Assembly: GCA_026416585.1 (NCBI GenBank)
Contig: JAOAEV010000050.1
Coordinates: 1 to 33,236 of the forward strand
Origin: Chlorobiota bacterium
GTDB lineage: Bacteria > Bacteroidota > Ignavibacteria > Kapaibacteriales > NICIL-2
Reading direction: 5' to 3'
DNA: 33,236 nucleotides
Under the pieces are notes generated by a model. That model did not search any database. It was not told the origin of the DNA and saw only the letters and a program-made list of their open reading frames with translations. Both the position numbers and the translations under genes were made by a program. Each line of letters starts with the position of its first letter. Position 1 is the stretch's first letter. Of the stretch, positions 1-33,236 are shown piece after piece.

Positions 1-273
1 GGTTGCTGTTGTACTGCGTTCTGAGAACTGCTCCGGTAACGGCGACAGTTGAACAATTGGCAACCCTTGCCAGATGCTCCCCGCCGCGTTGTTCGGCGGT
101 TCGATATTCAGATGGCAGAACGGACAATGCTGATCATCGGCACTCGACATCGCCTGCACATTGCTTTCAACAGGCAGGTGGCTGTGCCACATATTGGCCA
201 ATAGAAAGGGTGCAGTGCACAGCAATAGCGCGACCGCAAGAAGCCGTCCAATTGTACTGGACTGGTATATCAT
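1..273 (-). CDS. Partial small membrane-anchored protein with HCPFCH motif
   Basis: This reading frame is open from an ATG at 273 to the window edge, giving 91 residues without the C-terminus. Residues 9-26 are a hydrophobic segment (signal anchor or signal peptide), followed by an extracytoplasmic part with a HCPFCH motif at about residues 51-56. A hydrophobic N-terminus followed by a short CPxC-type motif resembles the DUF2946 family of small envelope proteins, some of which sit beside metal-uptake genes, but the match is weak and I do not assign a function. It starts 10 bases after the stop of the 1600-residue surface protein on the same strand, so it is probably the last visible member of that operon. 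No clear Shine-Dalgarno is seen. What lies further downstream is outside the window. Confidence 0.55.
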   Translation of the reverse strand, partial: MIYQSSTIGRLLAVALLLCTAPFLLANMWHSHLPVESNVQAMSSADDQHCPFCHLNIEPPNNAAGSIWQGLPIVQLSPLPEQFSERSTTAT

Positions 274-283
274 CACAACAAAT

Positions 284-3200
284 TTAGCGAATCAAAAGCA
301 TCGGGTAGTGCCTGGTTGCAGAGGGAGTGTAGATACGACACCAGTAAGTGCCCGTTGCATAGTGACTCATATCTACCGATACCTGATAGGCATATCCAGC
401 GCTGAGTTTACCAATCTGGACACGATCGATTATTCTGCCGTCAGCTGCAAGCAACTCAATGGCATACTCGCCTTGTTCGTTCGGTGCAACGGTCAGGTGA
501 ACAACATCGGTGGCTGGATTTGGTGTGATTGTCAAAAGTGGTAGCTGTAGGGTCGATCCCAGCAAGCGTAGACCGCCAGCGCCGCAGAGCGTCAGGCAAA
601 GCTGCCCGTTGCCTGTTCCAGGGTTGAGCCACGTTGTCGGTTTGATGCCGGTGTTGGTCCAGCGTGCTTGGACGATGAACACAGAGTCACACTGCCGATC
701 GCCGAGCATAGCATCACCGACAAGTTGCGTAATCACTTGCGGGTTACTGCTAATAGGAGCGAGTAATGTATCGATCGTGATGGTGATGTTATGGCGGTCG
801 TGGGTGCGGCTGTTGAATGATTGTATTCGACCCCCACGCGCGCGAACACCCGTCGGCATAAATAATTGATTGGGTACATCGAGTACCAGAAGAAGCTGTG
901 CATTAGGAATCATCAGTGCAGTATCGAGTTGGCCGTAAATATTGAGTGCGACTTGTCGGTCTCGTGGGTTGAGAATGCGAAGCGAATCAAGCCAGATCGA
1001 AAACCCGATACCCGGAATCGAAACAGCACGTAAGAGAACAGGAATGCTATCGGTGCAGTTCATCCCCAAACTGGTAAAACGCACCCACAGAGTATCGTCG
1101 AACTGCCCGGTGTCACCGGCATTGTACTCTACATCGGCAGTTGCAGTTTTTGTGACGACGTCAATGCTTACGACCTGAGGCGTGACCGAGTAGTATTGCA
1201 TCCACTGACTCACGCCGAATGTGTACGTCATACTGCGGGTGTAGTTGTTTGTCAATTGCAAAGGAAGTGTGCGCGTGTCCCCTTGCTTGACTTCTCCGAA
1301 ATCGAGAACAGAGTCTGCTTCGATCGGTATGGTACGTTCGCCGATAAAATTGACTGTGTCGAGGACTTCCTGTCCGTTGATGATGTAGCGAAGCGCAAAA
1401 TGTGCATTTTTTACGCCTGTTCTTGTTCCTGCAGGATTGAACTCAATCTCGACAGAGAAGCTGAAACCAGACGGAATGCTATACGGTAGAGTTGCCCAGG
1501 GTGTACCGGTGATGCGGAACAAGCGGCTATCTCTACCAGAGATATTGAGCTCCTCAATTGTTGCACTACTGCTCGGATCATTGTTTTTGATTGTCAGTGT
1601 GCGTCGAACCGTCGTACATGGTGCAGCAATACCGAAATCGAGCGGGCGCGGTGAAATTGCCAGTGCATTATTTGTCGGCATGATCCGGATAGGAATTTTC
1701 ACCGAGTCCACACACGGGCAGGACAGCACAATAGTGATCGTGTCCTCAATCGGGCTGAGCGAGGTCGGAGTGATGGTAAAATAGAGGTCCCGACTTGCTG
1801 AGTATGGTGGAACCGTGATGACTTGCACAAGCGGAACAATCTCTGGACGACGTGTGCGAATTGCACTGATGCATGCTTCGACACTGCTCAGATTGCGGAC
1901 CGTGAGTGGTGGTTGTGACTGTGACGAAAAATTGACGGGCACATCCACGAGAACATAGGGTTGTGGGGTGAATTCGAGTACTAATGCTTGTTGAAGCATG
2001 CGGAGTGGTATTTCGAGTGTGCGAATCGTGTCTTCCCGCACAAGGAGGGTTAGCATCGCTGTTTTAATTCCATCGGGATTTTGCGGATATACCCGTGCTT
2101 CAATGATGATGCGGATGGAATCCCCCGTCGCAAGCATTCGTTGCGCTGGTGGCTGCTCGATGATGGTAAAGTAACCAGCGTCAGTGCCGCCAATTGTCGC
2201 AGGAAAGAGTAGCTGTGCATCGCTATTGCCGATGTTACGGAGCCAAATGGTATCTCGTCGGCTACCACAGGCGATGGTTCCGAAATCGAGTAGTGCCTTG
2301 TTCGGTACGACGTTTGACACCGTTCCCACGCCGACCATGATGAAACGTACAGTATCCGGACAGCTCAAGCCAGATTGCTGCGAAATGAACACGAGCGTAT
2401 CAATCTGCAATCCCATTGCAGTAGGCGAAAATGTGACCGTGAGCCACAGTGTATCGCCAGATCGAATCGTTGTCGGGAAAGGTCTATTGGGAGGGATTGG
2501 CTGCCATGAATATGGTGGAGTAAGTACACGGCTCGGTAGTAAAATGACAGAATCCGTCGTACCTCGATTGACAATGCCCAGTCGCACCGAACGATTCCCT
2601 CCGACCCGCACATTCCCGAAGTCCACGATGTCCCCCGTTGCACCGACTCCGATAATAGACGACTCAATCGCATGAACACGCAGCGGAATTTTCACGACTT
2701 GGTCACACACGTCCACTTCGACGGTGAGGGTGTCGTAGAACGTGCCTACTGTCGCTGGAGTCGCGCGAAGATGGAGCCGCACGGTATCGCCAGGAGCAAG
2801 CGTCGTTCGCGATAACTGCGATACCGTAAAGATTGAGGTTCCCACACCAAGCCGACGGATTACTACCGGAGATGTGCCAACTGCGCGCAGGGCGAATGTC
2901 CGCTGCTTGGTTGTACCGCGACATGTTTCTGCAAAATCCACAAAATCAATCGAACGGGCTGCAACTGTGTCGGTTACAATGACCCCGGCGCTATCCACGG
3001 TGATACGGACGGGAATTCGTGCAATGACCGTGTCGGGAGTGCCACCGCGAACAATGATTGTGTCGTTCAACAAACCATAGTGACCAGGTTGAATGTGGAA
3101 TTCAACCACAATTGAAAGTGTATCGCCGGCTGTTGTTGGTATCGGAAATTGCCGTGGTCTGAGGATGCGAAAACCGGTTGTCGCGATCCCAAGAAATGCA

Positions 3201-5086
3201 GTGGAAATTGTTATACCACGCGTGCCGGGGTTGATAATTCGAACCGAGTCGGTACGCATGTTGCCATTTACACAGCTGATGCGTCCCATATCCAGCACAG
3301 CAGGCTGGATTTCGAGTGGTGGTGCAAGCACGCGGACGATCCGTCCAGATGCATGAGAGAACACAGCAGTTGGTCGAGCCTGTGTGCGAGACACAGTTTG
3401 TGGTTGCTCGCGTTGTGCTGCCGCACAAAGTAGATAGTCAGTACCGCGTGGTAAAGTGATAGTCGTGCTCCACCTACAATTACTCCCGACGATGACGGTA
3501 TCGAATGCGCGCCAAATTCCATTTGACGGCTTGACGAATATCACAATCGTTTTTCCTGGTGTACCGCTCCCTTTTAGTAGAAAATCACGGCTGGCAATTG
3601 CTATGGTGTCCATTGTCGGACCAATGTATGCCGATGGTCGAAGCAATACCGAAAGAGTATCAGCAGCGTCGAATCGAATACGTCCATCGCCCCCCTTCGT
3701 GTTCGACTGGTTTCCACCAATTGCGGAAAGCTGGACTTGGCGAATACCGAGTGCCGCCAAGTGTATCCCTCCACCACTACCGCCACCTCCGCGACGAGAT
3801 GAAGACGTTCCGCTTCCCGATCCATCACCACCGTTGGCTGTAACCGACAAAGACGTTATTTCCATGCCGCAGAGTGCGACTGCACCCCCGCCGCCACCAC
3901 CACGACCACCACATGCAACAAAAGGGAAGGATGAATTTCGTGGGTTACCACTGGCACCACCTGCGCCACCGGCAAGCGGAACAAGCGTTGTATCACCGTG
4001 GACACGTCCGGCATTGTTCCCGTTGATGCTGGTGGCTACTCCTGGTGTTGCATAGCCACCGGCAGCGCCGTCGCGATTGTCGGAGACACCGCTGGCACCG
4101 CCATATCCACCATCCGGTGAACAATCCGATCCGCTACCACAGCCGCTACCACTGCTACCAAAGGGATGTCCGGTGCCTCCGCCGGATGATTCATAGGTAC
4201 CTCCATCGGTTCCTGGCATGCAGCCATTGAGTGATGAGCCATTAGGTCCACTGCTACTACCAAGACCACGGTAGCTATTGGGAGTGTTGGTTCCACCGCG
4301 CCCACCACTGGTGTAACCACTACCTCCAGATGAACCTCCACCACTGATGTCACAGAACTCACCTCCACCGCCACCTCCACCTGGACCGCCATCAATTCCA
4401 TTTGCATCGAAACTAATCCGCGTTTGCGTTGGCGATACACCGCGTATAGTTCCTGTGCTCAGCAGTACCAGCGGTAAGTAGCCTTGATTACCGTTGCTAC
4501 CGTCCTGATCCGGATCGTCCGTCGAAATAGTGTATGTGCGTCCACCGAGAATGAGGCTATCAAATAGTAGAGCACCACGCCGTGAACGAACGCCTAACGG
4601 AGAACGCCCAAGAACAGTCTCTGCTCGTGTCCATACATCTGCTCCGGGGGTCGGACGGACGATATAGAATGTATCGGCTGTGGTGACACCGTTTGGTGTG
4701 CGAACACGAAGAGGTATCCGCCATTCCTGTGACAACTGCCGCCAATCCCACGAATTCGGTGTGGCAGTCGGTAGGACGAATGCAAGCGTTGTGATAAGAC
4801 GGCCAGACCACGAAGCAATAAGCGGTCCGAACACAATTTTTGACGAGTCCTCCGGACGCACAAGCTCGATACGCAGAGGGTCGCCGGGGTTGTTCAGATA
4901 CACTCCGTCGCTAACACCGAAATGTGTTCCATTGAGATCCGAATTCGTAGGAGCCACGAACTCGATGTACACAGCCATTCCCGGCGCACCGATGTCAGGA
5001 ATCAGGTACGACAGTGTCGGCTGAGCGACGACATCAACAAACACTGACACTACAGCTACTGCCAGGAGCAGTTTACGAACCAACAT
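284..5086 (-). CDS. Giant secreted Gly-rich, ASH-repeat surface protein with T9SS sorting domain
   Basis: A 1600-residue exported protein. Residues 1-21 form a signal peptide ending VVAQ. Residues about 22-145 look like an IPT/TIG-like beta domain (IPDIGAPG near 29-36). Residues about 229-469 are extremely Gly/Ser-rich with repeated GGGGSGG blocks and about seven scattered cysteines, closing with GGDGRIRF, a pattern found in Gly-rich bacterial adhesin-like proteins. From about residue 591 to 1400 come repeated choice-of-anchor D (ASH) beta modules with the recurring LDFG(T/N/E)-type strand. The last ~86 residues carry the T9SS type A sorting pattern (TITPNPATD near 1520, GTYWCRI, ending LLIR). 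It is therefore expected to be secreted through the outer membrane by T9SS and held on the cell surface. Its ATG lies 14 bases inside the RidA-like gene, suggesting translational coupling. Ligand and biological role are unknown. Confidence 0.9.
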   Translation of the reverse strand: MLVRKLLLAVAVVSVFVDVVAQPTLSYLIPDIGAPGMAVYIEFVAPTNSDLNGTHFGVSDGVYLNNPGDPLRIELVRPEDSSKIVFGPLIASWSGRLITTLAFVLPTATPNSWDWRQLSQEWRIPLRVRTPNGVTTADTFYIVRPTPGADVWTRAETVLGRSPLGVRSRRGALLFDSLILGGRTYTISTDDPDQDGSNGNQGYLPLVLLSTGTIRGVSPTQTRISFDANGIDGGPGGGGGGGEFCDISGGGSSGGSGYTSGGRGGTNTPNSYRGLGSSSGPNGSSLNGCMPGTDGGTYESSGGGTGHPFGSSGSGCGSGSDCSPDGGYGGASGVSDNRDGAAGGYATPGVATSINGNNAGRVHGDTTLVPLAGGAGGASGNPRNSSFPFVACGGRGGGGGGAVALCGMEITSLSVTANGGDGSGSGTSSSRRGGGGSGGGIHLAALGIRQVQLSAIGGNQSNTKGGDGRIRFDAADTLSVLLRPSAYIGPTMDTIAIASRDFLLKGSGTPGKTIVIFVKPSNGIWRAFDTVIVGSNCRWSTTITLPRGTDYLLCAAAQREQPQTVSRTQARPTAVFSHASGRIVRVLAPPLEIQPAVLDMGRISCVNGNMRTDSVRIINPGTRGITISTAFLGIATTGFRILRPRQFPIPTTAGDTLSIVVEFHIQPGHYGLLNDTIIVRGGTPDTVIARIPVRITVDSAGVIVTDTVAARSIDFVDFAETCRGTTKQRTFALRAVGTSPVVIRRLGVGTSIFTVSQLSRTTLAPGDTVRLHLRATPATVGTFYDTLTVEVDVCDQVVKIPLRVHAIESSIIGVGATGDIVDFGNVRVGGNRSVRLGIVNRGTTDSVILLPSRVLTPPYSWQPIPPNRPFPTTIRSGDTLWLTVTFSPTAMGLQIDTLVFISQQSGLSCPDTVRFIMVGVGTVSNVVPNKALLDFGTIACGSRRDTIWLRNIGNSDAQLLFPATIGGTDAGYFTIIEQPPAQRMLATGDSIRIIIEARVYPQNPDGIKTAMLTLLVREDTIRTLEIPLRMLQQALVLEFTPQPYVLVDVPVNFSSQSQPPLTVRNLSSVEACISAIRTRRPEIVPLVQVITVPPYSASRDLYFTITPTSLSPIEDTITIVLSCPCVDSVKIPIRIMPTNNALAISPRPLDFGIAAPCTTVRRTLTIKNNDPSSSATIEELNISGRDSRLFRITGTPWATLPYSIPSGFSFSVEIEFNPAGTRTGVKNAHFALRYIINGQEVLDTVNFIGERTIPIEADSVLDFGEVKQGDTRTLPLQLTNNYTRSMTYTFGVSQWMQYYSVTPQVVSIDVVTKTATADVEYNAGDTGQFDDTLWVRFTSLGMNCTDSIPVLLRAVSIPGIGFSIWLDSLRILNPRDRQVALNIYGQLDTALMIPNAQLLLVLDVPNQLFMPTGVRARGGRIQSFNSRTHDRHNITITIDTLLAPISSNPQVITQLVGDAMLGDRQCDSVFIVQARWTNTGIKPTTWLNPGTGNGQLCLTLCGAGGLRLLGSTLQLPLLTITPNPATDVVHLTVAPNEQGEYAIELLAADGRIIDRVQIGKLSAGYAYQVSVDMSHYATGTYWCRIYTPSATRHYPMLLIR

Positions 5087-5498
5087 AGGCGATAACTTTA
5101 AGTTCTACTGCAATGGGTGTCGGCAGTGCCCCGACCTCGATTGTTGTTCGGCACGCGTTGATTGTTCCGAAATGTTCGTGCCAAAGACGATTGAAAACGG
5201 GAAAATCGCAACGCATGTTCGTCAAGAAAACAGTGACGTCCACAATGTTTTCCCAGTGAGCACCTGCTGCCTCGAGAATTGATCGCACATTGGCAAAGAC
5301 CGAGAGCGTCTGTGCCTCGATGTCGTACTCGACAACATTACCATCCTCGTCAAAACGAGTGCCGGGAATTTCATTGGTGCCAGGTTTGCGGGGACCAACA
5401 CCCGATAGAAAGATGAAATCACCGACGCGTCGCGCATGAGGATATGCACCAACTGGTGCCGGTGCTTCGCTGCTGCGGATGATGTGATCTTGGCTCAT
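5073..5498 (-). CDS. RidA-family deaminase, 2-aminomuconate deaminase-like
   Basis: A 141-residue protein of the RidA/YjgF/UK114 family, small trimeric enzymes that hydrolyse imines or enamines. The family's key arginine and glutamate are present as R117 (CRTTIEV) and E132 (VELKVIAY). The N-terminal APVGAYPHARRVGDF and LSGVGPRKPG segments resemble the 2-aminomuconate deaminase branch more than housekeeping RidA. The aldehyde dehydrogenase two genes upstream looks like 2-aminomuconate-semialdehyde dehydrogenase, so the likely job is conversion of 2-aminomuconate to 2-oxocrotonate-type products in the kynurenine route of tryptophan breakdown. The start is 6 bases after the preceding stop, and its 3' end overlaps the next gene by 14 bases. 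RidA-fold membership is firm; the exact substrate is inferred from sequence style plus context, and general imine deaminase remains possible. Confidence 0.88.
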   Translation of the reverse strand: MSQDHIIRSSEAPAPVGAYPHARRVGDFIFLSGVGPRKPGTNEIPGTRFDEDGNVVEYDIEAQTLSVFANVRSILEAAGAHWENIVDVTVFLTNMRCDFPVFNRLWHEHFGTINACRTTIEVGALPTPIAVELKVIAYVGS

Positions 5499-5504
5499 TC
5501 CAGT

Positions 5505-7604
5505 TTAGCGAATCATCAACAATCGAATAACGTCGCCACCAGCCGTTTTCAACCGAAGGACATAAGAACCTGCTGCCAGAGAACCAATCTGCACCGCTAT
5601 TGCTTGCTCTGGTGTGGAGTTGATGTGCTCGAACAGGAGACGACCGAGCATGTCATAGACGGAAACTGCATCGATGGGTATGCGTGCTGCGGAAATTGTC
5701 ACGTGCGACGTCACCGGATTGGGAAAGATCGTGATTGCATCTGCGGCGAACTCGTTCTGCACAGAGAGAATCGAGTCTGCTACTAAGCGGTACACTCCAC
5801 CGCGCGATGTTGTTGCAAGTAGCTCGTCATTAGCTTGACGGCGTAGGTAGAGGACTGGCTCGGTAATGCTTGAATCCATCGAGACCATCACAGAAGTTCG
5901 TCTAATTGTTGTGAGAGTGTTTTTGCCGTCAAATGCAATCCAGCATGTACCTCCTCTTGACAGTGCAAGGGAGCGGACAGAACCTGGAGGCAATGTTATC
6001 TGGGCTTCGGGCGTACCATCGCTCCGATAACGATAAACAATGCTTGTGCCGTTCGAATCGGCAATGCAAATAACCGTTCCGTCGGTAGCAATGTCGCAAT
6101 GAATAATGCGGTGAACGATACTCGCTATCGTTCGCAACGATAGTGGAACCAGACGCTCAACGGCGACGATGCTGTGTGTGGTGGCAACGATTGCCAGTGA
6201 GTCATTGGCGCGGACGCCAACAATCGTTTCACCGGTGGCAATAGGCACTTGAGCTGATAGCCAATTCATGCCATCAGTTGAGATATACGCCGTTGTTGCC
6301 GATGCTGCAGCGAGCATTCCCTTGAAAGCACAAACGGCAACAATCGGATCGGTAATACTTCCGCTTGCAGTCGAGCACCGACTGACGGTCATCCCCCCAT
6401 CATTAGAGCACCATAAGCCACTGGACGCTGCGAGCACCACAAGATTCGGTGGTATCACCAGTGCGTCAGTGATGCGACTATTGCTACCGAAAGGTGCAAC
6501 AGTTGTCCAACTCAATCCTGCGTTCACCGATCGAAAGAGCTTACCACTACTGCTTGCAGCAATAAGCACGATGTTAGGATGGTATACAGCACACTCGAGT
6601 GCTACACCAGCAATGCCACTGGAGGAGTTGGACCAAAACATGCCACTATCTTCTGCGCTGAAGATGCCGTCAGCGGTCGCAACTAAGAGTGTGCTGCTGA
6701 GCGTAACGGCAACATCACGCACAGTAAACGATTGCCTGCTTACCAGAGTCCACTGCATACTGCCAAGGTAGCGCCTATAAATTGCTGTTGAGTCACTCGT
6801 TGCAGAGGGAACAAAACAGAACATCGTTTCCTGGCGCACAATCGCGATGCGTGCGTTGGCTGGTAGAGTGGGTAGTCCAGTGCTTACTTCTGTCCACGAG
6901 CTTCCCCCATCAGTGGAGCGTGCAAGGCTGCCGTTACGAATCGCCCACAGGATAACCGGCGCACCGCTGTACTCCTGGCTCGACGTAAGTGCAGTGAACG
7001 ATCCGCTAGCCAGCATGATGATGTTCCGTGTGCGTCTATCGAGCTTGTACAATCCTGCGCCGAAGCAGTAGATCGTCGAGTCGTGAGCTTGATAGAATTG
7101 CCATCGTTCGGCAGGTAGCGTACCGATAAGCTTGGCGCTGACTGCATTATCGTTCGAGACATACACCGATGCGGAGCTGGTGCCAGTAGTAATGACGACA
7201 AGGTCGCCAAAACGCAAACCTTCAATGGAAGCGACAGTTTCGTTCAAAGCAATGCCTGTGGGGATAGGTATCTCTTGCCACGAAAACCCGCCATCGGTTG
7301 AGCGATGGAAGGTGCCATTTGCAGCAAGCACCATTGATTCAATACCGAGTGAGTCGGTACAGGAAGCAAATGAGGCTGTGGCAGGTGCTGAAGGTATATC
7401 CAGTTGCATCCATGAAATACCACCATCGTGGGAACGGAAAATGGTACTTGTTCCGCTCAGCCGAGCGAAGATGGTCCCACCAGTGTTTGTGTAGAAGCGT
7501 TCGACGTCGGCGCCGTCTTTACGTGTTAGCAGTTGCCACTGTGCGGATGCAACAAGTGTGCATACCGCCAATAGAACGCTTGCCAAAGGAAAACAAAGGT
7601 TCAT
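5505..7604 (-). CDS. Secreted Asp-box (BNR-like) beta-propeller protein with T9SS sorting domain
   Basis: A 699-residue protein with a signal peptide (residues 1-22, cleavage near VASAQ). The body holds repeated Asp-box motifs S-x-D-G-G-x-[ST]-W: SHDGGISW (58-65), STDGGFSW (102-109), STDGGSSW (230-237), a degenerate EDSGMFW (about 318-324), SVNAGLSW (359-366), SNDGGMT (400-406) and STDGMNW (442-448). This indicates a sialidase/Ycf48-like propeller fold, but no sialidase catalytic set is recognised, so no enzymatic role is claimed. The last ~76 residues contain the T9SS pattern (IFPNPVTSHVTI, VYDMLGR, AGSYVLRL, ending LLMIR). It sits between the aldehyde dehydrogenase (24-base gap) and the RidA-like gene (6-base gap), so it is almost certainly co-transcribed with both. 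A good Shine-Dalgarno precedes it. Ligand unknown. Confidence 0.88.
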   Translation of the reverse strand: MNLCFPLASVLLAVCTLVASAQWQLLTRKDGADVERFYTNTGGTIFARLSGTSTIFRSHDGGISWMQLDIPSAPATASFASCTDSLGIESMVLAANGTFHRSTDGGFSWQEIPIPTGIALNETVASIEGLRFGDLVVITTGTSSASVYVSNDNAVSAKLIGTLPAERWQFYQAHDSTIYCFGAGLYKLDRRTRNIIMLASGSFTALTSSQEYSGAPVILWAIRNGSLARSTDGGSSWTEVSTGLPTLPANARIAIVRQETMFCFVPSATSDSTAIYRRYLGSMQWTLVSRQSFTVRDVAVTLSSTLLVATADGIFSAEDSGMFWSNSSSGIAGVALECAVYHPNIVLIAASSSGKLFRSVNAGLSWTTVAPFGSNSRITDALVIPPNLVVLAASSGLWCSNDGGMTVSRCSTASGSITDPIVAVCAFKGMLAAASATTAYISTDGMNWLSAQVPIATGETIVGVRANDSLAIVATTHSIVAVERLVPLSLRTIASIVHRIIHCDIATDGTVICIADSNGTSIVYRYRSDGTPEAQITLPPGSVRSLALSRGGTCWIAFDGKNTLTTIRRTSVMVSMDSSITEPVLYLRRQANDELLATTSRGGVYRLVADSILSVQNEFAADAITIFPNPVTSHVTISAARIPIDAVSVYDMLGRLLFEHINSTPEQAIAVQIGSLAAGSYVLRLKTAGGDVIRLLMIR

Positions 7605-7611
7605 TGCCGAT

Positions 7612-7617
7612 ACCTCA
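7612..7617 (-). promoter_or_regulatory. Shine-Dalgarno TGAGGT for the Asp-box T9SS gene
   Basis: On the minus strand TGAGGT ends 7 bases before the ATG at 7604, a near-ideal position. Most starts in this window lack such a motif, so its presence supports this start and suggests independent ribosome entry after the dehydrogenase gene. Confidence 0.5.
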
Positions 7618-7628
7618 GAACGTTAGTG

Positions 7629-9062
7629 CTACAACTTGATGCAGACATTTTTTGCCTCGGTGAAAAATCTATAGGCTTCCCATCCGCCCTCGCGTCCGAC
7701 GCCACTATCCTTTGTGCCACCGAACGGCGTTCGCAAATCGCGCAACATCCAACAATTAACCCAAACCACCCCACACTCCAGTCGATCTGCGATCATATGT
7801 GCACGACGGAGATCATTTGTCCAGATGCTGGCGGCTAATCCATAGCGAATACTGTTTGCAATGGCAAGAGCGTCGCTGTCGGAGTCAAACGGAAGGATTG
7901 TTACGACTGGTCCGAAAATCTCTTCTTGATTAGCAGAACAGTTCGGTTCAAGATCAACGATGACAGTTGGCTCGACAAACCAGCCATATATGCACCGACC
8001 GTCGAGGCGCGCTGCATTACCACCGGTGAGAATACGCCCGCCATCGGCTACAGCACGTTCGATTGCAGCGAGCACCTTGTGGTAGTGAGCTTGTGAGACC
8101 AATGCACCAATGTCAGTTTCTGCATTGAGTGGATCGCCGACACGCAGTGAGCGGACGTGATCACAGAAGCGCTCAACAAAGCGCTCGAATATTGTGCGTT
8201 CGACGATAATACGTGAACCGCACAGGCAGATCTCACCTTGATTAAGGAATCCCGCGCGAACGATTTGCGGAATGGCGGAATCGAGATCAGAGTCAGCGAA
8301 CACAAGTGTTGGGTTCTTGCCGCCAAGCTCGAGCGAAAGTTTCTTGAACTGTGGTCCCGCTGTGCGGGCGATGTACGCACCGGTTGCCGTGCTGCCGGTA
8401 AACGAAATCGCACGAATACGAGGATGCTCAACGATTGCCGCACCTGCTTCGCTACCGTAACCATGCACGATGTTGAGAACGCCTGGTGGAAGCCCGCATT
8501 CAGCACAAAGTTGTGCAAACATTGTGGCTGTCAGTGGTGTCAGCTCAGAGGGTTTGGCAACCACCGTATTACCAAATGCCAACGCAGGAGCAATTTTCCA
8601 TGTGAGCAAATACAGCGGCAGGTTCCATGGGGAAATGCAACCGACAACACCCAAAGGCTGACGGAGTGTGTAATTGAGTGCAGTCGGCAGTGGATGTGCC
8701 TCTGTCCATGTGTGGAGTGCAGCTGCTGCAAAAAAACGAAGATTGGCAAGCGAGCGTGGGATGTCAAGCGCTCGTGCTAAAGAGACTGGCTTTCCTTGAT
8801 CCCGCGATTCAGCATAAGCGAACTCATCGAGGCGTGCTTCGAGTGCATCGGCAATGCGATGAAGAATTGCTGACCGTTCGGCGGGCGTTGCTTGCGACCA
8901 CTGAGGGAAGGCATGTTCAGCTGCAGCCACAGCTCGATCGACATCTGTTCGATCCCCACGTGCGACGTTCGCATAGACCATGCCCGTCGCTGGTTCATAC
9001 ACTTCAATCCAATCTGACGAGGCAACGAATCTGCCTTCGATGAAGTGGCAGAGCTGTTCCAT
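7629..9062 (-). CDS. Aldehyde dehydrogenase, 2-aminomuconate (or 2-hydroxymuconate) semialdehyde type
   Basis: NAD(P)-dependent aldehyde dehydrogenase, 477 residues from the chosen ATG. The transition-state Asn is in SPWN (N147), the general base is E245 in LSLELGGKNP, and the catalytic Cys is C279 in NQGEICLCGSR. The NQGEICLC version is characteristic of the ALDH8A1 / 2-aminomuconic and 2-hydroxymuconic semialdehyde dehydrogenase group. With a RidA/aminomuconate-deaminase-like gene two positions downstream, oxidation of 2-aminomuconate semialdehyde in tryptophan (kynurenine) degradation is the best inference; a catechol meta-cleavage role is the alternative. The frame extends upstream to a GTG at 9125, but the added 21 residues are not family-like and MEQLCHFIEGRFV is a typical family N-terminus, so 9062 is preferred. 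First gene of the minus-strand operon. Confidence 0.92.
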   Translation of the reverse strand: MEQLCHFIEGRFVASSDWIEVYEPATGMVYANVARGDRTDVDRAVAAAEHAFPQWSQATPAERSAILHRIADALEARLDEFAYAESRDQGKPVSLARALDIPRSLANLRFFAAAALHTWTEAHPLPTALNYTLRQPLGVVGCISPWNLPLYLLTWKIAPALAFGNTVVAKPSELTPLTATMFAQLCAECGLPPGVLNIVHGYGSEAGAAIVEHPRIRAISFTGSTATGAYIARTAGPQFKKLSLELGGKNPTLVFADSDLDSAIPQIVRAGFLNQGEICLCGSRIIVERTIFERFVERFCDHVRSLRVGDPLNAETDIGALVSQAHYHKVLAAIERAVADGGRILTGGNAARLDGRCIYGWFVEPTVIVDLEPNCSANQEEIFGPVVTILPFDSDSDALAIANSIRYGLAASIWTNDLRRAHMIADRLECGVVWVNCWMLRDLRTPFGGTKDSGVGREGGWEAYRFFTEAKNVCIKL

Positions 9063-9173
9063 CGGGGCATGCGGTGGTGTTCTTGTAGTAGCGAAGATAC
9101 TCAATTTCTTGTTGGACGCTGGCACAGCAGTTGTAAATTGCTCGTCAGCAGAATAACCAATGCATCTTGATCC
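9063..9173. other. Divergent intergenic region, aldehyde dehydrogenase / recombinase
   Basis: These 111 bases separate the divergent starts and should hold both promoters. On the minus strand TATCTTCG (9092-9099) resembles the TAnnTTTG -7 element of Bacteroidota promoters and would place transcription start about 20-25 bases before the ATG at 9062, but no TTG -33 box is found at the right spacing. On the plus strand TAAATTG (9134-9140) is the only vaguely similar element. No RNA gene or terminator is seen. Confidence 0.3.
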
Positions 9174-10094
9174 ATGGAACTGCCCAGCGCAATAACACTA
9201 TTTGGAGAATGGCTCAGGCATGGCAATTACCGTCCTCACACACAGCGGCGTTACCGGGATGCACTGGCAGAGTTTTTAGTGTATCTACAGCAGCACGTCG
9301 AGGCATTGCCCAGTGTCGCTGAGATTACTCCCCATCACGTTCGAGGGTTTCTGGCAGATTTGCACGATCGCCAGAATGCAAAACGAACAATCATGACAAA
9401 ACTGAGTGCGGTCCGAACGTTTTTCGGGTATTGCCAGCGGCAGCAGTGGTGCACACGCAATCCTGCTACCGCTGTCGGGATTCCCAAGCTGGACAAACCG
9501 TTGCCGTCTGTACTGCGTCAGGAAGACGTTGCCATTGCACTCGAGCGAATTGATCGGAATACGCCGTGGGGTAAGTGCCTTGCTGCGTTAGTGGAGCTTC
9601 TCTACAGCAGTGGCATGCGGATCAGTGAGGCACTTGCCTTGCGCGTGAATTCAGTGGATGAAGCGACACTATCGGCACGTGTTATCGGGAAAGGTGGGCG
9701 TGAGCGGATCGTTTTGATCGGGCAGCGGGCATACAATGCGCTGCAGGATTACCTCCGTGTGCGTGAGCAATTGCTGCGCGATCAGTCAGAAACGGCGCTT
9801 TTTCTGTCGCCGCGTGGGCTGCGGCTTAGTGCGGTACAAGCATGGCGCGCAGTTCGCGAGCTTCTTGATGGAATCACAGATGCGCCACGCCGGTCGCCAC
9901 ACATTTTTCGTCATAGTTTTGCTACTCACTTGCTCGATAATGGCGCGGACCTGCAATCTGTCTCGCAATTGCTCGGGCATGTATCGCTGCGTTCGACACA
10001 GGTGTACACTCATGTCTCCATCGAGCGATTGCGCCACGCGTATCGAAAAGCACATCCCCGCGCAGCAGCAGAACCACCACCTAAACGGCGATGA
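9174..10094 (+). CDS. Tyrosine recombinase of the XerC/XerD family
   Basis: A 306-residue site-specific recombinase. The N-terminal SAM-like core-binding domain spans about residues 5-90 and the catalytic domain about 110-290. The full catalytic set is visible: R149 (SSGMRISEAL), K173 (GKGGRER), H243-x-x-R246 (HIFRHSFATHLL), H269 (LLGHVSLRST) and the nucleophile Y278 (QVYTHV). Length and motifs match the chromosome-dimer-resolving XerC/D enzymes rather than longer phage integrases or transposon recombinases, and no attachment site, repeat or cargo is seen nearby. It begins the plus-strand operon and its stop overlaps the next ATG by 4 bases (ATGA). Whether it is XerC, XerD or a lone XerH/XerA-like enzyme cannot be told without the rest of the genome; no dif-like site was recognised in the window. 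Confidence 0.92.
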   Translation: MELPSAITLFGEWLRHGNYRPHTQRRYRDALAEFLVYLQQHVEALPSVAEITPHHVRGFLADLHDRQNAKRTIMTKLSAVRTFFGYCQRQQWCTRNPATAVGIPKLDKPLPSVLRQEDVAIALERIDRNTPWGKCLAALVELLYSSGMRISEALALRVNSVDEATLSARVIGKGGRERIVLIGQRAYNALQDYLRVREQLLRDQSETALFLSPRGLRLSAVQAWRAVRELLDGITDAPRRSPHIFRHSFATHLLDNGADLQSVSQLLGHVSLRSTQVYTHVSIERLRHAYRKAHPRAAAEPPPKRR

Positions 10095-11086
10095 GCGTGA
10101 TTCGTGTTAGTGTGATTGGATGCGGCTATCTGGGAAATATCCATGCACGGCTATGGATGCAACAGCAGCAGGCAGAACTGGTAGGCGTCTTCGACATTGT
10201 GGCAGAACGCTCACATACAGTAGCTGAGCAACTGGGAGTAGTGGCGTTCGATACACTTGAAGCCGCTATCGAAGCTGCCGATGCAGTAACAATCGCGACG
10301 GCAACGCGTTCTCATGCTGAGGTGGCGATAGCAGCGCTGGCGCACTCTAAACACGTGCTCATCGAAAAGCCCGTGGCGGCGACACTTGCAGAAGCTGAAC
10401 AAATCGCTGCTGCTGCGAGTGCTGCTAATGTTGTTGTACATGTTGGGCACGTCGAGCGCTACAATCCTGCATTTATGTACGCCCGAGCGCATGTCTGCCG
10501 TCCATTGTTTATCGAATCCCACCGTCTCAGCCCGTTCCGAATTCGGGGGACGGATGTTTCGGTTATTCATGATTTGATGATTCACGATTTAGATTTGGTG
10601 CGCACATTGGTTGGGGAAGAGGTGGCACGTCTCGAAGCGCACGGGGTGTCGGTTGTAAGCAATTCAATTGACATTGCGAATGTGCGGATCGAGTTTGCTG
10701 GTGGGTGCATTGCGAACGTGACTGCCTCGCGCTTGACACCGAATCCATTGCGGAAGCTACGCGTGTTTCAACAGAATGCATACTTTTCGCTCGACTTTGC
10801 CGCGCCACGGCTGGAGTTATACCGTCTCACTGAAGCAGTACCTACTACAGGATCGCCCCACGTGGTGCTGAATATCGAGGGTCTGGACTCAAAAGCAATC
10901 ATTGTCGAACAGCCTCAGTTAGAGCCGGTCAATGCAATTGCGTGTGAGCATCGTGCCTTTGTTGAGAGCATTATTTCTGGCGAGCCAGCAGTGGTCAGTC
11001 TCGCTGATGGTATTGAAGCACTGCGGATTGCTGAATGGGTTGAGCAATCCATTGGCGAGCGAATGCATCGGTCTGGTTGGCAATGA
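10091..11086 (+). CDS. Gfo/Idh/MocA-family NAD(P)-dependent sugar dehydrogenase
   Basis: A 331-residue oxidoreductase. The Rossmann dinucleotide motif is GCGYLG at residues 10-15, the family EKP signature is at 92-94 (catalytic K93), and the C-terminal sugar-binding half starts around 120. GHVERYNPAF (119-128) and IHDLMIHDLDL (159-169) are the kind of motifs seen in UDP-N-acetylglucosamine 3-dehydrogenases (GnnA-like, making the precursor of diamino-sugar lipid A). A nucleotide-sugar substrate is therefore a reasonable guess but not proven: no lpx or aminotransferase gene is adjacent. It is joined to the recombinase upstream and the outer-membrane protein downstream by ATGA overlaps on both sides, so the three are translationally coupled. 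Cytoplasmic. Confidence 0.88.
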   Translation: MSVIRVSVIGCGYLGNIHARLWMQQQQAELVGVFDIVAERSHTVAEQLGVVAFDTLEAAIEAADAVTIATATRSHAEVAIAALAHSKHVLIEKPVAATLAEAEQIAAAASAANVVVHVGHVERYNPAFMYARAHVCRPLFIESHRLSPFRIRGTDVSVIHDLMIHDLDLVRTLVGEEVARLEAHGVSVVSNSIDIANVRIEFAGGCIANVTASRLTPNPLRKLRVFQQNAYFSLDFAAPRLELYRLTEAVPTTGSPHVVLNIEGLDSKAIIVEQPQLEPVNAIACEHRAFVESIISGEPAVVSLADGIEALRIAEWVEQSIGERMHRSGWQ

Positions 11087-12525
11087 AGTGTGTTGTCGCA
11101 GTTGGACTGCTTATTGCGAGTGTTACGATGGCGCAAGTCGAATCGAGCGATGCGCCGCGAACGGGAGACGTTGTGTTAGCACCATTATTTGTCAGTGATT
11201 ACCGTGCAGTGTGGGTCAATCCAGCCAATCTCGGTTTTATTCCGCACACGATCACATTCTCGCTCGGTTCGCCAATGGAGTATGGTCAGTACTACCAGCA
11301 GCGACATTGGAGTCTCGGTATCGGTGAATTCGGTGCAAACTTTGCCTCGGATGCCATTCCATTGGCGCAATTGAGTACCCTTGTTCTTAGGGTAGGCCGG
11401 CAACAGCTATCTTTCGACGAGAAACACCGTGCTGCAGAACAGTTCTCCGGTCGTGGGATTTCATTTAATCTTGATGTGCAGCTTTTAGGGGCAGCATATC
11501 AGAGCGCATCGTGGGGTGGTATTGGTTTTGGCATTCGAGACCGCATCAGTGGCGAGTTCCGACTCAACTCAATGTTGGCACGCATCGCATTTCTGGGTAG
11601 ACTTGATTGGTATTTCGATTCTGTGGGGACCAATTGGCGCGGCGATACGGTTGGTTATGCACGGCATCCTCAGTACTATTCACAACTGTTCGATTCCAGC
11701 CGAATTGCTGCTACCTGGTTACGAGATTATTCACTTGCTTACGGTAAGCAAATCGTAGTAACTCGACAATTCCGAATGTATACTGGTGTGACAGTGCGCC
11801 TGATCGAAGGGTATTTATTGCTCGATGGAACAGTTGAACGAGGTTCGTTGACAGCGTATTCGGCAATTTCGCCGATGTTTGGTGTGAACTATGGCAAAGC
11901 CACAACACCATCGCTGCGAGCAGGTACAGGTTTAGTGCCTGTTGGAAGTGGCTTTGGTGTGGACGTCGGTACAAACATTGAAATCAGTGATACCTGGTGT
12001 GCAGCGCTGTCGATACTCGATATCGGATCAGTGATGTGGGATGGCAATGTGTTCGCTGCTCAAGATACTTTGCTCAATGGTTTGATCACGACCGGTTTCT
12101 CGAGCTTCGATCTTTTTGCCGAAGCTCAAAACATCACTGGGGAGGGTGGCTATTTCAAATGGGCAGGGCTGCGAAACGTTCGCACGCAGTTACCAATGCG
12201 ACTACGCGTTGCAGTTGCTCATTCTATCGGGACCGAGCGAGACATAGGCATCGAAGCGACAGTTCCTCTGTATCCGATGGCACCAGGTGCCCCGCCCTTG
12301 TTTGTCACTATTGGTGGGCGGTATTGGTTCAACCCGGCTTTTGTCATAAGCGGAGGTGTACGGCTCGGAACGATAACGGGGTGGGCAATGCCTGTCGCCA
12401 TACAGATTTCGCTCATGGACGGGCGATGGGAGATGGGCATATCAACGCAAGATCTTGCATCGTTGATCTTTCCTAAGCATCCGGTGCTGTCTGCAGCACT
12501 TGCGTTATTCCGTTTTCACTTTTGA
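11083..12525 (+). CDS. Outer-membrane beta-barrel protein, DUF5723-like
   Basis: A 480-residue exported protein from the ATG at 11083, which overlaps the preceding stop as ATGA. The in-frame ATG six bases earlier gives only two extra residues. Residues 1-18 form a signal peptide ending VTMAQ. The remainder is rich in alternating hydrophobic/aromatic strands and Gly turns, contains the early VNPANLGF segment common in FCB-group DUF5723/PorV-type barrels, and ends in FRFHF with the terminal Phe typical of Bam-inserted barrels. No transport or enzyme motif is seen. Coupling to a nucleotide-sugar dehydrogenase hints at an envelope role, but that is inference. Its 3' end overlaps the convergent lipoprotein gene by 10 bases. 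Confidence 0.82.
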   Translation: MKCVVAVGLLIASVTMAQVESSDAPRTGDVVLAPLFVSDYRAVWVNPANLGFIPHTITFSLGSPMEYGQYYQQRHWSLGIGEFGANFASDAIPLAQLSTLVLRVGRQQLSFDEKHRAAEQFSGRGISFNLDVQLLGAAYQSASWGGIGFGIRDRISGEFRLNSMLARIAFLGRLDWYFDSVGTNWRGDTVGYARHPQYYSQLFDSSRIAATWLRDYSLAYGKQIVVTRQFRMYTGVTVRLIEGYLLLDGTVERGSLTAYSAISPMFGVNYGKATTPSLRAGTGLVPVGSGFGVDVGTNIEISDTWCAALSILDIGSVMWDGNVFAAQDTLLNGLITTGFSSFDLFAEAQNITGEGGYFKWAGLRNVRTQLPMRLRVAVAHSIGTERDIGIEATVPLYPMAPGAPPLFVTIGGRYWFNPAFVISGGVRLGTITGWAMPVAIQISLMDGRWEMGISTQDLASLIFPKHPVLSAALALFRFHF

Positions 12526-12803
12526 GCAGTGCGACGCGCTGCGCGCACACGTGCAGAGTCAATCAGTATCCGAAGACGCTCTGGCTGACGTGCACGCTCG
12601 AAAAATTCATGACGGAATTCTTCCTCGGTGTAGCCGTGCGCGGAGAGTGCGTGCAAGACATCGCGCTGTGCTTGCGCCGAGTCTTGTTGCTTCATGCGAA
12701 CGACGAGCACGTCTGTGTAAGTATCCACAAATCGCTCGTCGCTGTCCGAGCACGATAGCAACAGTGCACACAATGCTACAACTGAAGCCTTACGACCGAA
12801 CAT
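12516..12803 (-). CDS. Small lipoprotein, DUF4296-like
   Basis: A 95-residue lipoprotein when started at the ATG at 12803. The longer frame from 12893 would lie inside lon and lacks a signal sequence at its start. The N-terminus [18 protein letters not shown] is a lipoprotein signal with lipobox LLSC (acylated Cys18). The mature part is charged and helical, with HGYTEEEFRHEFFERARQPE resembling the conserved C-terminal segment of DUF4296 lipoproteins of Bacteroidota (a helix, then G(I/Y)TEEQF, then a YY/FF...NPE element). Its start overlaps the end of lon by 14 bases, so it is likely the last gene of the bshA-to-lon operon. It overlaps the convergent barrel gene by 10 bases. Function unknown. 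Confidence 0.75.
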   Translation of the reverse strand: MFGRKASVVALCALLLSCSDSDERFVDTYTDVLVVRMKQQDSAQAQRDVLHALSAHGYTEEEFRHEFFERARQPERLRILIDSARVRAARRTAQK

Positions 12804-15234
12804 CAGTTGTGGCTGGTAGTGGTGCACCATTTTGCTCGGTGACGATAGGGGTCCGAAAAGCCAGGGGTATAGCTTCGTGGACTGTGCTGACATACCAGAT
12901 GGTCAAGTTCGACGTCAGATGAGAGGGTAGCTCTTCGATCTCACTCCGATTATCGGCTGGAACAATCACATGCGATATGCCGTGCCGCTGGGCAGCCAGA
13001 AGTTTTTCATTGAGACCACCGACTGGTAGAACCATCCCCCGGAGTGTTACTTCCCCAGTCATCGCAACATCGCCACGCACAGGAATACCGCGAGCAGCTG
13101 AGATGAGCGCGATTGTCATTGTGATACCCGCACTGGGTCCGTCTTTAGGGATTGCACCTTCGGGGACGTGAAGGTGAATGTCTTTTCCCGTCGCAAAATT
13201 CTCTGCAATACCAAAAAGTGCCACATTGCTACGCACAAACGAAAGTGCTGCTTGTGCAGACTCCTTCATGACATCGCCCAACTGACCAGTGAGCATGAGT
13301 TTTTCCGATCCGGACATGATGGTCACTTCGACAGGCATTACATCACCGCCCGTACTTGTCCATGCAAGCCCAGTTGCTACACCAATTCGATCTGTTCGGT
13401 CAGCAGTAAGCGAGCGGTATCGCGGCGATTTGAGAAAGGACTTCACCATCGCTGTATTGACTGTGTATCGTTTTCGCCGGATAAGCCGCCGAAATGCTGG
13501 ATCGGAACGAAGAGATTGGTTCTCGGTAGCAGGGTGTTCACTGTTGATTGTTTCGACAACTTGCTGGGCAATCTTGCGGAGAATGCGGCTGATCTCTCGC
13601 TCGAGATTACGCACACCAGCTTCACGCGTGTAATCACGGATGATCGTTGCAATGGCATCGTCGGCGAACTCGATAGTGATATCATCCAGCCCGAGCTGTG
13701 AGCGAAGCTTGGGAATAATATGGCGCTTGGCAATCTCGATTTTGTCGTGGTCGAGATAGGAGGAAAGTTCGATGACCTCCATCCGATCGAGTAGTGGTGC
13801 AGGAATATCGTAGAGCACATTTGCCGTTGCAATAAACAGCACGTTCGATAGATCGTAATCCACTTCGAGAAAGTGGTCGTTAAACGCACGGTTCTGTTCA
13901 GGATCGAGCACCTCCAGGAGTGCAGCTGCAGGATCACCGCGGAAGTCCAAGCCCAGCTTATCAACTTCATCCAGGAGGATGACGGGATTGATAGTGCCGG
14001 CACGTTTCATCACTTGAATGATCTTGCCCGGCATTGCACCAATGTATGTGCGGCGATGACCGCGGATTTCTGCTTCGTCACGCACCCCGCCAAGCGAGAT
14101 GCGCACGAATTTGCGACCGAGCGCGCGAGCAATGGACGAAGCTAATGATGTTTTTCCCACACCTGGCGGTCCAACAAAACACAGAATCTGCCCACGCATC
14201 GAACCGGTCAAGTTGAGCACCGAGATGTACTCGAGAATGCGTTCTTTAGGCTTTTCCAAATCGTAGTGGTCGGCATCGAGCACCTGGCGGGCGTTGGCGA
14301 TGTTGAGATTATCGTCGGAGCGTTGCGACCACGGCAGTGATGTCATCCATTCTAAATAGGTGCGAATGACACCGTATTCCGGCGACATGGGAAATGTTTT
14401 CCGCAAACGGTCGAGTTCTTCCAACGCGCGCTGGCGGGCATGTTGTGGCATGCCGGCACTTTCGATTGCAGCACTGAATCGTTCAATGTCGCCGGAGTGG
14501 AGCGACTCTTCGTCCTCGCCGAGTTCTTTTTGGAGGGCGCGGATCTGCTCGCGAATAAAATGCTGCCGCTGTGTCTGCTGAATTGTTGTGGCGACTTTTT
14601 CGATGACTTCTTCTTCGACTTCCGCACGTGCTGCCTGCTCTTGAAAAAGCTCGATTGTCAGCTCGACTTGCTGTTTGAAATTGGGTGCTTCCAGTATTGC
14701 TTGTACTTTGTCCGGTACCTCGTCGGTAAAACCGAACAGTGTCGGATACACCGCACCAACAGTGCCTGCCATGAGTACTGCATCGCGGTACTGCTTTTCC
14801 AGTTCCGGTTCAATCTCGGCGACATATGTGCGTATTTGTTGAACTAAGCGGCGGAAAAACGTTTCGTATTGTGCACCTTTGCGTGTCGGGAACTGCGTCA
14901 CGGTTGCCATCAAAAACTGCTCGTTGGACTCGGTTGGGGTAAAGCGAATGCGCTCCTCTCCAACGAGCGTAACCTTGAGCACGTTATTTGGTCCCCGCGC
15001 AATCGCAACTACCCGAGCCAATGTCCCAACGTTATGAAGATCATCGAACGTTGGTGCCTCAGCGTCGTTTGCTTGCATCACGACGGCAATTCGTTGATCC
15101 GTCGAATATGCGTGCTTGACCGCTGTGATAGACTGGGAACGTCCGACCATCAATGTGGTTCGTTGGAATGGGAGCAGCACCATTCCACGCAATGGCAAAA
15201 CAGGTACTGTCCACTGATGTACACGTTGAGGCAT
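12790..15234 (-). CDS. lon: ATP-dependent protease Lon (LonA)
   Basis: A full-length 814-residue LonA. The N-terminal substrate-binding domain covers about residues 8-205 ([12 protein letters not shown]), a coiled linker about 205-300, and the AAA+ module about 310-580 with Walker A GPPGVGKT (355-362) and Walker [10 protein letters not shown] (418-426). The protease domain is about 600-790 with the Ser-Lys dyad S701 (PKDGPSAG) and K744 ([10 protein letters not shown]). It degrades misfolded and selected regulatory proteins in the cytoplasm as an ATP-driven hexamer. It lies 61 bases after the TPR gene; that gap contains AT-rich sequence that could hold its own promoter, but no confident box. 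No CIRCE element is seen. A second, distinct Lon-family gene of the LonB/AAA_32 type starts at 30907. Confidence 0.97.
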
Positions 15235-15295
15235 GCGAATGCTCAGTATCGTTGGAAATATGCAAAATCTATGCGACGAACAGCTTACTGCGATA

Positions 15296-16498
15296 TTACT
15301 TACCGTAGGGTGTTTGCAAATAGCGTTCTGCGTCGGTGTGCGAGTTTTGGATATCAGGCCAGCTAAGAACTTTTTTGTATTGCATAATCGCTAAATCCCG
15401 CTTCCCTTGGAGGTCATAGATTTTGCCGACGTACAGGTTGAGTTTGACCATAAACCCGGATGGGTCCTCGTCCAGGAGGCGGCTTGCTTCATCGCATTTA
15501 TAAAAGTAGGGCAGCGCTTCTTCGTACCGACCAATGTTGAATAGATGCCACCCGATATAGTAGAGTGCTTCTCGTGCAGCATATGCGTCATAGTATGGCA
15601 CTTTTGCTCGATAGGCGTCGAGGATTCTGTGCCAATGCGCAATACTGCTGTCGTAGCTGCCGATCTGAAGCAGCGCGACTGCATAGCGACGATGAAACAA
15701 TGGATTGGTTAAATACTGCTCGTAGAGTTCGCGACTGATGCGGTAGTATTCGTGTGGAAGATTTTCAAACTGGGGGCTATACACCTGCTGAAGCAACACT
15801 TTCGCTTCGATGTTGGCATAAGTGGCATTTTTTGCTGCAGCCTCCAGTTGCAATATCCCAATTTGCTTATCGCCGCTTGGCAAGAAGAGCATAATTGGTT
15901 TGAGCACGGGATATTTTTCAGGTAGTGCTGCAGCATAGTAGTTGTAAATACCCGTGCCGAGCATGATGTCATGGTTATTTGGTGCCAGTTGATTGCACTT
16001 GATCAGGATATCGAGCGCCAAACGTCCGTCATTTGCAGCTTTGAGCCAGCTTTGAACAGTGGCGTAGTAGCGTCCGCGATAGCCCAAGGAACCGCCTTTG
16101 AAAAACAACCCTGCAATGTCGTATGGATTATGCGACAAAATTGAATCACAGAGTGCAATAACACGATCGATTTTGCGGAGGAATGCATCTTCGTACCGCC
16201 GGCTATTGCGACGATCGAGTTGCATTTGCCACCACTCGATCATCGCATCGAGAAAGTATCCTGCTGGGTGTGATGGATAACGCCTAATCACGTCGGCAAA
16301 CAGAATCCGTGCCGAATCGAATCGTGCACCGTAGATGCAATCACGCCCGCGCCGAATAAGACTGTCGGCGTCGGTCCGGAGCAGAGCCCACTGCCCATAT
16401 AGCGGCAGTGCGAAAATTGTTGCTATCGTGATGCTGAATTTGTTTATCACGTCCGTATGAGGGAAAATGCAGGGTGAAAACGCAGATACCTGATGCAC
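15296..16498 (-). CDS. Exported tetratricopeptide-repeat protein
   Basis: About 400 residues. The frame opens with a GTG whose first base is the last base of the preceding TAG stop (TAGTG), a typical coupled start. An in-frame GTG at 16450 would give a cleaner signal peptide (INKFSITIATIFALPLYGQ), so the true start is uncertain. After the hydrophobic segment come helical TPR-like pairs: RGRDCIYGARFDSARILFAD near residues 50-70, a middle block around FKGGSLGYRGRY and GIYNYYAAALPEKYP, and a C-terminal set (YYIGWHLFNIGRYEEALPYF, then VGKIYDLQGKRDLAIMQYKK). The likely role is a periplasmic or envelope protein-protein scaffold. It sits between a T9SS surface protein and Lon on the same strand. No enzymatic motif is recognised. 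Confidence 0.85.
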   Translation of the reverse strand: MHQVSAFSPCIFPHTDVINKFSITIATIFALPLYGQWALLRTDADSLIRRGRDCIYGARFDSARILFADVIRRYPSHPAGYFLDAMIEWWQMQLDRRNSRRYEDAFLRKIDRVIALCDSILSHNPYDIAGLFFKGGSLGYRGRYYATVQSWLKAANDGRLALDILIKCNQLAPNNHDIMLGTGIYNYYAAALPEKYPVLKPIMLFLPSGDKQIGILQLEAAAKNATYANIEAKVLLQQVYSPQFENLPHEYYRISRELYEQYLTNPLFHRRYAVALLQIGSYDSSIAHWHRILDAYRAKVPYYDAYAAREALYYIGWHLFNIGRYEEALPYFYKCDEASRLLDEDPSGFMVKLNLYVGKIYDLQGKRDLAIMQYKKVLSWPDIQNSHTDAERYLQTPYGK

Positions 16499-19400
16499 TA
16501 TTGTCCGCTTCTACACAGGTAAAGAACAGCATGTGCCGTTCCTGTTGGTGATTGTGCACGAACGATATAAACCCCTGCTGGTAACACCGGAAGCATAAGC
16601 GAGTATGTTGAACCTGCACGAGCATCCACCCTTCTTGTCCACAACTCTCTGCCATCGAGTCCGTGAATGCTAACCATCCATAGCCCTTTGTCAGGGGCGA
16701 CAAGCTGTACTGACGCCTCACTACCGTCGTTGGGGTTGGGGATAACCATGAGTACAGAAACGGCTGTGCTTTCGAGTAATCGTACACCGCCCCGAGTGCA
16801 TAAGCCCGTGTACCGCACAATACCAGAACTCAGGGTAGGTTCTAAGAATGTTGATGCAGCGATGCTCTCGATCGCAATCGAATCTTCTTCGCTGTTGCCC
16901 AGTAGGACAGTGGCGCTGAGCGTTGCGATGGGCACTGTTTGAGGGATCATAGGCAGTTGATTCACTGGGACTGTGACGCTGATCACGCCACGCCTGCCAC
17001 GTGCGGGAAGTTGGACCAATGTGCCTGGTTCAATCGAGCGTATCAGTAGCATTGTGGGGTTATAGCTCAACACAACATGAAGTGTATCAAGACGCTGTGC
17101 ATTCGGATTGCTACTCCAGCTGTAGAGCCGAATATGCACTTTCTCATCGAGCGGGGAGATGGTAACATCCTCGACCTTCACCTCGATAGGAATGGTGCGA
17201 TCCTGTCGTATTGCTGAACCACGAACAACAACTCGAATCGTGTGTCGGCATGGCACAACTTCCTCGATGATGAGCGTATCAGTAAAGTTGCCGTCAGTGC
17301 TTGGTGAGAACTGAATCGTCGCTACATATTCTGCGCCAGGTTCGATCACCGCATTCTCTTGAGGCTGTCCATTGAGCGTAAATGGCTGGCTCCTGCTGAA
17401 CGTGAGCATAACAAGTGCCGCTGTGTCAGCAGGATTGACCATTGTTAGTGGCAGAAACGCTGCCTGCCCAACATCTATCGTTCCGAACACAATAGAGGTG
17501 TCCTGTGCTGTAACGCTCTCTTTGAATGATATGAATACCGAGTCGTGCGCAGTGCATCCATACTCTGTTTCTACTTCGAGGCGATACCACCCAGAATCAG
17601 CAATGGTTATCACTGAATCACCTAACTGCCCGTTCCACCGATACCCAGCAAAACCAGCTGGAGCACGTAATGTAACTGTCTGACCACGGCAGATCCACGG
17701 CTGACTGACATTGATCCGCGTATTTGGGGTCTTGAGGATAGTGACAAGCTTCTCGAGCGTATCGCTGCAGCGGCTATCGAGCCACACACGGAGACGATAA
17801 GTACCCGGTATCGAGGGTTGTACTACCAATTCAGTGCTATCGGTGCGTGCAGCTATCACCACGAGGGTTGAATCGAGCTGCCAATGCACTGCTGTATTAC
17901 TGCTATTCTCGACGCGTGCGGTAACCAATGATCCAGTACACACTGTGTCGGCAACTGTGAGCAATGGCGTGCGTCGTTGGTCGAAGCGAAACGTCAGAGA
18001 TGGCATTGTCCAGGAACAACCGCTTGTATCAGTCACCGTTGCCACAAGTCGCGTGTCTGTGGTGATGGATCGCTGACATTCCGTACTACCATCTGACCAC
18101 TGACATTGCCCGTTTGCAGGACGTTCGATACTGACAACGATCGAATCGCCGATACATGCATGGAGCGTATCGCGTGCAACTGGCTGCCAATTGCGTCCAT
18201 CGTACCAGAGGTACCGCAGAGTGGGGCGCGGTGTGACGATAACAGTGTGCGGCAGTGATTCGATCGTGCATCCGTTAGTGTCTTCGACCACTGCATAAAA
18301 CGTTCCGCTGACGCTCACCCAGAGTGTATCACCACTTGCGATCAACCCGCCGCGATTGTCGAGCCAAACAGCACTGTGATAACGCCCGCGGACAACCAAA
18401 CCTATGCGCTCACCATCGCAGATGCGGAGTGAACGGCGCGGTGCAATCGTGTCAAGTCGTACAGGCTCGGTCGAAGCTGCGTTGATAAGGACAGTATCGC
18501 TTGTGACTGTGCAGCCACTGTGCGATGTAGCAGTGAACCAGTATCTACCTGGTGATGTCACGGTAAGACGTGGTGTGGTGTTCCCCGTATTCCATTGGAT
18601 CGAGGTGATGTTGGCACTATCGCGTGTCCACAGCTCGATGCTTTGACCTGCACAAATGACGCGATTGGGCGACGATGTCGCGATGCTCGGTGTAAACGTA
18701 CACAGTCGGAAAAGGAAACAATCGCTGCGATTCGATGGAGTAGTGCTGGCGCGATACTGCGGATTGATCAGTGGCTCGAAATCGGTGCTCCGTGTTTCTC
18801 CTGTGCCGATAATGTCGCCGTTTGGCAGCAATGCTGCAGCGTAGAGGATATCGTCACCTGCACCGCCGAACGTCGTTGACCAGAGATTCTGTCCGTCGCG
18901 GAAAAGAGCGATGAATATGTCGTCGTTCCCGCGTGGCGTCCAGAGAATACTCCGACGGCGCGGGAAATCAGGTGACGAAGTGCTTCCGGCGATTGCAACA
19001 CGCCCATCAGGTAGAAGCACAACGCTAAATCCAGATTCAGCAAGTCGTCCACCCCAGAACGATGCCCACACTGGTACTCCTCCTTCGCTAATGCATGCGA
19101 TGAATGCATCGTTGTAGCCGCTCTTGGTTGGCTGCGCGATGCTATCCCCGACAATTGGGAAATTCTCGCTCGAGGTTGTGCCGACGACGAAAAGCTTACC
19201 ATTCCAGTACCCAATACGATTAGCTAAGTCATAATCGTCGCCGCCGAGAAAGCTTGCCCAGATTCGACGTCCTGCACTGTTAAGCGCAATGATGAATGCA
19301 TTGTCGAGAGCCGGTGCACGAGTCTGGAATGCATTGGCGGTTGGGAAGTCACTGCTGACCGTAACACCAGTGACAAAGACACTGCCACTTGGGCTTGTCG

Positions 19401-20682
19401 TCACTCCATACGCTTCGTCGAAGCCAGTGCCGCCGTAGTACGTTGCCCACTGTATTTGGAGTGACTGTGAGGAGAGGGCAACGATGAAAATATCATTTTC
19501 GCCAGCAAGGGTCGCTTGCTGTGCCTGTGCGATCGGGAAGTCTGGGCTGTTTGTCCGACCAACTGCGATAAGAGTGCCATCGCGGCGAAGTGCGAGAGCA
19601 TTGACAAGTTCCTCTCGATTTCCACCGAGAAATGTTCCACGCACGAACGTACCGTCTGTGGTAAATGCAAGTACAACTGCATCGAAAGCACCACCGGCGC
19701 GATTCGATTGTGGTGGATCAAGAATTACCGATGGACTGCTCGACCATCCGCCAACGTAGAGCATCGAGCCATTGCAGACAATCGCCTTCGCCACTTCGTC
19801 GCGTTCTCCGCCAAAGTATGTTGACCACAAGTGACGACCGTCGGCGGTGAACTTCGCGATGATCATATTCTGCCGCCCACGATTGATGGATGTTCCGCGC
19901 AAGGGAAAGTCAATACTCAGTGAGTTGCCAGCGATATAAATGTTACCTGCTGCATCAGTTGCTACGTCACCGGCTGCGTCCTCTTGGGAACCACCAACAT
20001 AGCTTGACCACACAATCGCTGGATCCACAACAATCGGCAGTGACGGATCGACATTACCCACAATCCGATAACCAAATGTGGTATCGCTGGTGATGCGGTA
20101 GGTAGCAGAAAGGTGTTGAGTGCGTCCATCGGGCAGCAGTTGTACAGCAATCGGAGCTTCGTCAAGAAAATGTTCGGACGGGCTAAAAATATCCAGTGAT
20201 CCGTTGCCGTGGCGACTACTTGAAAGGCGTGCACCACGCAGCACAAACTGGAAATGTTCAAGTGCTGCTGGTGTCTGTGCAATCACATCATACTTGAGTC
20301 GATGAGGTGTCCAGTACAGCACAACATCCACGCCAGGAGCAACATCAGCGTATCGAATTGCATCGAATGCGCGCAATAGGCGTTGCGTGGTACCAGTGAT
20401 CACACGGTACTGTTCGCAGCGTTGCTTCATTGGTACGACAGTGCTGGGACCCGACGGAAAATCCAGATCGAAGCGTTCTAGTTCGATGGAATCACCACTG
20501 GGGCGAACACCAACAATACTGATCCCATCGGCGCGACAATAGATACGCATGGACCCTATGCGTCCGACGAACAATGCATCGGTGGATTCAAGAAAACCGC
20601 GGTTGAAAACGATCGGGGTGCTACCAACCACCGACGGCAGGAGCAACGTTGTCGCCACCAATGCATAAATCTTCATTCTCAT
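16498..20682 (-). CDS. Very large secreted SBBP-repeat/Ig/ASH protein with T9SS sorting domain
   Basis: About 1394 residues from the ATG at 20682. An ATG at 20676 and a GTG at 20715 are alternatives; the hydrophobic MKIYALVATTLLLPSVVGS favours 20682 or 20676. After the signal peptide, residues about 30-220 form the N-terminal domain that commonly precedes SBBP propellers (DUF7948-like). About 222-670 hold roughly eight SBBP beta-propeller repeats with the hallmark W-x-(T/S)-(Y/F)-(F/Y/L/W)-GG and D-x-x-G-N-I/x-Y-(I/V)-x-G. Cys-containing Ig/PKD-like domains (GRYWFTATSHSGC style) run to about 1090, then one ASH module (about 1100-1200), a cohesin-like or beta-rich segment, and a T9SS-type C-terminal domain (VIPNPNDGS, GLDGREL, AGVYIVRA). 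The end, LYLCRSGQ, departs from the usual basic tail. Surface display is expected; ligand unknown. It lies 54 bases after bshA. Confidence 0.88.
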   Translation of the reverse strand: MRMKIYALVATTLLLPSVVGSTPIVFNRGFLESTDALFVGRIGSMRIYCRADGISIVGVRPSGDSIELERFDLDFPSGPSTVVPMKQRCEQYRVITGTTQRLLRAFDAIRYADVAPGVDVVLYWTPHRLKYDVIAQTPAALEHFQFVLRGARLSSSRHGNGSLDIFSPSEHFLDEAPIAVQLLPDGRTQHLSATYRITSDTTFGYRIVGNVDPSLPIVVDPAIVWSSYVGGSQEDAAGDVATDAAGNIYIAGNSLSIDFPLRGTSINRGRQNMIIAKFTADGRHLWSTYFGGERDEVAKAIVCNGSMLYVGGWSSSPSVILDPPQSNRAGGAFDAVVLAFTTDGTFVRGTFLGGNREELVNALALRRDGTLIAVGRTNSPDFPIAQAQQATLAGENDIFIVALSSQSLQIQWATYYGGTGFDEAYGVTTSPSGSVFVTGVTVSSDFPTANAFQTRAPALDNAFIIALNSAGRRIWASFLGGDDYDLANRIGYWNGKLFVVGTTSSENFPIVGDSIAQPTKSGYNDAFIACISEGGVPVWASFWGGRLAESGFSVVLLPDGRVAIAGSTSSPDFPRRRSILWTPRGNDDIFIALFRDGQNLWSTTFGGAGDDILYAAALLPNGDIIGTGETRSTDFEPLINPQYRASTTPSNRSDCFLFRLCTFTPSIATSSPNRVICAGQSIELWTRDSANITSIQWNTGNTTPRLTVTSPGRYWFTATSHSGCTVTSDTVLINAASTEPVRLDTIAPRRSLRICDGERIGLVVRGRYHSAVWLDNRGGLIASGDTLWVSVSGTFYAVVEDTNGCTIESLPHTVIVTPRPTLRYLWYDGRNWQPVARDTLHACIGDSIVVSIERPANGQCQWSDGSTECQRSITTDTRLVATVTDTSGCSWTMPSLTFRFDQRRTPLLTVADTVCTGSLVTARVENSSNTAVHWQLDSTLVVIAARTDSTELVVQPSIPGTYRLRVWLDSRCSDTLEKLVTILKTPNTRINVSQPWICRGQTVTLRAPAGFAGYRWNGQLGDSVITIADSGWYRLEVETEYGCTAHDSVFISFKESVTAQDTSIVFGTIDVGQAAFLPLTMVNPADTAALVMLTFSRSQPFTLNGQPQENAVIEPGAEYVATIQFSPSTDGNFTDTLIIEEVVPCRHTIRVVVRGSAIRQDRTIPIEVKVEDVTISPLDEKVHIRLYSWSSNPNAQRLDTLHVVLSYNPTMLLIRSIEPGTLVQLPARGRRGVISVTVPVNQLPMIPQTVPIATLSATVLLGNSEEDSIAIESIAASTFLEPTLSSGIVRYTGLCTRGGVRLLESTAVSVLMVIPNPNDGSEASVQLVAPDKGLWMVSIHGLDGRELWTRRVDARAGSTYSLMLPVLPAGVYIVRAQSPTGTAHAVLYLCRSGQ

Positions 20683-20736
20683 CGCTGGTGCCACAGTGTT
20701 TCTGTGCTCATGCACCGAGCAAAATACGAATGGGGA

Positions 20737-21864
20737 CTACAGTCGCTGGTAGAGCTGTTCGTAGAGTGGCACAATGCAGTCAATCGAAAAGCGTTCCACT
20801 GCATGACGCCGGGCAGCGTTGCTAAAACGCTGCCATTTTGTACCATTCGTTGCCAGTTCAATACAGTAGCGCGCCATGCGCTCAATATCGCCCGGCTCGG
20901 CAAGGTAACCTGTCTGGCCGTGAGCGACAACTTCGGGAATGCCACCAACATTAGAAGCGACAACTGGTACGCCACAACTGAGCGCTTCCAATGCTGCCAG
21001 ACCGAAGCTTTCATTTTGACTGGGGAGTAAGAAAATGTCGGCTGTCGAGAGCAATTCTGCCGTTGCCATGACTTTGCCCACAAAACGCACATGCTCGCAG
21101 AGGCTCAACGAACGGCATAGCTTTTCTGCTTCAGCGCGATCGGGACCGTCGCCAATAAGCACAAGGCATGCGTTAATACCTTGTGTACGCACAGCAGCGA
21201 GGATATGAATTGTATCGGTGACTCGCTTGACCGGACGGAAATTCGATACGTGCATCAACACGACATCGGCATCGCCAGCAAGTTGTGTGCGTAATGCGGC
21301 TGTATCGTATCGCGTGCGGTCGTACACTGTTGTGTTTACAAAGTTGGGAATAACTGCGATGTTCTGGCGGTCGGTGAACAGCTGTGTAGTTCGATCTCGC
21401 AGATAGGATGAGACACAAGTGACAGCATCAGAGGCTTCAATCGAAAACTTGACCAGCGGATGGAAGCCAGGATCAAGACCGACAAGAGTAATGTCGGTAC
21501 CATGAAGAGTTGTCGCTACCCGTAACGGAATACCATCGCGCTCGAGGACGTGTTTTGCTAAAAAACCGCTGATAGCGTGTGGAATAGCGTAGTGAACGTG
21601 AAGAACATCAAGCTGCTCGTATCGTGCGACATCAATAATTTTGCCAGCAAGAGCGAGCGTGTACAGCTGGTGCTCCATCAATGGATAGCTTGGAATTTCT
21701 ACTTCGTGGAAGCGAATGTTCGCTTGGAACCGATCCAACCGAGACGGTACGGCATAGGAAATGAAGTGCACGCGCCAGCCACGCTGAGCAAGTGCCATTC
21801 CCAGTTCCGTTGCAACCACACCGCTACCGCCATATGTTGGGTAACAAACCATACCGATGTTCAT
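20737..21864 (-). CDS. bshA: BshA, N-acetyl-alpha-D-glucosaminyl L-malate synthase
   Basis: A 375-residue GT4-family glycosyltransferase that joins UDP-GlcNAc to L-malate, the first step of bacillithiol synthesis. Diagnostic features are CYPTYGGSGVVATELG (residues 7-22), HVHYAIPHA, LHGTDITLVGLDP, HVSNFRPVKR and the E-x7-E nucleotide-sugar motif in NESFGLAALEALSCGVPV followed by ASNVGGIPE. These together match BshA rather than a generic GT4 enzyme. The ATG at 21864 is chosen because MNIGMVCYPTYGG is the standard BshA N-terminus; the frame extends 10 residues further upstream. It is divergent from the YigZ-like gene with only 14 bases between start codons, so its promoter must lie inside that gene. 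bshB and bshC are not in the window. Confidence 0.93.
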   Translation of the reverse strand: MNIGMVCYPTYGGSGVVATELGMALAQRGWRVHFISYAVPSRLDRFQANIRFHEVEIPSYPLMEHQLYTLALAGKIIDVARYEQLDVLHVHYAIPHAISGFLAKHVLERDGIPLRVATTLHGTDITLVGLDPGFHPLVKFSIEASDAVTCVSSYLRDRTTQLFTDRQNIAVIPNFVNTTVYDRTRYDTAALRTQLAGDADVVLMHVSNFRPVKRVTDTIHILAAVRTQGINACLVLIGDGPDRAEAEKLCRSLSLCEHVRFVGKVMATAELLSTADIFLLPSQNESFGLAALEALSCGVPVVASNVGGIPEVVAHGQTGYLAEPGDIERMARYCIELATNGTKWQRFSNAARRHAVERFSIDCIVPLYEQLYQRL

Positions 21865-21878
21865 GAGCAATCGGTGCA

Positions 21879-22499
21879 ATGAGTGAAACAACAATTCTCT
21901 ACTACACGCTCTCGGGCGAGTCGCGACAAGAGGTAGCCGTCAAAGATTCTCGATTTATTGCGACTGCCGTTCCGATCGTGAGCAAAGAAGACGCACTCGT
22001 CCATGTCGAGCGTGTACGGCAAGTGTTCCCGAACGCAACCCATCACTGTTACGCCTATAGGATCGGTCCAGGGGGATTGGAGTACCGCGCATGGGACGAT
22101 GGCGAACCCAGTGGAAGTGCAGGCAAGCCAATTTTGTTTGTCATCCAGAAACACCGACTCAGCGATATACTCGTTGTCGTTACCCGCTATTTTGGCGGAA
22201 AAAAGCTCGGTATTGGTCCGCTGGCGCGTGCCTACGCGCATGCGACCGAAAAAGTCCTTGCCCTTGCTGAACGTATTCCTGTTGTGCGATACCGGCGCGT
22301 ACGAGTGTTCTGCTCATATCCAGATGTTGACGCGGTAGCGGCACTTCTACGGCGTCACGCACTCGACTTTGATGCTGAGTACCGTGATGCGGTCGAATTT
22401 GATGCACGTATTCGTGAAGCTGCTCTCGATGCGTTTGCGATAGAGCTAAGCGATGTGACAAGCGGCCGAGCTGGGTTTATTATCGTCGAGCAATCGTAG
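21879..22499 (+). CDS. YigZ/IMPACT-family protein
   Basis: A 206-residue protein of the UPF0029 (YigZ/IMPACT) family. The signature segment DDGEPSGSAGKPI (about residues 73-85) and VVVTRYFGGKKLGIGPLARAY (about 98-118) define the N-terminal domain, and a C-terminal DUF1949-like ferredoxin-fold domain follows (about 137-203). Eukaryotic IMPACT modulates the Gcn2 stress kinase; the bacterial role is not established, with nucleic-acid or ribosome association suggested by structure. It is the first gene of a plus-strand cluster and starts 14 bases from the divergent bshA start. No Shine-Dalgarno is seen. Confidence 0.92.
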   Translation: MSETTILYYTLSGESRQEVAVKDSRFIATAVPIVSKEDALVHVERVRQVFPNATHHCYAYRIGPGGLEYRAWDDGEPSGSAGKPILFVIQKHRLSDILVVVTRYFGGKKLGIGPLARAYAHATEKVLALAERIPVVRYRRVRVFCSYPDVDAVAALLRRHALDFDAEYRDAVEFDARIREAALDAFAIELSDVTSGRAGFIIVEQS

Positions 22500-22516
22500 C
22501 GAGGATTGCTTCGTCT

Positions 22517-22771
22517 ATGTGCTCTAACGATCTATCACAAGAGTTTCGTTTTCCTATGCGCAAATCTACCAGTACCGATCCACTCGATTACGAAATTTTG
22601 ATTCGCCGCTACGACATGGGCAATCGCTACGCGTCGTATTGTCCACAGCTGGGCGAGATGATCAAAGGCACGAGCCATCAAGAAGTCGAGGAAGCGATGA
22701 AATGCCGTATCCTCGAGCATATCGAAGGGCTTAAGCAACGCTCAGCCGATCAAGCCGAAACCAACGCATAA
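22517..22771 (+). CDS. Small HicB-like (partial RNase-H-fold) protein, no HicA partner
   Basis: An 84-residue protein. From about residue 24 it reads YEILIRRYDMGNRYASYCPQ and then LGEMIKGTSHQEVEEAMKCR, the strand-strand-helix layout of HicB antitoxin-like domains (short beta strands, P-x-L-x-x-x-x-x-G-x-(S/T)-x-x-E-(V/A)-x-x-x-(M/A)). A second in-frame ATG at 22556 would drop the first 13 residues. No adjacent HicA toxin is present: neighbours are yigZ 17 bases upstream and gcvH 84 bases downstream. It may therefore be a stand-alone regulator rather than a toxin-antitoxin component. The stop codon lies inside a candidate terminator stem. Family assignment is tentative. Confidence 0.68.
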   Translation: MCSNDLSQEFRFPMRKSTSTDPLDYEILIRRYDMGNRYASYCPQLGEMIKGTSHQEVEEAMKCRILEHIEGLKQRSADQAETNA

Positions 22772-22799
22772 AAAGTGTTTGGTTTATGCAGCATTTTTT
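22766..22799 (+). terminator. Candidate intrinsic terminator overlapping the HicB-like stop codon
   Basis: GCATAAA (22766-22772) pairs perfectly with TTTATGC (22783-22789) across a 10-base loop, followed four bases later by six T residues (22794-22799). The stem is short and AT-rich, so termination may be partial, but the geometry fits and it separates the yigZ/hicB-like pair from gcvH. Confidence 0.4.
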
Positions 22800-22855
22800 C
22801 TGATTTTCGCGCCGCACATTCGTGCGCAGTGATTTCACCTTACTAACGTTTGTTG

Positions 22856-23245
22856 ATGAACATACCTGAAACGCTTCGCTACACACGAGAGCACGAATGG
22901 ATTCGCGTCGAAGGTACCACCGGATGGATTGGCATCACCGACCACGCTCAAAGCGAACTGGGTGATGTTGTGTACGTTGATATTCCTGCCAGCCTCGATC
23001 GGATCGAACAAGGAAAAGTCTTCGGTACAATCGAAGCTGTCAAAACCGTTGCTGATCTCTATGCACCGTGTACGGGAAACGTCCTTGAGGTCAATGCGCA
23101 GCTTGCAAACACGCCAGAAATCATCAACCGTGATTGCTACGGCGAAGGTTGGATTTTGAAAGTCAAGCTGGAAAATCCAGCTGAAGTTGATAGCCTTATG
23201 GATGCAGCAGCGTATCGTGACTACATCGGCGCTGGCACGTCGTAG
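22856..23245 (+). CDS. gcvH: Glycine cleavage system H protein
   Basis: A 129-residue lipoyl-carrier protein that shuttles the aminomethyl group between the P, T and L proteins of the glycine cleavage system. The lipoylation site is K63 in GTIEAVKTVADL, at the usual position. The N-terminus LRYTREHEWIRVEG and the ITDHAQSELGDVVYVD and NPEIIN-like (ANTPEIINRDCYGEGW) segments are canonical. ATG at 22856 is chosen over the TTG six bases earlier because MNIPE leads directly into the family start. The other gcv genes are not in the window. The 84-base upstream gap has a small hairpin (CGCAC-ATTC-GTGCG, 22813-22826) but nothing resembling a glycine riboswitch. Confidence 0.96.
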   Translation: MNIPETLRYTREHEWIRVEGTTGWIGITDHAQSELGDVVYVDIPASLDRIEQGKVFGTIEAVKTVADLYAPCTGNVLEVNAQLANTPEIINRDCYGEGWILKVKLENPAEVDSLMDAAAYRDYIGAGTS

Positions 23246-23269
23246 TTCTGACACGAGTAACTCTGCACA

Positions 23270-23692
23270 ATGACGATGGAGCTGGTTTTGGTGATTCATA
23301 GCCATCTTCGATGGCTTGTTGCCATCGGGATCATCGGTGCACTCTTAGCGTCTCTTTTTGCAGTGGCACGGCGGCAGTGGCTGACCTTTGAACGCTGGAC
23401 AGTACGTGTCATACCGTGGATGCTCACTCTGCAACTGCTGCTGGGGCTTATTCTGCTGGTTGGCAGTGGAGCGACGCTCGGGTGGGACATGCCAGCTCTT
23501 CGACCGCAAGTAGAACATGCAACAACGATGATCGTGGCCGTAGGTATTTCGCACATGTTGCCGCGTATGCTCCGCAATGCTGATGTGCGACGAAGTGCAA
23601 ACCGTGCCGCGTTAGCGATACTCGGAATCGGTGTATTGGTGTTTATCGGTGTCGTGCGTCTGCGCGGCCTTGTGTACTGGATGCCGTTTTAG
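23270..23692 (+). CDS. Four-helix integral membrane protein of unknown function
   Basis: A 140-residue hydrophobic protein with four predicted transmembrane segments near residues 14-33, 46-67, 82-100 and 112-132. Histidines are placed in or next to helices (VIHSHLRWLV at 8-17, EHATTM near 82, ISHMLPRM near 93-100), a layout reminiscent of small cytochrome b-like or quinone-interacting membrane proteins common in the FCB group; heme binding is only a guess. It follows gcvH by 24 bases and is probably co-transcribed. Its stop codon shares bases with the stop of the convergent dacB gene. I do not recognise a characterised family. Confidence 0.75.
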   Translation: MTMELVLVIHSHLRWLVAIGIIGALLASLFAVARRQWLTFERWTVRVIPWMLTLQLLLGLILLVGSGATLGWDMPALRPQVEHATTMIVAVGISHMLPRMLRNADVRRSANRAALAILGIGVLVFIGVVRLRGLVYWMPF

Positions 23693-25218
23693 CGTCGGCT
23701 CAACGAGGCCAACCGCATGCACACCAGGTCCTGCACATTGCGTGCGACAGACTCCGGCACGAACAAGTGGTTGATCATGACCACCACGCAGAGTACTTCG
23801 CCATCGCGAGTAGTGACGTAGCCAGCCAAGTTTGATACGTTTTCCAGTGTACCTGTTTTAGCTGCAACGTTGCGTTCGGCGATGGTACCGACCATGCGTG
23901 TACGGAGTGTACCAGTTTCGCCCGGTCGTGCAAGTGAACCGACCACATCCGATCGCCAGGGACTTCGCCAGAGATGCCACAGCAAACGCGCCAGCAGATT
24001 GGGTGTGCACAGATTCAATCGCGATAGACCGCTACCGTCACTCATTGTCAGTTCCTCACTCGGCAAACCATTACGCTGGAGCATGGCGCGGACGTAATCG
24101 GTGCCTGCATCGAAACTACCGATACCGCTGCTTTCCTTCCCAATTGTTTTCAGGAGCATTTCTGCGCAGAGATTATGGCTGGTACGGTTCATCACTGCCA
24201 CAATGGAACGCAGCGGGGCAGAAGCATACTCACTGAGAACAGGCAGGCGGGGATAAAGAATCGGCTCTCCCCACTCTGCAGCTGTAAATACACTCCCGCG
24301 CACACGAATCTGGTGTTTTTCGAGTGCATCGCGTAAAAGGATTCCAACATAGCTGGCAGGGTTATCGACGGGGATGTCTAACTCCAGTGGTGCCGACGAC
24401 ATGCTCGATGCACGTGGTACCGTGCCGTGCAATTCGACAATTGCTGATCCAAATTCGCGCACCGGTACTATCTCTGCTGGAAGGTCACTGACAGAGGTGA
24501 CTACTTCGCTAAGAATGCGGACCGCATTCCCACCGCGCACAAGATGTGCGTGAGCAAGTTTGCCGGAAGATGTGTCGGCGGTGATAGCAACACGAACGCA
24601 GTTGTCGTATGCTGCCAATGACGATACCGGCGGCGAGTATGGCATGACAAAATCATCCCACATCCACCCACGTCCGTACCGCACAGCGTCGAAGTACGAG
24701 TCGTCGCAGATGATATTGCCTTTGATCGTTGTGATGCCGAGGGAGTCGAGCGCTGTAATCCACCGTGCAAAGACTGAATCAGGGACATTACCAAAGGTGT
24801 CGCTCCATGTGGGATCGCCGCTACCACGCACGATAAGATTTCCCTCGAAATCACCGCCTTGACGAATGCGTCCATCCAAATACATTCGCGTTGTGAACCG
24901 AAAATCTGAACCGAGTAACTCCAGAGCTGCGGCTGTCACAAAGAGCTTCGTCAGCGATGCGGGCACAAATGCTTTCCCATCGTTGAAGCGGTAGAGGAAT
25001 TCGCCTGTTTCTGTTGACAGCACGCAGACTCCAATGTGCGCAGCAGCGATATCACGATTTTTCAGCAGCGCATCGAGATCGGCTTGCAGCTCTCGTATCG
25101 GTGAACGCTGAAGTACGGGTTCCCGATGTCGGACTGAATCAGTCCGGCGTATTGGTTGTGTCGGTTGCGCCATGCTCACCATTGAGGCAAGCGCCGACAT
25201 CAGCAGAAACCTGTGCAT
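23689..25218 (-). CDS. dacB: D-alanyl-D-alanine carboxypeptidase/endopeptidase DacB (PBP4, peptidase S13)
   Basis: About 509 residues. A signal peptide MHRFLLMSALASMVSMAQ leads into a peptidase S13 domain. With residues counted from the ATG at 25227, the three penicillin-binding motifs are S91-LTK94 (SxxK), S350HN (SxN) and K457TG (KTG); CDDSYFDAVRYGRGWMWDD near 174-192 is typical of PBP4. It trims or cleaves peptidoglycan peptide cross-links in the periplasm. The start at 25218 is preferred because its ATG overlaps the preceding TAA as TAATG; 25227 adds only three residues. It is last in a four-gene overlapping set, and its stop overlaps the convergent membrane-protein stop within the four bases TTAG. 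Confidence 0.94.
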   Translation of the reverse strand: MHRFLLMSALASMVSMAQPTQPIRRTDSVRHREPVLQRSPIRELQADLDALLKNRDIAAAHIGVCVLSTETGEFLYRFNDGKAFVPASLTKLFVTAAALELLGSDFRFTTRMYLDGRIRQGGDFEGNLIVRGSGDPTWSDTFGNVPDSVFARWITALDSLGITTIKGNIICDDSYFDAVRYGRGWMWDDFVMPYSPPVSSLAAYDNCVRVAITADTSSGKLAHAHLVRGGNAVRILSEVVTSVSDLPAEIVPVREFGSAIVELHGTVPRASSMSSAPLELDIPVDNPASYVGILLRDALEKHQIRVRGSVFTAAEWGEPILYPRLPVLSEYASAPLRSIVAVMNRTSHNLCAEMLLKTIGKESSGIGSFDAGTDYVRAMLQRNGLPSEELTMSDGSGLSRLNLCTPNLLARLLWHLWRSPWRSDVVGSLARPGETGTLRTRMVGTIAERNVAAKTGTLENVSNLAGYVTTRDGEVLCVVVMINHLFVPESVARNVQDLVCMRLASLSRR

Positions 25219-25883
25219 TATTGCCATAGTGCATCCACAAGAGTCTGGGCTTGGGCAAGGTGTTCGGGAGTGGCTACAACTGCGGCGGCATCAAGAACGT
25301 CGGATAGTACGTTGCGCTCGACGCCAAGGGCTACCAGTGCTTGCATGTGCGAACGAAGCTGCACGTTCCAACCACCGACGATGAGTGAAACAACAGCACA
25401 CATCTCGCGCTCGATCAACGTTAGAAGCGTTGGACGCGAGAGCACTTTTCCGTATCCCTCGATGATTGTCCACTGATGAAGTTGTGGAGAAAGAGCGTCG
25501 AGTAACGTTCGTACTCGAGGCGTCATCTCGCCGTAAATACGTTCAAACAATGCCGTACCGCGCCGTTCGAACAGCGTAACATCATACTGTTCGATAAGAG
25601 GGGTTCGCAACTCTCTATTGCATCGCTCGGCAGCTCGATGTGCTGCCTTGAGAGCTTCGATAGCAGCGGGGAAGCCGGCGAACAAGTACGTCTGCAATAG
25701 TGCTTCTACGAGCTTTTCGGCAGCACCATCGGATGAGAGGTATCGTGCACTTGATTCCTCGACGAGAAAAACATCACCAGCAGTTTCGCCTGCGACCGCG
25801 ACAAAGAGTAGCAATGTCCTCTCATCGAGCGTGCGAAGCGAGTCAAGCAACAGATCGAGCGCGATGTGCGGAACTATACCCAT
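25218..25883 (-). CDS. Carboxymuconolactone decarboxylase-like (AhpD-fold) protein
   Basis: A 221-residue all-helical protein with two halves that both look like the carboxymuconolactone decarboxylase (CMD/AhpD) fold. The first half contains LLQTYLFAGFPAAIEAL (about residues 63-79), the second RRGTALFERIYGEM (about 107-120) and GWNVQLRSHMQALVALGVER (about 175-194). AhpD-type peroxidase activity normally needs a CxxC pair; here only an isolated Cys (EREMCAVV) is visible in the second half, so redox catalysis as in AhpD is unlikely. It overlaps rdgB by 10 bases and dacB by one base, so it is translationally coupled in an operon whose other members are housekeeping. Substrate unknown. Confidence 0.75.
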   Translation of the reverse strand: MGIVPHIALDLLLDSLRTLDERTLLLFVAVAGETAGDVFLVEESSARYLSSDGAAEKLVEALLQTYLFAGFPAAIEALKAAHRAAERCNRELRTPLIEQYDVTLFERRGTALFERIYGEMTPRVRTLLDALSPQLHQWTIIEGYGKVLSRPTLLTLIEREMCAVVSLIVGGWNVQLRSHMQALVALGVERNVLSDVLDAAAVVATPEHLAQAQTLVDALWQ

Positions 25884-26467
25884 AGCTCTGCCAATTGTAG
25901 TGCGAGTCGTTCGAGCCCACGTCTGCGATGCGATAGCTGATGTTTCTCGTGTGGTTCCATTTCTGCGAATGTTCGGGTGTGTCCATCAGGAAGAAATAGC
26001 GGATCGTATCCGAAACCACAGGTGCCGCGCATTACATCCGCGATGGTACCCGTGCAAACACCCTCTGTCAGTATTGTGCGAAGCCTATCACGGTAGCAAA
26101 TCACTGTGCGGAACTGTGCACGCCGATTGGTTACACCCGATAGTTTCTCGAGCAACAACTGGTTGTTCTCTTCTGCTGTTGCCTCATCACCGGCAAAGCG
26201 TGCTGTGCGAACGCCTGGCTGTCCTCCCAATGCGTCAACTTCGAGTCCGGTATCATCGGCAATTGTCGGTAGAAGCGTTTGCTCGAAAACAGCAGATGCC
26301 TTGAGATACGCATTTTCTTCGAGCGTAGAACCGCTTTCCTCGACATACCATGAGCCGAGTACATTGGATGCTGGAATGATTTCAAGTGGCTCGGCTACTA
26401 CAGCATGCAGAATGATACAAAGCTCTTCGATCTTTGCTGGATTCGATGAGGCAAGAATCAGTCTCAT
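25874..26467 (-). CDS. rdgB: RdgB/HAM1 family XTP/dITP diphosphatase
   Basis: A 197-residue nucleotide pyrophosphatase that removes non-canonical purine triphosphates (ITP, dITP, XTP) and so protects DNA and RNA. Signature motifs are SSNPAK (residues 7-12), ADDTGLEVDALGGQPGV (70-86, with catalytic and metal-binding acidic residues D71/D72), ARFAG (89-93), GFGYDPLF (151-158) and SHR (179-181). The length is normal for the family. Its ATG overlaps the stop of the upstream methyltransferase gene by 4 bases and its 3' end overlaps the CMD-like gene by 10 bases. Cytoplasmic homodimer by analogy. Confidence 0.96.
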   Translation of the reverse strand: MRLILASSNPAKIEELCIILHAVVAEPLEIIPASNVLGSWYVEESGSTLEENAYLKASAVFEQTLLPTIADDTGLEVDALGGQPGVRTARFAGDEATAEENNQLLLEKLSGVTNRRAQFRTVICYRDRLRTILTEGVCTGTIADVMRGTCGFGYDPLFLPDGHTRTFAEMEPHEKHQLSHRRRGLERLALQLAELWV

Positions 26468-27228
26468 CGCGGACGAAAAAGGTGATACATGATAATGCCC
26501 GCAGCAACAGCTGCATTGAGCGAGTCAAATGAGCCCGCGCCTTCAATCGTAACGCGATCGGTTACATGCTCTTCGACGCTTGGTGAAAGTCCGTATGCTT
26601 CACTACCAATAACGAGCACATGAGGCTTGTCGGGCACAGACAGTTGTGCCAGTGGCATGCCACCATGTGCAACTGCTCCAATGATGCTGTGAGTCGTAGC
26701 CATTGATGCAAGAAACGTATCGAGGCGCTGCTCAGTTGTGTGAAGATGGAATAATGCACCCATCGTTGCTCGAACAAATTTTGGATGATAGCGATCCACG
26801 CTATTGTTGCCGAATACAAGCTGACGATAGCCGAACAACAGGGCAGTCCGCGCTATCGTTCCTGCATTGCCGGGATCGGCAACTCCGTCGAACGCGATGA
26901 TATTACCAGCGGATGGCTGCTCGTCGGGGTACTCGACGATGGCAAGCATGCCTTGGGGGGACTTTGTATCTGCAAGCCGAGCGAAAACTTGCTGGTCAAT
27001 AGCATACACCGGGACCCCTCGGTCGCGGAATACTTTGACGAGTGCAAGATGTTCGTCAGCCGCTGTTCTGGTACAAAGGAGGAAGCGAGCGCGGTAGTGG
27101 GAACGGGCAAGTTCCTCGACCGTGCGAATGCCCTCAGCGATAAACAAGCGATCTTCCTCGCGGTGGCGTTTCGTGTGAAGGCGAGCAATCCGACGAATGT
27201 GCGCTTTTGAAAGTAGCGGTAGCTCCAT
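26464..27228 (-). CDS. TrmH/SpoU-family RNA 2'-O-ribose methyltransferase
   Basis: A 254-residue SPOUT-class methyltransferase. The N-terminal substrate-binding domain covers about residues 5-95 (FIAEGIRTVEEL at 29-40). The catalytic knot has motif 1 GVADPGNAGTIARTA (115-129, key N121 and R127), motif 2 LVIGSEAYGL (205-214) and motif 3 SLNAAVAAGI (236-245). The split into a small L30e-like domain plus SpoU domain fits 23S rRNA Gm-type enzymes such as RlmB or the TsnR-like group, but the exact rRNA target cannot be read from the sequence. First gene of the minus-strand four-gene set. It is divergent from the nucleoside phosphorylase, with 40 bases between starts. Confidence 0.92.
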   Translation of the reverse strand: MELPLLSKAHIRRIARLHTKRHREEDRLFIAEGIRTVEELARSHYRARFLLCTRTAADEHLALVKVFRDRGVPVYAIDQQVFARLADTKSPQGMLAIVEYPDEQPSAGNIIAFDGVADPGNAGTIARTALLFGYRQLVFGNNSVDRYHPKFVRATMGALFHLHTTEQRLDTFLASMATTHSIIGAVAHGGMPLAQLSVPDKPHVLVIGSEAYGLSPSVEEHVTDRVTIEGAGSFDSLNAAVAAGIIMYHLFRPR

Positions 27229-27268
27229 ATTTGCAGTGATTGTGGCGCGAATTTACACCAGCAATCCG

Positions 27269-28570
27269 ATGATACCAGCGGAACTGCTTCGAAAAAAACG
27301 CGATGCTATGCCGCTCGATCCGAGCGAGATTTCTTTTTTGGTCCACGGTATCGTTGATGGTACGATTACGTCGGCGCAAGCGGCTGCATTCTTGATGGCA
27401 GCATGTATTCGTGGACTGGACATCGGAGAAACCATTGCTTTGACTGACGCAATGGCTCGTAGTGGTGTGCGCTACGATTGGCAACACATCGGCTATGCTG
27501 TGGATAAACACTCAACTGGTGGGGTGGGAGATAAGCTCTCGCTTCTTGTGGCGCCAATCGTTGCTGCTGCTGGCGCTATTGTACCGATGATGAGCGGACG
27601 CGGACTGGGACATACCGGCGGAACAGTGGACAAGCTCGAATCGGTCGTTGGATTTCGTGTCATGCTTGACGACGACCAGATTGAAGAGCAGTTGCACACT
27701 CTTGGGGTGGTAATGCTGGCACAAAATCAGCGTCTTGCTCCAGCCGATCGAATCCTCTACTCGTTGCGCGATGAAACCGGGACGGTTGAATCGATTGGAC
27801 TCATTACTGCCTCGATCTTGAGCAAAAAAATTGCCGAGGGTACACGTGGATTGGTGCTCGATGTAAAAGTCGGACGCGGTGCGTTCATGCAACGTCTCGA
27901 CGAAGCGTGGAAGTTAGCGGAAACGCTCGCAGATGTCGGTCGTGGCGCAGGACTCGATGTGCAGGTCTTTATCACTGATATGGATGATCCGCTTGGCAAT
28001 GCGGCGGGCAATTGGGTTGAGGTTGTCGAAGCAGAGCGTGCGCTTGCTGATCTATCTGCAAGTCCGCGTGATATCGCCGACCTGACGCTACATTTGTCAG
28101 GGGCGATGTTACAGCTTGCAGGTATTGCGCAAACCCTGGAAGAAGGTATGGCGAATGCCGAAGCCGTCTGGCAGTCGGGTGCTGCATACGAACGGTTTCA
28201 CCAAATGATACGTGCCCAAGGTGGTAATTGGAATGTATCCGTGGAGCGCTATGCAAATATTCCAACGTGTGTGGTGGAAAGCTCTCGCAGTGGCTACGTC
28301 GCTGGATTCGCGACACGGTTAATCGGACTTACGCTTGTCGAACTCGGTGCTGGGCGGCGCCGTGCTAACGATTACGTTGACCCAGCGGCGGGGATAGTGT
28401 TCCACGTGCGGCGTGGCGATTGTGTCGAGGTAGGAACTCCATTGGCAACGATCTACGCTTCCAACCCATCGCACATAGAGCATTGTGCATACCAGCTATC
28501 GGCATGCATCGAGATTGCCGACGAACCACTACCACCGCGCGGTCAGCTTGTCCTTGAACAGCTCTCTTAA
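27269..28570 (+). CDS. Pyrimidine-nucleoside (thymidine) phosphorylase
   Basis: A 433-residue enzyme that splits thymidine, uridine or deoxyuridine with phosphate in pyrimidine salvage. The phosphate and ribose site is KHSTGGVGDK (residues 80-89). The family signature SGRGLGHTGGTVDKLE (109-124) and a glycine-rich alpha/beta domain follow, and the C-terminal PYNP domain contains DPAAGIVFHVRRGD. The ATG at 27269 is chosen because MIPAELLRKKRDAMPL is the standard N-terminus; the frame opens upstream at 27197 inside the divergent methyltransferase gene. Length fits bacterial Pdp and DeoA; Pdp (broad specificity) is more likely in non-enteric bacteria. It stands alone as a single-gene plus-strand unit. 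Confidence 0.95.
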   Translation: MIPAELLRKKRDAMPLDPSEISFLVHGIVDGTITSAQAAAFLMAACIRGLDIGETIALTDAMARSGVRYDWQHIGYAVDKHSTGGVGDKLSLLVAPIVAAAGAIVPMMSGRGLGHTGGTVDKLESVVGFRVMLDDDQIEEQLHTLGVVMLAQNQRLAPADRILYSLRDETGTVESIGLITASILSKKIAEGTRGLVLDVKVGRGAFMQRLDEAWKLAETLADVGRGAGLDVQVFITDMDDPLGNAAGNWVEVVEAERALADLSASPRDIADLTLHLSGAMLQLAGIAQTLEEGMANAEAVWQSGAAYERFHQMIRAQGGNWNVSVERYANIPTCVVESSRSGYVAGFATRLIGLTLVELGAGRRRANDYVDPAAGIVFHVRRGDCVEVGTPLATIYASNPSHIEHCAYQLSACIEIADEPLPPRGQLVLEQLS

Positions 28571-28601
28571 GTTTTCGTTAACCAGTATTGTCGGCTGGAA
28601 G

Positions 28602-28662
28602 GTGCTGACTCCCACGAAAAAGGGGCAACTCGATCAGTTGCCCCTGATACTACTATCAGCAC
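28602..28662. repeat. Nested inverted repeat in the convergent intergenic region
   Basis: An outer 7-base pair of arms, GTGCTGA (28602-28608) and TCAGCAC (28656-28662), encloses the perfect 10-base terminator stem at 28621-28645. A third, mutually exclusive stem CTGATA/TATCAG (28644-28649 and 28654-28659) overlaps both. The region lies between the phosphorylase and the tlpA-like gene, which converge. Confidence 0.6.
28617..28645 (-). terminator. Intrinsic terminator of the sigma/anti-sigma/TlpA operon
   Basis: AGGGGCAACT (28621-28630) and AGTTGCCCCT (28636-28645) form a perfect 10-base-pair GC-rich stem with a 5-base loop. Read on the minus strand, the stem runs straight into TTTTT (28621-28617), the classical rho-independent arrangement, about 60 bases after the tlpA-like stop. 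On the plus strand no T-run follows the stem, so termination of the phosphorylase transcript here would be weaker. Confidence 0.85.
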
Positions 28663-28703
28663 AAATGACTGTATGGCTTTATTACGACCAGATCACATCC
28701 TCA

Positions 28704-29336
28704 TTACATCGCTTTCTTGACAGCGTCAACGAAATAGCTTTTTGTGTTGGCGCCGATGATTGTTTGTTTATGGTTGCCATTGCGATCGAAAATGAGTGTC
28801 GTGGGAATTGCGTTGATCGGTGCAATGATCGTGTATGCTTCGGCGATACTCTTTGTCGAAAACGTTGAGCTCGGAACAATGTTGATATACGTGACACCCT
28901 TATCGGTCACGAAGTTGAGGACTTTACGTTTTGCATCGGCGCCATCGTCGAGCGATACACCGACAACGACAACATCACTTGCCATTTCACGAGATAGTTC
29001 GACAATATCGGGGATTTCCCGACGGCAAGGAGGACACCACGTCGCCCAAAAGTTCAGGAACACCACTTTACCCTTCGCATAGTCTGAAAGACGAATAGTC
29101 TTTCCACTGGCATCTTTCCACGTAATGTCAATGAGCTTGCCCGCGGCTGGTTTGGCAACTGCGACAGCATCAACGACGTAGTCGGCAGGCCCCGCAGGAG
29201 CATCAGGTGCAACCTGCGAAGAGAATGACTGCTGAACACTTGCCAATGCTGACTGCTCTACGCGTTCGGTAGAGAGCTTGTTGCAGGAGCTTAATGCAAG
29301 TGCTACTACAAGTATTATCGCCGCATAAATTTTCAT
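28704..29336 (-). CDS. TlpA/ResA-like thiol-disulfide oxidoreductase lipoprotein
   Basis: A 210-residue lipoprotein from the ATG at 29336, which overlaps the anti-sigma stop as ATGA. The frame opens 41 codons earlier inside that gene. The signal MKIYAAIILVVALALSSC carries a LSSC lipobox (Cys18). After a spacer rich in Ala and Pro (about residues 30-65), a thioredoxin-fold AhpC/TSA-Redoxin domain contains the active site WCPPC (100-104) and the cis-proline segment INAIPTTLIFD. It acts on the outside of the inner membrane, probably reducing or exchanging disulfides, as TlpA and ResA do. Being co-translated with a sigma/anti-sigma pair suggests it is either a regulated output or part of the sensing chain. 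Followed by a strong terminator. Confidence 0.93.
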   Translation of the reverse strand: MKIYAAIILVVALALSSCNKLSTERVEQSALASVQQSFSSQVAPDAPAGPADYVVDAVAVAKPAAGKLIDITWKDASGKTIRLSDYAKGKVVFLNFWATWCPPCRREIPDIVELSREMASDVVVVGVSLDDGADAKRKVLNFVTDKGVTYINIVPSSTFSTKSIAEAYTIIAPINAIPTTLIFDRNGNHKQTIIGANTKSYFVDAVKKAM

Positions 29337-30103
29337 GACGCGCCTTCTACAAAATAGGTGGCTAAAATATCTTTCGGGACATTTGCGACGACCGAGCAGT
29401 ACACTGATTGTACGCGCCAGAACATCCAGGAGCCTGCAGAGACATTTTCCGCGTACCATTTGCCAGTGTGCACGTATGGCTCGACCGATGCAGGTACCGC
29501 TAAAATACCGCGTTCGAACAGTTCTTCTGGTGCTTGGTACATGTAGATCAGCGTGTCGCCACGACGATAGACAAAATGTGCAAGCTTGGTGCCGTTGTGT
29601 TCGGACACCACTCCCCCGACGAGCGTTGCTTTGAATGGCACATCCACGAGTCGGTACGAGATACCTTGGGAGCGGAAAAATTCGGCAAGTGTCGCAAAAT
29701 CATTTGTGGCTTTTGCCACGGTGAGTTTGCCACCAACAATCGCTTGAAAATTCTCCAATGATTCGGTGCGGAAATCAACTGCTCGCTGTTGCCACGGAGC
29801 AAGGATGAAGAACACGATTGCGGCAACAGCTGCGACTGCTGCCGATAGCCAACGCACCGGTAAACGCACAATCCCGGATGCACTTACCGTATGTCGCGGA
29901 ATTGGTGTAATGTCCAAGTTAGATTGTCGTTCTATCTGCCGCTGTGCAGCGATTCGGATGCGCTGTCGAGTTGCGCGCAGTAATGCCACGTATGTTTCGA
30001 TACGCGGGTCCTGTTTGCAAAGTTCACGGTAGTGCTCCATTTCCTCACTTGTCGCACGACCGTCGGCAATAGCAATCAGGAAATCTTTATCGTCGAATTT
30101 CAT
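29333..30103 (-). CDS. Membrane-spanning anti-sigma factor
   Basis: A 256-residue single-pass protein. Residues about 1-60 are a charged helical cytoplasmic domain (FLIAIADGRATSEEMEHY), typical of anti-sigma domains in layout. One transmembrane segment lies at about 84-103, and residues 104-256 form a periplasmic beta-rich domain. The zinc-binding HxxxCxxC motif of ZAS anti-sigma factors is absent; the only cytoplasmic Cys is C29, and a single periplasmic Cys is C236. Its gene overlaps the sigma-factor gene upstream and the tlpA-like gene downstream by 4 bases each. The assignment rests on topology and on the operon position directly after an ECF sigma gene; no sequence signature alone proves it. 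Confidence 0.82.
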   Translation of the reverse strand: MKFDDKDFLIAIADGRATSEEMEHYRELCKQDPRIETYVALLRATRQRIRIAAQRQIERQSNLDITPIPRHTVSASGIVRLPVRWLSAAVAAVAAIVFFILAPWQQRAVDFRTESLENFQAIVGGKLTVAKATNDFATLAEFFRSQGISYRLVDVPFKATLVGGVVSEHNGTKLAHFVYRRGDTLIYMYQAPEELFERGILAVPASVEPYVHTGKWYAENVSAGSWMFWRVQSVYCSVVANVPKDILATYFVEGAS

Positions 30104-30804
30104 TGGAAATCTCCCTCGCTGGTGGTGTCAGATTCGATGTCGAATCGCTCGGAAGCACGCTTGATGTCATAGCCGTGGGTGCGTGCGTACTCCATTAGCC
30201 GTTTTGCAAGAGCTGCTCGTGCGCGATGCAATCGTGATCGGACAGTGCCAACTGGACAGCCGAGAAATTCAGCGGCCTCTTCGTAGCTAAAATCCTCGAT
30301 GTCGCAGAGTATCACGACAGTGCGGAATTCGTCCGAAAGTGAATCGAGAGCGGTCAGCACCTCATCGTCGAGCGAACGGTCAAGTTGTTCGGCGAATGGA
30401 TCGCTCGACGGTACATCGTCTGGTCGAAGTGTTTCGTAGAACTCTTCGATCTCTTCGTACGATACTGATTCGCCGCTGCGCTTATCGCTACGGTACTTAT
30501 TGATGAAGGTGTTTTTGCAAATTGTCAGTAACCACGCTTTCGCATTGGTACCGGGCGTGAAGCTATCGAGAAAGCGAAATGCTTTGAGGTACGTTTCTTG
30601 GACTAAGTCGTCAGCATCGTCTGGATCTCGGCACAGCCGCAGCGCAAATGCACGAACTGCTGCCATCTGCGGAACTAATTCTTGCTCAAATAGAAGCGTT
30701 CGTTCAGCGTGCGTCATCGGTATCGGTTCGGCGTGTGACTGCAGCGAAATTACTTCCGGCATTGCTTGCATCAGTAGTGTGGCAACGTTCATGACAGCTA
30801 TCAT
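30100..30804 (-). CDS. ECF-type RNA polymerase sigma factor
   Basis: A 234-residue extracytoplasmic-function sigma factor. Region 2 (about residues 41-108) includes DPDDADDLVQETYLKAF and AWLLTICKNTFINKYR. Region 4 (about 145-202) includes DEFRTVVILCDIEDFSYEEA and the helix-turn-helix LGCPVGTVRSRLHRARAAL. The N-terminal 29 residues precede what is usually the first ECF helix, so ATG 30717 (MTHAERTLLFEQE) is a strong alternative start. It presumably redirects RNA polymerase to envelope or redox stress genes and, as is usual for ECF factors, may activate its own promoter, but no cognate promoter could be identified. It is the first gene of a three-gene ATGA-coupled operon and divergent from the LonB-like gene. 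Confidence 0.94.
   Translation of the reverse strand: MIAVMNVATLLMQAMPEVISLQSHAEPIPMTHAERTLLFEQELVPQMAAVRAFALRLCRDPDDADDLVQETYLKAFRFLDSFTPGTNAKAWLLTICKNTFINKYRSDKRSGESVSYEEIEEFYETLRPDDVPSSDPFAEQLDRSLDDEVLTALDSLSDEFRTVVILCDIEDFSYEEAAEFLGCPVGTVRSRLHRARAALAKRLMEYARTHGYDIKRASERFDIESDTTSEGDFQ
30111..30115 (-). promoter_or_regulatory. Shine-Dalgarno GGGAG for the anti-sigma gene
   Basis: On the minus strand GGGAG sits 7 bases before the anti-sigma ATG at 30103 and inside the last codons of the sigma gene. It would allow efficient anti-sigma translation in addition to coupling through the ATGA overlap. Confidence 0.5.
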
Positions 30805-30806
30805 TG

Positions 30807-30822
30807 ATCGTTATTCAACGAT
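30807..30822. repeat. Short inverted repeat just upstream of the sigma-factor start
   Basis: ATCGTT (30807-30812) and AACGAT (30817-30822) flank a 4-base loop. Read on the minus strand this could form a hairpin 2 bases before the ATG at 30804. It may be an operator half-site pair or a translational structure; a role depends on which start is used. Confidence 0.35.
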
Positions 30823-30852
30823 GACAAACGCTCGTGCAGTGAGCGTAGTTCC

Positions 30853-30864
30853 ATACTGCAGTAT
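30853..30864. promoter_or_regulatory. Perfect 12-base palindrome between sigma and LonB-like genes
   Basis: ATACTGCAGTAT is self-complementary over 12 bases and lies nearly midway between the divergent starts (48 bases from the sigma ATG at 30804 and 42 from the LonB-like ATG at 30907). It is a candidate binding site for a dimeric regulator of one or both genes. Only position and symmetry support this. Confidence 0.35.
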
Positions 30865-30906
30865 CAATTTTGCCATGTACAGATGTTACACCATCGGGTC
30901 AGAATA

Positions 30907-33236
30907 ATGACACCGAAGATGCCCCAGCCCTTGCCCATAGAACAGCTCCGCTGGCGATGTGATGAACGGATTTTTCACTTCCGGACAACAAAAGAACTGG
31001 TGCCACTGCGAGGAATCGTCGGTCAGCAGCGTGCGATTGAGGCAATCAAACTTGGTGCAGCAATTGAGTCGCGGGGCTTCAACATTTTCGTGATGAGCTT
31101 GTTAGGGACAGGGAGACTGACAACCATCAAGCAGGTACTCGAACCAATTGCACAGCAACGACGTGATCTGTATGATTTTGCCTACGTACACAACTTCTCG
31201 AATCCTTCGATGCCGCGCCTGCTGCGTTTTCGGGCGGGACGCGCTCGTCAATTCAGCAAAGCGCTTGCCAGCACGATCGAGTTCTTGCGTGGTCGTATTG
31301 TGCAGCTATTCCGCGAGGAATCATTTCAGCGAAGTAGGAGTGCGATTACACAACGTTTTCGCAGTCGAGAGGCTGCCCTGATCGAACAGTTCAACAAACG
31401 TATTGCACCGCAGGGTTTTACTCTTGCGCAAGTAGCAGATGCTGACGGTACAACTCGCTACGAACTGATGGCACTGGTTCGTGGCAAACCTACATCAGTC
31501 GATGAAATTGCGCAACTGGTTAGCCAAGACAAGCTCAGTCAAACTCGTGCAGAACGGATCATCCGCACCTACATGAAACTTCGTGAAGAGCTCGTCAGCA
31601 TGAGTTACGAAGGGCAGGAGATGCAACGAGCATACGAGCAAGCACTCATCGAACACGCACGCAAAGCGGCTGGTATCATTATCACGGCAGCGTTCGACGA
31701 ATTACACATGCGCTTTTCCGAAGAAGCGGTTGGCGATTTTCTTCGCGATTGTGAACGTGACTTAATCGCGAATGTCGAAATGTTTTCGCCCCAGTTTGCC
31801 ACCGATGGTGACCACCAATTACCCGATGGGCGATTGCTGGTTGATAAGCTCAAGGAGTACACGGTCAATATCATTGTGGACAATGCGCAAACGCTATCAG
31901 CACCAATTATCATTGAGGCATTTCCGACTTACACAAACTTGTTCGGAACGATTGAACGCCGGTACGACCGCAGTGGGATGGTCCACACTGATTTCACGAT
32001 GATCAAAGCAGGTACCGTGCTGCGCGCCGACGGAGGCTATTTGATCGTCAATGCCAGTGATATCCTTGCCGACCCACAGGTGTGGCATACACTCAAGCGT
32101 GTGCTGCTCTATGGAAAACTCGAGATTCAATCCCCTGATGGTGGTGGGGGAGGACTTGTTCTTAAACCTGAACTGATTGACGTCAATGTCAAAGTCATCA
32201 TGCTTGGTGATTATCAGACGTACTTGGCACTATCGGCACTGGAAGAAGATTTCAACAAGATGTTCAAGGTCGCTGCCGAGTTCGATTACGAAACAGACCG
32301 CAGCGAAAAGATGTTGCAGAACTACGCTCGATTCGTCGCGCGCCTTGTTGAGGAAGAAAACGTGCTTCATGCCCGTCCATCAGGAGTTGCAGCGCTCATC
32401 GAGTGGGCGGTCGAACGTGCAGAAGATAAAAGCAAAATCACAATCAATTTCAGTGATGTTTCCGATGTTATTCGTGAGGCATCGTTTGTAGCGCGTCGGC
32501 AGCGCAAAAAGTATTTCGATCGTGCATGTGTTGAGGAATCGCTTCGATTGCGACGTCAGAGGACGGAGCTCCAGGATGTCAAAATCAAAAGTCAAATCCT
32601 CCAAGGTGTCCTGATGATCTCGACGAAAGGGGAACGGGTTGGCCAAATCAATGGATTGACAGTGTACTCAACGGGCTTAGTCTCGTTCGGCAAACCAGCA
32701 CGCATCACTGCGTCCACTGGTGCGGGTAATGCAGGCATTATTGATGTTGAGTACGAAGCGTCCTTGGGTGGCAATATCTATCGCAAAGGGGTACTGACAA
32801 TACCGGGATTGCTGCGCGAATATTTCGGGCAACGGCGTCCGCTTGCGTTATCGGCAAGCATCAGTTTCGAGCAGAACTACGGAGGCATTGACGGCGATAG
32901 CGCCAGCTTAGCTGAGCTGTATGCAATTCTATCGTCGCTGGCACGTGTGCCGCTTCGCCAATCGGTAGCGGTAACTGGCAGCATCAACCAGAAGGGGGAT
33001 GTCCAGCCTGTCGGTGGCATCAATGAGAAAATTATTGGTTTTTTCGAAATCTGTCAGCAGCATGGGCTCGATGGAACGCATGGTGTAATCATTCCGCAGC
33101 AGAATGTTGCTGACCTGATGCTTCCTGACGAAGTGATCGCTGCTGTCGAGAAAGAACTCTTTTGTGTTTGGGCAATCGGTTATTTTGCCGAAGGAATTCC
33201 GATTCTGACGGGTATGGAAGCAGGTGAGATATTGCC
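30907..33236 (+). CDS. LonB-like ATP-dependent protease (AAA_32 plus Lon proteolytic domain), C-terminus cut by window
   Basis: About 776 residues are visible, nearly the full length expected of this family. The N-terminus (LRWRCDERIFHFRTTKEL, GIVGQQRAIEAIKLG, YVHNFSNPSMPRLLRF) and the later GGYLIVNASDILADPQVWH and LKRVLLYGKLEIQS segments are typical of AAA_32 Lon-related proteases (E. coli YcbZ/LonH type). The proteolytic domain has GIDGDSASLAELYAILSSLA with catalytic S665 and VGGINEKIIGFFEICQQHGL with K708. The P-loop region reads FVMSLLGTGRLTT (61-73), where relatives usually have G-x-P-G-T-G-R-[TS]: the first Gly is Ser64 and the last position is Leu71. This may weaken ATP binding. It is a cytoplasmic protease, divergent from the ECF sigma operon. 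No Shine-Dalgarno is seen. Confidence 0.93.
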   Translation, partial: MTPKMPQPLPIEQLRWRCDERIFHFRTTKELVPLRGIVGQQRAIEAIKLGAAIESRGFNIFVMSLLGTGRLTTIKQVLEPIAQQRRDLYDFAYVHNFSNPSMPRLLRFRAGRARQFSKALASTIEFLRGRIVQLFREESFQRSRSAITQRFRSREAALIEQFNKRIAPQGFTLAQVADADGTTRYELMALVRGKPTSVDEIAQLVSQDKLSQTRAERIIRTYMKLREELVSMSYEGQEMQRAYEQALIEHARKAAGIIITAAFDELHMRFSEEAVGDFLRDCERDLIANVEMFSPQFATDGDHQLPDGRLLVDKLKEYTVNIIVDNAQTLSAPIIIEAFPTYTNLFGTIERRYDRSGMVHTDFTMIKAGTVLRADGGYLIVNASDILADPQVWHTLKRVLLYGKLEIQSPDGGGGGLVLKPELIDVNVKVIMLGDYQTYLALSALEEDFNKMFKVAAEFDYETDRSEKMLQNYARFVARLVEEENVLHARPSGVAALIEWAVERAEDKSKITINFSDVSDVIREASFVARRQRKKYFDRACVEESLRLRRQRTELQDVKIKSQILQGVLMISTKGERVGQINGLTVYSTGLVSFGKPARITASTGAGNAGIIDVEYEASLGGNIYRKGVLTIPGLLREYFGQRRPLALSASISFEQNYGGIDGDSASLAELYAILSSLARVPLRQSVAVTGSINQKGDVQPVGGINEKIIGFFEICQQHGLDGTHGVIIPQQNVADLMLPDEVIAAVEKELFCVWAIGYFAEGIPILTGMEAGEIL

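Follow-up and report, generated by a model that had tools for sequence, protein, structure and literature searches.

We identify a conserved three-gene unit, encoding an ECF sigma factor, a membrane anti-sigma factor and a TlpA-like lipoprotein, in a 33,236-nucleotide stretch of DNA (the window) that makes up the entire contig C88 in a genome of 2.06 Mb and 131 contigs. We propose, with a probability of about 0.62, that this trio works as an autoregulated circuit, headed by the ECF sigma factor, that responds to photo-oxidative stress, meaning singlet oxygen or light-generated oxidants. The reading is predicted from comparative sequence analysis, and its putative targets, crtB-crtI, dxs and the photolyase gene, point to photo-oxidative protection as opposed to envelope protein quality control.

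A conserved sigma/anti-sigma/tlpA operon

The sigma gene (30100..30804, minus strand) encodes both region 2 and region 4 (Sigma70_r2, 3e-16; Sigma70_r4_2, 5.6e-18), and its product scores above the cut-off for TIGR02937. Its likely start at 30792 lies 60 nt from the promoter described below, in line with the start distances of its relatives. On the same strand follow the anti-sigma gene (29333..30103), whose product has a putative RseA-like N-terminus, one transmembrane helix and a predicted RseB/MucB-like periplasmic domain with Cys236, and a gene for a TlpA/ResA-like thioredoxin-fold lipoprotein (28704..29336; AhpC-TSA, 3.7e-21; Redoxin) with the lipobox LSSC and a WCPPC motif. Both junctions, sigma/anti-sigma and anti-sigma/tlpA, are ATGA overlaps that can be read directly from the sequence, and an intrinsic terminator (28621..28645, minus strand; a 10-pair stem, then TTTT) closes the operon. 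An earlier sequence-only reading of this DNA had described three minus-strand genes joined by two such overlaps, with a strong terminator after them and an AAA_32 protease divergent from them, and all of these are confirmed here.

We searched 123 genomes of the order (Kapaibacteriales), mostly drafts, and detected the anti-sigma factor in 51 of them. Across the 41 loci studied (the window and 40 others), sigma and anti-sigma genes adjoin in every case and tlpA is next in 32; the nine loci without tlpA comprise eight of family f7, in which the pair stands alone, and one truncated contig. The trio recurs across seven families of the order, and because it is kept in 32 of the 41 loci we regard the arrangement as more than chance. 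The sequence-only reading had likewise taken the three genes as one unit, which this conservation supports. A deoA-like gene, convergent, lies downstream of the trio region in families f1, f4 and f5, and the region is therefore an old syntenic block. Directly upstream of sigma in f2, f3 and f4, and in the same direction, is a gene for an M17 leucyl aminopeptidase (L070, L039, L044 and other f2-f4 loci) that is possibly co-transcribed with the trio. The window's genus (g1) is represented by six genomes, and a single-protein scan gave only five records, all of the same genus.

A one-helix anti-sigma factor with a conserved periplasmic cysteine

The transmembrane helix of the window anti-sigma factor spans approximately residues 85-103, and one such helix is predicted in 34/34 orthologues. 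The window protein matched no Pfam family, while its orthologues gave weak matches to RseA_N (11/34, best 2e-4) and to zf-HC2 (12/34), and the N-terminus has a weak profile match to those of RsrA, MucA and RseA. A zinc-type anti-sigma factor was rejected on the count of the HxxxCxxC motif, which occurs in 0/34 orthologues. Cys236, on the periplasmic side, is kept in 32 of the 33 orthologues that have a residue at that position and is often the sole cysteine.

A confident AlphaFold model of the protein has a mean pLDDT of 88.6, with the periplasmic part mostly above 94. Compared with the PDB, the six best entries for the periplasmic domain are all RseB/MucB, the likeness being to their C-terminal domain (Z 6.6-7.0, 3.1-3.5 Å over 84-90 residues). 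The resemblance is moderate, with Foldseek E values of only 0.03-0.1, and we treat this modelled likeness as a lead, short of proof. Three loci in other families (L043, L063 and L070, in f9, f2 and f3) encode a second periplasmic cysteine close behind the transmembrane helix; an intramolecular disulfide with the conserved cysteine is possible in those families, an option absent in the window's genus.

A conserved ECF-type promoter and its predicted regulon

Upstream of sigma lies an ECF-type promoter, GGAACT-N17-GTT (30827..30852, minus strand), which in the window reads GGAACTACGCTCACTGCACGAGCGTT (30852-30827). Alignment of the sigma-lon intergenic region from the six genus genomes reveals a conserved GGAACT facing sigma, with GTT 18-19 bases past GGAAC; the spacers have diverged between most species, and the two boxes and their distance to the start codon persist. 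GGAAC-N18/19-GTT is thus found upstream of sigma in 6/6 genus genomes (G034 from a separate scan). A scan for sigma-70 consensus promoters gave matches no more numerous than in shuffled sequence.

Scanning the six genomes with the pattern GGAACT-N17/18-GTT gave 16-23 copies per genome, which in five of the six is no more than about the count for the reversed-pattern control, so there is no general excess of the motif. Many matches fall in coding sequence, for instance within GTGLGLSIV motifs of histidine kinases, and were not considered further. The intergenic copies recur before orthologous genes, mostly 46-79 nt from the start codon. This discovery scan pointed to a squalene/phytoene-synthase gene, sufB, dxs, an SRPBCC gene, photolyase and a pterin-synthase (PTPS) gene. 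A position-specific check of the genus orthologues found the motif before crtB, dxs, phr and the SRPBCC gene in 6/6 each, before sufB in 3/5 and before the PTPS gene in three genomes, with a spacing to the start codon (about 50-80 nt) close to that seen at sigma. The phr -10 element is GCTT in five genomes and GTT in one, and accepting GCTT there, like accepting any base after GGAAC, was a post hoc choice. The orthologues of crtB, dxs, phr and the SRPBCC gene included 13 held-out ones, which had not been intergenic matches in the discovery scan, and each of these carried the motif (13/13); it was absent at two further sufB genes. In a set of 163 well-scoring genes from the genus loci, called by a simple hexamer score made for this analysis, the motif stands only before sigma, phr and the SRPBCC gene.

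The crtB-like protein falls below all NCBIfam cut-offs, and its HpnD score exceeds that of the CrtB models. The gene directly after it belongs to the phytoene-desaturase family (TIGR02734, 345 bits against a cut-off of 238). Because a desaturase above cut-off directly follows the crtB-like gene, a carotenoid operon is the best reading of the pair from their sequences. Separately, motif matches confined to single genomes (L083, L134, L205, L210) lie before a peroxiredoxin gene (window's genome) and before universal-stress-like, carboxypeptidase-regulatory-like secreted and succinate-dehydrogenase-cytochrome-like genes.

Outside the genus, in the order families searched, no such promoter was detected before sigma and no comparably placed one before dxs, although at dxs a match lies 94 nt away in two f9 genomes. 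Since the promoter was found only in the window's genus, in other families the trio may control another regulon, or one that carries a different mark.

Signal and sigma factor: alternatives weighed

The same sigma factor and regulon could answer to general thiol, peroxide or disulfide stress, much as SigR does, with carotenoids and photolyase belonging to a broad oxidative package. The closest NCBIfam sigma score of the window protein is indeed to TIGR02947 (SigH_actino), though at 163 bits it is far below the cut-off of 251.6. The motif at sufB and, in the window's genome, at the peroxiredoxin gene would fit such a package, as would the tlpA gene inside the operon and the near-invariant periplasmic cysteine. 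SigR of Streptomyces (SigR-RsrA, ECF12) has the consensus GGAAT-N18/19-GTT, close to the GGAAC-N18/19-GTT found here. However, it is carotenoid, isoprenoid and photolyase genes, not thioredoxin systems, that are best conserved among the targets, and RsrA is a soluble zinc protein whose HxxxCxxC motif is absent from the window anti-sigma factor and from all 34 orthologues. We consider a general thiol, peroxide or disulfide signal rather unlikely.

It is less probable still that another ECF sigma factor, for example the one encoded next to photolyase, reads the motif and that the window sigma gene is merely one of its targets. About 12 genes of the sigma-70 family are present in the genome, and photolyase adjoins a second sigma gene in G033, G034, G036 and G037. 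Yet none of the 11 other sigma-70 genes of the window's genome has the motif, and ECF sigma factors are commonly autoregulated. The photolyase-linked factor is disfavoured as owner of the promoter because its gene has no such motif where it stands alone (the window's genome, G000, and G035). In the four genomes with adjoining genes (L226, L227, L228, L239), photolyase is directly followed by the second ECF sigma gene, an ORF that may encode its anti-sigma factor and a further conserved gene; in the other two genomes (L223/L224 and L225/L240) these genes are separated from photolyase, and the gene after it is methionine-synthase-like.

The divergent Lon-type protease is probably a neighbour

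Facing the operon is a gene for an AAA_32 Lon-type protease (30883 or 30907..33236, plus strand; PF13654, PF20436, PF20437, PF05362), whose final residues are cut off where the contig stops. Its product comprises AAA_32 (PF13654, 3e-42, 144 bits), LonB lid, LonC helical and Lon_C domains, with the catalytic motifs GDSAS and GGINEK of a Ser-Lys Lon proteolytic domain. The sequence-only reading had cast this protease as a co-regulated effector and suggested asking whether the four genes stay together; relatives with the trio but with the protease gene elsewhere would make it a chance neighbour, and this is the outcome here. Of the 123 order genomes, 95 carry the AAA_32 gene, but only in genus g1 does it adjoin the trio (6/6, divergent), and where f2, f3, f4, f5, f8 and f9 keep the trio it lies on another contig or is absent. 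No ECF-type promoter faces lon in five of the six genus genomes, and the single stray match, in G034, lies approximately 197 nt before the conserved N-terminus of lon. The genes flanking the trio and protease on both sides are also kept within the genus, so plain synteny explains the 6/6 adjacency.

We therefore reject the protease as part of the circuit, on synteny and on the promoter scans, and regard it as probably a genus-level neighbour. An envelope thiol/disulfide circuit that takes in all four genes and makes the protease a co-regulated effector would draw on the divergent arrangement kept in all six genus genomes but is very improbable, as other families keep the trio with no adjoining protease (in f2-f4 the upstream gene is the leucyl aminopeptidase, in the same direction), no matching promoter occurs at lon and synteny accounts for the adjacency.

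Elsewhere in the window, a canonical LonA (LON substrate-binding, AAA and Lon_C domains) is encoded at 12790-15234 (minus strand), giving the genome two Lon-type proteases. Also encoded, at 284-5086 and 16498-20715 (both minus strand), are two very large proteins that look secreted and have ASH/HYDIN Ig-like domains; the first carries at its end a type IX secretion sorting domain that scores just below cut-off.

Discussion

We propose that the trio is an autoregulated circuit for photo-oxidative stress. Anti-sigma factors sequester and then release their sigma factors, and at rest the sigma factor would, as known for the family, be held by the RseA-like N-terminus of its membrane anti-sigma factor. 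An oxidative signal in the envelope would be read by the RseB/MucB-like periplasmic domain, probably through Cys236, and the sigma factor freed. The freed factor is predicted to transcribe from the GGAAC-N18/19-GTT promoters, which are conserved upstream of its own gene and of the putative targets. The set would comprise its own operon, crtB-crtI and dxs (carotenoids), photolyase and the SRPBCC gene, with sufB and the pterin-synthase gene added in some species. The co-transcribed TlpA-like lipoprotein could reduce oxidised envelope thiols and may reset the anti-sigma factor.

We infer from the targets that the signal is photo-oxidative. The envelope thiol/disulfide stress circuit of the sequence-only reading survives in one respect, in that a redox link of the trio is plausible given the near-invariant periplasmic cysteine, and the putative targets point to photo-oxidative protection as the response. 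We offer as a speculative and rather unlikely extension that the fused RseA/RseB-like anti-sigma factor senses periplasmic photo-oxidative damage through its one cysteine, which TlpA would reduce to switch the response off, making a self-resetting light-stress sensor unlike ChrR or CarR.

Several known systems offer parallels. The putative RseA-like N-terminus and the periplasmic domain, with its moderate resemblance to the RseB/MucB C-terminal domain, recall sigmaE-RseA-RseB of E. coli and AlgU-MucA-MucB of Pseudomonas. RseB and MucB are separate proteins, whereas here the domain is fused into the anti-sigma factor, and the predicted regulon is not one of envelope protein quality control. The RpoE-ChrR regulon of Rhodobacter sphaeroides (ECF11) includes photolyase phrA and folE2 (PMC7074977), paralleled here by the photolyase and pterin genes, and the autoregulation predicted for the window's ECF sigma factor is a further likeness. 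ChrR, however, is a cytoplasmic zinc protein with a cupin-like domain (PMC6852236). The window anti-sigma factor lacks the zinc motif and has one transmembrane helix, a different periplasmic domain and a TlpA partner, and no match to a cupin family was found.

CarR has six transmembrane helices (DUF1109), and CarQ-CarR is not known to have a TlpA partner; the window protein, by contrast, has one helix and a folded periplasmic domain, and no match to DUF1109 was found. In Myxococcus xanthus, CarQ-CarR pairs an ECF sigma factor with a membrane anti-sigma factor in a translationally coupled operon, and CarQ activates the carotenoid gene crtI (PMC8156234). The window system resembles it in pairing such factors through overlapping genes and in having a carotenoid gene in its predicted regulon. 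OsrA has six transmembrane helices and two conserved cysteines, in contrast to the one helix and one near-invariant cysteine, within a folded domain, of the window protein. Both are membrane anti-sigma factors with a conserved cysteine, and the oxidant response of OsrA (Bradyrhizobium EcfF-OsrA, ECF16) requires its cysteine 179 (PMC3420878). The window architecture is common to none of the RpoE-ChrR, CarQ-CarR and EcfF-OsrA parallels.

No publication on ECF systems of Kapabacteria surfaced in our literature search. For Candidatus Kapabacteria, an uncultured lineage of hot springs, our analysis predicts a concrete regulon and suggests that light damage is answered through a sensor architecture unlike the proteobacterial ones. 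How the signal enters the cell is a step still unresolved for CarR (PMC8156234), and the conserved cysteine beside a thioredoxin-like partner would give a way to approach it.
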